From Brevinematales bacterium (lineage in GTDB: Bacteria; Spirochaetota; Brevinematia; Brevinematales; GWF1-51-8): a stretch of 64,000 bases of DNA. This document shows positions 1 through 64,000 of this stretch, in pieces. The notes beneath the pieces were generated by a model. The model made no database searches and had not been told where the DNA came from. It saw only the letters and a program-made list of their open reading frames with translations. The position numbers were made by a program, and so were the translations under genes. The DNA is taken from assembly GCA_020059465.1 (NCBI GenBank), contig JAGVBZ010000030.1:1-64000 (forward strand). The letters run 5' to 3'. Position 1 is the stretch's first letter; each line of letters begins with the position of its first letter.

Positions 1-9
1 AAGAAAAAA

Positions 10-32
10 CCCCTCGCGAACAATGCGGGGGG
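10..32. terminator. Terminator-like hairpin (possibly bidirectional)
   Basis: cccctcgc (10-17) / gcgggggg (25-32) stem with one wobble, A-tract on the left, T-rich on the right. Confidence 0.45.
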
Positions 33-100
33 TTGATTTTAGGAAAGTTTTGTGACATACTATTTGCGACTTTTAGGACAAAAAAAATACGGGACAATAG

Positions 101-451
101 ATATTCTGCTATATCAAGGAACTCTCTTCTGAAAAAATAAAGCGCAAACGCGAGAAGGTAATACTGGATGAAATTAAACATATTTATTCCCGTTTCGAAG
201 GCATCGCCGGCCTGATAAAGCTTCAGGAGACTGACGAGAATTCCGTCAAGCTCGGGGATTTCGAGATCACAGACCGCGAACGCGAGATTATTTACAATCT
301 GCTGGATGGGCGCAGTATTCAGGAAATCGCCTCGCGTCTCTTCCTGTCGGAAAGTACGGTCAAAGGATATATCAACTCAATTTATAAGAAGCTCGATGTG
401 AAAAACCGGGGTGAATTCTTCGCGTTCTTCAAAGACCGTGTGATTCTATAA
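101..451 (+). pseudogene. Remnant of a LuxR-type HTH protein (C-terminal DNA-binding domain only)
   Basis: Open frame after TAG at 98-100 reads ...ITDREREIIYNLLDGRSIQEIASRLFLSESTVKGYINSIYKKLDVKNRGEFFAFF..., a typical LuxR C-terminal HTH; no ATG start and no room for an N-terminal domain. Confidence 0.6.
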
Positions 452-763
452 CCGTACTTTAGTATGAAAAATTCCTCCTTAAGTTCTGCCGTCTCCCTAT
501 TGACAAACCGATATTTCAGTTCTATCATTAGAATATCGATTTACCGCAAATGTTTAGGATTGTCGGTATATTTGGAATTTCTGTTATATCTTGGGGTTTT
601 GAATATCTGAGGTTTCTGATATATCTGGGGATATATTGCAGGGTGCATATTAGCCGTTCCGTACGTTTACGGGGCGGCTATATTTTTTATTTACTACTGA
701 CCCGTTGCATTTTTTACCGTTCTTTTCTATAATAATGTATCAAATAGTCCGAGGTGAGTCATA

Positions 764-2140
764 ATGAACAAACCCACTATCCTTGTTATCGACGACGAAA
801 GGAATATTCGAGAGGCTCTGCGTCAATACCTGACTATGGAAGGATTTGACGTGCAGGCCGCCGAGGACGGTGTGGACGGACTGAATAAATTCCAGACTCT
901 CCTTCCGGACGCGGTAATCCTCGACCTCAAGATGCCCAAGATGAGCGGTATGGAATTCCTGAATAAGGCGTTCGCTGTCAAGCAGGACAGCCCGATTATC
1001 GTACTGACCGGGCATGGCGGTGTGGACGAGGCGGTCGAATGTATGCGGCGCGGCGCGTACGATTTTTTCATGAAACCCCCCGAAATGGAGAAACTGATCC
1101 TCGTGCTCCGGCGCGCTCTCGACGAAAGCGGCCGGCGCGAACGTCAGGATGAACTGGAGAAGATGGTCGACGAACGGTTCCGTTTCGATAGTATCATAGG
1201 GAACTCCCCCGGTATTAAACGGGTTTTGGACACGGTGCGGCAGATCGCTCCTACCGACGCGACTGTACTGATTACCGGAGAGAGCGGAACGGGCAAGGAG
1301 CTGGTCGCCTCCGCGATCCATAACAACAGCCGCCGCAGCCGCGGGGCGTTTATTAAGGTACATTGCGCCGCGTTAACCGACACTCTGCTCGAAAGCGAAC
1401 TGTTCGGGCATGAGAAAGGCTCGTTCACCGGCGCGGTCGCCCGTAAACGGGGACGTTTCGAGCTTGCCGACGGCGGAACTATATTCCTCGACGAAATCGG
1501 AGAAATTTCCCAGACGACACAGGTAAAGCTTCTGCGTGTTCTGCAGGAGCATGAATTCGAACGGGTCGGCGGCGAGGAAACCCTTAAAATGGACATCCGT
1601 GTGATAACCGCGACCAATAAAGACCTTCAGGCAGAAGTCCTGGAGGGACGTTTCCGGGAAGATTTATTTTACCGCCTGAATGTGATCAACCTGCATATCC
1701 CGCCGCTCCGTGAGCGGAAGGAAGATATTGCGCTGCTGACGTACCATTTTATCGCCATGTATGCCGAAAAACACGGAAAACCGAAGATACAGATTGTTCC
1801 CAAAACCGTGAAGCTGCTTGAGAATTATTTATGGAAGGGAAATATCCGCGAACTTCAGAATCTGGTGGAAAACCTGGTCGTGATGAATAAAGGGCAGGAG
1901 ATCACCCCCGACGACCTGCCATCCGCCGTTCGTAATTTCAGCGGTCAGGAGGAACTCCGCCTCGAGGTCGGGATTCCGCTGGAGGAGGTCGAACGGAGAG
2001 CGATAATCGCTACGCTGGATTCCGTAGGTTGGAATAAATCGCATGCGGCGAGAGTGCTGGGTATCGGCAGAAAAACCCTGCTCAGGAAGCTTGAGGGATA
2101 CGGGATGACGGATTCCGGCGATGACAGTATCGACGAATGA
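764..2140 (+). CDS. Sigma-54-dependent response regulator (REC-AAA+-HTH, NtrC family)
   Basis: N-terminal REC (VIDDERNIREAL...DAVILDLKMP), Walker A GESGTGKE, GSFTGA loop, C-terminal Fis-type HTH (SHAARVLGIGRKTLLRKL). Confidence 0.95.
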   Translation: MNKPTILVIDDERNIREALRQYLTMEGFDVQAAEDGVDGLNKFQTLLPDAVILDLKMPKMSGMEFLNKAFAVKQDSPIIVLTGHGGVDEAVECMRRGAYDFFMKPPEMEKLILVLRRALDESGRRERQDELEKMVDERFRFDSIIGNSPGIKRVLDTVRQIAPTDATVLITGESGTGKELVASAIHNNSRRSRGAFIKVHCAALTDTLLESELFGHEKGSFTGAVARKRGRFELADGGTIFLDEIGEISQTTQVKLLRVLQEHEFERVGGEETLKMDIRVITATNKDLQAEVLEGRFREDLFYRLNVINLHIPPLRERKEDIALLTYHFIAMYAEKHGKPKIQIVPKTVKLLENYLWKGNIRELQNLVENLVVMNKGQEITPDDLPSAVRNFSGQEELRLEVGIPLEEVERRAIIATLDSVGWNKSHAARVLGIGRKTLLRKLEGYGMTDSGDDSIDE

Positions 2141-2230
2141 GCATTTGTTAATCGATTATAGTTTTCAGAATATTGTGGTTTTATTTAATGCTAATTATAA
2201 TAATATTAATCATTCGGTAAGAGGTGGGAA

Positions 2231-4477
2231 ATGTTTTCAAAAATGAAGATCCGTACAAAAATTATCCTGATATTTTCAATCGCCGTTCTTCTGGGGGTTC
2301 TCAGTATCGGACTGACGAATTATTTCCTTGGCCGCGAGGTTTTTATGAACGCGGCTGTCAACAACCTCAAACAGCTCACGCAGGTTTCCAGTAAGCTGAT
2401 CAAGAACATCGCCTTTTCTTCGGTGGAAAACTACCTGCGCGGGATTGCCGAAGAAAATCTTTCCATCGCGGAATATTATTATAATCAATACAGAAAGGGC
2501 GCAATCAGCGAAGCGGCCGCTATGAGCCTTGCGGCAAATATTATTTTATCGAAAAAAATCGGTTCCCAGGGCTACACCTATATCCTTAATTCCAAGGGTG
2601 TATTCCTTTATCATCCGTTTACCCAGAACGTCGGGAAGGACTTCAGCGATCTGGACTTTGTAAAAACACAGATATCGAAAAAGACGGGGTCTGTAACCTA
2701 TAACTGGAAAAATCCCGGCGAAACTTCAGAAAGGCAAAAACTGCTCTACATGACTCATTTCGCGCCATGGGACTGGATTATTTCGCCTACCGCCTATTTT
2801 GACGATTTCGTCCTATTGGTCGATATCGGCGCGATCAGTAAAGCGATTAATGCCACCCCTATCGGCAGTTCGGGTTACTTTTATGTGATCGATGAAAAAG
2901 GTAAAATGCTGATCCACCCCGATACGAATTTACTCGGGACACAATTAGAAGAGATTATTCAGAAGCACAATAATAAAAATAATATTCAGGGTAATGTAGG
3001 TACGGAGATACTTCAAAAAAAGTACGGCATCAGTTATTATAATTGGCAGAATATCAACGACGAGACCAGCCGTGAAAAGATAGTCTCTTATGAGTTTTTA
3101 CCCGATATGAAATGGTTTGTCATCGCGTCGGCATATCCCGATGATTTCGAGAAAGAGTATACTATTGTCAGATTGATCAACCTGTCGCTCATTCTTGTTT
3201 CGCTGACTATCGTTATTCTTCTCGCGATTTTCCTCGGAAATAATATCGCCAGAGTGATCGGGAATATCGATACCAAGCTGAAAAATATCTCTTCGGGTAC
3301 CGAAAAAGCCGATCTATCCAAACGGATCGATATCCGTTCACACGACGAACTCGGTCAGGTGGCTACAGGTCTCAACCATCTCATGGCCTCGCTCAATAAT
3401 GACATACTCATGGTAAAAACCGCATCCCGGTCTATAACCGAATCGTCAGATAATATGAACAGAATAGTAGAAACAGACGTACGTTCGCAGATCGATGTGA
3501 TCCGCGAAAGCACCGATCAGATACAGAAGTTTATCGACGACCAGACGTCCGGGGTCGAGGAAGTCAATGCGACGCTGGAAGAAATCGCCCGCAATATTGA
3601 CTCGATCGCGCAGAATGTCGAAAAACAGGCCTCGGCGGTCGAAGAAAGCGCGTCCGCTATCGAGGAAATGACCCGCAATATCGAGAACGCGAACCAGATC
3701 GCCGGAAAAACGCAGGAAATATCGGGCAACCTCAACAATGTGGCGACCGAGGGCGGAAAATCGGTACATTCGAGCATCGGCTCCATCCGTGAAGTGTCCG
3801 AATACTCCCAGCAGATACTCAAGATGCTGAAACTGATCACGGATATATCAAAAGAAACGAACCTGCTCGCGATGAACGCGTCTATCGAAGCCGCGCATGC
3901 GGGCGAGGCAGGAAAGGGTTTCGCCATAGTCGCGGATGAAATACGCCGCCTTGCGGAAAATACCAATAAGAACGCCAAAGATATCGGCGAGGTCGTGAAC
4001 ACGATTGTCGGTAAGATCGACGATTCGGTAAACCTCGCGGAAAAAGCGGGTATCGGCCTCGAGATGATTATGGCCTATTCCAAGCAGAACGTCGGGATGA
4101 TCTCCCAGCTCCGCACCACCATTGAAGAGCAGAACCATTCCGCAAAGGATATCCTCCGCGCTACTCAGGAAATCGTGCAGATCACCGAGGAAATCCGCCT
4201 GTCGATGCAGGAGCAGAAGACCGGTACCGACGAGCTTGCGCTGACAATGCGCAATCTCCGCGACCTTTCGCTCGAGACCAAGTCCAATATCGGGGAGCAT
4301 GTCACCGGGCTGAACAACCTGATCGGGTCGATCGATACGATTAAACAGATATCCTCGCAGAATCAGACGCTGAACAATCAGCTTCAGGATATTATCGATA
4401 AATTCCGGCTGGACGAGAATATCAAAACTCAGGCGCCTATGGAAAACGATACCACCGCGATCAAGCTGGTGGAATAA
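2231..4477 (+). CDS. Methyl-accepting chemotaxis protein with periplasmic Cache-type sensor and HAMP
   Basis: Two TM segments, Cache-like repeats ([38 protein letters not shown]), MCP hairpin tip [35 protein letters not shown]. Confidence 0.95.
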
Positions 4478-4566
4478 ACCGGCACTTAATACTCCATACT
4501 CTAACCGAATCTCTACATGCGATGAATCCTCAGCGTTATCCTGTCCGGCTATAGATGGAGGGATTC

Positions 4567-5262
4567 ATGGAGAAACAAAAACTCACCGGAAGCGGAGTTT
4601 TCGCACTGACCGGGCCGCTCCGTTGGATTATCATTTCAGGCATATTCTTTTTTATCGGCGCGGGCAGGTTGGATATTCCACGGGCTTGGTATATTTTTTC
4701 CATGATGCTCGTCGGCTCCACCATCGGCAGTATTTTCCTTTATATCAAAGCCCCCGGGATGCTTAACGCCCGCGGGAAGAGTTCAAAGGGCACAAAAAAA
4801 TGGGACCTCGTTATTCTATTGTTCTTCTTCCTGCTCGCAATCATCGGTATCCCGCTGACCGCAGGATTGGATACCCGTTTTAACTTTTCCATCCTGCCGT
4901 TCGAATTCCTCTATATAGGAATTGCAATCTATGCGGTATCGGCGGTCATATCGACATGGCCGATGCTGATAAATCCTCATTTCGAGGGCACTGTGCGAAT
5001 CCAAAACGACCGGGAGCATACCGTCATAAAAACAGGCCCATACCGTTTCATCCGGCATCCGGGGTATCTGGGAATGGTATTCGGTGCGCTCCCCATACCG
5101 TTCGCGACGGGCTCTGTGATAAGTTTTATACCGTCAGGACTGATGATCGTGCTGATTTTTATCCGGACATACCTTGAGGATAAGACGCTGCAGAAGGAAC
5201 TGCCCGGCTACGCCGATTACTGCGCCGAAGTGAAATATAGGTTGATACCGTTTATCTGGTAG
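4567..5262 (+). CDS. Isoprenylcysteine carboxyl methyltransferase-like membrane protein
   Basis: Multi-TM; C-terminal TGPYRFIRHPGYLG motif typical of ICMT/PEMT-like methyltransferases; start moved to 4567 after SD tggaggga. Confidence 0.8.
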   Translation: MEKQKLTGSGVFALTGPLRWIIISGIFFFIGAGRLDIPRAWYIFSMMLVGSTIGSIFLYIKAPGMLNARGKSSKGTKKWDLVILLFFFLLAIIGIPLTAGLDTRFNFSILPFEFLYIGIAIYAVSAVISTWPMLINPHFEGTVRIQNDREHTVIKTGPYRFIRHPGYLGMVFGALPIPFATGSVISFIPSGLMIVLIFIRTYLEDKTLQKELPGYADYCAEVKYRLIPFIW

Positions 5263-5289
5263 AAAATATCGGGATGAAAGGGGTATTTT

Positions 5290-6264
5290 TTAGTATGCTT
5301 CTTTTTCAAGAAGTAATTTACCTTCACTAAATGAATATTTTAATAAAAGAATTTCCTTGTCCTCAATTTCTTTTTTCTTTTTTAAATATTCAATAACCTC
5401 ATTTGAAAATGATTTAGCTATTGCAATCGTTCGGATCATATGATAATCACCATTAACCCTCTTTTTTAAAAACCAGTCTTCATATTGAAATAATTGAAAT
5501 AATCCATCTTTTTTAAATTCGTCTCTTTTTACCTCAATAATACTATACCCAATAATTTGATGTTTATCAAGGGGATGTGAATGAAATAACAACAAATCGA
5601 TTTCTTTGCCAAAGCTAGTAGGAATATAGGATAAAAAATCCGAATACACACCAAATAAATCAAAATGTTTTTTATTAGAAAAATCATTTATCAAAAGTGC
5701 CATTAAAGAGTATTCATATTTGGGTAAGCCATCCTCAAAAGTAATCATATCTAATAAATTCGGTTTTATATATTTATATGGTTCTTTTATCTGTTGAGGA
5801 AACATATATAAAGGATTAACTTTTAAAAATATATCAAAAAGATAACGATATTCAATATCCGAAATAGAAAATATTGCGTTCGCTGTGCCGTTAGGACGGC
5901 TAAGAGTAAATGTCCATATATAATTACTATCTTTCATATCAAAAACATCACTCAGTGAAATAGGTCGTTCAAAGGTATACTCAGTATTATCGAATCTTAC
6001 TCTAAAGGGGAATTTTTGATCCTCTATTATTGGCCAAATTTCAGTATCGTCATAAAACGCTTCATCTATTGCTTTGTAAACACCTCTTATTTCTTTTTTC
6101 CCTTTTAAATAAAAAAGAATATAATCATCTTTTGAAATCATAATTATTCTTGATATTAGAGCATCATTTATATGATTAGAATTTGCAGAAGGAATAGCGG
6201 CTAAACCTTTTTTTATGCATAGATCAAAATTTTCTTCATTTATTACAAAAATGTGTACTGGCAT
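5290..6264 (-). CDS. EVE/PUA-like N-terminal domain plus NucS/PD-(D/E)XK-like nuclease domain; candidate restriction-type nuclease
   Basis: N-term DDYILFYLKGKKEIRGVYKA...FPFRVRF resembles the EVE/PUA fold; C-term KEIDLLLFH...IIEVKRDE...QLFQYEDWF matches a D...ExK...QxxxY nuclease pattern; noticeably AT-rich. Confidence 0.5.
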   Translation of the reverse strand: MPVHIFVINEENFDLCIKKGLAAIPSANSNHINDALISRIIMISKDDYILFYLKGKKEIRGVYKAIDEAFYDDTEIWPIIEDQKFPFRVRFDNTEYTFERPISLSDVFDMKDSNYIWTFTLSRPNGTANAIFSISDIEYRYLFDIFLKVNPLYMFPQQIKEPYKYIKPNLLDMITFEDGLPKYEYSLMALLINDFSNKKHFDLFGVYSDFLSYIPTSFGKEIDLLLFHSHPLDKHQIIGYSIIEVKRDEFKKDGLFQLFQYEDWFLKKRVNGDYHMIRTIAIAKSFSNEVIEYLKKKKEIEDKEILLLKYSFSEGKLLLEKEAY

Positions 6265-6366
6265 ATCTTCCCCTAGTTAATCTATCCTACTCTTTTATTG
6301 TAAATCAATTATCACTATAACACAACAAATACTAAGAAATAGTCATTTTATGTTTCAATAAATATT

Positions 6367-7137
6367 TTAAAACTTCATGCCCGCCGACGGCAGGAATAAA
6401 AACGCCGGATGCGCGAAATCGAAACGGATATTCAGGCGGACGAAGAAACGGTCGTACTCCATCGTCAATAGCCCCTCCAGAGTCACCCCGTAGTTCCGGT
6501 ACTCGTTCGACGAGACGGTCTGGCCGGGCCGGTAGAACCCGTCGATCAGCTTCGTCCACTCCGCGTACGGCTCGACCAGATGTACGGCGAACATTCCGCC
6601 AAGCCCCACCCGGAATTCCTCGGATGGGTCGCCGATAAAATAATACCCGCCCTCGGCGGAAAACGATAAAATCGAGAAACTCCCGCCGAGTTTATCGTCC
6701 GACCAATAGGAGTAGCCGAAACCGCCGCCTACCCAGATGTAACGGTTGATATTATAATCGATACCCAATGTCAGCCAGTTTCCCCCGCCGATATGAAAAC
6801 GGGGATGCCAGTTCCCTATCCACGGCTCAACCGGCGATATTTTTACTATGCCGCCGGTCAACGCGGGGAAGTTCGTGGCAAAAACAAGGCGCCCGAATTC
6901 GTCGTATACCACCGCGGAATTGGTCGTATCGGAATAATAATTTTTACCGATCACGCCGGGCTTGATTTCCTTCCCGTTCAGGAGGTAGGTGTACTCCATC
7001 AGGTTATATTTGAAACGCATTTCGTTGAAGATGAAGCCGGTTTCGTTCGTGCCGGCCTCCGCGGACAGCAATCCGGCGCACACTGCGGTAATAATGAAAA
7101 TAATGCCGGTTGTTTTTATGATAGAATAGTTCGTCAT
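6367..7137 (-). CDS. Predicted outer-membrane beta-barrel-like protein
   Basis: N-terminal signal peptide, alternating aromatic beta-strand pattern, C-terminal strand ending in KF. Confidence 0.55.
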   Translation of the reverse strand: MTNYSIIKTTGIIFIITAVCAGLLSAEAGTNETGFIFNEMRFKYNLMEYTYLLNGKEIKPGVIGKNYYSDTTNSAVVYDEFGRLVFATNFPALTGGIVKISPVEPWIGNWHPRFHIGGGNWLTLGIDYNINRYIWVGGGFGYSYWSDDKLGGSFSILSFSAEGGYYFIGDPSEEFRVGLGGMFAVHLVEPYAEWTKLIDGFYRPGQTVSSNEYRNYGVTLEGLLTMEYDRFFVRLNIRFDFAHPAFLFLPSAGMKF

Positions 7138-7160
7138 TTCATTCCTCGCCCGCGTTTCTT

Positions 7161-8381
7161 TTACTTCAGACGCATGACCGTTACTTTATTGCTTCCCGCC
7201 GTACTGCCGTCCAGAAATGCGACATACGGGATATTATTATAGAAATCCATCGAAAGGTAGGTCGCCACCCCGCCGGAAAACCCCTTCCCGCCGACCGCGA
7301 CCCACCCGTCGTTCGTGGTGATCGCGCCCGTACCGGAATTCGTATGCACTACCCCCGACGGCAGGTATTTCATCACCGTGGCGTAGAGGGTGCTGTCCCA
7401 ATCCTCGAATACGATATACGGCGTACCGGAATTGATCGAAAAATCGATAAACGCCGCGACATTCGGGGTAAAACCCTTGGCGCCGACCGTGCTCCATACT
7501 CCCAGCGTATACTTCATGACTGTCGCGCGGCTTCCGTTGGCGATATCCTGAAACGCCGCATAGGGAACTGCCGCGTCGAACGCCAGCACAGTTCCGCTCA
7601 CCGCGCCGTCTGAAAATCCCCGGAATCCGACGCTTGTCCATCCGGCTGCGGGAGATCCTAAATAACGGAATAATGTCGCAGAACTGAAATAGTCCGTATC
7701 CTGAAACAATGCGTACGGTACACCGCCCTCGACCCAGAGGGACACGCCAGCCACCGAATTGGCGGTGATCTTATTCGTGCTCAGGTCGTTCCATACGCCC
7801 CCGCTGTATTGCTTCACGTTCAGGCTGTAGAGGGTATCCTTGTCCGCGAACGCCACATACGGAATCCCGCCCGACACGTAGAGCGAAATATCCCGCACCT
7901 CGCGCACTGTGACGCCCGCACCGCCGACATACTGCCATGTTCCCCCGGAGTACGTCATTACCGAAAGTTTACCCCCGTTCGTCATATCCTGAAACGCCAC
8001 ATACGGAACGGCGCCGTCGACAAACAGGTCGACATATCGGGAATCCCCGACACTGAAACCGGGGTTGCCGACATAGACCCAATTCGTGCCGTTGTACTTC
8101 ATGACCGATACGGCGTTATTATTGGAGGAGTCGCGGTACGCCACATAGGGAAGACCGCTGACGGTGTCGAAATCGATTTTAATATACGACGCGGTTCCTG
8201 CGGAAAATCCGCGCTGCCCTACGGCCTCCCAGTACTGGTTTACATGCGCCGGCGTTCCCCAGTTCGAATCGCCCCGCTTATCGATCGCATCCTCGACAAA
8301 GAACTGCGGGTAAAATAACGCGCATGAACCTGATAAAATGACCGAAAGCAGTATGATATAGATATATATTTTTCGCCGCAT
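7161..8381 (-). CDS. Lipoprotein with seven ~48-aa repeats (predicted beta-propeller)
   Basis: Lipobox LSGSC; repeated unit VGxxGFS...PYVAFQD...VMKYxGGxW. Confidence 0.75.
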   Translation of the reverse strand: MRRKIYIYIILLSVILSGSCALFYPQFFVEDAIDKRGDSNWGTPAHVNQYWEAVGQRGFSAGTASYIKIDFDTVSGLPYVAYRDSSNNNAVSVMKYNGTNWVYVGNPGFSVGDSRYVDLFVDGAVPYVAFQDMTNGGKLSVMTYSGGTWQYVGGAGVTVREVRDISLYVSGGIPYVAFADKDTLYSLNVKQYSGGVWNDLSTNKITANSVAGVSLWVEGGVPYALFQDTDYFSSATLFRYLGSPAAGWTSVGFRGFSDGAVSGTVLAFDAAVPYAAFQDIANGSRATVMKYTLGVWSTVGAKGFTPNVAAFIDFSINSGTPYIVFEDWDSTLYATVMKYLPSGVVHTNSGTGAITTNDGWVAVGGKGFSGGVATYLSMDFYNNIPYVAFLDGSTAGSNKVTVMRLK

Positions 8382-8390
8382 TTCATCCTC

Positions 8391-9917
8391 CTACTTTTTC
8401 AACTGGTCGATCAGCCCGAGAAACTGGAGACGCAGTTTGTTCAGCTCGACATAATCCTTCAGCTTCGTCAGCTTGTAATTGACCAGCGTAATTTCAGTTT
8501 GGATCACAAAATACAGATCGCTTCTACCCTGCTCGTATTTCTTCTTCTCGCCGTTGATACGGCTGATTGCGGTCTTGATCAGAAGATCGTCGTACTCAAG
8601 CGCCTTCTGATATACCGACATCATATCGTTCAAATCGACCATCGCCTGGTTGTAATTCCGCTCGAAATTCTCGACATCCTTCACCCATTTCTGGAGCTTC
8701 GCCTTCGTCTCTTTCACTTTCCCCTTGCTCAGGTCCTCGCCGATCGGCATCGAAAATTCGACCCCCACATAGAAGTTATGGGTAAAATTCGAAAGGACAA
8801 ACACATTATTCGGATCGGCCGAGGTATTGGCGAAACTGTACTGAAACACTAGATTGAGATCGGGAAGGTACTCGTTCTTTTCCTTTTTAAGCTGGAACTC
8901 GAGGAGTCCTTTCGCCATTTCAAGGATGCGCATCTGCCGGCTCATCGACGAAGGAAAATTCCCGGCGGGAATGGGAGGAAGGAAAAGTTCCGATTCGGGG
9001 ATAAAAACGGCGTCCCACGGAATGACGATACTCCCGTACATCCAATACAGAATTTTCTTCGTGAGCCGCTTGATATTAACCTCTAAAATATCCCGGGTCT
9101 TTTTAAACTCGATATTGACCATCAACGCCTGATCGATATCCGTCTGTTCGACCAATCCGTACTTCTGTTTCTCTTTTAGCTGCTTGAGCATTTTATCGCT
9201 ATTCTTAACATTTTCCACAAATATCTGGTACTGGTGATAAACACTGTACCATTCGAAATATATCAGGTAAAGATTCATGATGATATTCTCGATGCTTTCG
9301 TTGATCGTCTCCTCGGTAATCATGCGGTTGAACTCCGCCTGCTTGATGGGAAAACGGTCGAGAATACCGAACCAGTTCCGCAGAAGGGGCTGGCTTAACT
9401 GGAAGTAAAACTCCGGGTTAAACGCCGAATTGTCGATCATCATATACTTGAGATTGTTCGTACTGATATTCGTACCCCCGACAATCTGAAGCGATGTATA
9501 ATCGGGTATCATCGACGACGCCTTTGTCTGCTGGTAGGAAATCCCCGCCTTCATCTTTGTGCCGAGTTGGGGAATCACTTTCGAAAGGCTGAGATTAAAA
9601 TCGTCGCTCCATTGCTCGACAATCCCCGCGTTAGATTGAGACGCGCTCTGGGGATTCTGATACGCGAAATGATATGCCGCGTTGAGGTAAGCGTTGTAGA
9701 TCGCATGGGACTGTATCTCCAGCGATTCCGCCCCCTTCAGCTTGATCAGTTCGCTCATGATCTCCGGGCTGTTCTTGATCGCCTTCTCGACAAACACCTG
9801 TATCGGAATAATGTTCGTCGACGCCGGGTATGCCGTGCTGATTGAGCATACCGCGATAATAAGCCCGGTTATGAGGAGGCGCGCTTTTTTATGATAATAC
9901 ACTCGTCTATTCTCCAT
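8391..9917 (-). CDS. TolC-family outer membrane efflux protein
   Basis: Signal peptide, long coiled-coil alpha-barrel pattern; overlaps the end of the RND gene. Confidence 0.85.
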   Translation of the reverse strand: MENRRVYYHKKARLLITGLIIAVCSISTAYPASTNIIPIQVFVEKAIKNSPEIMSELIKLKGAESLEIQSHAIYNAYLNAAYHFAYQNPQSASQSNAGIVEQWSDDFNLSLSKVIPQLGTKMKAGISYQQTKASSMIPDYTSLQIVGGTNISTNNLKYMMIDNSAFNPEFYFQLSQPLLRNWFGILDRFPIKQAEFNRMITEETINESIENIIMNLYLIYFEWYSVYHQYQIFVENVKNSDKMLKQLKEKQKYGLVEQTDIDQALMVNIEFKKTRDILEVNIKRLTKKILYWMYGSIVIPWDAVFIPESELFLPPIPAGNFPSSMSRQMRILEMAKGLLEFQLKKEKNEYLPDLNLVFQYSFANTSADPNNVFVLSNFTHNFYVGVEFSMPIGEDLSKGKVKETKAKLQKWVKDVENFERNYNQAMVDLNDMMSVYQKALEYDDLLIKTAISRINGEKKKYEQGRSDLYFVIQTEITLVNYKLTKLKDYVELNKLRLQFLGLIDQLKK

Positions 9918-12900
9918 GATTGTCGTCCCCTGTTTTATCGCCCGCTTCCGCCACCGCCGGCTGCCGGGTTATTTTCGCGAATAAATCCTTGAAGAAGTGC
10001 CGGATACGGAAATCCAGCATATAGAAACTGGGGATCAGGTAGAGAGTCAGAAATGTCGCAAACATCAGCCCCCACGCCATCACGAGCACGGTCGGTATCA
10101 CGAGCTGATCGGTCCCTCCAAATCCGTACGCTGTAGGTAATAACCCCGCTACAGTCGTCACTGTGGTTAGAATTACCGGACGCAGACGCAGCCCTGCCCC
10201 CTCGACTATCAGTTTGCGGATGTTCTCCTTTGTCAGGATACTGCGCTGAGAATTGATAAAATCGACCATCACGATTGCATCGTTGACCACAACCCCCATC
10301 AGACCGACCATACCGAAAATACCCATCGCGGTCAGCGGCTGATTATGGGTATAGAGCGCGAACGCTACTCCGACCAGACTGAACGGGACGGTCAGTAAGA
10401 CTAGGATCGACAGGATGATCGAACGGAACAGGAGGATCAGAATAAACAGGATCAGTACACCCGCCAATAATGCGGCGCTGATCATGCTGTCGATCGTCTC
10501 CTGCGTGGATTCCGCTTCTCCGCCTATTTTAAACTGAAAACCGGGATATTTTTCCTTAAAATCGGCAAAATCTTTTTTTATCTTATCATACAATTCTTTA
10601 GCGGTAATCTTTGAATTCAGCAGGTCCGCTTCGATAATGGTGTTCCGGTCGCCGTTGTAATGATCGATCTTGCTGACCAGTTTGTCGTCCTTCATCACTA
10701 TCAGCGACGGCAAAGTAATCAGAATATTTTTGAAATTCATCACATATAGCTGATTAAGCGTGCCCAGCTTGTTTTTATATTTATCGTCGAGCACAACCCG
10801 GTAATTTATCAGATCGTCCGGGGTTTGCAGGGATGTAGCGATCACCCCATGAAACGCAGTCCTTACGGTCTGTGCGATCACTATCGGGGACACCCCGACT
10901 TTCGCGGCCATATCGTAATTGATCATTACTTTCGTAGCTTTTTTATTCTCCTCGTCGCTTCGAACAAGGTCGTATACCCCATCTATGGCAAGAAGGTACT
11001 TGGTGACCGTATCGGAAATCTCTTTGCGCATCTGGTTATCATTCCCGATAATTTCTATGCGGATAGAACGCCCCATACGCGGCCCGCCGTTCTCGATCAT
11101 AAAGACCACGTTGGTAAAACCTCCGGCGGTATTCATCATAGTCCGGATGTTTGAAATAATTTCTTCAGCCGTGATCGTCCTGACCGAATCGGGCGTCAGA
11201 TTCACCTCCATTTGGAATTTTTCCGGGAATCCGAGTTCGCCCACTGAGGATACGTAGGAAACCATGACATTAGTCGGATAAGTGCTTAGGAGTTTCTCGA
11301 TTTCCTTGACCTTCGACATAGTAAAATCAAGCATCTGCCCCTCGGTCACCTGTCCGGTAAATTCAAAATGGGTGGACTGGTTGGACGGAAACGGAATAAA
11401 TTTCATGATATTTCCCGAGAAAAGGACATAGTACGATACATAGAACAACCCGCCGAACACAAGGATCAGCAGAAGATACCATTTCAGAACAAAATTCAGG
11501 GATTTTTCATATACCCGCCGCAGAGCAACCATAAATTTCCGCTCTTTCATCTGAGAAGCCGGTTTCATCCGGCCAAACCAGTTATGATTCAGGTGATTCG
11601 GCAGTATCAGAAGGGACTCGATCAAACTGCCCGCCAGTACAACTATTACCACGAACGGGATTTCCTTTGCGAAATCGCCGATAATTCCCTTCAATGTATA
11701 AAGCGGCACAAAAGCGACGACAGTGGTAACTACTGTCCCTATCACCGGATAGGCGACCTCGATCGTACCGTCAATCGAGGCTTTTAACGGATTCTTTCCC
11801 ATCAGCCTATGACGGTAGATATTTTCCGATATCACTATCGCATCGTCGACCACCATTCCCATGACGACCACAATTCCGAGAAGCGACACGCTGTTGATCG
11901 TCACATTAAAAAGCGGCATCATTATCACCGCAAACGCCACCGCTGTAGGAATCCCCAGCGCTGTCCAAAGTGCGTTTTTGAAATCCATGAGCAGGAAGAG
12001 CACGATCAGCACCAGCACCAGACCCATGATTGCATTCGACTGAACAATATCGAGACGGTTTCGGGTCTCGGCGGATAAATCCCAGATATAGGTGAAATCG
12101 AGGTCGGTCTTACCGAGCGAAAGCTGGTACTCTTTCACAGCCGCCTTCACCGCATCCACAGTCCGTATGATATCAGCGTTGTCCTTTTTCTGTACCATCA
12201 GGGATACGCCCTGCTCGCCGTTCAGGCGTACGATCGTGAACTCGTCCTCGAACTTGTCTTCAACCTTAGCGATATCCTTCAGATAGATTTTTTTACCCTC
12301 GAAGGTACTGCGGATGATAATACTCTCGATATCCTTTAAAGTCTTAAGCTTCGAGGTTACTGTGAGAAGGCGTTCCTCGTTCTTATAATTATAACTCCCG
12401 CCCGTAATCTCGAAATTATTTATCTGGATGGCGTTGATGACTTCCTGAACCGAAATGTACTGATTATTCATTTTATTCAGGTCGAGCTTGATTTTTATCT
12501 CACGGTCGAGAATAGCGTTTTCGATAATCCCGGAAACATACGGAATAGTCTTCAGCTTTTTTTCGAGGTCGAGGGCGCGGATTCGCAGCTCAGCATAAGA
12601 TAATGTGTCGGAAAATAACGCCACTTCAATCACCGGGAACTGCGTCACCTTCCATTCGAAAAACGCTGGGTTCTTCGTGACTTCCTTTGGCAGATTGACA
12701 TTGTCGACCGCGCGGCGGATATCGGCTTTTACCTTTTCAGGATCTTTAAACTCAGGATCGATATAAACAGTAATACGTGAAAAGTTTTCCTGCGAAACCG
12801 AGACAAATTTCTGGATTCCTTCGATCCCGCTCAGCGCCTCCTCGATCGGGATGGTCACCCCGCTTTCGACTTCTTCAGGGGATGCGCCGGGAAAAATAGT

Positions 12901-13047
12901 TGTGATATAAATACGTTTTCTGTCGACCTTCGGATAACCTTCCTTACTGATCTGCTGAAGATTCCAGAAACCGAAGATAAGAATGAAAAGGACTAAAAGA
13001 TTGGCTAAAATTGTTTTATCTGCAAAAAAACGGATCAGACCGTGCAT
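9907..13047 (-). CDS. RND (AcrB/AcrD/AcrF-like) efflux transporter permease
   Basis: 1046 aa; PGASPEEVE, TM4 GMVVDDAIVISENI, TM10-like GVVVNDAIVMVDFIN, overall RND layout. Confidence 0.95.
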   Translation of the reverse strand: MHGLIRFFADKTILANLLVLFILIFGFWNLQQISKEGYPKVDRKRIYITTIFPGASPEEVESGVTIPIEEALSGIEGIQKFVSVSQENFSRITVYIDPEFKDPEKVKADIRRAVDNVNLPKEVTKNPAFFEWKVTQFPVIEVALFSDTLSYAELRIRALDLEKKLKTIPYVSGIIENAILDREIKIKLDLNKMNNQYISVQEVINAIQINNFEITGGSYNYKNEERLLTVTSKLKTLKDIESIIIRSTFEGKKIYLKDIAKVEDKFEDEFTIVRLNGEQGVSLMVQKKDNADIIRTVDAVKAAVKEYQLSLGKTDLDFTYIWDLSAETRNRLDIVQSNAIMGLVLVLIVLFLLMDFKNALWTALGIPTAVAFAVIMMPLFNVTINSVSLLGIVVVMGMVVDDAIVISENIYRHRLMGKNPLKASIDGTIEVAYPVIGTVVTTVVAFVPLYTLKGIIGDFAKEIPFVVIVVLAGSLIESLLILPNHLNHNWFGRMKPASQMKERKFMVALRRVYEKSLNFVLKWYLLLILVFGGLFYVSYYVLFSGNIMKFIPFPSNQSTHFEFTGQVTEGQMLDFTMSKVKEIEKLLSTYPTNVMVSYVSSVGELGFPEKFQMEVNLTPDSVRTITAEEIISNIRTMMNTAGGFTNVVFMIENGGPRMGRSIRIEIIGNDNQMRKEISDTVTKYLLAIDGVYDLVRSDEENKKATKVMINYDMAAKVGVSPIVIAQTVRTAFHGVIATSLQTPDDLINYRVVLDDKYKNKLGTLNQLYVMNFKNILITLPSLIVMKDDKLVSKIDHYNGDRNTIIEADLLNSKITAKELYDKIKKDFADFKEKYPGFQFKIGGEAESTQETIDSMISAALLAGVLILFILILLFRSIILSILVLLTVPFSLVGVAFALYTHNQPLTAMGIFGMVGLMGVVVNDAIVMVDFINSQRSILTKENIRKLIVEGAGLRLRPVILTTVTTVAGLLPTAYGFGGTDQLVIPTVLVMAWGLMFATFLTLYLIPSFYMLDFRIRHFFKDLFAKITRQPAVAEAGDKTGDDNHGE

Positions 13048-13277
13048 GATCGCCCCCGCGATAAATGGTTTCGGCAGTTTATTCCATCATCCCAGTTCAT
13101 TAAGCCGGCAATTCTCAAACAGCAATCAATTATGCAACACCCAAACCTTTAAATATATCCATTCTTCGCGAACCGCGATTCCATTTTTCCAATACAGGAA
13201 CACAAATAGATTCGTAATAGATGTCAGGAATAATTATACCCTCGGAATTGCCGAAAGTCAAGACGGATATAAAAAAA

Positions 13278-13304
13278 AGAGACTGCCGGGGAGGCAGTCT
13301 CTTA
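13278..13304 (-). terminator. Intrinsic terminator of the 13322-14776 gene
   Basis: aagagactgcc / ggcagtctctt perfect 11-bp stem with 5-nt loop; T-tract on minus strand (taaaaaaaa at 13271-13279). Confidence 0.85.
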
Positions 13305-13321
13305 TGAAAATTTCCGGAAAT

Positions 13322-14776
13322 TTACTGATTGAGGCTGATTTTAAACTCAACCACCTTGGTATCTTTTGAGATGTTAATCTGGAGGAAAAGTTTCCGAAGA
13401 TCGATCATACCGCCGAACGGTGTTTCCTCGGAAAGCATCTTGGCGATTTCCTCGGACTTGATGTAAAGATTTAAGACCGAATAAAAATTCGCGTCTTTTT
13501 TCGCGACAGCGTTATAGGTTGTCATATCCTTCTGTTTCATCGTGTTAAGGTACTTACCGACTACATCTTTTCCCCATGCGATTAAAAGACCGGTATTCTG
13601 GGGAACAATATACAGCTCGGCGGCATCGTCCATTCCAACTAACTGATAAACCTTATCACCGCCCATTTTCTGCTCTTCCAGATCGCATCCGGGATAAGAT
13701 TCCTGCATAATGGTCAGGAAGTTCTGCATCAGTATCTGAGAATCTTTCGGTTTCAATGTGGAGATAAACGCCAATATCTGAGGAATATCCTCATTATTAA
13801 AATCTTCCATCCCGGCCTGCGGGTATACAGCGACCGCAAGGTTTCCTGAAATCAGGTCCCAGCCCATCGTAGAAAGATCCATTCCCGTCATGCCCATAGC
13901 GAACATGGAGGCGAGAGAAAGAATTTCAGGTTTGATGTTCAATTCGAACATACCGATAGGCTTCACGGGAATATAATTCACACCCTTGTCGGTCTTGTCA
14001 TCCATCAGGAAAATCTGCTTCAGAGCCTTGCCGTCTTTCAGGTAAAGCTTACTGGATAGGCTGATTTCTCCGCCGAATTGATAGTTCTTGAGGTCTATTT
14101 TACCGTTGAGAAAAGACGCCGCATAACGGACATCGATCTTGTATTGCGACATCATACCGCCGGAATCCGGGGAACTCATCATATCGTTGATCACCTTACC
14201 GTTCAGGTATACCGATGCGAGGGTTTCGCTGACATTACCGGAAAATTCGGTAACGTTCTTAGCATTCTCAATTTTGCTCTTTGAGACAGGCTTGGCTTTC
14301 TTGATGTATTCGATATTTTCTTTTACCGGGGCTATGGCAAGATAATCGCCCGGAAGCCATGCCGCATAAATATCACCCATCTGTAAGACCCCGCCTTTAA
14401 GCTCTTTTGTCTTCTCTTTCGCGAGCTCTTTTTCAATATACTTAACAAAGTCTTTTTTCTTAGCGGAAACGACAGGAATCAGAATGATCAGGTCTTTATC
14501 GTTGATTTCGTCAAACGCAAATCCGAACTGAACATTGTTCAGGAAGAAAATCAGAGGGCTTTGCATGTTTATGTAGGGTTTCATCTGGCCTATCTGTTCG
14601 CCGGCGCCGGATTCCATCATATTGACCAGTTCAATCGCAGTATCGATTTTCGGGATTACACCGAAAAACACGACATCCTCAGGCACAACATCCAAAGGTA
14701 TCCCCGCAGGTTTTGCATAGACGGATACAAACCCCACCAGCACGGTTAAAAACATAACCGCAAGAAATTTCTTCAT
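13322..14776 (-). CDS. Secreted protein of unknown function (possibly DUF3352-like)
   Basis: Signal peptide MKKFLAVMFLTVLVGFVSVYA; pattern VPEDVVFFGVIPKID...AWLPGDYLAIAP. Confidence 0.6.
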   Translation of the reverse strand: MKKFLAVMFLTVLVGFVSVYAKPAGIPLDVVPEDVVFFGVIPKIDTAIELVNMMESGAGEQIGQMKPYINMQSPLIFFLNNVQFGFAFDEINDKDLIILIPVVSAKKKDFVKYIEKELAKEKTKELKGGVLQMGDIYAAWLPGDYLAIAPVKENIEYIKKAKPVSKSKIENAKNVTEFSGNVSETLASVYLNGKVINDMMSSPDSGGMMSQYKIDVRYAASFLNGKIDLKNYQFGGEISLSSKLYLKDGKALKQIFLMDDKTDKGVNYIPVKPIGMFELNIKPEILSLASMFAMGMTGMDLSTMGWDLISGNLAVAVYPQAGMEDFNNEDIPQILAFISTLKPKDSQILMQNFLTIMQESYPGCDLEEQKMGGDKVYQLVGMDDAAELYIVPQNTGLLIAWGKDVVGKYLNTMKQKDMTTYNAVAKKDANFYSVLNLYIKSEEIAKMLSEETPFGGMIDLRKLFLQINISKDTKVVEFKISLNQ

Positions 14777-14874
14777 ATTCGCTCCTTATTCGGTATTAAC
14801 ATTATTGACAGGATATTCTCCGAGAATAGTATAATCCAAGATATAAATTTTTTCAAAAGATTAGTGTTATATAT

Positions 14875-16287
14875 TTAGCGGAGATTCATTATCCGTTCGG
14901 CTTTCTCTATCACCGCCGCGACATTTTTATTCATCCACGCCTGATCCATCCACTCGTTGGGATTGATATAAGTGCCCTGTACGAACAAAGAAAAGTGGAG
15001 ATGGTCGCCGGTCGCCATACCCGACTGCCCGGTCTTTGCGATAATTTCGCCGCCTTTAAGCTTATCGCCCGCCTCGTAGTAGAGTTTCGAGCAATGCCCG
15101 TATAATCCGTAGAGACCCATGCCGTAATCTACAATCAGGCAGTTACCGAAACCGCCGTTATAACCGGAATACACGACAGTGCCGTAATTAGTGTTTATAA
15201 TCGGGCAGTTGACATAATAAGTCAGGTCGATGCCCATATGATAACTCTGCTTGACCAGTTTACCCTGCGAATAGTAGTTCCGGAACTGCCCGTAATCTGA
15301 CGTCATCCGGCAATCGCCGAGAGGCGCGAACGGCATAAGATTGAATCCTTTAAAGTTCTTTTCCGGCGGATAGCATGTCAGCCCCATTACGCTGAACTGC
15401 CCCTCCGATTCTTTATTATCGATGAGCTTCTGATCCTGTTTACCGTCCCAGTTGACAGGGCCTTTCTTGTATCCCTCACCCTCGTAAACCGCGTCCACAC
15501 CGCCGGTACCGTACTGTTTGCTGGGTTTGAGGTCCACCTTACCGGTAGCGGAAAGAAGCGGCTGGTTCTCGAAATGCACCCTGTTTGTGGAGGAGTTCCC
15601 CCCGGCATCGTTAGCTACAATCCACGCCTTAAATTCCGACCATGTCAAATCCCAGCCGATCAGGCAGATATAGTATCCCTCTTTCTGGAATACCTGCGGA
15701 TAGAAAATTTTACCGCGGTTATCGACTATATACACGTCGGAAATATTCTCGTCGCCGACCTCGAATATCACGACCGCGGAACCGCCGCGATTAATGGTAT
15801 CCGACTGGGCGACAACACTGATCACAGGATTACGATAATCCTGTATGACTGTATATTTCGCAATATTTTTATTGAGGGTTTCCGACTTGATTTGAATATA
15901 GAAATTATCGTCCTTTACAGGAACATAGTTATCAGGATACTCGACCTTGAGGGAAACCTTGCCGTCTTCCTGTTTCACCACTTTTGAGTTCAGCATAAAG
16001 CTCTCGCCGCTCGCGATCAGCTGTACCGAGAAATCCTCTTTGAGGAATTTCTTTTTTATGGAGTTTTTATTCGTAACAGCTTCAATCGGATCGCGCATCA
16101 ACGTAAACGTAAGAGGAACCTTCAGGTTCCAATCGATGACTTGACCTTTTAACGGGAGCACTTTTCCTTCGGTCTCAAGATAAGCAGTCAAATCCTGTGG
16201 TTTAATAGCGCCAGCAACACTGTTACCGCAGCTCGATAACAATAATCCCCCTATTAATACCAATAACGAAAATCCCGCCTTTTTCAT
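14875..16287 (-). CDS. M23-family metallopeptidase (LytM-like), lipoprotein
   Basis: Lipobox LLLSSC; HMGIDLTYY...GNCLIVDYGMGLYGLYGHC...GDHLHFSLF; start chosen at MKKAGFSLLV. Confidence 0.9.
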   Translation of the reverse strand: MKKAGFSLLVLIGGLLLSSCGNSVAGAIKPQDLTAYLETEGKVLPLKGQVIDWNLKVPLTFTLMRDPIEAVTNKNSIKKKFLKEDFSVQLIASGESFMLNSKVVKQEDGKVSLKVEYPDNYVPVKDDNFYIQIKSETLNKNIAKYTVIQDYRNPVISVVAQSDTINRGGSAVVIFEVGDENISDVYIVDNRGKIFYPQVFQKEGYYICLIGWDLTWSEFKAWIVANDAGGNSSTNRVHFENQPLLSATGKVDLKPSKQYGTGGVDAVYEGEGYKKGPVNWDGKQDQKLIDNKESEGQFSVMGLTCYPPEKNFKGFNLMPFAPLGDCRMTSDYGQFRNYYSQGKLVKQSYHMGIDLTYYVNCPIINTNYGTVVYSGYNGGFGNCLIVDYGMGLYGLYGHCSKLYYEAGDKLKGGEIIAKTGQSGMATGDHLHFSLFVQGTYINPNEWMDQAWMNKNVAAVIEKAERIMNLR

Positions 16288-16392
16288 CCCTGAAACCCCG
16301 CGTTTTTTATTAGAATTATCCAGACTTAGCATTTTAGCACACCCTAAAGAATATCTCAACAAAATACTATAAAAAATATTTATCCGCCCCGG

Positions 16393-17700
16393 TTATTTCT
16401 TGATACTTTTCTTCGCTTTATCCAGCACCTGTGTAATATTTGTCTTAATCCAATAGGGGTTTAGCCATTCTTCGCTATTCACATACACCCCCTGAATCAG
16501 CATCCCGAAATGCAGGTGGTCTCCGCTCGCTACGCCGGTCTTCCCCGTGGTCCCGACCTTATCGCCCGAATATACGGTTTCGCCGACCTGCACGAAAAGT
16601 TCCGTGCAGTGTCCGTACATCGAATATATCCCCATCCCGTGACTGATGACAAGCGTATTGCCGTATCCGCCGTTATACCCCGAGAAGATCACAGTTCCGC
16701 CGTTTCCCGCGTATATCGTGTCCTTGGGTTCGTTCGCCATATCCACGCCCATATGAATCGATTCGCTTTTCTTAGCACCCTCGAAAAAATACTCGCGTAC
16801 TTTTCCGAACGCTGACGTCACCCGCCATTTCAGGAGAGGTTTGAACGCCTTCACCGTGAACATCTCGACTATCCCCTCCGGGTGAATCGAGGCCAATTCG
16901 GGAATGTTGACCTTTTTTTTCTCGAGCATCTGTTCCCGGTAATAAGCGTATTTATCGATCCCCTGCAGATTTGACATCGGCAGGCCGAGTTCCTTCGTTT
17001 TGTCCTTCTCGAACGTTTTACCGAGCTCCACCTTTCCCACGAGGTACTTCACATCCTTCGTGTTTAACGGGATTTTATTGGTGGACATATTCCCGGCCTC
17101 GTCCGACGCGATAATCCACGCGGCGTAATCGGAGTTCTTGACATACCATCCCAGAAAGCACATATAATACCCTTCGCAGATATACGGCTGGGGATAGAAT
17201 TCTTTTTTAGCGTTGTCTTTAATAATCACTTTCTTCAGATTCGAATCGCGCGCCTCGAAAACTACGAGCGCCGAACCTCCCTTCTTGAATTCCGGCGAAA
17301 CCGCTATCACTTTGAGTTCCGGCGGTGACATATCCTGCACCAACACCGCAGTTACTACATTGGACTTGATCGCGGGTACCCACAGCTTAAGCATCAACCG
17401 TTCGTCGAGAGGGTACGGGAGATACGAGGGATACGAGGCGGTTATCGTCAGGTTGGTCGATGAAACGATGACCTTCTTATTCGTGAGAAATATCGCTTTC
17501 TCGCCGTTCATCAGTACAAGCTCGTACTCTGTCGGCACAAACGCTCCGAAGAAGCTCACCTTGAGGGGATAGTTCAAATTCCATACCACAGGGTCTCGGT
17601 CGATATAGTCGACCGTGATCTGGCCGGCGTTTACGCACGACCACACGCCCGCGGCGAGAATAAGGGTATAAAAAAATGAAAGAAACCTCTGCTTATGCAT
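16393..17700 (-). CDS. M23-family metallopeptidase (LytM-like), paralogue of the preceding gene
   Basis: HMGVDMAN...GNTLVISHGMGIYSMYGHC...GDHLHFGML; shares whole-length layout with 14875-16287. Confidence 0.9.
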   Translation of the reverse strand: MHKQRFLSFFYTLILAAGVWSCVNAGQITVDYIDRDPVVWNLNYPLKVSFFGAFVPTEYELVLMNGEKAIFLTNKKVIVSSTNLTITASYPSYLPYPLDERLMLKLWVPAIKSNVVTAVLVQDMSPPELKVIAVSPEFKKGGSALVVFEARDSNLKKVIIKDNAKKEFYPQPYICEGYYMCFLGWYVKNSDYAAWIIASDEAGNMSTNKIPLNTKDVKYLVGKVELGKTFEKDKTKELGLPMSNLQGIDKYAYYREQMLEKKKVNIPELASIHPEGIVEMFTVKAFKPLLKWRVTSAFGKVREYFFEGAKKSESIHMGVDMANEPKDTIYAGNGGTVIFSGYNGGYGNTLVISHGMGIYSMYGHCTELFVQVGETVYSGDKVGTTGKTGVASGDHLHFGMLIQGVYVNSEEWLNPYWIKTNITQVLDKAKKSIKK

Positions 17701-17830
17701 GATGGAATATGCCTCCGATATTCTTAGGCGCATAAGAGTCTAACGGAAAGCGGTGGAATTTACAAAATTTCACCCAAACTATTTGAAATAATCGGAATCC
17801 TCCGTTATAATAATGAAGTTCCATGGGTGT

Positions 17831-17889
17831 GCTGCGCACGCTAACCCCGATATCGGGCTGCATTCGAATAAATGACTATATAGCCCGTG
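17831..17889 (+). repeat. Interspersed repeat family 1, copy A
   Basis: gcgcacgctaaccccgatat-N28-agcccgtg. Confidence 0.65.
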
Positions 17890-17926
17890 TTCGAGGTAGT
17901 ATTTCATGGTGAGTATTCCGAATTAT

Positions 17927-17983
17927 GTAGCGCACGCTAACCCCGATATTGAGAGTTGCGATGATACATACAATCAGCCCGTG
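17927..17983 (+). repeat. Interspersed repeat family 1, copy B
   Basis: tagcgcacgctaaccccgatat-N26-agcccgtg. Confidence 0.7.
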
Positions 17984-18048
17984 TTTTTATACTGTTGCCA
18001 AATCTGTGGGCGCTGGTTTGAATAGTTTACTGGGTTGAGTTTTATTAT

Positions 18049-18123
18049 GGGTGATTAGCTCAGTTGGTTTAGAGCACCTGCTCGACAAGCAGGGGGTCAC
18101 TGGTTCGAATCCAGTATTACCCA
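18049..18123 (+). tRNA. tRNA-Val (GAC)
   Basis: 75-nt cloverleaf; acceptor GGGTGAT/ATTACCC, anticodon stem CCTGC/GCAGG, loop TCGACAA, T-arm ACTGG TTCGAAT CCAGT. Confidence 0.9.
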
Positions 18124-18145
18124 ATTTGATTTTTACATTACGTCC

Positions 18146-18272
18146 GGGCGATTGGCTCAGTCGGTTTAGAGCACCACGCTCACATCGTGGGGGTCGGCCG
18201 AAACCGCCGTCGTGGCTTCTTTCGGCACTCCCCACATCCTGAGGGTCGCTGGTTCAAGTTCAGTATCATTAC
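18146..18272 (+). pseudogene. Chimeric/degenerate tRNA-Val (CAC) pseudogene
   Basis: First 50 nt identical to the intact tRNA at 18294, then 52 nt of extra sequence, then a diverged T-arm/acceptor half that no longer pairs with the 5' acceptor strand. Confidence 0.75.
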
Positions 18273-18293
18273 TACAGTTTTTTGGTATCACGC

Positions 18294-18368
18294 GGGCGAT
18301 TGGCTCAGTCGGTTTAGAGCACCACGCTCACATCGTGGGGGTCGCTGGTTCAAGTCCAGTATCGCCCA
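18294..18368 (+). tRNA. tRNA-Val (CAC)
   Basis: 75-nt cloverleaf; acceptor GGGCGAT/ATCGCCC, anticodon stem CCACG/CGTGG, loop CTCACAT. Confidence 0.93.
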
Positions 18369-18372
18369 TTCG

Positions 18373-18397
18373 GCGGCAGGAAACTGCCGCTTTTTTT
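18373..18397 (+). terminator. Intrinsic terminator after the tRNA cluster
   Basis: gcggcag-GAAA-ctgccgc followed by ttttttt. Confidence 0.9.
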
Positions 18398-18477
18398 GAT
18401 TCTATAGGTAATGCCGCAGAGACAGAATTACTTCATTAATTTTAACTGAAAATAATTTATCTAGAAATAAGACTCTT

Positions 18478-19212
18478 CTATTTTTTGTATTTCTTCCCTA
18501 TCGTGAAGACGCCCTTTTGTTTATCCCACGTCAGGTCGATCTTTTTATACTTCACTTGTTTTATGATCTTTGAATAGTCTTTCCACCACTTCATATCCAT
18601 ATCACATTCGCAGAGCGGCCAATCCCTTTCATGAAAGACTGCTTGTAAGGTTGTTCCAAACTGGGGTAATATATACTCTATTTCGAATTCTTGAAACTTT
18701 TTATCCGGTAAAGATTTCGTTTCACTCCAAAAATTTGAAAAACCCACATTCTTTAAAACTTCTTGTGAAACATCCTCCCATTCCCCATCTTCATATAAAA
18801 AAAACTTTGTTTCATAACCATAATACCCGTCTACATAATATACATTATTAAAACCAAATACTTTCTTTTTATCGGATCTAATAAAGTAGCAAAAAGTAAT
18901 CTCAGAGCTTGTGTACTCATTGATCCAAAAAATTCTAATAAATGCATTCTTTTTATCGATGATAATATTTGAAATTTCTATTATAAACCCTCCTTCAAGA
19001 GTTATTGTATTATCATCCGACTCCAGACTTAATTCAGAAATAACTTGCTGTAGTGTAGTTCCAATGAATTCTTCATCTGAAAGCAATAAAAAATAATCAA
19101 GAATGTTTTAAGGGTTATCAAGGTTAATTTCCGATTTGGAATAGGTAGGAGTAAAAGAGTATAACTCAAATGTAAAAGAGACCAGTAAGATACCTATATA
19201 TAAATATTTCAT
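18478..19212 (-). pseudogene. Secreted hypothetical protein with an in-frame TAA at codon 35 (19108-19110)
   Basis: SD ggagga then ATG at 19212; MKYLYIGILLVSFTFELYSFTPTYSKSEINLDNP*NILDYFLLLSDEEFIG...; the 18478-19086 ORF is in the same frame. Confidence 0.6.
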
Positions 19213-19336
19213 CAATTCCTCCAATTAATGTTTATAGTAATATAACCTACACAATAAAATAATTCAAAGAATCAATAACTCATGTTATTCCTTGTCCCTT
19301 TCCTCGCCCCGTGCTACACTATTCCCGGAGGCGGAG

Positions 19337-19900
19337 ATGGAACTCCTTTACTTTCCCCAACGCGCTCAGTGGCGGGAATGGCTCGATAGACATCACGATA
19401 ACGAGACCGAAGCGCACCTCAAGTTCTATAAGAAAAGCACCGGCAAACCTTCGTTGACTCTCGACGACGCTGTCGAGGAGGCGCTCTGCTACGGCTGGAT
19501 CGACAGCGTGATGCACGGGATCGACTCGGAATGCTACGAGCTTCGTTTCAGCCCCCGCAAGCCTAAAAGCAGGTGGTCGGAGTCGAATATCGCACGGGTA
19601 AAACGCCTGATCGCAGACGGACAAATGACCCCGGCGGGCATGAAGGCGATTCCCGACGGGCTTCTTGACGGCTCCCTCGAACACAGTTGGGCGCCGCTGA
19701 TGAACAACCCCTCCCTGGAATTCTTATTCGCTCTCGACGCGGACGCGGAAGCGAAACGCTTCTATGAAACTCTGCCGGTCTCGCAGAAGGAAATGTACGC
19801 GGGATGGATAAACAGCGCCAAGCGTCCCGAAACACGCGCGCGGCGTATTGCGGAAGCGATTGGATTATTACATGACGGCAAACGTCTCGGGATGAAATAG
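19337..19900 (+). CDS. YdeI/OmpD-associated family protein
   Basis: LTLDDAVEEALCYGWIDSV...RFSPRKPKSRWSESNIARVKRLIADGQMTPAG; start at 19337 after SD ggaggcggag. Confidence 0.85.
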   Translation: MELLYFPQRAQWREWLDRHHDNETEAHLKFYKKSTGKPSLTLDDAVEEALCYGWIDSVMHGIDSECYELRFSPRKPKSRWSESNIARVKRLIADGQMTPAGMKAIPDGLLDGSLEHSWAPLMNNPSLEFLFALDADAEAKRFYETLPVSQKEMYAGWINSAKRPETRARRIAEAIGLLHDGKRLGMK

Positions 19901-20132
19901 TTATTTTCCTGTGAAGCGCTTTATCTTTCTTTTTAAACCTGCCTCATACTTTTTAATTTCCAGCCCGTTTCCTTGAATAAAACCCGTTTGGGAAATATAC
20001 TATTAAGGGCGATACTGGAATCTATCTTTTTAAAAGTTATTATGTATTATTTGAAAATCGCCCGACAGTCACTTTCTGAAGTAATTTATTTTTAGTGACT
20101 ATATAAATGAATAATATGGACGTGAGGCGGAA

Positions 20133-20441
20133 ATGAACAACCGGATTTTTGATGTTTTAAAGGACGCGAAAGCAAAATACGAACCGGAGGGTTTTATTAT
20201 TCTGGGTGTGTTCGGCTCGTACGCGCGTGGAGAGGAAACTTCTGAAAGCGATGTGGATATCCTTTATGAAGTCACCCCGGAGTTCATCTATACAACGGGC
20301 GGATGGGGTACTTTATACCGGCTGGACTGTATCCGAAACGAATTGGAAGCATTATTCGGTTTAAAGGTAGATATAGCGGATAAATCAGCTCTGAGGGAAA
20401 TCGGGAAAAAATATATCTTACCTGAGGTGAGATATGTCTGA
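20133..20441 (+). CDS. mntA: MntA-type minimal nucleotidyltransferase antitoxin
   Basis: GS-X10-DXD motif (GSYARGEETSESDVD) and downstream VDI acidic residue; overlaps the HEPN ORF. Confidence 0.88.
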   Translation: MNNRIFDVLKDAKAKYEPEGFIILGVFGSYARGEETSESDVDILYEVTPEFIYTTGGWGTLYRLDCIRNELEALFGLKVDIADKSALREIGKKYILPEVRYV

Positions 20442-20772
20442 AAAGAGCGATTATTCGCGGCTTGAGTTTATTCTTGCTAGAATTATCGAAATCGAAAAGA
20501 TAATCCAGCGGCATGATTCAATAAAAAATGCTCTTGATGATTTTGAGGGATATAACGCATTATTAATGTGCCTCTTACAAATCGGGGAATCGATAAATAA
20601 AATCAAATCCGGTAATATACAAAAATTTCTACCAGTAAAAGAATCAATATCGGTACGAAATATTATCGCACATGATTATGAAGGAGTAAATCTGGAAATC
20701 ATCGCTCTGATATTAAGCAAGCGGATACCTGAATTACATAAACATATTTCAGATTTATTAAAAAAGGAATAG
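20434..20772 (+). CDS. hepT: HepT-type HEPN toxin (DUF86)
   Basis: RX4HXY motif RNIIAHDY; overlaps mntA by 8 bp. Confidence 0.88.
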   Translation: MSEKSDYSRLEFILARIIEIEKIIQRHDSIKNALDDFEGYNALLMCLLQIGESINKIKSGNIQKFLPVKESISVRNIIAHDYEGVNLEIIALILSKRIPELHKHISDLLKKE

Positions 20773-20780
20773 GAACCCAA

Positions 20781-22097
20781 ATGCAGGACATTATCTCCAA
20801 ACTCGGCGGCGTATCCGCCCGGATCATCGGCACTATCGATAAAGGCGACACCATCGCCGTATATTCCGAGGACACAGCCGTCGTATTCGAGAACGACCGT
20901 CTCAAGGCGATCGAGGAATCTCAGCGTTTCGCGGTAGGCCTCCGCATCTTCGAGGACGGCCGTGTCGGTAATTCGTTCGTGAACTCACTCGACGATGTCG
21001 ACGTGCTGATACACAACGCCCGCGAGAGCGCCCGGTTCGGCGATCCGGTCGAAATCGACCTGCCCCCGGCGAGCGATTTTCCGCGCCCCAAACTATACTA
21101 TCCCCAGGTAATCGATTACCCTAAAGAGGAAGCGGTGCGTATCGGCGAGGACGCCGTGCGCCGCCTGAAGGAGATCGACAGCCGCGCTCAGCTTAATATC
21201 GAAATCACCAAGGGACGTACCTACGAGTCCCTGCGGAACACGTCGGGATTCGACGGTTCGTTCGAGGAGACAGGGTTTTCATTCGGGGTGGCGATGAACC
21301 TGGTGGAGGACGGCGGCGGGCTTCTCGACGTCGGTTACGGCGACTCGGCCTACAGTACGAACCTCGATTGGGATAAAATATTCGAGACCATCGAATGGCG
21401 TTACCGGAACGCGATGACGACCGTATCGATCGATAGCGGGGAATACTCGCTCCTTCTCGCCCCCGACGTATCCGACCTGCTGATCGACCCGTTACTGATC
21501 GCATCCAACGGCAAGAATCTCTATAAAGGAATATCCGTACTATCGCAGAAAGAAGGACATAAGATCGCGGGGGACATGTTCACGCTGACGGACGACCCGT
21601 TATACGACGGCGCGACCGGCATCAGCCCGTTCGACGGCGACGGTATAGTCGCGGGCGCGATGCCCGTGATCGAGAACGGCGTATTCCGGAATTTCGCGCT
21701 CGACCTCACGACCGCGTGGAGACTGGGTCGCGGCGGGAACGGCCGCGCGCGGCGCGGGATCGCGGGACTCCCCAATCCGGGGTTCTCGAACCTGATCCTG
21801 TCGACCGGGAATAACTCGCTCGAAGAGATGATCGGGTCGATAAAGAAGGGCGTCTACCTGATCTCGCCGCTGGGCGGCGGGCAAAGCAATATGACCGCCG
21901 GCGATATATCGGTCAATATCGGGCTGGGGTATTATATCGAGAACGGCAAGATACGCGGGCGTGTGAAGAACGCCATGATCGCCGGGAATGTCTATGACTG
22001 GCTGAAGACGGTCTCGATGATGGAAGACCGCCTGCATAAACTCGGCAGTCTGTTCGCGCCGCATATCCTGATCGAAAATGTTTCCATCGCGGGGTAA
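20781..22097 (+). CDS. TldD/PmbA-family metalloprotease-like protein
   Basis: Full-length layout of the PmbA/TldE family (GLRIFEDGRVGNSFVNS..., GGNGRARRGIAGLPNPGFSNLILSTGNNSLEEMI). Confidence 0.88.
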   Translation: MQDIISKLGGVSARIIGTIDKGDTIAVYSEDTAVVFENDRLKAIEESQRFAVGLRIFEDGRVGNSFVNSLDDVDVLIHNARESARFGDPVEIDLPPASDFPRPKLYYPQVIDYPKEEAVRIGEDAVRRLKEIDSRAQLNIEITKGRTYESLRNTSGFDGSFEETGFSFGVAMNLVEDGGGLLDVGYGDSAYSTNLDWDKIFETIEWRYRNAMTTVSIDSGEYSLLLAPDVSDLLIDPLLIASNGKNLYKGISVLSQKEGHKIAGDMFTLTDDPLYDGATGISPFDGDGIVAGAMPVIENGVFRNFALDLTTAWRLGRGGNGRARRGIAGLPNPGFSNLILSTGNNSLEEMIGSIKKGVYLISPLGGGQSNMTAGDISVNIGLGYYIENGKIRGRVKNAMIAGNVYDWLKTVSMMEDRLHKLGSLFAPHILIENVSIAG

Positions 22098-22101
22098 ATA
22101 T

Positions 22102-22767
22102 ATGGGGAAAATGTTTCATAAAGCACTGTATTTAATTCTCGCCGCGGTTACCCTATCGGCGGCAGGGTGTTCCAGCAGGGAATGGGTCAAGCCCGATGAA
22201 AAGGGAACGGTATCGTTCTCGTTCTATATTTTTATGCAGATCGACGGCCAGAAACACAGCGCTAACGGCGACGCGGTACTTGTCCGGAATTCGAGTTTCA
22301 AATTCCGCATCTACGATAATATCGCCGGTCAATACCTGATGGGATTTGTCTCGCATGCGGACGGTTTGAACGAAATGGTACTTCCCATGGATAAAATGAT
22401 CGTAAAAAAGACCGATCCATCCCTTTCGCGGGTGTTAACCGGCTTATTATATCTGTTTTTTAACGCATCCGACGGCAGCGAATTTAAAAACGAAAAAATA
22501 GTTGATTTTTCTATCGAAAGTAATAAAATAAAGAGTATGTCAATTCCTTACGGGGATTCGAGTTTAAAAGTTGAGGTGTTGAAGGCCACTCCTGACGGTT
22601 ATCCCGCGCGTCTTCGAATTGTAGGCGGTAAAAACTGGATAGTCTTTGATATTCTGGAATACCGTATGGCTGATTTTGTTTTAGAGACGGCCGGCTTTGG
22701 GGAGTATTGGCCTGTATCCCCGAAACCTTTCATCGAGTGGATAGGAGATGTTTATGGCGGAGGATAA
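22102..22767 (+). CDS. Hypothetical lipoprotein
   Basis: Lipobox LSAAGC; overlaps the next ORF. Confidence 0.65.
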   Translation: MGKMFHKALYLILAAVTLSAAGCSSREWVKPDEKGTVSFSFYIFMQIDGQKHSANGDAVLVRNSSFKFRIYDNIAGQYLMGFVSHADGLNEMVLPMDKMIVKKTDPSLSRVLTGLLYLFFNASDGSEFKNEKIVDFSIESNKIKSMSIPYGDSSLKVEVLKATPDGYPARLRIVGGKNWIVFDILEYRMADFVLETAGFGEYWPVSPKPFIEWIGDVYGGG

Positions 22768-24493
22768 GCTCCACGAAATACAGTCCAAGCTCGGGATTAC
22801 CGACCTGGACGACGGAAATAAGAAGCAGCTTTTTCAGAAGTTTGTCGATTCCGGCGGTAAAGTTGTCGATCTGAACAAGGCAAAAGAAGCCGAGATGCTC
22901 AAACAGCGCGCGGCGATGAAAGGCGTGCCCATAGCCCCGGATTCTTCTCCCTCAAAACCGTCGGGATATCCCGATAAATCCCAGAAAGCTGCCCCGAAAA
23001 CCGCGCCTTCCCCGTCTATCGCGGAAGAGATGAAGAAAAACCCGGTCAATAAATGGATCGAACGGTTTTCCGCGCGCATGGGATGTACGTTCAGCGGAAT
23101 ACTGTCGTTTTTCAGCATGAAATTCAAGTCGTCTTTTGTCTCGCTGATCTGTGAAAAATACCAGAACACCCTGCTCGAATCCCGTATGATTCTTGCATCG
23201 GTGATCTACCAGAATCAGATGATCGCGGGCGAGATAAAAAAGCGGCTTGCCAACGACCCCGCCCAGCCGTTCCTGTTCGAGCTTTTGACCCGATACGATA
23301 AGCTTTACGAAGAGGAATTATTCAACCGGCTGGGTTCGATGAAAATCGACCCGTTCTGCGTGGAAGATATGAAACCGTTTATGATCAGTCTATTCAAGCC
23401 GCTTTATGTCATGAAGTCGTACACCGACACTCTCAGGCGTGTCACCGAAACCGCGCTTTTGTATGAGAAAGAACTCCGCAGGCTCGATTCCGGGATAACA
23501 TTCAATAACAGCCGGACTGTCAACGCGAATATAACGTTTATTTTCCAGAAAGTATATCCCCGCCTTTATTCCCTGATCGATTTTTATTATAAGGAAGACT
23601 CCCGCCAAAAGGAGATTTCCTTTAATAATTATATCAAGATCACGGAAGAGGATACGATCGGGTATCTTTCCCAGAAATGGAAGGAAGAGAGGGAATTCGA
23701 GGCGGTAAAAGAACATGTGAAGGAATCGATTCACGGCGGGGATTCTTCCTCCCCGGGTAATTCCTCCGAAGAATCTGCCGCGCCCGCGCAGGCCGTACAG
23801 GAACCGTTGACTAAAGGATTGGAGTTAATCAATACCTATATCAATTTTGTAAATATCATCAACGTATTTCGTGAGAAAAAAGACCTGCGCGCCCTTTTCA
23901 GCCTGAACGATAAAGTCTTTCTCACCTATTCGCTGGTGGATTTCTTCGATAAGGAATACTCGTCGATATTCACGTCGAGCAAGGTGAAGTATAATGTGAT
24001 CCTCAATTACGGGAATAAAATGGATGTCAAGAAAGAGCTGTCGGACGCATATTATAGAATCAACTCCACATTCGAACGGGTCAACGCATATCTGAAGGTT
24101 ATCCGCGAACTGCGTAAGATCGAGACGGACGGATACCTGAGCCTCGAGGAGCGCAGCGGAAGAATGAACCAGCATTCCATCTCGCGGAGTCAGATTTCAC
24201 GGGCTCTGCGTAAAGACGCGCGCGTCTTATTTGAAAATTTCTCTAAAACGCTCTTATTTATCGTAAACGATTTCGATACGAATAAAAACATTGTTCAGAA
24301 CCCGGACGATGTTCTCGAATTCAATTCGAGAGTGGACGGCCACCGGATAATAAACGGAAAGAAGGTGATCGATACTATCCGTGACGCATATTATCTTAGT
24401 TTTACGATACACTACTTGCTGCTCGATGGGGACTTGGGAGGGTCGTCCGTAGTGCTGGAGAAACCGATTTATCTCCCGGTGAGAATGGAGTAG
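22754..24493 (+). CDS. Hypothetical cytoplasmic protein, 580 aa
   Basis: Long ORF with good SD (taggag) before ATG at 22754; no family recognised. Confidence 0.7.
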   Translation: MAEDKLHEIQSKLGITDLDDGNKKQLFQKFVDSGGKVVDLNKAKEAEMLKQRAAMKGVPIAPDSSPSKPSGYPDKSQKAAPKTAPSPSIAEEMKKNPVNKWIERFSARMGCTFSGILSFFSMKFKSSFVSLICEKYQNTLLESRMILASVIYQNQMIAGEIKKRLANDPAQPFLFELLTRYDKLYEEELFNRLGSMKIDPFCVEDMKPFMISLFKPLYVMKSYTDTLRRVTETALLYEKELRRLDSGITFNNSRTVNANITFIFQKVYPRLYSLIDFYYKEDSRQKEISFNNYIKITEEDTIGYLSQKWKEEREFEAVKEHVKESIHGGDSSSPGNSSEESAAPAQAVQEPLTKGLELINTYINFVNIINVFREKKDLRALFSLNDKVFLTYSLVDFFDKEYSSIFTSSKVKYNVILNYGNKMDVKKELSDAYYRINSTFERVNAYLKVIRELRKIETDGYLSLEERSGRMNQHSISRSQISRALRKDARVLFENFSKTLLFIVNDFDTNKNIVQNPDDVLEFNSRVDGHRIINGKKVIDTIRDAYYLSFTIHYLLLDGDLGGSSVVLEKPIYLPVRME

Positions 24494-24507
24494 ACAAGGA
24501 GGGTTTT

Positions 24508-25170
24508 ATGAAAAAGATCGTAGTCGGTTTAGTAGTTCTTTTCAGTTTTGTCATCAGTTCGAGGGTTTTTGCTGGCGATTCGGATGCCTATTTCATATAC
24601 CAAAGCCCATATGACCCGTTATTCGTGAATCTTGACGCATCGTCGAGTAATATGCTGATCGAATCGCTGTACAGCGAGGATATGAACCTTGTATACAGCG
24701 CGCTGAAAAAAATCGGCGATATCAAATTGAAAGCTGCTAAGGTCAATGTCAAGGATGTTTTGGGATTCAGCAACCCCGCCGCAAATTACGGTAAACCTAT
24801 GGAGATGGCAAAACGCAAGAATATTTACCTGATGTCCATCTGGGTGCTCGGCCGTATCGGAAACGATAATGATGCGGAGCTCCTTTCCAGCTATATAAAA
24901 GACAGTACCGATATCGAGACCCAATACTATATCATTCTCGCTCTGGGCGAACTAGCCCCCTCGCCGAAGGCGTTGGAAGCGCTGAATAAGATGACGGGAT
25001 ATGTGACGGACGAGCGGCTTGCGAAAGCATGCATCAATGCGATCCTGAAGCATAACTCGAAATCATCGATTATCCCGCTTCTGAAGATGTCGGAACGGCC
25101 GATTTTCAGCCCGGAGTTTAAGAAAGTTATCGGGAATACGATCGACCAATTGGGTAAAACGGGTAAATAA
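24508..25170 (+). CDS. Secreted HEAT-repeat-like hypothetical protein
   Basis: Signal peptide; helical repeat pattern (VLGRIGNDNDAELLSSYIKD... ALGELAPSPKALEALNKM). Confidence 0.65.
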   Translation: MKKIVVGLVVLFSFVISSRVFAGDSDAYFIYQSPYDPLFVNLDASSSNMLIESLYSEDMNLVYSALKKIGDIKLKAAKVNVKDVLGFSNPAANYGKPMEMAKRKNIYLMSIWVLGRIGNDNDAELLSSYIKDSTDIETQYYIILALGELAPSPKALEALNKMTGYVTDERLAKACINAILKHNSKSSIIPLLKMSERPIFSPEFKKVIGNTIDQLGKTGK

Positions 25171-25199
25171 TTCTTTATACTAATATTCGGACAGGCTTT

Positions 25200-25910
25200 A
25201 TGAATCGTTATAGTGATGTTGTCGAAGTAGAAGTGGAAAATGTGCTTGTCAGCGACAATAACTTTCTTGTCATCCTGCGCGAGAGACATAACCGGAAAAG
25301 GATAGTCCCGATTTCAGTCGGGGTATTCGAGGCTAATGGAATCCTCATGGCTTTAGAGCAAGTGGTCAACCGCCGCCCGTTTACCTACGATATCATGAAA
25401 ACTATCCTCACAGGGTTTAACCTGAATATTCAGAAACTGATCATCTCGGAGCTTCGTAATGATATATTTTACGGGATACTTTTTATCAGCGACGGTAAAG
25501 CGGTTCAGGAATTCGATATACGCCCTTCCGACGGAATAGCGTTAGCCCTGCGTTATAACAGTCCGATTTTTGTAGCCGAGCAGGTATATTCGACGCTCGA
25601 GGAAGAAAATAAAAACAAGCCCGGCACCACAATCGCACCGGCGGATAGTATCGATAATGACGAGGAGCCGGACGCATTCGAATCGGACGACGCGGCGTTG
25701 GAAGAAGAGCCTGATGAAAATCAGAATGCCCGGCAGTCCGAATTCCTGCGCGACCTTCTCTATTCAAAAAACGAAAGCGGAAATGCTGAATCCATACACG
25801 ACAAAATCCGTGTCATGACTTCCGAATTGGATACCGCAGTGAACGACGAGCGTTTTGAGGATGCCGCCCGCATCCGCGACGCGATTAACGAGCTAAAGAA
25901 GCGACTTTAG
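25200..25910 (+). CDS. Bifunctional nuclease (DUF151/BFN) domain with C-terminal UvrB/UvrC-type motif
   Basis: RKRIVPISVGVFEANGI...RPFTYDIM...RPSDGIALALRYNSPIFVAE; C-term SELDTAVNDERFEDAARIRDAINELKK. Confidence 0.88.
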   Translation: MNRYSDVVEVEVENVLVSDNNFLVILRERHNRKRIVPISVGVFEANGILMALEQVVNRRPFTYDIMKTILTGFNLNIQKLIISELRNDIFYGILFISDGKAVQEFDIRPSDGIALALRYNSPIFVAEQVYSTLEEENKNKPGTTIAPADSIDNDEEPDAFESDDAALEEEPDENQNARQSEFLRDLLYSKNESGNAESIHDKIRVMTSELDTAVNDERFEDAARIRDAINELKKRL

Positions 25911-25928
25911 CCGGAGTTAGGGGGATAC

Positions 25929-26510
25929 TTGGACATCCTGAAAGAAAAACAGGTCATGCGGAAGCATTTCCTGGAAGCCAGAAAGGCGCTTACCCGTGAG
26001 ACTGTAGATGAACTATCTAAGCATATTTGTCACAATATCCGGTATCATATACCCCGCGAGTTCCAGTCGGTTCTGTTTTATGTCCCGATCAATAACGAGG
26101 TGGATGTACTGCCTCTCGCAAAGGAGTTATTCATAGAAAAACGCACCGTGCTTTTTCCGAAACTGATAAACTATGAACGGATTGTTCCGTATGTGATAAA
26201 CGATCTGGATTTCGATTTTGTGATGGGCGCGTATAATATCCCCGAGCCTGATACCCATCCGTATGACGGCAAGATCGACCTGATCCTCGTCCCGGGGATA
26301 GCGTTCGACTGCAGGGGTTACCGTCTTGGGTACGGCAGAGGATACTTCGATCAATTCCTTTTCGGAACTGATTTTACCGAGGCTTGGGGGGTGGCATATA
26401 ATATGCAGATTACCCCGGAAGTACCGCATACTCCGCAGGATTTCCCGCTGCATGGCCTGATCACCGAATCGGGTATTGTCCGCTGTCAGAGCGAGGTCGA
26501 ATATGAATGA
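25929..26510 (+). CDS. 5-formyltetrahydrofolate cyclo-ligase
   Basis: PGIAFDCRGYRLGYGRGYFDQFL motif; TTG start. Confidence 0.9.
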   Translation: MDILKEKQVMRKHFLEARKALTRETVDELSKHICHNIRYHIPREFQSVLFYVPINNEVDVLPLAKELFIEKRTVLFPKLINYERIVPYVINDLDFDFVMGAYNIPEPDTHPYDGKIDLILVPGIAFDCRGYRLGYGRGYFDQFLFGTDFTEAWGVAYNMQITPEVPHTPQDFPLHGLITESGIVRCQSEVEYE

Positions 26511-27807
26511 ACAGTACTCGATTATTCCGGTAAAAAAGCCGCTGACCGGGAAAACCGTGCGCCTTCCGGGGTCGAAAAGTATTACCAACCGCACGTTGAT
26601 TATTTCATGTCTCGCGGGAGGAACTACTCTCCTGCGGAATTTTTTACTGTCCGACGATACATCCCATATGCTCAAGGCTCTGCAGGAGATGGGGCACACT
26701 ATTGAACTGAACAGTTCGCAGATGGAATGCGAAGTGTTCGGACGGGGCCCGTTCCGTTCCTTCGACCGGATAAATAACTTTTTTATCGGCAACGCCGGCA
26801 CTGCGATGCGTTTCCTGACATCGTATCTTAGTCTCGGCGAGGGCATGTTCCGGATAGACGGGGATTCGAGGATGCGCCAGCGTCCGATTCAGGATCTGAT
26901 AGACGCGCTTAACCAACTCGGATGTAATGTGCGTACCGAGCAGGATAACGGCAACCCGCCTGTTATCATCAAAGCGAAAGGATTACCGGGCGGGTCCTGC
27001 ACAATAGTCGGCAAGAACAGCAGCCAGTATATATCTTCTATCCTGATGTCCGCGCCGTACGCGCGGTCGAGCGTCACCCTTAAGACGAACGATGCGGCAT
27101 CCAAACCGTATATCGATATGACGATCGGTATGATGAAGCAATTCGGTGTGAAAATATCCCGCGACGAGTACCGGAGTTTCGAGGTCGCGCCCGGTGCATA
27201 CCGGATGATGCCGAAATATGAAATCGAGCCGGATGCCTCCACAGCGTCTTATTTCCTCGCCGCTGCCGCTATTCTCGGCGGCGATGTTGAAATCGGGGGG
27301 CTATCACGAGATTCTATTCAGGGCGACACCGGATTTGCCGGTGTGCTCGAAAAGATGGGCTGCGAGGTCGAATGGAAAGAATCATCATTTATACTTCGTT
27401 CCGACGGGCGCCTCAAAGGTATCGATATCGATATGAACCACATCCCGGATATGGTGCTGACCCTTGCGGTGGTCGCGCTGTTCACCGACTCCCCCACCCG
27501 CATCCGTAATGTAGCGAATCTCCGTATCAAGGAGAGCGACAGGATTAAAGCTCTATCCTCCGAACTGAAGAAACTCGGGGCGAGGGTGAACGAATGGGAC
27601 GACGGGCTGGAAATTTTCCCGAATATTCTTCCCGGCGAAAAGTACCACGGCGCGTCGATACAGACTTACAACGACCATCGTATCGCTATGGCGTTCGCGG
27701 TAGCCGGACTGCGGATTGAGGGAGTCATTATCGAGAATCCGGCTTGCGTATCCAAAACGTTCCCGGAATTTTTCGATTATTTCGAGGATTTTACAGGCGG
27801 GATATAA
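26503..27807 (+). CDS. aroA: 3-phosphoshikimate 1-carboxyvinyltransferase (EPSP synthase)
   Basis: LPGSKSITNR, GNAGTAMRFLTSYL, RIKESDRI, NDHRIAMAFAVAGL. Confidence 0.96.
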   Translation: MNEQYSIIPVKKPLTGKTVRLPGSKSITNRTLIISCLAGGTTLLRNFLLSDDTSHMLKALQEMGHTIELNSSQMECEVFGRGPFRSFDRINNFFIGNAGTAMRFLTSYLSLGEGMFRIDGDSRMRQRPIQDLIDALNQLGCNVRTEQDNGNPPVIIKAKGLPGGSCTIVGKNSSQYISSILMSAPYARSSVTLKTNDAASKPYIDMTIGMMKQFGVKISRDEYRSFEVAPGAYRMMPKYEIEPDASTASYFLAAAAILGGDVEIGGLSRDSIQGDTGFAGVLEKMGCEVEWKESSFILRSDGRLKGIDIDMNHIPDMVLTLAVVALFTDSPTRIRNVANLRIKESDRIKALSSELKKLGARVNEWDDGLEIFPNILPGEKYHGASIQTYNDHRIAMAFAVAGLRIEGVIIENPACVSKTFPEFFDYFEDFTGGI

Positions 27808-27886
27808 AAATATAAGTTTGCTTTACATTCTGACCTATCCCCGCTAAAATTAATACGTCAAATTTAACAATCGATAAGGAACTACC

Positions 27887-28837
27887 ATGCAGTTTTTCAG
27901 GAAGGAAGTCAAGGGGGAAAAATGCGTATTCATGGAAAGCGATACGCTGATTATCGGAGTTCTCCCCTCGTTCGGCGCGAAAATCGTATCAATTTTCTAT
28001 AAACCCCAGAATTTCGAGGTTCTGTTCCAAAACCAGTCCCCGTTATATAAACATCCCGAATACGGCGCAATTTTTGCGAACTTCGACGTATCGGGGGCGG
28101 ACGATATGTTCCCGACTATCGATCCGTGTAGGTATCCCTACGAGGGTTTTTTCGGAACCCCTTGCCCCGATCACGGCGAGCTGTGGACTCTCCCGTGGAA
28201 TGTCGCGCTTACCGATAACACAATCGCCTGCGAAGCGAAGGGTGAAAAATTTCCCTACCGTTTCCGCCGTGAGATTTCGCTGACCGAGGATTCTGTCCGC
28301 ATAGATTATCTGGTCGAAAATACCGGATATTATCCGCTCTACGGCCTTTGGGCATACCACGGCCTCGTGAACTGCGACGAGGATACCCTGATCGAACTGC
28401 CCGAGGTGCGCGGAGTGTATATCGCGCATGACAGCAAAAATTACGGCCCGGCCGGTTCGGTCATCCCGTTCCCGTTCTACTCTCCGATGCCCGGCAGAAA
28501 AATCAATGTCGGACAGGTATTGCCGTCAACCGCCAATACTACCGAAAAGTTTTATGTCAACGGGAAAGTCCCGCGCGGAGAGGCTTCGCTTCTGCTGAAT
28601 CATAAAAAACTGCGCTATACCCTTCGTTTTCCCTATGTGAAAATTCCTTACCTCGGCGTATGGATCAATCAGGGCGGATTTAAAGGCGGGTATAACATCG
28701 CGCTCGAACCCTCCAATGGGTTTTATGATTCGCTCGAGTTCGCAAAAATGATGGGCAGCCTCACTCCGATCGCTCCCGGACAGACCCGTCAATGGTGGCT
28801 GGAAATCGACTTGTCCGAGATTAAAGAAAAAAAATAG
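27887..28837 (+). CDS. Aldose-epimerase/galactose-mutarotase-like protein
   Basis: Beta-rich layout with GADDMFPTIDP, CPDHGELW and VRIDYLVENTGYYPLYGLWAYHGL. Confidence 0.7.
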   Translation: MQFFRKEVKGEKCVFMESDTLIIGVLPSFGAKIVSIFYKPQNFEVLFQNQSPLYKHPEYGAIFANFDVSGADDMFPTIDPCRYPYEGFFGTPCPDHGELWTLPWNVALTDNTIACEAKGEKFPYRFRREISLTEDSVRIDYLVENTGYYPLYGLWAYHGLVNCDEDTLIELPEVRGVYIAHDSKNYGPAGSVIPFPFYSPMPGRKINVGQVLPSTANTTEKFYVNGKVPRGEASLLLNHKKLRYTLRFPYVKIPYLGVWINQGGFKGGYNIALEPSNGFYDSLEFAKMMGSLTPIAPGQTRQWWLEIDLSEIKEKK

Positions 28838-28922
28838 CTGTTCAGATACTATCCGTTAAGAAACGTTGATTTTTTCCCGTTATAATAGTAGTATAGTATT
28901 ATACTAAAACAGGGAGTATCAG

Positions 28923-29309
28923 ATGCTTAAGACTTTTTTCCTGACTCTTGCGCTCGTCGCAGCCTTCAGTGTTCCGGGAATGCCTAAATACCTTTCACCC
29001 GAAAACATCGCCGGAAAATGGGAAGGCCTTTTTAACGGCGTGGTGCTTTCGTTCGATTTTGGAACGGATAAAAAATTCCAGCAGACCTTCGGCGGTAAAC
29101 CCGTACAGGAAGGAAAGTGGCAGCTTAAAAATATCAAGGGTATCGATTATGTCGCTATACATTCGAAGAAGGACGGTCTTGCGCTCTATATAGTCGAGAC
29201 GGATAAAGAAGTCCTGAAACTGACCTTTATCGTCGGCGCGTCGTATGCCTACGATTCCTATACGTTCGGGAGCGACGCGGAAGTTCTCGAACTGGCAAAG
29301 TCTAAATAA
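28923..29309 (+). CDS. Small secreted hypothetical protein
   Basis: Signal peptide; lipocalin-like IAGKWEG...FDFGTDKKFQQTF pattern. Confidence 0.6.
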   Translation: MLKTFFLTLALVAAFSVPGMPKYLSPENIAGKWEGLFNGVVLSFDFGTDKKFQQTFGGKPVQEGKWQLKNIKGIDYVAIHSKKDGLALYIVETDKEVLKLTFIVGASYAYDSYTFGSDAEVLELAKSK

Positions 29310-29378
29310 CTATACCCATTCCGGCGTCCCTCCTATCTCTCGAAACATTGGGCAGGGACTCCCATTGGTCGGAGGCAT

Positions 29379-30359
29379 ATGAAATACGATGTTATCAGTA
29401 TGGGGGAACTACTGGTCGATTTTCTGACAGACGAGCATGACAGGGGTCTTGCAGCATCGTCACGATTTACGCGCGCCCCGGGAGGCGCCCCCGCAAACGT
29501 TGCGGTCGGTCTCGCGCGGCTCGGCGCAAAATCCGTTTTTCTCGGTAAAGTCGGCTCCGACCAGTTCGGCAGCTTCCTCTCCGAAACCCTCCGCATCTAC
29601 GGGGTGGATGTATCCTATCTGCTGTTCGACCCGGAATGCCTGACCACCCTTGTATTCATCTCATCGCGTTCCGACGGAAAAAAGGATATGCTGTGCTACC
29701 GGAACCCCGGCGCAGATATTCTTATCCGCCCGGACGAGATCCCGGAAACTCTTTTCAATAACGCAAAAGTATTTCATTTCGGTTCACTCAGCCTGTCTCA
29801 GAGTCCCGCACGTGAAGCGACGTTCCGCGCTCTCGACTATGCAAAACATCGCGGTCTTTTTATCTCCTTCGATCCCAATTACCGCCCCTCGGTCTGGGCT
29901 TCTCCCGACGATGCCCGTGCGCAGATATTGACCGCAATGAGTTATGCCGATTTCGTAAAAATCGCCGAGGAAGAATGGGAAACGGTTACCGGCACGCCGG
30001 ACTATTCGGCAGGCTCTCAGGCTCTGATCGAGCGGGGTATTTCCGCGGTAGCGGTCACCCTCGGCGATCGGGGATGCTACTACCGGAACAAGAACGGGGA
30101 CGGCACGATACCCGCACCGATTGTCGATTGTGTCGATACGATCGGCGCCGGGGACAGTTTTACAGCCGCGCTTCTCTATCAGTTCCTTCAGGGAGACCGG
30201 ATTACCCGCGCGGGAGAAATACCCCGTGACGAGTTTGCAAAAATGGTCCGTTTCGCGGTAGCGGCCGGCTCGTTCGCCGTCACCCGGCGTGGTGCGATAC
30301 CCTCTCTGCCCATTCTCGATGACATCAACCGGATGCTTGTATCCGGCCGTACGGGATAA
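29379..30359 (+). CDS. PfkB-family carbohydrate kinase (fructokinase-like)
   Basis: APGGAPANVAVGLARLG and DTIGAGDSFTAALLYQF signatures. Confidence 0.93.
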   Translation: MKYDVISMGELLVDFLTDEHDRGLAASSRFTRAPGGAPANVAVGLARLGAKSVFLGKVGSDQFGSFLSETLRIYGVDVSYLLFDPECLTTLVFISSRSDGKKDMLCYRNPGADILIRPDEIPETLFNNAKVFHFGSLSLSQSPAREATFRALDYAKHRGLFISFDPNYRPSVWASPDDARAQILTAMSYADFVKIAEEEWETVTGTPDYSAGSQALIERGISAVAVTLGDRGCYYRNKNGDGTIPAPIVDCVDTIGAGDSFTAALLYQFLQGDRITRAGEIPRDEFAKMVRFAVAAGSFAVTRRGAIPSLPILDDINRMLVSGRTG

Positions 30360-30362
30360 CCG

Positions 30363-31376
30363 ATGCTGGACGATTTTCACTATTACTGCACTGCCGTCAT
30401 CGCGCGGGCGGCCGGGTTTTCGAAAAAGGAATCCCTGCGGATGGCGTTCGCCTCCCAGTATCTGGACGACGCCGCCGAGCACAAGCCGGTGCATGTCGAT
30501 AATCTTCTCTTCGATCCCGTTCGTACGGCCTATATGGGGATCCGCTCCGTCAACTGGTCGATCCAGAAACGTGTTTTTATTCCGTTCCATTTCCTTCCCG
30601 AAAAACCCCTCCGCGATCCGGAGGATACGTTCGTGGTGCGCCCGAACTCGCCCTTTGCGCGCGTCCTGCTCGCGCAGGCTGCCGCCGAACGCAAGCGCCG
30701 TTTCAGAATCATCCGACTCGGTATCGCAATCCATACATTTGCGGATACATGGGCGCATCAGGGGTTCTCCGGACGGCACAGCCATGAGAACTGTGTCAGC
30801 CGCACCGAGACATGGGAGAACGGGCGTTGGAACTACAATGTGCTGAAAAATGTATTTATCAAGTTCGCCCCGCATATCGGGCACGCCGAGGCTGGGCTGT
30901 ATCCTGATATACCGTATCTGAAATGGCGTTACGAAGCCAAGCACGGCGACGGTCTGATTACGCGGGACAATCCGCAGATATACCTCGAGGCCGCGCGCGA
31001 AATCTATCATTTTCTTCGAACCGTTCTGCCTCCGCATCGGTTTTCCCGCGCCGATTGGCGTGAGATCGAGGGGAAAATCCTCGAACAGCTTTCCAGCGCG
31101 GAGAAGGATATGGAGAAACGCTGCGAGAACTGGAGGAACGAATTCGGGAAATGGTTCGAGCCCCGTGCTTTTTTCTACGATAAGTACGAATGGCGCAAGA
31201 AAGCGCTCCTGACCGAAGAATCCCTGACAGAGGATTGGCATAGCGAGGTCGCACTGGAGGCCGAGGGCTTTGAAAAAACATTCCTGCTGAAGAAGAATTT
31301 TTACAAATCCGATTGGGTGCTCTTTCACCGCGCCGCGATGAAACAACGCCATTTCGTCCTTGAGAATCTATTATAA
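30363..31376 (+). CDS. DUF6765-like protein (zinc-dependent phospholipase-like helical fold)
   Basis: FASQYLDDAAEHKP...AIHTFADTWAHQGFSGRHS. Confidence 0.7.
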   Translation: MLDDFHYYCTAVIARAAGFSKKESLRMAFASQYLDDAAEHKPVHVDNLLFDPVRTAYMGIRSVNWSIQKRVFIPFHFLPEKPLRDPEDTFVVRPNSPFARVLLAQAAAERKRRFRIIRLGIAIHTFADTWAHQGFSGRHSHENCVSRTETWENGRWNYNVLKNVFIKFAPHIGHAEAGLYPDIPYLKWRYEAKHGDGLITRDNPQIYLEAAREIYHFLRTVLPPHRFSRADWREIEGKILEQLSSAEKDMEKRCENWRNEFGKWFEPRAFFYDKYEWRKKALLTEESLTEDWHSEVALEAEGFEKTFLLKKNFYKSDWVLFHRAAMKQRHFVLENLL

Positions 31377-31477
31377 ACATGTTTTAAATGCCGTAATGTG
31401 CCCGTAAAATCCTTATGTTTTTAGAATTGACATTTCACTCCTCATCGGTTATATTAATACCTATTCTAGGAGTAAAC

Positions 31478-32227
31478 ATGTTCGGAAAAAAAGTTTTGGG
31501 TATCGATGTCGGCGGGTCGGGAATCAAAGGCGCGCCCGTGGATATTTCTTCCGGCAGAATGCTGACGGAACGATACAGGATTCCTACTCCCGCCGGGGCG
31601 AAACCGGATGAGATGATTGAAGTTATCGGACAGGTGATTAAATACTTCAACTGGCGCGGGCCGGTCGGATTAGGATTTCCAGCGGCTATCCGTGACGGCA
31701 CGGTGCTTACCGCCGCCAATATTCATAAAAACTGGATCGGGGTGCATCTTCCCTCCGAGATAAAGAAACTGACAGGCAACAATTCCTCGCTGATAAACGA
31801 TGCCGACGCCGCGGGACTTGCCGAAATGAATTTCGGCGCGGGCCGTGAAAAGCCCGGCACAGTTATGGTTATCACGGTCGGGACAGGACTCGGTACTGCG
31901 TTATTCTACAACGGCGCATTGGTGCCGAATACCGAACTCGGACACCTTGAGATGCAGGGAAAGGAAGCCGAACATTTCGCGTCCGACTTTATCCGTAAAA
32001 AAGACGAGCTTGACTGGCCTACATGGGCAGGGCGTTTTAACGAATATCTTTCCGTTCTGGAAAAACTATTCTGGCCGAGGATGATTATTATCGGCGGCGG
32101 GGTCAGTAAAAAGCATGAAAAATTCTTCCAATTCCTGAATGTGGGGGCGGAGCTTGTGCCAGCCCAACTGCGAAATGAAGCGGGAATTATCGGGGCCGCG
32201 GTATGGGCACACCATCTCCGGGTCTAA
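31478..32227 (+). CDS. ppgK: ROK-family polyphosphate glucokinase-like protein
   Basis: LGIDVGGSGIKGAPVD, INDADAAGLAEM, TVGTGLGTALF, ELGHLEM; start at MFGKKV. Confidence 0.85.
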   Translation: MFGKKVLGIDVGGSGIKGAPVDISSGRMLTERYRIPTPAGAKPDEMIEVIGQVIKYFNWRGPVGLGFPAAIRDGTVLTAANIHKNWIGVHLPSEIKKLTGNNSSLINDADAAGLAEMNFGAGREKPGTVMVITVGTGLGTALFYNGALVPNTELGHLEMQGKEAEHFASDFIRKKDELDWPTWAGRFNEYLSVLEKLFWPRMIIIGGGVSKKHEKFFQFLNVGAELVPAQLRNEAGIIGAAVWAHHLRV

Positions 32228-32245
32228 TATGCTGAAGGAAGACAA

Positions 32246-32614
32246 ATGAAATCGATTATGAACTTTTTCGCTGTTCACGGATTATTTTTACTGGGTTTTG
32301 TGCCCCTCGTGGCTATCAACCTTTTCACCGGAAAGCACCTGCTCTCCCTGATCTTCACAAATTATCATAAAACATTGCAGGATATTTTTCCCGGCTACGA
32401 CGACCCCCGGTTAAAACGTGTCTCATCTATTGCAGGGTTCCGAAAATGGGGAAAGATCATTTTCAACAGGGAAATATCATCTCTCTCGCGGGGAGACCGT
32501 GAGCTGAGCAACCGTTTCCTTTTTTTCTATCTCTCGTTCTTCCTGATAATCGGTTATCTCGTCTTTTTCATGATCCGAGTATTTACATGGCATGAATCGA
32601 TGCTTCTGTACTAG
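32246..32614 (+). CDS. Small membrane hypothetical protein
   Basis: Two predicted TM segments; ORF between flanking genes. Confidence 0.55.
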   Translation: MKSIMNFFAVHGLFLLGFVPLVAINLFTGKHLLSLIFTNYHKTLQDIFPGYDDPRLKRVSSIAGFRKWGKIIFNREISSLSRGDRELSNRFLFFYLSFFLIIGYLVFFMIRVFTWHESMLLY

Positions 32615-32617
32615 AAA

Positions 32618-35600
32618 TTATTTCAGGGATTCGATCCCGATGATAATGAGATCGTCGTTGCGGGGATTTCCCGCGAGATGCCTTTCCATAATACCCATCA
32701 GCTGATTACAGAACCATTTAACCGGCTGGCCGAGAGCGATTTCAGCGACCGATTCCGCCAGAAGCGAGAGCTTATCGAACCCAAGCTCCTTACCCTCGGC
32801 GTTGAACTCCTCGAAAAGCCCGTCGGTGAACAGGATCAGCTTATCCGACTTCCCGAACTTCACTTCAGCCTGCGAATATCTCACATCCGCCATACTTCCG
32901 CACAGTTTTCCGGTCGACTTGAGATAATGGAGTTTCTTTCCGCTGAGGATAAACTGGTCGGGATGCCCCGCCGAAGCATACACAATCTTTTTCTTATTGA
33001 TATGGATATCGCAGATAATCCCCGAAAAGAATACCGTCAGGGTACGGTAGGTATTGTATATCTCGGAATTCATGATTTCCAGAATTTCCGCAGGATCCGA
33101 TACTGTGGATTTCAGCTGCTCATACTCGCTCCTGATCAGCATCGTCATCAGCGCGGCCTGTACCCCATGCCCGGTCGCATCGGCAAGGAATATCCTGAGC
33201 ACGCCGTCGTCCATCGGATATAGATCGTAGATATCGCCGCCGACCTCGGACATCGGGGAGTAGTCGATATAATAATCAATCCCGGGTATATTCAGGGTCT
33301 CGGACGGCAGAAGACTCTCCTGCACCCGTTTGGCGAGACGGAGATCCTGCTTGATTATATCGTATGCCAAATTCAATTCATTGGTGCGCTGATTGACACG
33401 CGACTCCAATAGCGTATACATATTTGCGTTCTCGATAGCGATCGCGGCCTGATTGAGAATGACCTCGATCAGTTCGATATCGTCCCTCGAGAAAACCGAA
33501 CTGGAGAGGGGATTGTCCAGATAGCATACCCCGATGATCTGATCGTGCAGTTTTATCGGGGCGCAGAGAATCGATTTGAGATGGAAGTTGACGACGCTCA
33601 TGAACTCGTAGAACGCCTCATCCTGCGCCGCGTTCCCGGTAATCATGGACTCGCCTTTCTGGAAAACCTGCCGGACAACATGGGAGGAAAAAAGGATATC
33701 GTTCATCCCGTCCATATGCTTCATCGCCTTAACTTCAAGCTCTCCCGTATGCGGGTTCTTCAGGAAAATGATGCCCCGCTGCGCGCCGGTATATTCGATC
33801 ATTCTCATAACGATAGTTTCGATCAGTGAGTCCAGATTAAGAATTGAGCTGATATTCTGTATCATCCGCATAATAGAGGTCAGTCTCTGCTTCGCCTGGA
33901 ATTTTTCCATTGTGCCGGTGCTTTCCTCCCGGATACCCAGCAAATCCCCGGCTTTAAGGGCATATTCACGGGAATGCGCGCTGCGGAAAAGCCGGTAGGC
34001 CGATTCGAGCTTCGCCCTGCTTTCGCGTATCCGTCCGGTATTCCGCAGAAATATTCCGTAATCGAGGAAATCCCGCCCTAATTCAAAATTCCGTCCCAGA
34101 TCGGAATCCCATTTGACCGCTTTTTGGAAATACTTTTCCGCCGCGCCCAGTTTTCCACCGACCGCCAGTATTTTTCCCTGTATCCTAAACGTCTTCCCGA
34201 TATGCGAAACCCATTTACGGTTCTTCTTCAGCGCCGTTTTATTCGTACTGCACGCCAGATGCATATATCGTTTTTTCAGGTTTTTATTCGGCTCGATAAA
34301 ATACATTCCGAGATACGCCTCGGCCAAATCAGGGTACAGCTGATTGACGTACTGATCCATCAGCGAGTTGTTCTCGTGCACCAATTTCGCTTCTTCGAGG
34401 TGCTTGACCGCATCGGGGAAATCCTCGCGCATCAGCGACTGCTCGCCGCAGTACATATGATAATTACAGATAGATAACGGTATGGGATAGTCCGTGAGAA
34501 GCTTATGGCATTTTTCTGACCAGACGTTCGCAAGCACAAAATCCCCGCGTTCGTTATTCATCCACATATAATCCACATACACGCTGGAAAGCCCGAAATA
34601 ATTTTTCGAGTACTCGTTGATCTTAAGATAACTATGCATATACTCGATACTTTCGTCGTACTCGGCAAGATAGATACAGTTCATATCCATCCCGCCCTCG
34701 GTGATTCCCTGTTCCCATATGTCGCCTATCCGGCTGAATCCCTGCCGCGCCTGCTTGAAGTACTTCTGGCTTTCCTGAAATTCCCCCATCCACTGATAAC
34801 AGTACCCAATCCACTGCAGGCTCTGGGAGATCCCCCAATCGTCCTTCAGTTCCTTCCGTATCTTCAGCGCTTTTAGATGAATTTTCAGCGAAGTTCTAAA
34901 GAACGGGATCGCCATTATTAGCGATGCGTAGGCGCCCATCGACATACCGAGTTCTTTGGACTTACCCAGCCGGGATTCGGCAATATTATACATCCGGATC
35001 GAACAACGGATGAATTTATCCAGATCGTTGATAATATAAATCCAGTTCAATGTGATATAAAACCAGACGATCAACCGGTCTTTTTCATAACGTGCTTGAT
35101 TTGTCCGGTATCTTTTATCCCTGTTTCTATAGAGAAACGGGAAAAGGTCCTGAAAACTGCGCTTTATAAATTCAGCGATAATACTTAAAAATACACCCTG
35201 TTTTTTTATCGGCAGGTACTCCCCGAGCAGGTTCAATCCGAGTTTCCCGTTCTCCTCGCACTTCGCCTTATCCCCTTTCTTCAGATAAGCCGTACAGATT
35301 TCGCGGTAGATTTTCGCTTTTTCCAGCTGCGATTCCAGAAGCGGCAGAACGGATTGGAAAATAGCGATCGAATCGTCATAACGCCCAATATTCAGGGTAA
35401 GCTTTCCCTGATTGATACGGACTCCCAGCCACGGGCCGCTTTCCCGCAATCCTGCGTTTTCCATCAATTCCTGCGCCATTCTATAATAACGGATTGCATC
35501 CTCGTTGGCGAAATTATCCCGCGCCTGCTCGGCGGCGGGTATCAGGTATTCCAGTACTTTATCCCAGCAGTCCGAATAGTAGTAGTGATTGGCAAGTTCA

Positions 35601-37759
35601 TACAGCCGGTTTTTATCGTCAGCATCCGTGTTTGATTCTATCAGTTCGGCGATAGTCTGGTGAATCTTTTTTCGTTCGCCGGGGGGAATCTGTTCCTCAA
35701 ACACCTCCCTGACACGGTCGTGCACAAAAAGCACCACCCCTTTTTCGTTATAATCGTCGTCGAGAAGTCCCAGTTTTATCGCGTTATCGATCATCACGAC
35801 TATCTCTGTTTCCGTATAGTCCGGATCTAATACCTTCGCGAGTTTCAGGAGAAACCCGGTCTGGAATTTCCGGCCAATCAGCGAAGCCCATCGCAGGATA
35901 GACCGTTCCTTTTTATTCAGCAGTACGATTCGGTTAAAAATGATATCCAGCAGGGTCGAGGAAATCTGTATCCGGCCGATAGCCTCCCGGTCGAACACCC
36001 ATCGTCCGTTCTCGATCCTGATCGCGCGGTCGTCCGCCATCTGTTTGACGATCTCGATCGCGAAGAACGGGTTTCCTTTGCTTTTCGAATAAATGAGATT
36101 TATGATATCTTCGATATTCTCGGGGCGGTCGGACAGCATCCCGCAGGTTATTTTTTCTATCTCCAAACGCGATAACGCCCTAAGCTGAACAGCTTCCAGC
36201 GGCAATTGGTTCTCATACGATTCCCGGATGATCTGATACAGCCGGTGCCCTGCGGGAATGTCGTTGACACGGTAGTTCGCTATCAGGAGGAGTTTGGAGT
36301 TTCTCAGCTCTTTCTGCATCTCCTCGATCAGCATCAGCGTACCGTCGTCGGCAAGATGCAGGTCTTCAATAATCAGAACCAGCCCGTTTTCGATCTCGGC
36401 GAGAGTGCGGAAGAAACGCGATAACTCCATCAGGAAGCGCATATTTTCACGGATAGGTTCGAGTTCCACCAACGGAGGGCATTTGCCGATAATCTCGGCC
36501 AATTCCGGCTTCATTTTCAGGACAAGCCCGCCCAGATCGCCCGACGCCTCTTTGATCGTCTTCCTTACAGCTTCCTGCTTCTCGGGCTTATAATTTGCGA
36601 AAAGATTCAGGTAATGGTTCAGGCTGTCCTTGAACGGTTTATAAGGGGTCTTACTCAGCCCGGAAAAACACCTGCCCTCAAGATATACTCCCTCGCTGCG
36701 GATCACCTGCTTCCGGAACTCCTCAATAAGGCGGGTCTTTCCCGCGCCGGCTTCCCCGCTGATCAATACCAGGCTTCCTTCACCCTGCAGCGACCGTTCA
36801 TACTTAACTTTGAGATTCTCCATTTCATCGTCACGGCCGATCATATATGTCCGTTGATTCAGCCTAACGACGCGGTCTTCCCCTCCGATTTCAAATCCGT
36901 CCTCCCCTTCGAGAAACTTCCGGAGGTCGCCGCATAACCCGTGCGAACTCTGGTATCGCTTCTCAGGTTCCTTCTCGAGCAGCTTATTGATAATCTTTTC
37001 GATAATTGCGGGAATGTTTTTAATATATTTCGACAACGGCGGCGGCGGGGTGGCGATATGCTGGTGCATCAGCCCCAGAACATTATCGGCTTGAAACGGG
37101 AGCACGCCGGATAGAAGCTGATAGAACACCACACCGAGCGAATAGAGGTCGCTGCGTTCGTCCACCTTCTGCTTGATCATTCCGCTCTGTTCGGGAGACA
37201 TATAGCTGAATGTTCCCGCGATATCGTCCGAACTTTTTATATCGTTGAAGTCCTTGATCTGGGCAAGGCCGAAATCGATCAGCTTAACTTTTTTATCAAC
37301 CGCGTCTTTCTTTTTTATTTCAAATACCATGATATTTCCGGGCTTGATATCGCGGTGAAGAATCCCCTTCCCGTGGATATACTCCAATGCCTGGGCGAGC
37401 TGATATGCAAAGGATACGCTTTCATCGAGAGTGAAACGCATACCGGATTTAAGAAATTCGTGCAGACTCTTGCCGTCGATAAATTCCATGATAAGAAAAT
37501 GGTAGCCGTCCTCTTCCCCGATATCGAAAACATCGACAATACTGGGATGACGCAGTTTCGATACGGCGGTGGCTTCGGAATGAAAACGGATATAGTCCTC
37601 GGTCCTGACTGATGTTATATTGGATTTGAGTATCTTTGCGATCACCTTCCGGTTCTGCTTGTCTAAATCGGACGCGAGATAGACATAACTCATCCCGCCC
37701 TCGCCGATTCTGCCGGTCATCTGATACCGTTTCTGAAGGATTTTCCCGGACAAGTCCAA
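32618..37759 (-). CDS. Ser/Thr protein kinase - AAA ATPase - TPR-like - GAF - SpoIIE/PP2C phosphatase multidomain protein
   Basis: HRDIKPGNIMVF and IDFGLAQ (kinase), GEAGAGKTRLIEEF (Walker A), GAF region (FLKNPHTGELEVKAM), SPMSEVGGDIYDLY...ADATGHGVQAALMTML (SpoIIE). Confidence 0.95.
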   Translation of the reverse strand: MDLSGKILQKRYQMTGRIGEGGMSYVYLASDLDKQNRKVIAKILKSNITSVRTEDYIRFHSEATAVSKLRHPSIVDVFDIGEEDGYHFLIMEFIDGKSLHEFLKSGMRFTLDESVSFAYQLAQALEYIHGKGILHRDIKPGNIMVFEIKKKDAVDKKVKLIDFGLAQIKDFNDIKSSDDIAGTFSYMSPEQSGMIKQKVDERSDLYSLGVVFYQLLSGVLPFQADNVLGLMHQHIATPPPPLSKYIKNIPAIIEKIINKLLEKEPEKRYQSSHGLCGDLRKFLEGEDGFEIGGEDRVVRLNQRTYMIGRDDEMENLKVKYERSLQGEGSLVLISGEAGAGKTRLIEEFRKQVIRSEGVYLEGRCFSGLSKTPYKPFKDSLNHYLNLFANYKPEKQEAVRKTIKEASGDLGGLVLKMKPELAEIIGKCPPLVELEPIRENMRFLMELSRFFRTLAEIENGLVLIIEDLHLADDGTLMLIEEMQKELRNSKLLLIANYRVNDIPAGHRLYQIIRESYENQLPLEAVQLRALSRLEIEKITCGMLSDRPENIEDIINLIYSKSKGNPFFAIEIVKQMADDRAIRIENGRWVFDREAIGRIQISSTLLDIIFNRIVLLNKKERSILRWASLIGRKFQTGFLLKLAKVLDPDYTETEIVVMIDNAIKLGLLDDDYNEKGVVLFVHDRVREVFEEQIPPGERKKIHQTIAELIESNTDADDKNRLYELANHYYYSDCWDKVLEYLIPAAEQARDNFANEDAIRYYRMAQELMENAGLRESGPWLGVRINQGKLTLNIGRYDDSIAIFQSVLPLLESQLEKAKIYREICTAYLKKGDKAKCEENGKLGLNLLGEYLPIKKQGVFLSIIAEFIKRSFQDLFPFLYRNRDKRYRTNQARYEKDRLIVWFYITLNWIYIINDLDKFIRCSIRMYNIAESRLGKSKELGMSMGAYASLIMAIPFFRTSLKIHLKALKIRKELKDDWGISQSLQWIGYCYQWMGEFQESQKYFKQARQGFSRIGDIWEQGITEGGMDMNCIYLAEYDESIEYMHSYLKINEYSKNYFGLSSVYVDYMWMNNERGDFVLANVWSEKCHKLLTDYPIPLSICNYHMYCGEQSLMREDFPDAVKHLEEAKLVHENNSLMDQYVNQLYPDLAEAYLGMYFIEPNKNLKKRYMHLACSTNKTALKKNRKWVSHIGKTFRIQGKILAVGGKLGAAEKYFQKAVKWDSDLGRNFELGRDFLDYGIFLRNTGRIRESRAKLESAYRLFRSAHSREYALKAGDLLGIREESTGTMEKFQAKQRLTSIMRMIQNISSILNLDSLIETIVMRMIEYTGAQRGIIFLKNPHTGELEVKAMKHMDGMNDILFSSHVVRQVFQKGESMITGNAAQDEAFYEFMSVVNFHLKSILCAPIKLHDQIIGVCYLDNPLSSSVFSRDDIELIEVILNQAAIAIENANMYTLLESRVNQRTNELNLAYDIIKQDLRLAKRVQESLLPSETLNIPGIDYYIDYSPMSEVGGDIYDLYPMDDGVLRIFLADATGHGVQAALMTMLIRSEYEQLKSTVSDPAEILEIMNSEIYNTYRTLTVFFSGIICDIHINKKKIVYASAGHPDQFILSGKKLHYLKSTGKLCGSMADVRYSQAEVKFGKSDKLILFTDGLFEEFNAEGKELGFDKLSLLAESVAEIALGQPVKWFCNQLMGIMERHLAGNPRNDDLIIIGIESLK

Positions 37760-37825
37760 CTCTTACCCCCAATCGAATAAATGATATAACCGAAATATTT
37801 TAAATGAAATGCTTAAAAATGTCTA

Positions 37826-38437
37826 TTACGAATTCATTATTCTGTGAATTCCTTCCCAAACCAGTCTGCCCGCAAAAAACAAAAGAACCAATCCGAGCGA
37901 ACGGAGCACCCATTTGTACCCATTGCTCTTTGTCAGCCCCTTAAAACGGTCGGCAAGCAGTATGACAGTTATCCCGCCTCCTAAAAAAGAGGCGTAGAGC
38001 GCGACTATAAACCCCGCTCCCCAAAAAATACCCTTGTTCCACAACGTAATGAATCCCGGCCCGCCGATTGTCATCCAGAAAATATACACGTTGGGATTCA
38101 TAAAATTAGTGATAATTCCCTTCTTCAGCGACATCGGCTCTTTTTTTTCACTCTCCTCGCGTTTCGCCGGAATAAAATTCCTCACCGCGCGAAAAACAAG
38201 ATACGCCGCCCCGATAAACGAAATAACCGCCAGTACGATATTCGAATAGGCCAGGCTGGACAATAACAAAATTGATACCGTCGCAATCGGAATATCTGTC
38301 ACAAACGGGGCGAGCAGGGTCTTGATTCCCTCGTTCCGGTGATGCGCTACCGTCTGCGATATAGCGAGGGTAAGCAGCGGCCCCGGCGTGATACCGGCGA
38401 CCAGTCCGATCAGGGCGATCTGCAGTATTTCTATCAT
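37826..38437 (-). CDS. LysE-family translocator
   Basis: LVAGITPGPLLTLAIS N-terminal motif, six TM. Confidence 0.88.
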   Translation of the reverse strand: MIEILQIALIGLVAGITPGPLLTLAISQTVAHHRNEGIKTLLAPFVTDIPIATVSILLLSSLAYSNIVLAVISFIGAAYLVFRAVRNFIPAKREESEKKEPMSLKKGIITNFMNPNVYIFWMTIGGPGFITLWNKGIFWGAGFIVALYASFLGGGITVILLADRFKGLTKSNGYKWVLRSLGLVLLFFAGRLVWEGIHRIMNS

Positions 38438-38440
38438 CGT

Positions 38441-39109
38441 CTACCCTGCTGTCAGAATACGCAGTACATCGGGGGGACTTTCCGCGATCGCCTTAGCCCC
38501 TGCGGACTCGAGTTCCGCGCGTGTCCGGAAACCCCATGCCGCCCCTACGGGAAACATGCCCGCGGAAACCGCGGTACGCATATCCGTATTCGTATCGCCG
38601 AGATAGAGTATCTCATCGGGCGGTATTTCCAGTTCGTCCGCGATACGGAGCGCTCCGGCAGGGTCGGGCTTGACCGGAATCCCCGGCGGATCCGCACCGT
38701 ACACTCGATCGAATTCCCAGCGCGATAGAAGCTTCTTCACTACGAACAGCGTAGGCATACTCGGTTTATTGGAAAGTATTGCTTTTTTAATACCCATATT
38801 CGTCAGGCTGTCGAGAAGTCCGGGGATACCGTCGTACGGACGGGTCTTTTCGCTCAAACGGCGGTCGTATTCTTTTGCCATCAGCGCAACGCATTCGGCG
38901 ATTATTTCCGGCGTACGGGCGTCTTCCGGCAGTACCCGTTCGGCAAACTTCCGCGCCCCGTCACCCACAAAGTAACGGAAGGAGTCGCGGGGATGTCCGG
39001 GATAACCCATCAGCGCGAGCACGGCGTTCATCCAATCCGCGAGGTCGTCGAGGGTATCCAGCAGGGTACCGTCGAGGTCGAATATGACCGCCCTGTACTT
39101 CGCCGGCAT
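38441..39109 (-). CDS. HAD-superfamily phosphatase (phosphoglycolate phosphatase-like)
   Basis: VIFDLDGTLLDTLDDL, LSNKP, VKPDP, YLGDTNTDM; ATG at 39109 overlaps the dgkA-like stop. Confidence 0.9.
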   Translation of the reverse strand: MPAKYRAVIFDLDGTLLDTLDDLADWMNAVLALMGYPGHPRDSFRYFVGDGARKFAERVLPEDARTPEIIAECVALMAKEYDRRLSEKTRPYDGIPGLLDSLTNMGIKKAILSNKPSMPTLFVVKKLLSRWEFDRVYGADPPGIPVKPDPAGALRIADELEIPPDEILYLGDTNTDMRTAVSAGMFPVGAAWGFRTRAELESAGAKAIAESPPDVLRILTAG

Positions 39110-39486
39110 CAGGATTGTCCCATCAGCACGCGGAGTTTCTCCCAAAGCGGAGGCCCGAGAATGATTATACCGATAATCGCGGAGAGCAGCGCGCCCATCA
39201 GAACCGCTCCTGCGTAGATATCCTTTACCTTTCCCGCCTCCTCGTGGTATTCGGGGGAGACATGGTCCACCAGAGCTTCGATACCGGTATTCATCATTTC
39301 GAGGATGATAACGAAAAAGAACAGGATCAGGACGATGATGAAATCCAGCACCGGGACAGCCAGCCAGAAACAAAGCGCTATCGCCGCCGCGCCGATAACA
39401 AGCTGCACCCAGATATTCCGGTGCCCCCGGAGACTCAGCAGGATACCCCGGAACGCGAAAACAAAACTCATCAGAAAACGCTTCAT
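39109..39486 (-). CDS. Diacylglycerol kinase family membrane protein
   Basis: FAFRGILLSLRGHRNIWVQL, EMMNTGIEALVDHVSPEYHEEAGKVKDIYAGAVL. Confidence 0.9.
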   Translation of the reverse strand: MKRFLMSFVFAFRGILLSLRGHRNIWVQLVIGAAAIALCFWLAVPVLDFIIVLILFFFVIILEMMNTGIEALVDHVSPEYHEEAGKVKDIYAGAVLMGALLSAIIGIIILGPPLWEKLRVLMGQS

Positions 39487-39779
39487 AACTCAGTCCTTTC
39501 GGTAGGGTATGTTCTGTCTTTCCAGTTCCACCATTTAAGCATATCAGGGTCATGCGCCGTTTCGCTCGCGAAACACACCGCGCACCGGAACACATACAGG
39601 ACGCACCTGTCCTGCCGCGTACCCGTCAATTCGCAAAGTCTCAGATACATTTCCATCGGGTCGCCATCCTTCAGGTCTGCGACATGCGCGAATCCGAGGA
39701 GGCGCAGGTTTTTTGCGAGACTTTTCCCGATACCGGGTATAACCGTCAACTCGTCCGCTGCGGATTTTTTCCGGCGCAT
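39483..39779 (-). CDS. Helix-hairpin-helix protein (Cdd1/pathogenicity-locus-like)
   Basis: LTVIPGIGKSLAKNLRLLGFAHVADLKDGDPMEMY...DRCVLYVFRCAVCFA. Confidence 0.75.
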   Translation of the reverse strand: MRRKKSAADELTVIPGIGKSLAKNLRLLGFAHVADLKDGDPMEMYLRLCELTGTRQDRCVLYVFRCAVCFASETAHDPDMLKWWNWKDRTYPTERTEL

Positions 39780-39902
39780 CACGGCATCTCCGAATATTTT
39801 ATGAAATCTTTGGGAAAACCGGAATTTCATGTTATAATCTTCTATTACATATTATAAACTTAAAAACCGAAAATAGAAATATATTATCGAAAAGGCGCGC
39901 AG

Positions 39903-40670
39903 ATGGAATATTTACTGAATATACCCATCGTCCAGTTTTTTATCAACGCGATCGACATACTGGCGGTAGCATACTTTATCTATTTCCTGTACACCCTTTT
40001 CGAGGACACGAACTCCATCACTATCCTGAAGGGATTTATAGTCATTATCGCCATCAGTATTATCGCCAATATTTCCGGATTAAATACTCTTGCATGGCTG
40101 TTCAAATATGTCATCACCTACGGGGTCATCCTGATCGTCGTGCTGTTCCAGCCGGAAATCCGGCGGCTTCTGTCGCGTGTCGGGCGAAGCGGTCTCGGCG
40201 CGATTAAGGGGAAAATCACCGAAGAAGCGCTGATGGAGCTTTCCCGCACCATTATCATGCTGTCCGAAGATAAGATCGGCGCGCTTATAATCTTCGAGCG
40301 GAATGTAGGACTCCGCGACCTGATCGAGGAATCGGTCAAGCTCGACGCGCTTATTCAAACCGACCTGATCATCTCCATCTTCTATAAAGGGAATGTCCTG
40401 CATGACGGCGCGCTGATTGTCGAGGGAGATAAGCTGATCGCCGCGAGAGTGATTATCCCCGGCGTCATCGTAGAGGCGTTCAAGACGAAGAAGCGGCTGG
40501 GCACCCGGCATCGCGCCGGTGTCGCCATCACTGTGGATACCGACGCGATCTCGATCATAGTATCGGAGGAGAACGGTAAAATTTCTCTCGCGCATAACGG
40601 AAAACTGGAGTATGATATTCCCGCTGAAAAATTTTCAAGGAGATTGAATGAAATCCTCAGTGTGGACTAA
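39903..40670 (+). CDS. cdaA: Diadenylate cyclase CdaA
   Basis: Three N-terminal TM; DAC motifs HDGALIV and GTRHRAG. Confidence 0.95.
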   Translation: MEYLLNIPIVQFFINAIDILAVAYFIYFLYTLFEDTNSITILKGFIVIIAISIIANISGLNTLAWLFKYVITYGVILIVVLFQPEIRRLLSRVGRSGLGAIKGKITEEALMELSRTIIMLSEDKIGALIIFERNVGLRDLIEESVKLDALIQTDLIISIFYKGNVLHDGALIVEGDKLIAARVIIPGVIVEAFKTKKRLGTRHRAGVAITVDTDAISIIVSEENGKISLAHNGKLEYDIPAEKFSRRLNEILSVD

Positions 40671-41586
40671 AATCAAATACTTCCTGACTCACAATTGGGT
40701 GCAGAAACTCGTTTCAATCCTTTTAGCGACAGGAATATGGTATTATGTCAATTCGCTCGAACTGACCGAAAACACGCTCAATCTTCCAATCGCGTTCGTC
40801 AATCTTCCGCCGGATCTGGTGATCGTATCCAGTTCCGACACCATCGCGGAGCTGTCCGTGAACGCCCGCAAGAATATCATGAAAAACAGTTCGCTCCTGA
40901 AAGAGATTAACCCGTATGTCGATCTGACAAACGCGCGGATCGGGGAATACGAATATAAAATATCCGTCAACCTCACCAATCCCGACCTGCAGTTCCAGGT
41001 CAATCTGAAAAAACAGTACGTTACGTTAAAAATCGACCATCTGGATATAGTCAACCTTCCGATAAAGCCGAAGATTATCGGGCAGGTTTCCGACGGGTTT
41101 GTCGTCGAAAGTATCGTCCTGAATACGAACGACGCCGTTGTCCACGGGGCTTCCGAAGCGTTCAAAGACCTGCAGTATATCGAGACCGGGCCTATCGATA
41201 TCAGCGGGATAACAAACAATATCGAGAAAATAGTGAGACTGACCCTGCCTATGTCGGTAATCCTTGTCAAACCGTCCGAAGTGCTGGTCGTCATCCAGAT
41301 TCAGGAGAAACGGCTGACCCGCGAGGAAGTATTCCCCGTCAAGCTGAACAATCTCGCGCCCGGATACTCGACCCCGCAGTCGCCGCAGGTGTTCCTGATC
41401 CTGAACATCCCCGGCAGCCTGCTGTCCAGCTATAAGGAAAAAGTATCCGTATCGGTGGACTGCATTTCAGTAGAATCTCCCGGCGCATATACCCTCCCCC
41501 TTACAATCGACGCTCCAAAGGGTATCCAGATAGTGAATAAGATCAAGTACCTCAACATACCCTTCGTATTCTCGTCCACTAACTGA
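40648..41586 (+). CDS. YbbR-domain protein (CdaR-like)
   Basis: Single N-terminal TM with YbbR-like repeats; overlaps cdaA by 23 bp. Confidence 0.85.
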   Translation: MKSSVWTKIKYFLTHNWVQKLVSILLATGIWYYVNSLELTENTLNLPIAFVNLPPDLVIVSSSDTIAELSVNARKNIMKNSSLLKEINPYVDLTNARIGEYEYKISVNLTNPDLQFQVNLKKQYVTLKIDHLDIVNLPIKPKIIGQVSDGFVVESIVLNTNDAVVHGASEAFKDLQYIETGPIDISGITNNIEKIVRLTLPMSVILVKPSEVLVVIQIQEKRLTREEVFPVKLNNLAPGYSTPQSPQVFLILNIPGSLLSSYKEKVSVSVDCISVESPGAYTLPLTIDAPKGIQIVNKIKYLNIPFVFSSTN

Positions 41587-41659
41587 CCTCTGTTTGACAT
41601 TTTCCGCGTCAGGGTTTATATTTATCCCTATTTATTTTCCATGATTTGGAGGGCGCGTT

Positions 41660-42739
41660 ATGCGTGCAGTCGTACTGATTTCCGGGGGGCTTGATTCCAT
41701 GCTGGCGGTCAAACTGATCGAGGAACAGGGTATCGAACCGGTACTCGTTAATTTCGATATGGGGTTCAGCCAGGCCAAACTGCGCGAGAAAGTGCCGCAT
41801 AAACATCAGCGCGACCCCGGAACGAAAATACTCCGCGACCGGGGATACGCAGTAAACACCCTCGACGTACGTGAGGAATTTTTCCGCGACGTTATCCTCA
41901 ACCCCCAGCATGGGTACGGGAGTCAGGTCAACCCGTGCATCGATTGTAAAATCTTTTTCCAGAAAAAAGCGTACGAGTACGGGAAAACGGTCGGCGCGGA
42001 ATTTATCGTGACCGGCGAAGTCTTGAACCAGCGCCCGATGAGCCAGCGTAAATGCATCCTGTTTATGATAGAAAAAGCCGCCGGATTGAAGGGGCTTGTC
42101 GTACGTCCGCTCTCCGGGAGACTCCTTCCGCCGAGCGAACCCGAAAAGAATGGATGGATAGACCGGTCAAAGATGCTCGATATACAGGGGCGCGGACGTC
42201 TCCGCCAGATGGAACTTGCCAAGGGCTACGGTTTCGCCGATTTCGAGACCCCCGCCGGCGGATGTTTCCTGACCGAGGAAGAGATGGCGGCCCGCATCTT
42301 CGACCGGTTTACGCACGAGGGAAAGGAAACCGCGGATTTCAACGAGTACCAGCTTCTCAAGGTGGGCCACCAGTTCCGTTTTTCGCCGGGCTGCACGATG
42401 GTCACCGGCCGGAATTTTTACGAAAATCGATATATAGCGGAAATCGCGCCGTCGGTACGAAAGGTCGGGGTTCTGCTCGATACTCAGGATGTGCCCGGCC
42501 CGTTATCGTTCCTGATGGGAGCGGACTACGCCGAACATCTCGATCTCGCCATGCGGATCACCGCGCGCTACACCGATAAGAAAGGCACCGCGCCCGTCCG
42601 TATCCTCGATAAGTCCGGCGCTTTCATTGAGGAACGGATTTCCGAGGGCATCGACGACCGCGATTTCGCGGACTACCGCATCCTTCGGGAAAACCACCAG
42701 TTATGGAAAAATATAAGCGCAGGGAAAAATGAGAACTGA
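41660..42739 (+). CDS. PP-loop ATPase, tRNA thiolase-like (MnmA/ThiI-related)
   Basis: SGGLDSMLAVKL PP-loop; NPCIDCK and RPMSQRK motifs; GGCFLTEEE. Confidence 0.8.
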   Translation: MRAVVLISGGLDSMLAVKLIEEQGIEPVLVNFDMGFSQAKLREKVPHKHQRDPGTKILRDRGYAVNTLDVREEFFRDVILNPQHGYGSQVNPCIDCKIFFQKKAYEYGKTVGAEFIVTGEVLNQRPMSQRKCILFMIEKAAGLKGLVVRPLSGRLLPPSEPEKNGWIDRSKMLDIQGRGRLRQMELAKGYGFADFETPAGGCFLTEEEMAARIFDRFTHEGKETADFNEYQLLKVGHQFRFSPGCTMVTGRNFYENRYIAEIAPSVRKVGVLLDTQDVPGPLSFLMGADYAEHLDLAMRITARYTDKKGTAPVRILDKSGAFIEERISEGIDDRDFADYRILRENHQLWKNISAGKNEN

Positions 42740-43646
42740 TAAGCTCGACAGAATAAAATATTTTCTCGAGAAGCATCAGGAGAATATTCGCTCGTGCAGG
42801 ATGTGCCCCCGCGCATGCGGGGTCGACCGTGCGAAGGAACTCGGCGAATGCGGCGAGGGGTTCGACCCGCGCATATCGAGCGCGAACCTGCATTACGGCG
42901 AAGAACCCCCCATCTCCGGGACTTCCGGGAGCGGCACCATCTTTTTCACCGGATGCAATCTCCATTGCCTATACTGCCAGAACTTCCCGATCAGCCAGCT
43001 TCACCGCGCGACAAAAACACTCGGCACGGAATCCCTCGCGGATACGATGCTTGCTCTGCAGAAACGCGGCGCGCATAATATCAACTTCGTCACACCGTCG
43101 CATTATGTCTATCAGGCGGTCGCCGCGCTCGGCGCCGCTGTCGAAAAAGGGCTGACTATCCCCGTCGTCTATAACACGTCGGGCTACGACAGCCTGCCGG
43201 TTATCCGCGACCTCGAAGGGATTGTCGATATCTATCTGCCCGATATGAAATATGTGTTCGACGATATCGCGGTCGAATACTCCTGCGCGCCGGACTACCC
43301 CCGGATCAACCGGAGCGTCCTGCTGGAGATGTACCGTCAGACCGGCCTGGAAATCGATGCCGACGATGCGGGAATCGCTAAGCGCGGGTTAATCATCCGC
43401 CACCTCGTCATCCCAGGAAATGTCGAAAACTCGAAAGAAGTGCTGAAATGGATCGCGGAGAACCTGTCTCCGGATATCCATCTCGCGCTCATGTCGCAGT
43501 ACTTCCCCGCCGACCGCGCGGCAAATCACCCTGTGATCGGCAGACGGCTGACTCAGGAGGAATACGACGAGGTGATCGGGTACGCCGACGGGCTTGGGTT
43601 CGAGAACGGCTGGTTCCAGGAACTCGAGGCACACGGCGGCTGCTGA
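42729..43646 (+). CDS. Radical SAM protein (PflA-like/AmmeMemoRadiSam-related)
   Basis: FFTGCNLHCLYCQNFPIS (CX3CX2C) preceded by CRMCPRACGVDR. Confidence 0.88.
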   Translation: MRTDKLDRIKYFLEKHQENIRSCRMCPRACGVDRAKELGECGEGFDPRISSANLHYGEEPPISGTSGSGTIFFTGCNLHCLYCQNFPISQLHRATKTLGTESLADTMLALQKRGAHNINFVTPSHYVYQAVAALGAAVEKGLTIPVVYNTSGYDSLPVIRDLEGIVDIYLPDMKYVFDDIAVEYSCAPDYPRINRSVLLEMYRQTGLEIDADDAGIAKRGLIIRHLVIPGNVENSKEVLKWIAENLSPDIHLALMSQYFPADRAANHPVIGRRLTQEEYDEVIGYADGLGFENGWFQELEAHGGC

Positions 43647-43650
43647 CATT

Positions 43651-43709
43651 GCATGCCGGCTAATCCCGATATCTGAAGATTAGATATAAAGAGACATCAG
43701 CCCGTGATG
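43651..43709 (+). repeat. Interspersed repeat family 1, copy C
   Basis: gcatgccggctaatcccgatat-N26-agcccgtgatgg. Confidence 0.7.
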
Positions 43710-43770
43710 GAATTGTCGGCTGAGCGAAGTCGAAGCTCCGGCAGACGGTTACATATAGAGGAGGAGATCG

Positions 43771-44574
43771 ATGAAACGGATCGGGATAGCGTTAGGCGGC
43801 GGCGGCGCGAAGGGTTTCTGTCATATCGAATTCCTCCGCGCCATCGAGGAACTCGGATATAAACCGTCGGTAATTTCCGGCACCAGTATCGGCGCGGTGA
43901 TCGGCGCGATGTACGCGTCGGGACTATCCCCCGACAATATCCAAAGCGTTATCAGCGACCTCAAACTGTTCGAGATCGGTAAGCTGGTCGACCTTTCGAT
44001 ATTCAGCCTGTCCGGCTTGGTCAAAGGAAAGAGCCTCGAACAGTTTTTCCTGAAGACCCTCCCGGTCAGCAATTTTTCCCAGCTCCGTATCCCACTGAAA
44101 ATAGTCGCTACCGATTTCTGGAAACGCGAGGAAGTGGTGATCGAGCACGGCCCGCTGGTCACCGCGATGCGCGCGAGCATGTCTCTCCCCGGTATATTCG
44201 AGCCGGTGGTCGCCGACGGGCGGGTGCTGGTGGACGGGGGATGCGTCAATCCCGTGCCGTACGATATTATCCGCGCGGACTGCGACATCCTGATCGCTAT
44301 CGACGTGTCCGGCACAAAAGTCCCTCCGGGGCCCGATACTCCCCCGAATATGCTCGAGGGAATTTTTACGACGTTCCAGATCATGCAGGCGTCGATAGTC
44401 GAGAGTATGATGGAAAAGCACAAGCCCGACCTGTATATCAAACCCGAGCTGATGAACGTGCGAATGCTGGAGTTTTACAAATACGACGAGATCAAGAAAG
44501 GGGTCGAGAACGATATCCTCAAGTTCAAGGACGGCCTGAAGAAACTGATTAAACCGTTCATGGGGATATTTTAA
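43771..44574 (+). CDS. Patatin-like phospholipase family protein
   Basis: GGGGAKG, GTSIG nucleophile motif, DGG(C) motif. Confidence 0.93.
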   Translation: MKRIGIALGGGGAKGFCHIEFLRAIEELGYKPSVISGTSIGAVIGAMYASGLSPDNIQSVISDLKLFEIGKLVDLSIFSLSGLVKGKSLEQFFLKTLPVSNFSQLRIPLKIVATDFWKREEVVIEHGPLVTAMRASMSLPGIFEPVVADGRVLVDGGCVNPVPYDIIRADCDILIAIDVSGTKVPPGPDTPPNMLEGIFTTFQIMQASIVESMMEKHKPDLYIKPELMNVRMLEFYKYDEIKKGVENDILKFKDGLKKLIKPFMGIF

Positions 44575-44789
44575 GTGGAAAGTAACAAGTAACAAGTGAA
44601 AAGTGAAGGAATCGGAGGCCGAGTAGACCCGCACGAGTGCGGGATGTATCGCGGCGCAGTCATTGAATATTTGCCCTAATGCATTGTATCGACTCCCTTT
44701 CCTCACGGATGGCGCGGATGAGACGGATGTGGCGAACAATAGAGGGTGTACTTTCTTTCCAGCATCGAAAAAAAAAGTAACAAAGTAAG

Positions 44790-45203
44790 GATGCCGCGCT
44801 GGATAAAGCTTAGAGGTACAGCCGGGAAATCCGAGACGGACGTAACTCGCTTCAAACCCCGTTCAAAGCGAAAAAGAGACAAGCTCGAACAAACGTCCTT
44901 AGTCGGATTTCCCTGTAGTAAGAAGTGCTTTAAAAAGCGCGGACGAAACGCTAAAATAAACAGCTATAAACCCGAAATATCTTTTTCTTGTATCCGGCTG
45001 TTTCACCCGCCTCTATGCCGCGTTTTTTCCCATGCGAAGCGGAAAAGAAACGCCGTTGTCCGAGCATGTCCCTCAAACGCTTTTGGTGGAGTATTATTGC
45101 GAGTTACGGCGTTTCCCGTTTCGCACCCCTCTTCCCAGAAGCGGCATCAAGGCGGGCGAGCTTTCTTTGCATACTTTCTTTCCCTCGACGGAAAGAAGGT
45201 ATG
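44790..45203. other. Intergenic region dense in nested inverted repeats; candidate structured RNA or decayed repeat element
   Basis: gatgccgc/gcggcatc, acagccgg/ccggctgt, gggaaatccga/tcggatttccc + ggacgt/acgtcc, gaaacgccg/cggcgtttc, and others. Confidence 0.45.
45170..45203 (-). terminator. Hairpin downstream of the lytic transglycosylase gene
   Basis: catactttctttcc / ggaaagaaggtatg, 13 of 14 paired plus a wobble, 6-nt loop. Confidence 0.5.
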
Positions 45204-45213
45204 ATGAACCGAT

Positions 45214-45840
45214 TTACCCTTGCGGATTCTTGTAAAGATAATAAATATCCATGACACGTATCGCGTAGTAATAACTTTCCTTGCTGATCTTCACCGTCTT
45301 CGGGTACGACTTCATTTTCATCCCGTTATAACGGTAAAGCGACTTCATCACGCTCTCGTATTTCTCGTAATATCCAGCGAACTCGGCGATACCCATTTTA
45401 ATATTCCGGTCGATGTCGAACATCACCGAATCGGGCAGGCCGTCGTAATCGGGATTTAATACCTGCATCAGTCCCTTCGCGCCCGCGGAACTGGTCACAT
45501 TCGGGTCGAAACGGCTCTCCGCAAAGATGACGGCGAGCACAAGCTCCGGGTCGATATTGTATTCGGCGGAATGCTTCAGGACGGAATCGACCACCGCCGG
45601 CAGGATCGCCTGTTTCTCGGCGGTCATCTCGTCGTGCTCGGCAAGAATCTGCGCAGTATTCGCAACCAGCTTCTCCCTGAGCGCGGATTGCTCGTCGGAG
45701 GCCTGCGCTGCAGCGTTCTGGAACGCCGACGGATTGCATGCCGCGAAATACGCATCCGTTACACGAATACAAGCAAATGGAATAAACATCAGGCTCAGCT
45801 CGAATAGCAGAACCGACAGTAATACTTTTACTGTTTTCAT
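45214..45840 (-). CDS. Lytic transglycosylase (SLT domain)
   Basis: NIDPELVLAVIFAESRFDPNVTSSAGAKGLMQVLNPDY; N-terminal membrane anchor. Confidence 0.92.
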   Translation of the reverse strand: MKTVKVLLSVLLFELSLMFIPFACIRVTDAYFAACNPSAFQNAAAQASDEQSALREKLVANTAQILAEHDEMTAEKQAILPAVVDSVLKHSAEYNIDPELVLAVIFAESRFDPNVTSSAGAKGLMQVLNPDYDGLPDSVMFDIDRNIKMGIAEFAGYYEKYESVMKSLYRYNGMKMKSYPKTVKISKESYYYAIRVMDIYYLYKNPQG

Positions 45841-45870
45841 AAAAATTCCCTTCCCTTGAATTTCGATCGA

Positions 45871-47160
45871 TTAATCCCGGTTCAATCCCTTAAAGTACAG
45901 CTTTAAAAGCGCCGGGACTGTGGAGACGACAGGAATGAGAGTACCGCCTAAAATGTACTGCGTAATCATTCCCTTATCCGTGATAAGTTTTAACTCGAAG
46001 CCGCTGAACTTGGCGACCTTGGCGATCTCGTCGATCAGGTTCCCGATAAGGAACATCCCGAGAGTCGCGCCCAGCCATCCGATCAGGGCATATTTTATTA
46101 CGATTGTAAACGTGATGAACGCTTTGGACGCGCCGAGTACGCGGAGGATACGGTAATACTCGGTACGGTTCAGCGTGGCGATAACTGTCGAGAACGCGAT
46201 CGCGATGATCGACATACCGAGTATAACCCATTGCAGCGCCCAGATCACCATATTGACATTATTCCGAAGCGATTGTATTTCGAGCGACAACGATTTCTCG
46301 GTTTCGACAATAAAACCCCAGCTTTTAACTTTATCGGAAACTGTCAGCACCGCATCGTGATCCTTGACCTCGACGAAACAGTAGATATACTCCTTGTCCG
46401 AGTCCTGCCCGCGGAACTTGCCGTTATAGAAACGCGCCGCGCCGAGCGGGATCACCAGCGCAAGACTGGGCACATTCTCGGTAAACCCGACCAGTTCGCC
46501 GGTCTCCACCATGAAGCCGGGGATAGTCTTAAAGCTCGACTGCCCGAAAAATATCTGGGCATGCGCGCCGATCAGCATCTTCTGGAGGTCCTTGGAAATT
46601 TTGGGAAGCCCGTTCGCGTCCGCCATACCCTGATTGTATGCGTCGAGGAGGACGTTAGGCACCAGTATCGGCAGGGGCGACCCTACCTTCCAGTTGAGCC
46701 ATTTTTTCTGGTAATCCTTGCCCTGAATATCGCTTTTTATCATCGAATACGGCGCACCGATACAGACAAGGTCGGTACGGTAACGGATATTCAGAAGCGG
46801 GAAGAGTTTCCCTAGGTCGATAATCGCCTGAATCGGGACCTGCACCGACATATAGGGATGAATTTCCTTCACGCCGGGGAGATTCTGGATTTTCGCGAGA
46901 TAGGCGTCGGAAAGCACGCTTCCCTCGCCCTTCTTGAGCTGTATCAGTCCGATACCGCCGGACGGTTTGGGAGTCACCTTAATAAAATTCGGGGGAATAG
47001 TGGTGGCGAATTTCTCCTGAATATAATGGTTGAAGCTGTTGCCGACTATCTGGAACGCACCGACGCAGAAAACCGCGACTATTATGGAAAAGAACACGAT
47101 CACACTGATGAATCGCTGGCTGAGTATCTCCTTCAGGGTAAGGAATATCCGCTGTATCAT
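45871..47160 (-). CDS. ABC transporter permease (FtsX/LolC-E/MacB-like)
   Basis: N-terminal TM, large extracytoplasmic domain, three C-terminal TM (TEYYRILRVLGASKAF). Confidence 0.88.
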   Translation of the reverse strand: MIQRIFLTLKEILSQRFISVIVFFSIIVAVFCVGAFQIVGNSFNHYIQEKFATTIPPNFIKVTPKPSGGIGLIQLKKGEGSVLSDAYLAKIQNLPGVKEIHPYMSVQVPIQAIIDLGKLFPLLNIRYRTDLVCIGAPYSMIKSDIQGKDYQKKWLNWKVGSPLPILVPNVLLDAYNQGMADANGLPKISKDLQKMLIGAHAQIFFGQSSFKTIPGFMVETGELVGFTENVPSLALVIPLGAARFYNGKFRGQDSDKEYIYCFVEVKDHDAVLTVSDKVKSWGFIVETEKSLSLEIQSLRNNVNMVIWALQWVILGMSIIAIAFSTVIATLNRTEYYRILRVLGASKAFITFTIVIKYALIGWLGATLGMFLIGNLIDEIAKVAKFSGFELKLITDKGMITQYILGGTLIPVVSTVPALLKLYFKGLNRD

Positions 47161-47162
47161 GG

Positions 47163-47975
47163 CTATTTCCCCCCTTTATCGGCGGAGCGGCCTGTCGCTT
47201 TCACAGGTTTGCTGTCATGGGGCGCCGCCGCGGGTTTCTCGCCCATCCGTTCGATGGGAGTCATCATCGTATCGAAATACAGGTTCATGTTTTCCTTCGG
47301 GATGGGGATGAGTTTCCCGTCGATCATATCGAAAACCCGTTCCGCGCGGTGAAACATATAATCCTTATGGGTAACTATCAGGATGGCTTTTTTCTCGTCA
47401 ACCGCGAGGCTTTCGAGGATACGGAATATTTCAAGCGATGTGGCTTTATCGAGATTGGCGGTCGGCTCGTCGGCGAGGATCAGGGGCGGGTCGTTTATCA
47501 GCGCCCTTGCGATAGCGACACGCTGTTTCTGCCCGCCGGACAATAGTCCCGCGCGCATATGCTTGTGTTCCGCGATCCCCAACCGTTCCAGAAGCGAATC
47601 CATCCGCATCCGTTCCTTCTTCCCGGCGTGCCCGCGTATACGCGCAGGCAGCAGGATATTCGACGCGACCGTCTCTTCGTTGATCAGTTTGAATGTCTGG
47701 AAAATAAACCCGATTTTACGGTTGCGTATCCATGACGGCATCAGGTCGAACAGATAGACGATGCGTTTGCCCATGAAGTATAGCTTCCCGTGCGACGGCG
47801 GAGTGAGTCCCGCGATGATATTCAGCATCGTGGTCTTACCGCACCCGGACTTCCCGGTCACCGCGGCGATCTCGCCTTCCTTCAGTTCCAAATCGACACG
47901 CTGCAGGATCTGCTTGGTTTTGCCGGCAATTCTGTAGAATTTATCTACGCCTTCCAGTTTGAGCATCATACCCAA
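47163..47975 (-). CDS. ABC transporter ATP-binding protein (LolD-like)
   Basis: GKSGCGKTTML, LSGGQKQRVAIARAL, LADEPTANLD. Confidence 0.95.
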   Translation of the reverse strand: MGMMLKLEGVDKFYRIAGKTKQILQRVDLELKEGEIAAVTGKSGCGKTTMLNIIAGLTPPSHGKLYFMGKRIVYLFDLMPSWIRNRKIGFIFQTFKLINEETVASNILLPARIRGHAGKKERMRMDSLLERLGIAEHKHMRAGLLSGGQKQRVAIARALINDPPLILADEPTANLDKATSLEIFRILESLAVDEKKAILIVTHKDYMFHRAERVFDMIDGKLIPIPKENMNLYFDTMMTPIERMGEKPAAAPHDSKPVKATGRSADKGGK

Positions 47976-48155
47976 CCTATTTAAATCATGAGGGATATTT
48001 TAACACAATCTGCGGGATATTACAAATCCTGAGACGCTGCGTCCCCGTAACATGCGGAGACGATCGATTGCCCCGAAAGAAATAAAACAATAAAATACGC
48101 ATGTTATTTCATCCTGTATGAGGAGTTTCTTTTTTATATCCCTAACTGCGCGTCT

Positions 48156-48992
48156 TTATTCCTGACTCCCGATGATCCGTTTCCAGACAATTTCGTCGTT
48201 GAGCATGACCGCTATACCTTTTTCGCCCTTCGCTTCAGTCCAATCTTCGAAAGGTTCGTAGAGGAACTCGCCCAGTTCGGTATAACTGTCGAATCTGCTA
48301 ACCGTAGGCGGGCTGATGAATGAGGGTTTTTCTATCAAGTAAAAATGCTGATCTTTTTTAAGGAGCACCGCGGCGTGATCCACGCTTGCATATTTTTGCT
48401 GAGGCTCAACAATCAGGACAAATACAATTTTTATGTTTTCGTTTTGAGGAAATGTGAAACCCTCCTTTTTCCACCACACCCGGAAAAAGTTTTGTGTCTT
48501 TTCAAATATAAGATCGTCAATCTTCTGAAGGGGCAGCGAAACCCCGTAAAACAGGCTTCGATAAATATCCTTGTCTTTATCAGTCAGTTCAATTCCACTC
48601 AATTCCGGGAGCGAACTGATTTCTTTTTCGAGATGCTGCATCTGATTGTTTTTTCGTTGAAATTTCTCCAAACCGACCAGCCCGTGAACCAGTAGAAAAC
48701 AGGACATCCGGCAGTTAAAAAGCCCATCCCAGTTAAAAGCCTTTTTAAAAAACGCATCGGTGGAATCAGAGCTTTGCCATCCTTTCTTTGTAGCGTTCAT
48801 GAATTCAATTCTTTGGTAATAGTTCTCTACCATGGTTTTCCATATCTTCAAGTCCTCGTCCGGTACACCCGCTTCTTTCAGTATCTGTATCACTTCTTTC
48901 CGGCTGGCTTCCGTATTTAGAAAATGATACTGGAAGCTAAATCCCCTCTGCGTGATTAAACTCATGACAATTAACAGGAAACACTTTTTCAT
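48156..48992 (-). CDS. Secreted hypothetical protein (possibly DUF4300-like)
   Basis: Signal peptide; FNCRMSCFLLVHGLV and DHAAVLLKKDQHFYLIEKPS. Confidence 0.5.
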   Translation of the reverse strand: MKKCFLLIVMSLITQRGFSFQYHFLNTEASRKEVIQILKEAGVPDEDLKIWKTMVENYYQRIEFMNATKKGWQSSDSTDAFFKKAFNWDGLFNCRMSCFLLVHGLVGLEKFQRKNNQMQHLEKEISSLPELSGIELTDKDKDIYRSLFYGVSLPLQKIDDLIFEKTQNFFRVWWKKEGFTFPQNENIKIVFVLIVEPQQKYASVDHAAVLLKKDQHFYLIEKPSFISPPTVSRFDSYTELGEFLYEPFEDWTEAKGEKGIAVMLNDEIVWKRIIGSQE

Positions 48993-49206
48993 TTTATTCT
49001 CCGCCCTTTTTCTTTACTCTTTTTAAAAATATATGATATTGATAATTTATCTTGGTTAGAGATAGTTTATTTATTCCACAAAACTAACAAATATCCCGAT
49101 AAAAACGGCGTCGTATTTGTGTATATATATCACATCCATTACCCGTTTTTTTGCTTCTTTATGTGCGCAGATACGACAATCCCCTGATATGTACACCCCC
49201 TTCGTC

Positions 49207-49253
49207 GCAGGCTGGCGATACATCATCTGCGCAACATATCGTAATGGGGTTAG
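49207..49253 (-). repeat. Interspersed repeat family 2, inverted copy
   Basis: Reverse complement reads ctaaccccattacgatat...atcgccagcctgc, matching 52891 and 53070. Confidence 0.6.
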
Positions 49254-49300
49254 CCCCCTCCTTGCGTCGGGGACAAGCCGTCCCGCTCTCTAACATCCTG

Positions 49301-50224
49301 TTATCGCGGGACTCCCCCCGTCCGTGGGGGTCGCACCGACTCGAGGGGATGGTACGCGGAATGCGCCGATTTCATGACGGATGATGTGATATGGGTGTAG
49401 ATCTGGGTGGTCGATATATCGGAATGGCCGAGCATCTCCTGCACCGCCCGAAGGTCCGCGCCCTCGTTGACCAGGTGGGTGGCGAACGAGTGCCGGAGCG
49501 TATGGGGCGAAATATCCTTCATGATCCCCGCCTCCGCCGCGCGTTCCTTAACCACGCTCCATACGGTAACCCGTGACAACGGTTTCCCGGTACGCGATAC
49601 GAACACGTTATCGATCCGTTTCCGCCCGTCCATCACGATCCCCCTATATGCGAGGTAACGTTTCAGCCAACCCATCGCGCGTTCGCCCATCGGGACAAGC
49701 CGTTCCTTCGAGCCTTTCCCGAACACCCGCACGAAACCCCGTTCGAAGTTCAGGTCGGTGTTCCGCAGGCCGCACAGTTCGGAGACACGCATCCCGCACG
49801 AGTACAGCATCTCGATCATGCACGAGTTCCGGATATCCTGCCAATCTCCGTCAGCCCCGTCCGGAACCGGCCCGATCATCGCCTCGACCTCCCCGACAGT
49901 CAGGAACTCCGGGAGGGACTTAAGGTACTGCGGACTGTCCAGCAACGCGGCTGGGTTCTCGCCGATCACGCCGAGCTTGTCCAGATAACGGTAAAACCCC
50001 CTGATGCACGAAATCCTGCGCGCGACCGTACGGTTCGTCAGGCCGCGTTCATGCAGCGATACCACGAAATCGAATAAGCGCTCGCGCTTTAAACGGGTGA
50101 TATCCTCGCCCGGTTCGAGAAACTGCTTCAGGTCGTCCAGATCGTCCCTATAGGCGTCGACCGAGTTCCCGGACAGCCTCCGTTCGAACCGCAGATGTGA
50201 AAAAAAATCTTCGAAATAGTTCAT
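49301..50224 (-). CDS. Tyrosine recombinase (XerC/XerD family)
   Basis: HTLRHSFATHLVNEGADLRAVQEMLGHSDISTTQIYTHI and SAM-like N-terminal domain. Confidence 0.93.
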   Translation of the reverse strand: MNYFEDFFSHLRFERRLSGNSVDAYRDDLDDLKQFLEPGEDITRLKRERLFDFVVSLHERGLTNRTVARRISCIRGFYRYLDKLGVIGENPAALLDSPQYLKSLPEFLTVGEVEAMIGPVPDGADGDWQDIRNSCMIEMLYSCGMRVSELCGLRNTDLNFERGFVRVFGKGSKERLVPMGERAMGWLKRYLAYRGIVMDGRKRIDNVFVSRTGKPLSRVTVWSVVKERAAEAGIMKDISPHTLRHSFATHLVNEGADLRAVQEMLGHSDISTTQIYTHITSSVMKSAHSAYHPLESVRPPRTGGVPR

Positions 50225-50388
50225 ATTTTTCTCTCTCCGGCGGTATTATTATCGGAAGGAATGAGAAAATAGGCAAATATTGAATCTGAGCGGTATCATA
50301 CGAATTACTGGCTATTTGGATACGCCGGTTTCTTACTGAAGAGAGGGCGAGAATCAGAAAGTTGTTTTCGGTCTTTATTTAAAAAATA

Positions 50389-50407
50389 CCCCACAATTCC
50401 TGCGGGG
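50389..50407. terminator. Bidirectional terminator downstream of tex
   Basis: ccccaca / tgcgggg stem, A-tract left, T-tract right. Confidence 0.7.
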
Positions 50408-50412
50408 CTTTT

Positions 50413-52704
50413 TTATTCCTTATCGGTTTTCAACGCTTTTAAATACGCACCGATAGTCCCGAAGTTCGACACCGGCTTCTGGGGCGGAGCCTCCTTCGCA
50501 GGCGCCGCTTTCTTCAGTACGGGCGCGGACTTAGGGGGAAACTCCTTCTTCTCGGCGGGCTTGGGCTGGCCGGGAGTTGATTCCTTCTTCCGGGACAACG
50601 ATATCCGCCGCCGGACGGGGTCCATTTCGATGATCCGGCACTCGACCAAATCGCCGACCTTGATCACCTCGCTCGGGTCTTTCACATAACGGTCGCTGAG
50701 CTCGGAGATATGCAGGAGCGCGGTCTCTTTGATCCCGAGGTCGATAAACGCGCCGAACGGTACGACGTTCTTGACCTTGCCCTTCACCGTCATCCCCGGC
50801 TTGAGGTCTTCGAACGTCACCACTCCCTTCTGGAACACCGAAGCGGGGAAATCGTCACGCGGGTCGCGGTTGGGCTTCTTGAGTTCCTCGATAATATCCC
50901 TGACCGTCGTATCGCCCACCCCGAACTTCGCCTTTAAATCCTGCTGAACCGTTTTATCGATTGCCGTCTGTTCCTTGATAAGACGGAGGATTTCCCCGGC
51001 GATTTCATAGTTCTCCGGGTGCACCCACGTGTTATCCAACGGGTTCGCGCTCTCAGGGACTTTTAAAAACCCGGCGGCCTGCTCGAAACTTTTCGGCCCC
51101 ATCCCGGACACCTGCTTCAAATCGTCGCGGCTTTTGATCGTCCCGACCTTATCGCGGTATTCCACTATATGCTTCGCGATAGTCGTGTTCACCCCGGAAA
51201 CATACCGGAGGAGCGACCATGACGCGGTATTGATATTCACACCGACATTGTTCACCACCGACTCGACCACCTCATCAAGAGAGGACGCGAGCGACTTCTG
51301 GTTCACATCGTGCTGGTACATCCCCACCCCGATGGACTGCGGGTCGATCTTGACCAATTCCGCGAGTGGGTCCTGCAGACGGCGGCCGATCGATATCGCG
51401 CCGCGTATCGTGAGGTCGAGGTTCGGAAATTCCTCGCCCGCGAGCGGGGACGCCGAATACACGCTTGCCCCGTCCTCGGAGACCACTGTAAACTGCGTAT
51501 CGAGACTGTTCTCCGCGATCGTCTCCGCGACTTGCAATTGTACCTCGTGCGACCCGGTGCCATTTCCGATAGCGATCAGATGTATATCGTACTTCTTTAC
51601 CGCGTCGGCGATTGCCTTTTTCGCCTCGTCGGGCTTATGCTGGTAGATCATGAAATACCCGAGGTACTTGCCGCTCTCGTCGAGCGCGGCGCATTTTGTC
51701 CCGGTACGTATACCCGGATCGATACCCAATACCCGCGTGCGCTTGATGGGCGGCTGTAAAAGCAGGTTGCGGAGGTTCTCCGAGAAAATATGGATCCCCT
51801 CGGATTCCGCCTCGTCCCATTGCGTGCCGCGGATATCGCGGAGCACCGCCGGAAACAAGAGACGCTTAAGCCCGTCGGCAACCGCGTTCTTATGATAGAA
51901 GCTGGGGGCGGTATAACGGCGCTGGACTTCCGCCTCGGCGTTCTCCGCCTCGAACTCGATCTTCACCGCAAGCTCGCCCTCGCGTTCGCCGCGGTTGATC
52001 GCCATAATCCGATGGGATTTCAGAGACGAGACCGTCTCTTTATAATCGTAATACATTTTATACACACTTTCGTCGGCGTTCTTGAGGCCGTTGATCTCGA
52101 TCTGCCCGTGCTTCACCACAAAGTTCCGGCACATCGCACGGTTATCCATATCCTGCGCGGCACGTTCCGCGATAATATCCATCGCGCCCTGGAGCGCGTC
52201 GTCACGGTTCTCGACTCCCTTCTCGGCGTCTATGAACTCCAGCGCGGCCTTCTCCAATTCGACGTCGCTCATGGTGACCATCATATCCGCGAGGGGTTCG
52301 AGGCCCTTCTCGATAGCGATCATCGCGCGGGTCTTCTTTTTCTGCTTGTAGGGCGCGTAGATATCCTCGAGCTCCGACATGGTCGCGCACTTCCGGATAT
52401 TCTCGTAGAGGTCTTCTGTCAATAGTCCGCGCGAGAAGATGACTTTTATCATTTCGATGCGCCGGGTTTCGAGGTTGACATACTGGGTCAGGAGATGGGA
52501 AATATCGCGCACCTTGGTCTCGTCGAGCGATCCGGTAATCTCCTTACGGTAACGCGAAATGAACGGCACGGTGCAACCTTCATGGATGAGCCCGACTGTC
52601 GCATGTACCTGCCGCGACACGACCTCGATCTCCGCCGCGATCCGTCCGATAATCTCCGCCTCGTCGACAGCAAGACTGTTGATAAATTCTTCGTTGAGTT
52701 CCAT
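50413..52704 (-). CDS. tex: Tex-family RNA-binding protein with S1 domain
   Basis: VLGIDPGIRTGTKCAALDESG, HhH region, C-terminal S1 domain GMTVKGKVKNVVPFGAFIDLGIKETALLHISELS. Confidence 0.95.
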   Translation of the reverse strand: MELNEEFINSLAVDEAEIIGRIAAEIEVVSRQVHATVGLIHEGCTVPFISRYRKEITGSLDETKVRDISHLLTQYVNLETRRIEMIKVIFSRGLLTEDLYENIRKCATMSELEDIYAPYKQKKKTRAMIAIEKGLEPLADMMVTMSDVELEKAALEFIDAEKGVENRDDALQGAMDIIAERAAQDMDNRAMCRNFVVKHGQIEINGLKNADESVYKMYYDYKETVSSLKSHRIMAINRGEREGELAVKIEFEAENAEAEVQRRYTAPSFYHKNAVADGLKRLLFPAVLRDIRGTQWDEAESEGIHIFSENLRNLLLQPPIKRTRVLGIDPGIRTGTKCAALDESGKYLGYFMIYQHKPDEAKKAIADAVKKYDIHLIAIGNGTGSHEVQLQVAETIAENSLDTQFTVVSEDGASVYSASPLAGEEFPNLDLTIRGAISIGRRLQDPLAELVKIDPQSIGVGMYQHDVNQKSLASSLDEVVESVVNNVGVNINTASWSLLRYVSGVNTTIAKHIVEYRDKVGTIKSRDDLKQVSGMGPKSFEQAAGFLKVPESANPLDNTWVHPENYEIAGEILRLIKEQTAIDKTVQQDLKAKFGVGDTTVRDIIEELKKPNRDPRDDFPASVFQKGVVTFEDLKPGMTVKGKVKNVVPFGAFIDLGIKETALLHISELSDRYVKDPSEVIKVGDLVECRIIEMDPVRRRISLSRKKESTPGQPKPAEKKEFPPKSAPVLKKAAPAKEAPPQKPVSNFGTIGAYLKALKTDKE

Positions 52705-52766
52705 TATTCCCTCCCGAGAGTGTGAGGTTATATTCTACCGTGAATCGGCGAAAAAGTAAAGGTCAT

Positions 52767-52828
52767 TGCATGACGGCTATTCCCGATATCAAACAGTGTC
52801 TCATCAGACAGATATAGCCCGTGATGCA
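52767..52828 (+). repeat. Interspersed repeat family 1, copy D (clearest inverted ends)
   Basis: tgcatgacggctattcccgatat-N26-agcccgtgatgca; ends tgcatgacgg.ctat and rc tgcatcacgggctat. Confidence 0.75.
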
Positions 52829-52890
52829 GGACTTTCAGTCTTATTCGCAGTATGGCGGGGGCTTGTCCTCGCCGCATGGCGGGGGCTTGT

Positions 52891-52931
52891 CCCATTACGA
52901 TAGATTGTATATGGTAAAATCGTTAGCCTGC
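52891..52931 (+). repeat. Interspersed repeat family 2, copy 1
   Basis: cccattacgatagattgtatatggtaaaatcgttagcctgc; 39/41 identical to 53070-53110. Confidence 0.8.
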
Positions 52932-53069
52932 GACAGAAAAAACAGCGTCACCCTGAGCATTAGTCGAAGGGTGCCGCAGAGACACCCCCGCTTCGCGAGG
53001 GCAAGCGGAGAACACGGAGGGAGAATAGTACTGCGCCCCCTCCTTGCAGTCGGGGACAAGCACGCTAAT

Positions 53070-53110
53070 CCCATTACGATAGATTGTATATGGTGAAATC
53101 GTCAGCCTGC
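53070..53110 (+). repeat. Interspersed repeat family 2, copy 2
   Basis: cccattacgatagattgtatatggtgaaatcgtcagcctgc. Confidence 0.8.
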
Positions 53111-53190
53111 CTTCTATCTTTGTTAGAAGGTAGACAGGTCCTCGCGCGAAGCGCGGGGGCTAATCCCATTGCCAATAAAACGAAAAATAT

Positions 53191-53223
53191 GGCTGTCAGT
53201 CTGCTGTTCGCAGGCTGACAGCC
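53191..53223 (-). terminator. Terminator of the 53242-54522 lipoprotein gene
   Basis: ggctgtcagtctgc / gcaggctgacagcc 14-bp stem with one wobble; T-rich tail on minus strand. Confidence 0.8.
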
Positions 53224-53241
53224 GTCCTATTCCGGAAGATT

Positions 53242-54522
53242 TTACCAATGATAGATATAAGCTGAACCCATATTCGTCAATCCGTTCACATCGTCCAGAT
53301 TTGCGCCGATTACCGCATCCGAGCAGTCATAGGACAATCCGATAGAGTACCCGAAATAATCGCCATTACCGGGATCGGAGGCGATTATTTCTTTATCCTG
53401 TGTCCAAACATATTCCGAATCATAGACAAAACGGTAGACCACACCCTGACTATTATTTCTGAAAAGCGCGGCTCCCATTACATACTTCCCGTCGCCGGAA
53501 ACTTTTACGCATGTACCCAGATGATCTCCCGTCAATGCATTCGTCGGGATTAACTTCGTCTCGTCCCAGAAGCCCTTATATTTATACAGATATATTGCCC
53601 CGGTACTATTGGTTGTCGGCGAATCGGCATTAAAACTTCCGACCGCAACCAACTGGCCGTCGTCGGAAACATCGACCGAATACCCGTATTGATCGTTACC
53701 CAATCCGTCCGATGCAAGAAGTGCGGAGTTTTGGACATATCCACTCCCGTTCCACCTGAAAACATACGCACATCCCTGATCGGTATTTGCGGCAATATCG
53801 TTTATCCACGCTCCGGAAACAACAGTATACCCGTACGCAGAAACCGCCACGCTAAACCCGTTCTCATCGATTGCCGTGGCGTCAGCGGCAACTAGGATAT
53901 ATTCATTATATGTATTCCCATCCCAGCGGAAAACGACTACGCATCCGCGTGAGGTATAATAACCCCGCGCTCCCGCTACTATAGTACCGCCATCGGGAGA
54001 AATATCGATATTTTCACCCATTTTAAGCTTATTCGTAGAAATCGAAGAAATAAGTTTAATTTCGTTCCACTTGCCATCGGTGTATTTGTATACATAAACC
54101 GCGCCGCAATTAGAATTCGCGCCGATATCCGCGGAATAAGCTCCCACAGCGATAACACTGCCGTCATCGGAAATAGCCACCGATCTGCCGAAGGAATCGC
54201 CCCATGCCCCGTCGGATGCTATAAACTCTTTAATTTCGATCCATCCCAACGAATCGTTCCATTCGTAAAGATATGCGGCCCCATGAGTCTGCTGCCATAA
54301 CTCCTGAATTCCCGGCGCTCCCACCAGCACATACTTCCCGTTCCCGCTCATCGCAACCGATTTTCCATATTCGTCACCAGCCTTTCCATTCTGAGAAAAC
54401 AGGAATTTTTCCGCAGGTTTTGAGATAAACACTCCTTGCGATGAACCCGGCTCCTGAGCACACGACAAAAAAAGTGCCGTCACCGATAAACAAAGCATCA
54501 TTCCTAAACTTCGAATACTCAT
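53242..54522 (-). CDS. Lipoprotein with FG-GAP/integrin-alpha-like repeats
   Basis: Lipobox ALFLSC; seven repeats of the type GDxFGxSVAISDDGxVIAVGAYxAD...GAVYVYKY. Confidence 0.8.
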   Translation of the reverse strand: MSIRSLGMMLCLSVTALFLSCAQEPGSSQGVFISKPAEKFLFSQNGKAGDEYGKSVAMSGNGKYVLVGAPGIQELWQQTHGAAYLYEWNDSLGWIEIKEFIASDGAWGDSFGRSVAISDDGSVIAVGAYSADIGANSNCGAVYVYKYTDGKWNEIKLISSISTNKLKMGENIDISPDGGTIVAGARGYYTSRGCVVVFRWDGNTYNEYILVAADATAIDENGFSVAVSAYGYTVVSGAWINDIAANTDQGCAYVFRWNGSGYVQNSALLASDGLGNDQYGYSVDVSDDGQLVAVGSFNADSPTTNSTGAIYLYKYKGFWDETKLIPTNALTGDHLGTCVKVSGDGKYVMGAALFRNNSQGVVYRFVYDSEYVWTQDKEIIASDPGNGDYFGYSIGLSYDCSDAVIGANLDDVNGLTNMGSAYIYHW

Positions 54523-54674
54523 TTTCCCTCCAGATATTTTCATTAAAGTATTATATCACAAATGTTAATAAAAAACAAACCCGAAATCGCGTTTCATTTT
54601 TTTTACCGCTCCCACTTCTCACTTGTAACTTTCCCGCTATCCCGCTATAATATACCCCGAACATAAACGAGGCA

Positions 54675-56555
54675 ATGATGGAATACCCTATCCGTTATAA
54701 CGTTATCGTGATCGGGGGCGGGCACGCCGGCATCGAGGCCGCGCTCGCTTCCGCGCGAATCTTCAATACGCACGACCCCGCCCTGCGCGCGCTTCTGCTC
54801 ACGTCGAACATCGATCTCGTGGGGCAGATGCCGTGCAACCCGTCGGTCGGGGGTATCGGCAAGGGCCAGCTCGTGAAGGAGACCGACGCGCTCGGAGGGG
54901 AGATCGGGCTTGCGACAGACAGCGCGGGAATCCAGTTCCGCACCCTCAACACCCGGAAAGGCCCGGCGGTACGCTCGTCGCGCGTCCAGGCCGACAAGGC
55001 GGAGTACCGGAAATATATGCAGGACGTTATCGAACGCCAGCCGTGCCTCGATACCGCGCAGGGGCTTGCGGAGGACTTGCTGGTCGAGGACGGCGCTGTC
55101 ACAGGGGTGATCGACACGCTCGGCACCGTATACCGCGCGGACACGGTTGTGATCACGCCGGGGACGTTCCTCAACGGCGTCATCCATATCGGCTTGACGA
55201 CCATCCCGGCGGGACGGCTCGGCGAGGGCCCGGCGGTGAAGCTGTCGGACACGTTTCGGCGGCTCGGCTTCAGGGTCGGACGATTCAAGACCGGCACTCC
55301 CGCGCGCCTCGACAAACGCACGATCGACTATTCCGGAATGGATCCCCAATACGGCGACGCCCCTATCCGCCCGTTCTCGTTCCGGAGCGGCGCGATCGAG
55401 CGCGAACAGGCGCCGTGCTGGCTGACGCATACGTCGCCGGAAACCCACCGTATCATCCGCGAGAATATCGACTGCGCGCCCATGTACTCCGGGAAAATAC
55501 AGGCCACCGGAGTCCGGTACTGCCCGTCTATCGAAGACAAGATCATGAAATTTCCCGATAAAGAGCGTCACCACGTGTTCATCGAACCGGAGGGGCTGTC
55601 CACCGGCGAGGTTTACCCGAACGGTATCTCCAACGGTTTCCCGCTCGAGGTACAGATCCCGCTGATACATAGCATCCCCGGCCTAGAGCACGCGGTGATG
55701 ACGCGCCCGGCGTACGCGATCGAGCACGACTATATCGACCCGACCGAGCTGTATCCGTCGCTCGAGACCAAGCGCGTGCGGGGGCTTTTCCTCGCGGGGC
55801 AGATCAACGGGACGACCGGGTACGAGGAGGCAGCCTCGCAGGGCATGATCGCCGGCATCAACGCCGCACGCCGCGCGATGTCGATGGAGCCGTTCGTTAT
55901 CGACCGTTCGCAGGGATATATCGGCGTGCTGATCGACGATCTGACCGCGCTCGGTACGAACGAGCCGTACCGGATGTTTACGTCGCGGGTGGAATACCGT
56001 CTCGTCCTGCGCGAGGATAACGCCGACCTCCGGCTGTCGAAGCTGGGGTACGAACTCGGCATCCTGCCCGGCGAAGCGTACCGCGCGGTCGAGGAGAAGC
56101 GCACGCATATCGACACGGAAACCGCGCGCCTTCACGGCACCAAGATCAACACCACCCCCGCAGTCCTCGCATCGCTTGCGCAGATGGGCACGTCCGATAT
56201 CCGCAAACCCCAGACCCTCGCGAGCATCCTCCAACGCCCCGGTGTGACCTACGCCGCCCTCGCGGAACATTTCCCCCCGCCCGCGCTCCTGAACGATTCC
56301 GAACGGGAACAGGTCGAGACCGGCATCAAGTACGAAGGATATATCCGCGACGAGGTACGCCTGATCGAACAGTTCAAGCGGATCGAGGAGATCCGTATCC
56401 CCGACGGATTTGCGTATGAGGGGATATCCGGTCTGCGCGGCGAGGAGACCGAGAAGCTGAACCTGCACCGCCCGGTGAATCTGGGGCAGGCGTCGCGGAT
56501 ATCCGGGATACGCCCCGCCGCGATCCAGATACTCATGTTGATGCTGAAGGGGTAA
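54675..56555 (+). CDS. mnmG: tRNA uridine-5-carboxymethylaminomethyl modification enzyme MnmG/GidA
   Basis: [54 protein letters not shown]. Confidence 0.96.
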
Positions 56556-56639
56556 AACTCAATTATGAACACAGCCTCTGCTTGCGGATTGAGGCGTAAT
56601 AAGTTACAATAAGAATAAAATGTGTCATAGGAGTGTCCG

Positions 56640-57848
56640 ATGGGCGGAAAAATTCAAATCATCACCAATATCGTCGCGAGCGCGACAACTAATATCATTA
56701 CAAACACAATACCTGCCGCAGATCAGCAGATAGCGCAGACCAACGAGTTTATGCAGTCTGCGGTCGCCACCAATCTGACGGAGATGTTCCCGTTCCTCGA
56801 GACATCTGTGCTCGACAATACGATACTCGCTTATATCGCGAGCCTATTGATACTTATACTGGGGATTACCATAGTCCTGATAGTTCACAGGATCGTCCTT
56901 CACCGGATTCATAGAATTGCGGAGAAATCACAGACTAAGACGGACGATTTCATAGTCCAGCTGGTCAGGAAAGACCTCCTGCCGTTTCTTTATTTCGGCG
57001 CATTTTATCTGGCCACCCGTTTCCTGATCCTGAATAAATTTATCGACGATGCCATCAATATTATCGGGGTAATACTGATCTGTGTTCTCTTAGTCCTTTT
57101 CATATCGAGCCTCATCCGCTATTTCCTGACAAACTGGCTGATTAAACGTGAGACCGACGAGAAACGTCTCCGCACATTGAAAAGCATTGTCCCGATGGTC
57201 AACATTGTCGTCTGGATTATCGGCGTGATCTTCCTGCTGGACAACCTCGGCTTCGATATCTCGGCGGTGGTCGCGGGACTAGGTATCGGCGGTATCGCGG
57301 TGGCGTTGGCGGCGCAGGCTGTACTGGGCGACCTGTTCAGCTATTTTTCGATCCTGCTCGACCGTCCCTTCGAACTGGGGGACTTTATCATAGTCGGCGA
57401 CCTGATGGGTACTGTCGAACGGATCGGGCTGAAAACGACGCGGATCCGCAGTCTCAGCGGCGAGCAATTGATTTTTTCCAATACCGACCTGACTAAATCC
57501 CGTGTCAGCAACTATAAACGGATGCAGACCCGCCGCGTGGTATTCGGTTTCGGTGTGGTCTACGAGACACCGCTCGCCAAGCTGAAGAAAATACCTGAGA
57601 TCGTGAAAGAGATAATCGTGAGTCTCGGCAAGGAGGCGGTGTTCGACCGGGCGCATTTCCAGAAATTCGGGGATTTCAGCCTCGATTTCGAAGCGGTCTA
57701 TATCGCGCAGACCGCCGACTATAACCGTTATATGGACCTCCAGCAGACCATCAATCTCGCGCTGTTCGAACGTTTCCAGAAGGAGAAGATCGAGTTCGCG
57801 TATCCCACTCAGGTGGTGAATGTGAATCAAATGGGCGGGAAAAAATAA
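56640..57848 (+). CDS. MscS-family mechanosensitive ion channel
   Basis: Multiple TM plus VAGLGIGGIAVALAAQAVLGDLFSYFSILLDRPFELGDFI. Confidence 0.93.
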   Translation: MGGKIQIITNIVASATTNIITNTIPAADQQIAQTNEFMQSAVATNLTEMFPFLETSVLDNTILAYIASLLILILGITIVLIVHRIVLHRIHRIAEKSQTKTDDFIVQLVRKDLLPFLYFGAFYLATRFLILNKFIDDAINIIGVILICVLLVLFISSLIRYFLTNWLIKRETDEKRLRTLKSIVPMVNIVVWIIGVIFLLDNLGFDISAVVAGLGIGGIAVALAAQAVLGDLFSYFSILLDRPFELGDFIIVGDLMGTVERIGLKTTRIRSLSGEQLIFSNTDLTKSRVSNYKRMQTRRVVFGFGVVYETPLAKLKKIPEIVKEIIVSLGKEAVFDRAHFQKFGDFSLDFEAVYIAQTADYNRYMDLQQTINLALFERFQKEKIEFAYPTQVVNVNQMGGKK

Positions 57849-58027
57849 TTCGGTTCAATCCGGCAGTCCCGCATGATTTCGCCTTGATTCAACATCTTAT
57901 ATCCCCCGTCAGGCATGCGGGCTGTAGGCATGCTTTTTAAAGAATAGTATCAATGTTTTCAACACTTGACAAAAATAGAAGCGGAGATATAATTATTTCA
58001 TACGATATCCGTGAAAGGGGGATAGAA

Positions 58028-58411
58028 ATGAAGAAACTGACCGCCGCGATTGTGGTATTATCCGGCTTTATGTTCGTTCTCGCCGGATGCGGCCCCGCCG
58101 ATACTTCCCTGGTTATCGGGAACTGGTACCTGTATTCCCAATCATACGATTCGAACATCTATACGCTGAATACCACAAAAGTGCTTTCAGTATATTACGC
58201 CGATATGACGGTTGTAGCCTACGACAGGTCGTCGTCAAGCGGGCCGTACGACCATACGAACAGCGGCACTTATACTATCGACGCGAATACTAAAGAATTA
58301 AAAACATCAGTCAACGGGTATGTCAATTCATATACGTACAGCTTCCCGGATAACGATACAATGAAGCTGATTATGCCGTCCAGCGACGAAAAGGTGTTCA
58401 AGCGCTGGTAA
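58028..58411 (+). CDS. Small hypothetical lipoprotein
   Basis: Lipobox FVLAGC; start at MKKLTA. Confidence 0.7.
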   Translation: MKKLTAAIVVLSGFMFVLAGCGPADTSLVIGNWYLYSQSYDSNIYTLNTTKVLSVYYADMTVVAYDRSSSSGPYDHTNSGTYTIDANTKELKTSVNGYVNSYTYSFPDNDTMKLIMPSSDEKVFKRW

Positions 58412-58474
58412 TTTTCCCGATAGCCTCCACCAACTTATCCACCTCCCCCTCCGTGTTCCACTTCGACAGCGACA
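58411..58474 (+). repeat. 64-bp direct repeat, left copy (duplicated 3' end of the aminotransferase gene)
   Basis: 63/64 identical to 59160-59223. Confidence 0.92.
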
Positions 58475-58493
58475 AATAGGTTTCATAAGATTT

Positions 58494-58871
58494 TTATTTC
58501 TCTAGCGGATTAATAATTTCGATATCATCGAATGCGGCAAAATCTTTGAAATTTGCGGTATATAAAACAGCTTCAATATTTTTCGCCGTTGCCAGAATAA
58601 TTGCGTCAGGGAGTTTCAGTTTCATCGATTTCCTGATTTCCACCGTGATATCCGCTATTTCCATGGAAATGGCGATAATTTCCATCATCTCCAGCATCTT
58701 CCTGATAATTGTCTCTTCTCCGGCGGAGCGAAACCGAAATCCCAACACTTCCATATAAGTAATGATGGAAACAGTTATACACTCATATCTTTCAAACAAA
58801 GAGGGATCAAGGATTCCCTGTGAAAGATAAACGATAATATTGCTGTCAAGCAATACTGCTTTACCATTCAC
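58494..58871 (-). CDS. PIN-domain toxin (VapC-like)
   Basis: VLLDSNIIVYLSQG...ITYMEVLGF...LKLPDAIILATAKN...LYTANFKDF. Confidence 0.88.
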   Translation of the reverse strand: MNGKAVLLDSNIIVYLSQGILDPSLFERYECITVSIITYMEVLGFRFRSAGEETIIRKMLEMMEIIAISMEIADITVEIRKSMKLKLPDAIILATAKNIEAVLYTANFKDFAAFDDIEIINPLEK

Positions 58872-59091
58872 TTCTAAGCTTCCTCTGCCATTCTACCGGA
58901 TCGTCAATCTCTTGAAATACATTCGCATCTTTAGCCGCTTTAATAATACTGCGCAGAGACTCGTGTCTTTTGGATGTATTCTGCAGACGGATTTCAACTT
59001 CACCTTTCATTTTCGGAAGGTCTTTTTCTTTTATCTCGATCTTTCCGTTATCGTATATCCCATGCAGAATAATCAAAATATCCTCCTTCAT
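58861..59091 (-). CDS. Antitoxin of the PIN pair (AF2212/DUF104-like N-terminus)
   Basis: ILHGIYDNGKIEIKEKDLPKMKGEVEIRL; overlaps the toxin by 11 bp. Confidence 0.75.
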   Translation of the reverse strand: MKEDILIILHGIYDNGKIEIKEKDLPKMKGEVEIRLQNTSKRHESLRSIIKAAKDANVFQEIDDPVEWQRKLRSEW

Positions 59092-59149
59092 TTCTACAGA
59101 AAATTCTAATTTCTTATTATAGAATTGTCAATGAATAGCGGGATTTGTA

Positions 59150-60286
59150 CTATCCGCTCATTTTCCCGATAGCCTCCACCAACTTATCCACCTCCCCCTC
59201 CGTGTTCCACTTCGAGAGCGACACCCGCACTGTTCCCAACGGATATGTGCCGAGAGCGCGGTGGATCATGGGCGCGCAGTGAAGCCCTGTCCGTACGGCT
59301 ATCCCGTACATATTCGCGAGAATATATCCCGTCTCCTCCGGGTCTTTCCCTTCTATAACAAAACTCATGATCGCGGGGCGGGAATTCCCGATCAGCCGGA
59401 TTCCCTTTATCCCGGATATGCCGTTCGTCAGGCGTTCCATCAGCTCAGCCGCGCGGGACTCGTCCGCCTCCATCGCGCCGCCTTCCAGCGTCCTAACTCC
59501 CTCGTTCAGCGAGATAATGCCGGGGATATTGAGAGTGCCGGATTCGTAATAGAGCGGCATCGCTTCGGGCTGATACAGGTCTTCGCTCTTCACCCCGGTC
59601 CCGCCGGTCAGGAGCGGTTCGGGCCGGACTCCCTCACGGATATACAGCCCGCCGATACCTTGCAGACCCCGCAGACCCTTATGCCCGGTGAACGCCAGCA
59701 GGTCGATATGCATCGCTTCGACGTCGATAGGGATATGCCCGGCGGACTGGGACGCGTCCACCAGGAACGGTATCCCCCGTTCGCGCGCGGCTTTCCCTAC
59801 CGCCGCGGTATCCTGCACAGCCCCCGTGACATTGGAACAATGATTGACCGCGATCAGTTTCGTATCGGGACGTATCGCGCGGATAATATCGTCAGGATCG
59901 GCCGCTCCGTTCGAGTCGCACCGGACGAACTCCACATGAGCGCCCCCCTCGTGTTCGAGCCGTTTCAACGGGCGGATCACCGAATTATGCTCGGTCATTG
60001 TGGTCACTATATGCGCGCGGTTCAGCGATAATCCCCTGATTGCGAGGTTGAGGGAATGGGTGCCGCCGGAGGTGAACACGATCCGCGATTTATCGGACGC
60101 GCCGAAAAAACGCGCGAGCCTGTCACGGCAGTCCTCCGCCGCGCTCTCGTACGGGTTTCCGGTGAACGAGCCCCGGTTTCCTTCGACCGGCGGCGCGGAT
60201 AGATACTCGTTAACAGCGCGGATGACGCTGTCGGGCTTCGGCCATCCGGTCGCGGCGTTATTCATATAAATCAATTTTCGCTCCAT
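59150..60286 (-). CDS. Aminotransferase class V / cysteine desulfurase-like protein
   Basis: YMNNAATGWPKP, TMTEHNSVIRPL, FTGHKGLRGLQGIGGLYI, RTGLHCAP. Confidence 0.92.
   Translation of the reverse strand: MERKLIYMNNAATGWPKPDSVIRAVNEYLSAPPVEGNRGSFTGNPYESAAEDCRDRLARFFGASDKSRIVFTSGGTHSLNLAIRGLSLNRAHIVTTMTEHNSVIRPLKRLEHEGGAHVEFVRCDSNGAADPDDIIRAIRPDTKLIAVNHCSNVTGAVQDTAAVGKAARERGIPFLVDASQSAGHIPIDVEAMHIDLLAFTGHKGLRGLQGIGGLYIREGVRPEPLLTGGTGVKSEDLYQPEAMPLYYESGTLNIPGIISLNEGVRTLEGGAMEADESRAAELMERLTNGISGIKGIRLIGNSRPAIMSFVIEGKDPEETGYILANMYGIAVRTGLHCAPMIHRALGTYPLGTVRVSLSKWNTEGEVDKLVEAIGKMSG
59160..59223 (+). repeat. 64-bp direct repeat, right copy (inside the aminotransferase 3' end)
   Basis: 63/64 identical to 58411-58474. 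Confidence 0.92.
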
Positions 60287-61614
60287 CAGAGCAGATCGGT
60301 CGCGAGTTCGGCGAGTTCGGAACGTTCGCCGCGTTCGAGCGTAATATGCGCGTAGAGTTCCTGCCCCTTTATTTTATCGATCAGGTAGGTCAGCCCGTTG
60401 CTACGGGAGTCGAGGTAGGGTGTGTCGATCTGGTACGGGTCGCCGGTAAACACCACCTTAGTGCCCTCGCCCGCGCGGGTGATAATCGTCTTGACCTCGT
60501 GCGGTGTCAGATTCTGCGCCTCGTCTATAATGAAGTACACCTTCGACAGGCTCCGTCCGCGTATATACGCGAGCGGCATAATCTGGAGGGTGTCGTTATC
60601 AAGAAGCTGGTCGATACTGCGGAAGTCGGCAGTGCCGTCGTCGAACTGGTGCTTGATGACGCCGAGGTTATCGTAGAGAGGCTGCATATACGGGTCGATC
60701 TTGCTGCGGATATCGCCCGGAAGGTACCCGATATCGCGGTTGGATAACGGGATAATCGGACGCGCGAGCAGTACCTGCTTGTACTTCCCGAGGCATTCGA
60801 GCGCCGCCGCGAGCGCCATCAGCGTCTTCCCGGTGCCGGCCTTCCCGGAGAGGGTCACCAGCTGTATCCGGGGGTTGGTCAGCGCGTCGAGGGAAAACGT
60901 CTGCTCGGCGTTGCGCGGCATAATCCCGTACGCCTCGCGCTTCTCCACAATATGCAGACTATCGTCGTATTTCTGATACTTGCATATCGCGCCTTTTTTC
61001 CCGTTACGGAGGATATAGTACTCGTTCGGTAAAGGCTCGATATTCAGTCCGGAGCTTTTCAGAGCGATCTGCCCCTCGGTGTAGAACCTGTCGATCAGCT
61101 GGGTATCCACATCCTCGATACAGTTCTTCCCGGTGTAGAGGTCGTCGATACTCTTGATCTTACCGGTCTCGTAGTCTTCGGCGGCGATTCCGATGCTCTT
61201 CGACTTCATGCGGAGGTTGATATCCTTTGAGACGAGATACACCCGCTCCTTACCATACTTATTAGCGAGATTGTATGCCACAGAAAGAATACGATGATCG
61301 GGGCTGTCCTCCCAGAACACCTCGCGGAGATACTCGTCCTTTTTAATGTTCGTATCGACCATGAGAATCCCGCCGGTATCGAGCACCACCCCCTCGTTAA
61401 GAAGCTGGTCTTCGCTCAGGCTGTCCAGCTCACGGGTGAACTCGCGGGCGTTGTAATTGATGATCTCGTTTCCCTTCTTGAACTTATCCACTTCTTCGAG
61501 CATGGTGATCGGAATAACCACATTATGCTCCTGAAACGAATAGATGCTGCGGAAATCGAAAAGTACGACATTGGTATCCAGCACGAATATCTTGTTGCTG
61601 TTTCTCTCAAGCAT
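60286..61614 (-). CDS. PIN-PhoH family ATPase
   Basis: N-terminal PIN (FVLDTNVVLFD), GKAGTGKTLMALAAALE, YFIIDEAQNLTPHEVKTIITRAGEGTKVVFTGDPYQID. Confidence 0.93.
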   Translation of the reverse strand: MLERNSNKIFVLDTNVVLFDFRSIYSFQEHNVVIPITMLEEVDKFKKGNEIINYNAREFTRELDSLSEDQLLNEGVVLDTGGILMVDTNIKKDEYLREVFWEDSPDHRILSVAYNLANKYGKERVYLVSKDINLRMKSKSIGIAAEDYETGKIKSIDDLYTGKNCIEDVDTQLIDRFYTEGQIALKSSGLNIEPLPNEYYILRNGKKGAICKYQKYDDSLHIVEKREAYGIMPRNAEQTFSLDALTNPRIQLVTLSGKAGTGKTLMALAAALECLGKYKQVLLARPIIPLSNRDIGYLPGDIRSKIDPYMQPLYDNLGVIKHQFDDGTADFRSIDQLLDNDTLQIMPLAYIRGRSLSKVYFIIDEAQNLTPHEVKTIITRAGEGTKVVFTGDPYQIDTPYLDSRSNGLTYLIDKIKGQELYAHITLERGERSELAELATDLL

Positions 61615-61635
61615 GAACGCCCTCCATTAAGCCGA

Positions 61636-62106
61636 TTAAAAATACAGGCCGGGCCTGAACCCGTAGAGGCTGAAAACCCCAGCCGCGAACGCCGCCGCCG
61701 CCATGATGCTTCCCAACGGGTATTCCGTTCGACGATATTTATCGTGACGCATAATAACGATGACTATCAAAAGAAGAGTACCTATTCCTGCGGCAAGCAG
61801 CGCGATCAGGAATAACCTCCACCCAAGGAGTGCGCCGAGCGCGGCCGACAGCTTAAGGTCGCCCGAGCCAGTCTTTCCGAAATAAACTCCCGGAAGAAAC
61901 AGAACCGCCCCGAGAAGCGCGCCTGAAACCGATGTAAACAGACCCTCCGGCCCGATATAGAACCATGCAGTCAGCAGAGCGAAAACGATTACCGGTATGG
62001 TTAAAGTATTATAGATACGACGAGATTTAAGATCGGTGAATATGCATACGAAGCTGAATACCGCCAGTACGCCGTACCGAAGATAATCCACCCATTCGAA
62101 ACTCAT
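61636..62106 (-). CDS. Type IV prepilin peptidase-like (A24 family)
   Basis: FTDLKSRRIYN and GKTGSGDLKLSAALGALLGW motifs. Confidence 0.85.
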   Translation of the reverse strand: MSFEWVDYLRYGVLAVFSFVCIFTDLKSRRIYNTLTIPVIVFALLTAWFYIGPEGLFTSVSGALLGAVLFLPGVYFGKTGSGDLKLSAALGALLGWRLFLIALLAAGIGTLLLIVIVIMRHDKYRRTEYPLGSIMAAAAFAAGVFSLYGFRPGLYF

Positions 62107-62140
62107 ATTACCCCGCAGTGATCAAGCGGTAAAAATCTAT

Positions 62141-62335
62141 TTATTTAACCGGCTCGCCGGAGTTTGTGATGATAACGCTTTCGTTGGTCGCCTGTCCCGA
62201 CGCTTTCTCGATCTGCGGTTTCAGGATCGCGAACACCGCGATGATGACCGCGACTATAATCGCGACTATCAGTATATATTCGACCATGCCCTGTCCTTTC
62301 TCATCTTTAAATATTTTCTTAATGAAGCCCTTCAT
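62141..62335 (-). CDS. Flp-type (type IVb) pilin
   Basis: KDEKGQGMVEYILIVAIIVAVIIAVFAIL. Confidence 0.88.
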   Translation of the reverse strand: MKGFIKKIFKDEKGQGMVEYILIVAIIVAVIIAVFAILKPQIEKASGQATNESVIITNSGEPVK

Positions 62336-62393
62336 TTACGCCTCCTAAACCTGAATAAGTGTAATGCCTCATGGGCAAGATGTCAAGTAATAC

Positions 62394-63542
62394 TTACTGC
62401 CCCGCGTTTATCTGAAACCCCAGGTAGATCGCCTTCGTTTTCAATATCCGGTAAACCGCGTCATCCACCATCGTGGAATTGAGCAGGCCTTTTTTCAGGT
62501 CGCCGACCATCGACTGATAAACCTTCTCGACCGGGATTTTCATGAGGTACGGCCGTGTTATCAGCAGGATATCCGCGCCAGCCTCTATCGCAAGCCTGCA
62601 CGCCTCCGGGATGGAATAGTTCTTCTTGATGGCGTCCATCAGAAGCTCGTCGGTAATCACGATACCGTCGAATCCCATATCGTTCCGCAGGAGATTCCGT
62701 ATGATGATTTTCGATAACGTCGCGGGATGATTTGCATCGAGCATGGGGTAAAGTATATGCGCCATCATGACGGCGGGCAATCCCTTCTCCATCGCCTTAT
62801 AATACGGGATAAAATCCTTCGCCTTGAGCGCCGCAAGGGACTTTTTTATAATCGGCATCGTCTTATGCGAATCCTTTGTCGTACCGCCGTGCCCGGGGAA
62901 ATGCTTCGCCACCGGGATAATCCCGTATGCATTAAACATATCGACCACAATCGCGGTGTACTCGGCGACTTTCTCAGGGTCTGTCCCGAACGTGCGGTCG
63001 CCCATAAATCCCTTGCCGTCCGTGCGGTCGACGTCGGCGACCGGGTAGAAGTTCATATTGATGCCCCACCCCGCGAGGTCTTTCGCCATCGCCTCCGCCA
63101 TATCCCGTATGACCTGCGGGCCGCCCTTCGACGCGAGGGTCAGGGCGGGCGGAAATGTTTTACCGAGCTTGATCGGCATAAACTTATCGCCCGGTTCGTG
63201 ATCGGTCGCTATGAATAACGGGATACCCAGCCTCGTTTTTAACGCGGTTTCCTGCATATCCGCCGTCAGTTTCGCGAGCTGTTTCGAGCTTGCGGCGTTC
63301 TTCCCAAATATGGCGAGCCCGCCGATATAGCGTTCCCCGATCCATATCCGCATCTCGTCGGTAATCTCCTCGCCGGAAAGGCAGAGCATGAACAACTGCC
63401 CGATCTTCTCCTCCGGGGTCATCCGGGCGATATATTCCCGCAGCGCCGTTTCGTCCGGCACCATCGCGGAATGCCCGTAGGTGCATGTCTCTAATGTCAT
63501 CCCTGTCAGGAAGAGCAGGAGTCCTGTCACTAATTTTCGCAT
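62394..63542 (-). CDS. Glycoside hydrolase family 3 (beta-N-acetylhexosaminidase/NagZ-like)
   Basis: IPLFIATDHEPG, AKHFPGHGGTTKDSHKTMP, FDGIVITDELLMDAI; N-terminal signal sequence. Confidence 0.93.
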   Translation of the reverse strand: MRKLVTGLLLFLTGMTLETCTYGHSAMVPDETALREYIARMTPEEKIGQLFMLCLSGEEITDEMRIWIGERYIGGLAIFGKNAASSKQLAKLTADMQETALKTRLGIPLFIATDHEPGDKFMPIKLGKTFPPALTLASKGGPQVIRDMAEAMAKDLAGWGINMNFYPVADVDRTDGKGFMGDRTFGTDPEKVAEYTAIVVDMFNAYGIIPVAKHFPGHGGTTKDSHKTMPIIKKSLAALKAKDFIPYYKAMEKGLPAVMMAHILYPMLDANHPATLSKIIIRNLLRNDMGFDGIVITDELLMDAIKKNYSIPEACRLAIEAGADILLITRPYLMKIPVEKVYQSMVGDLKKGLLNSTMVDDAVYRILKTKAIYLGFQINAGQ

Positions 63543-63581
63543 GGGAGTATTATAAAGTATTGGACGAAATAGTCAATCCTT

Positions 63582-63668
63582 CGGCATCCCGCTTTTTGCG
63601 GGACAAGCGCTCATCCTTTGACACCCCTCCCTGCCATCGCGAAGCAGGGGCGAAGCCGAGGGATGCCG
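63582..63668. other. Intergenic structured element
   Basis: cggcatccc (63582-63590) / gggatgccg (63660-63668) enclosing ccctgc/gcaggg and cccgc-ttttt-gcggg. Confidence 0.45.
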
Positions 63669-63776
63669 CAGACGTACTCCTCATGGGAATTTTAAGAGTG
63701 GAAGAACTTACCATTTTGTTTATTTTTTACAGGTCGTTTATTATAATGAAGAACAGACTGAAAAAAGAGGATCGAA

Positions 63777-63959
63777 ATGAATATTGTGAAAGAAAAAGAG
63801 GAATTTATCAATGCGATAAAAGAATTGCCCGACGATGTATTCGCCGAGATAAGAGATTTCACGGAATTTATTATTCAGCGTAAAAAAATCAAGCTATCCC
63901 GTTTTACCGAAAAAATTATTTCCGAGGATCACGGTTTATTAAAAAGGCTCGCGGAATGA
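63777..63959 (+). CDS. DUF2281-like putative antitoxin
   Basis: KELPDDVFAEIRDFTEFIIQRKK; stop overlaps the downstream ATG (ATGA). Confidence 0.65.
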   Translation: MNIVKEKEEFINAIKELPDDVFAEIRDFTEFIIQRKKIKLSRFTEKIISEDHGLLKRLAE

Positions 63960-64000
63960 TCGATATCGATGAAGTAATCGCTATCCATGATAGATTGATC
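63956..64000 (+). CDS. Start of a Doc/Fic-like toxin gene, truncated by the window end
   Basis: MIDIDEVIAIHDRLI resembles the N-terminus of Doc-family proteins; overlaps the antitoxin stop. Confidence 0.5.
   Translation, partial: MIDIDEVIAIHDRLI

Follow-up and report, generated by a model that had tools for sequence, protein, structure and literature searches.

Intergenic regions in four genomes of a single Spirochaetota genus carry a short hairpin-bearing DNA repeat, which is probably (we estimate about 60%) a REP/REPIN-like non-autonomous element occurring as two sister families, A and B. The window, i.e. the whole 64,000-nt stretch of DNA that was analysed, is contig C29 of the 3.19-Mb spirochaete genome G000. 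Family A consists, in order, of a hairpin of 4–5 bp with a TGC loop, 0–2 bases, a head box CTAAYCCCGATAT, a middle of 24–28 nt, a tail box AGCCCGTG and a weak WTGAAGG extension, for a repeat size of roughly 70–90 nt, and the middle is 26 nt long in three quarters of copies. Sister family B has the same hairpin type and similar spacing with different boxes, CCCATTAC + AGCCTGC (CTANNCCCATTAC + AGCCTGC(G)).

In the copy that drew attention to the family, the plus strand carries the hairpin GTCAT-TGC-ATGAC at 52762–52774 (the covariance-model match also starts at 52762), followed by the head box CTATTCCCGATAT at 52777–52789, a 26-nt middle at 52790–52815 that differs between most loci, and the tail box at 52816–52823 with the weak extension behind it; both boxes were placed by pattern search and box alignment. 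The first-pass annotation had the element begin at 52767 with the left end TGCATGACGG, which is in fact the loop plus the 3' arm of this hairpin (the loop TGC being 52767–52769), and the start therefore had to be moved back. On its hairpin side the copy abuts the promoter of tex (50413–52704, minus strand, identified by Pfam Tex domains), with a single nucleotide between the hairpin and the −35 box TTTACT (52755–52760, minus strand); the −10 box TAGAAT lies 17 nt beyond (52732–52737, minus strand), as judged by promoter fit. The same border holds a different family A copy in G002 and a family B copy in G003, with the junction kept in both.

We examined the hairpin in 198 non-identical copies that were picked by their boxes only, ignoring the hairpin. 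A perfect stem of ≥4 bp was present at the hairpin site in 125 of these 198 copies (63%), whereas control offsets gave 3%; the loop was TGC in 112 of the 125. The stems varied yet stayed self-complementary (GTCAT, GTCAC, CCCAC, CACCC, GTAC, GTGC, CTGC, CCGC, GTCC and others). Among 19 aligned copies, 97.9% of the 5' hairpin pairs were formed, with a covariation of 0.747 vs. 0.273 after shuffling; the box-chosen set of 198 is the unbiased test, since the 19 aligned rows were mostly picked as hairpin formers. The reverse strand shows the core as a tag, a spacer of 1–2 bases and a GCA-looped hairpin, and the tag was TTAG in ~83% of cases, CTAG in 11% and ATAG in 5%.

Pattern searches, on which the genome-wide counts rest, returned 47, 62, 90 and 3 copies of family A and 23, 18, 24 and 9 copies of family B in G000, G001, G002 and G003, respectively, while control patterns returned 0. 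The family was thus not confined to the window, as the exact family A pattern alone occurred 44 times in G000 and its reversed pattern 0 times. A covariance-model search, the check that the first-pass annotation had proposed and for which per-genome counts are lower bounds (a maximum of 41 candidates was scored in each genome), recovered copies in G000–G003 and none among 116 further relatives. Across ~85,000 species genomes the only other match to the exact pattern was the congener MAG Spirochaetes bacterium GWF1_49_6, the matches of which coincide with those of G001 in contig number and position. Sequence searches of IMG/VR viral contigs, PLSDB plasmids and INPHARED phages found no member of the family, and Rfam gave zero matches at the gathering cut-off or at E ≤ 1. 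Of the refuting outcomes that the first-pass annotation had named, an Rfam match and confinement to the window both failed to appear. The genomes are drafts of uncultured organisms in which many arrays sit at contig ends; in G000, contigs C3, C9, C16, C18, C21, C22, C29, C32, C33, C43, C44 and C46 end within repeat arrays, and shared middles join some of these ends (e.g. C29/C43, C44/C46 and C18/C32). These ends are assembly breaks rather than separate loci, and repeat arrays thus account for assembly breaks in genomes of the genus.

Within the window, the head CCCGATAT and the tail box co-occurred four times (17846, 17942, 43665 and 52782) with spacings of 28, 26, 26 and 26 nt, exactly as first described, compared to a mean of 0.04 occurrences in shuffled windows, which never contained four. 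The first two copies (both plus strand) form a tandem at 96 nt: copy 1 (17829–17889) has the hairpin GTGC-TGC-GCAC, a head box from 17841 and a tail box ending at 17889, and copy 2 (17924–17983) has a broken 5' hairpin of which the right arm, GCAC, is kept. Copy 3 (43647–43706, plus strand) carries the hairpin CAT-TGC-ATG directly 3' of the TGA stop codon (43644–43646) of a radical SAM gene. Family B is represented by a copy at 53065–53110 (plus strand; CTAATCCCATTACG...AGCCTGC), in the intergenic region that it shares with the copy at 52762, by another at 49207–49253 (minus strand) and by a degenerate one, read from the sequence, at 52886–52932 (plus strand; CTTGTCCCATTACG...AGCCTGCG). Other repeats share intergenic regions with the element at 52940–53160 and at many loci, e.g. 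GTCACCCTGAGC..GTCGAAGGGTGC and GTCATAGTGAGCCTGTCGAA, often directly behind the element's linker. Between the intact tRNA genes at 18049–18123 and 18294–18368 lies an extra tRNA-like sequence (18140–18290; GGGCGATTGGCTCAGTCGGTTTAGAGC...) that received no tRNA call and is apparently broken by a hairpin-like insert (GTCGGCCGAAACCGCC...).

All 198 copies were intergenic, with 0 lying within genes as predicted by a simple, purpose-made script, and their placement was sharply one-sided. On the hairpin side, 24 copies faced the 3' end of a gene, −2 to +9 nt from its stop codon (12 at exactly 0), and 37 faced the 5' end of a gene whose start was 36–75 nt distant, i.e. they lay at promoters; on the tail side there was no such seating, with 0 copies at stop codons and 2 at promoters. 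The best-fitting −35 box started at the hairpin (offset 0) in 15 of the 37 promoter copies and at offset 1 or 2 in 5 more, compared to 1 of 37 at offset 0 for shuffled promoters, and most of the remaining promoter copies had a gap of 8–11 nt that, by eye, resembles an arm plus the TGCG of an older hairpin. At promoters the order is element, −35 box, gene, with the element directed away from the gene. The sequence preceding the hairpin comprised stop codons (TAA, TAG and TGA) and reversed −35 ends (CAA and AAA), which loosely follow the order pyrimidine/purine-purine-purine. This exact seating may stem from selection, if nothing but the strip from stop codon to −35 box can be dispensed with and if new units enter old ones and keep their seat, or it may alternatively reflect a true target preference or a host function.

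A host function would be that of a cis-acting border or insulator: a host protein would bind it, either at the stop codon or immediately upstream of the −35 box, selection would keep it, and the middle would serve as a neutral, fixed-length spacer between two binding boxes. We regard this as possible, though doubtful. Exact seating on functional borders with a single fixed polarity, the near-constant middle length of 26 nt, and the retention of element and boxes at most orthologous borders of G001 and G002, where hairpin and middle have changed, all speak for it. Against it, only a small share of genes has the element, its tandem arrays vary in copy number, one congener has just 3 copies of family A, orthologous borders can swap A for B, and bodies recur at unrelated loci.

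The arrays indicated how the repeat changes. The tail-to-head gap between tandem neighbours peaked at 41–46 nt, giving units of ~90 nt, and neighbours were arranged on the same strand in 76 cases, tail-to-tail in 20 (6 of these with linkers of 24–28 nt) and head-to-head in 4. Perfect hairpins were found in 85% of gene-flush copies compared to 33% of inner tandem units (P = 6e-7). Since inner units of several arrays keep the right arm of the outer unit and not the left, duplication seems to begin in the loop; units also nest within older ones, either behind the CCGA of the head box or behind the TGCG of the hairpin. At orthologous borders of G001 and G002, most of which carry the element, the boxes were kept, whereas the hairpin, the middle or the family had often changed, and G003 often had no element there. 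The first-pass annotation had proposed comparing empty sites in relatives, and at four loci (L002, L023, L026 and L028) this comparison showed tandem gain or loss and no clean insertion: at L028 one species has one tandem unit more than the others, and a loss between two units would account for the difference between G002 and G000 at L023. The orthologous borders of G001 and G002 mostly already carry an element and thus give no demonstration of recent transposition.

Some copies at different loci share a near-identical middle and linker and differ in their hairpins; for example, the copies on C173 and C196 of G001 have middles identical at 26/26 positions and a hairpin identity of 0.27. An exception is the pair G001 C128 and G002 C46, which has a common hairpin as well. 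The hairpin thus appears to change faster than the remainder of the repeat. Such changes might be those of a mobile or self-renewing repeat outside the RAYT system, in which the hairpin would be rewritten at each locus, both arms together and the body unchanged, by a machinery that seats it exactly on the last stop-codon base or the first −35 base; we put this forward only tentatively.

The partner enzyme suggested by the first-pass annotation, a RAYT (Y1 transposase, PF01797), did not materialize, with none in G000, from which the window comes, or in its copy-rich relatives G001 and G002. In G003 there was a single Y1 domain, embedded in an Eco57I-type methylase with no repeat nearby; at this locus (L070, region G003:C43:7128-7442) the IS200-like domain lies in frame within an Eco57I/N6 DNA methylase of >900 uninterrupted amino acids. 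No reverse transcriptase was detected in any of the four genomes, and IS110 yielded nothing above the cut-off in the four, with one sub-threshold match in G003 only. As RAYTs were undetectable in the copy-rich genomes, another enzyme or process has to be sought. The same absence of a Y1 transposase from three copy-rich genomes weighs against an IS200/IS605-type single-strand element inserted on the 3' side of a short motif, TNA or TCAA-like, that stop codons and reversed −35 boxes share. Such an element would on its own account for where the repeat sits and for its polarity. In its favour, the polarity is one-sided, the stops and reversed −35 ends all fit the pyrimidine/purine-purine-purine motif before the hairpin, and distant arrays showed a weak same-strand concordance (24 vs. 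11, P = 0.04), a replication-strand bias that is suggestive only and that clustering of gene orientation could create. However, the motif is much too common to yield exact seating alone, and what precedes the hairpin is only this loose motif rather than a specific tetranucleotide target, so that we consider this explanation unlikely.

The first-pass annotation had described the family as REP-like or MITE-like on the basis of imperfect inverted ends, and only the first half of that description stood, as the repeat is short, multi-copy, intergenic, hairpin-bearing, genus-restricted and arranged in tandem and inverted orientations. End-to-end pairing is the minimum-energy DNA fold of this one window copy (z = −3.5) but does not extend to the family as a whole: among the 19 aligned copies, the 13 proposed end-to-end pairs were formed in 71.3% of cases compared to 71.8% after shuffling, with a covariation of 0.117 vs. 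0.121. Pair statistics at fixed offsets likewise singled out the 5' hairpin, with no convincing covariation elsewhere, and RNAalifold found no structure in a MAFFT alignment because hairpins of unequal length were misaligned. A MITE with terminal inverted repeats mobilized by a host IS, to which the fold of the window copy and the multi-copy, intergenic distribution would be suited, is very improbable, as covariation is lacking for the end-to-end pairs and the ends are unlike each other in both sequence and behaviour; no target duplication or matching IS was seen, the locus comparisons having yielded no clean empty site. Least probable of all is a structured RNA (riboswitch, ribozyme or leader), which the covarying hairpin and the conserved boxes around a variable middle might suggest, given the lack of Rfam matches and of covariation beyond the 5' hairpin, and because at promoters the element precedes the −35 box and is directed away, so that it cannot be in the adjoining gene's transcript.

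We return to the REP-like reading, against which it counts that plain insertion at a random intergenic site does not predict exact −35 seating, that the tag is TTAG, that G000–G002 have no Y1 transposase and that no clean empty-site insertion was obtained. A transposase-like nuclease, since lost or not recognizable as such, would have recognized the hairpin in single-stranded DNA, and the stretch from a stop codon to the next promoter, being dispensable, would be the only place where copies survived. Present change would proceed mainly in three ways: tandem duplications that begin in the loop of the hairpin, the loss of units at the outer side, and body exchange among loci. REP elements are common, and for the question of how they spread and why they persist at particular places this family offers an unusually sharp placement rule together with two sister families for comparison.

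Integron attC sites lie directly behind stop codons and have conserved ends, a variable middle and a GTTRRRY right box. Judged from sequence, the present repeat shares with them the position after stop codons and the conserved ends around a variable middle; in contrast to attC sites, its arms pair beside the variable part rather than around it, it has no GTTRRRY right box, and it also occurs upstream of promoters.

TnpA-REP cuts GTAG-tagged REPs in their single-stranded hairpin form (PMC8266576). Like these REPs and BIMEs (PMC3733652, PMC2817692), the repeat has a short hairpin with a short loop and an adjoining unpaired tetranucleotide tag, and forms lineage-restricted families of multi-copy, intergenic units in single, tandem and inverted arrangements. 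Unlike them, it has a TTAG rather than a GTAG tag, a stem of just 4–5 bp, an extra conserved body of ~45 nt with a fixed-length variable middle, and exact seating at stop codons and −35 boxes, with no RAYT in three copy-rich genomes. REPs with a CGTC tag are known without a dedicated transposase and have been reported from Spirochaetes too (PMC3733652), although their CGTC tag, 8–9 bp stems, 4–5 nt loops and CCA tails are missing here (PMC3733652). Because the reverse-strand plan equals that of GTAG-tagged REPs, and CGTC-tagged REPs exist without a dedicated transposase, we read the family as REP-like, probably acting now or formerly in the same way, rather than as a member, for which the tag and the RAYT link fail. 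With REPINs (PMC3116915) the repeat shares tandem clusters, and closely spaced inverted pairs may be a unit here as well; unlike REPINs, most neighbours here are in tandem on the same strand, and linkers of 24–28 nt occur in just 6 of the 20 tail-to-tail pairs.
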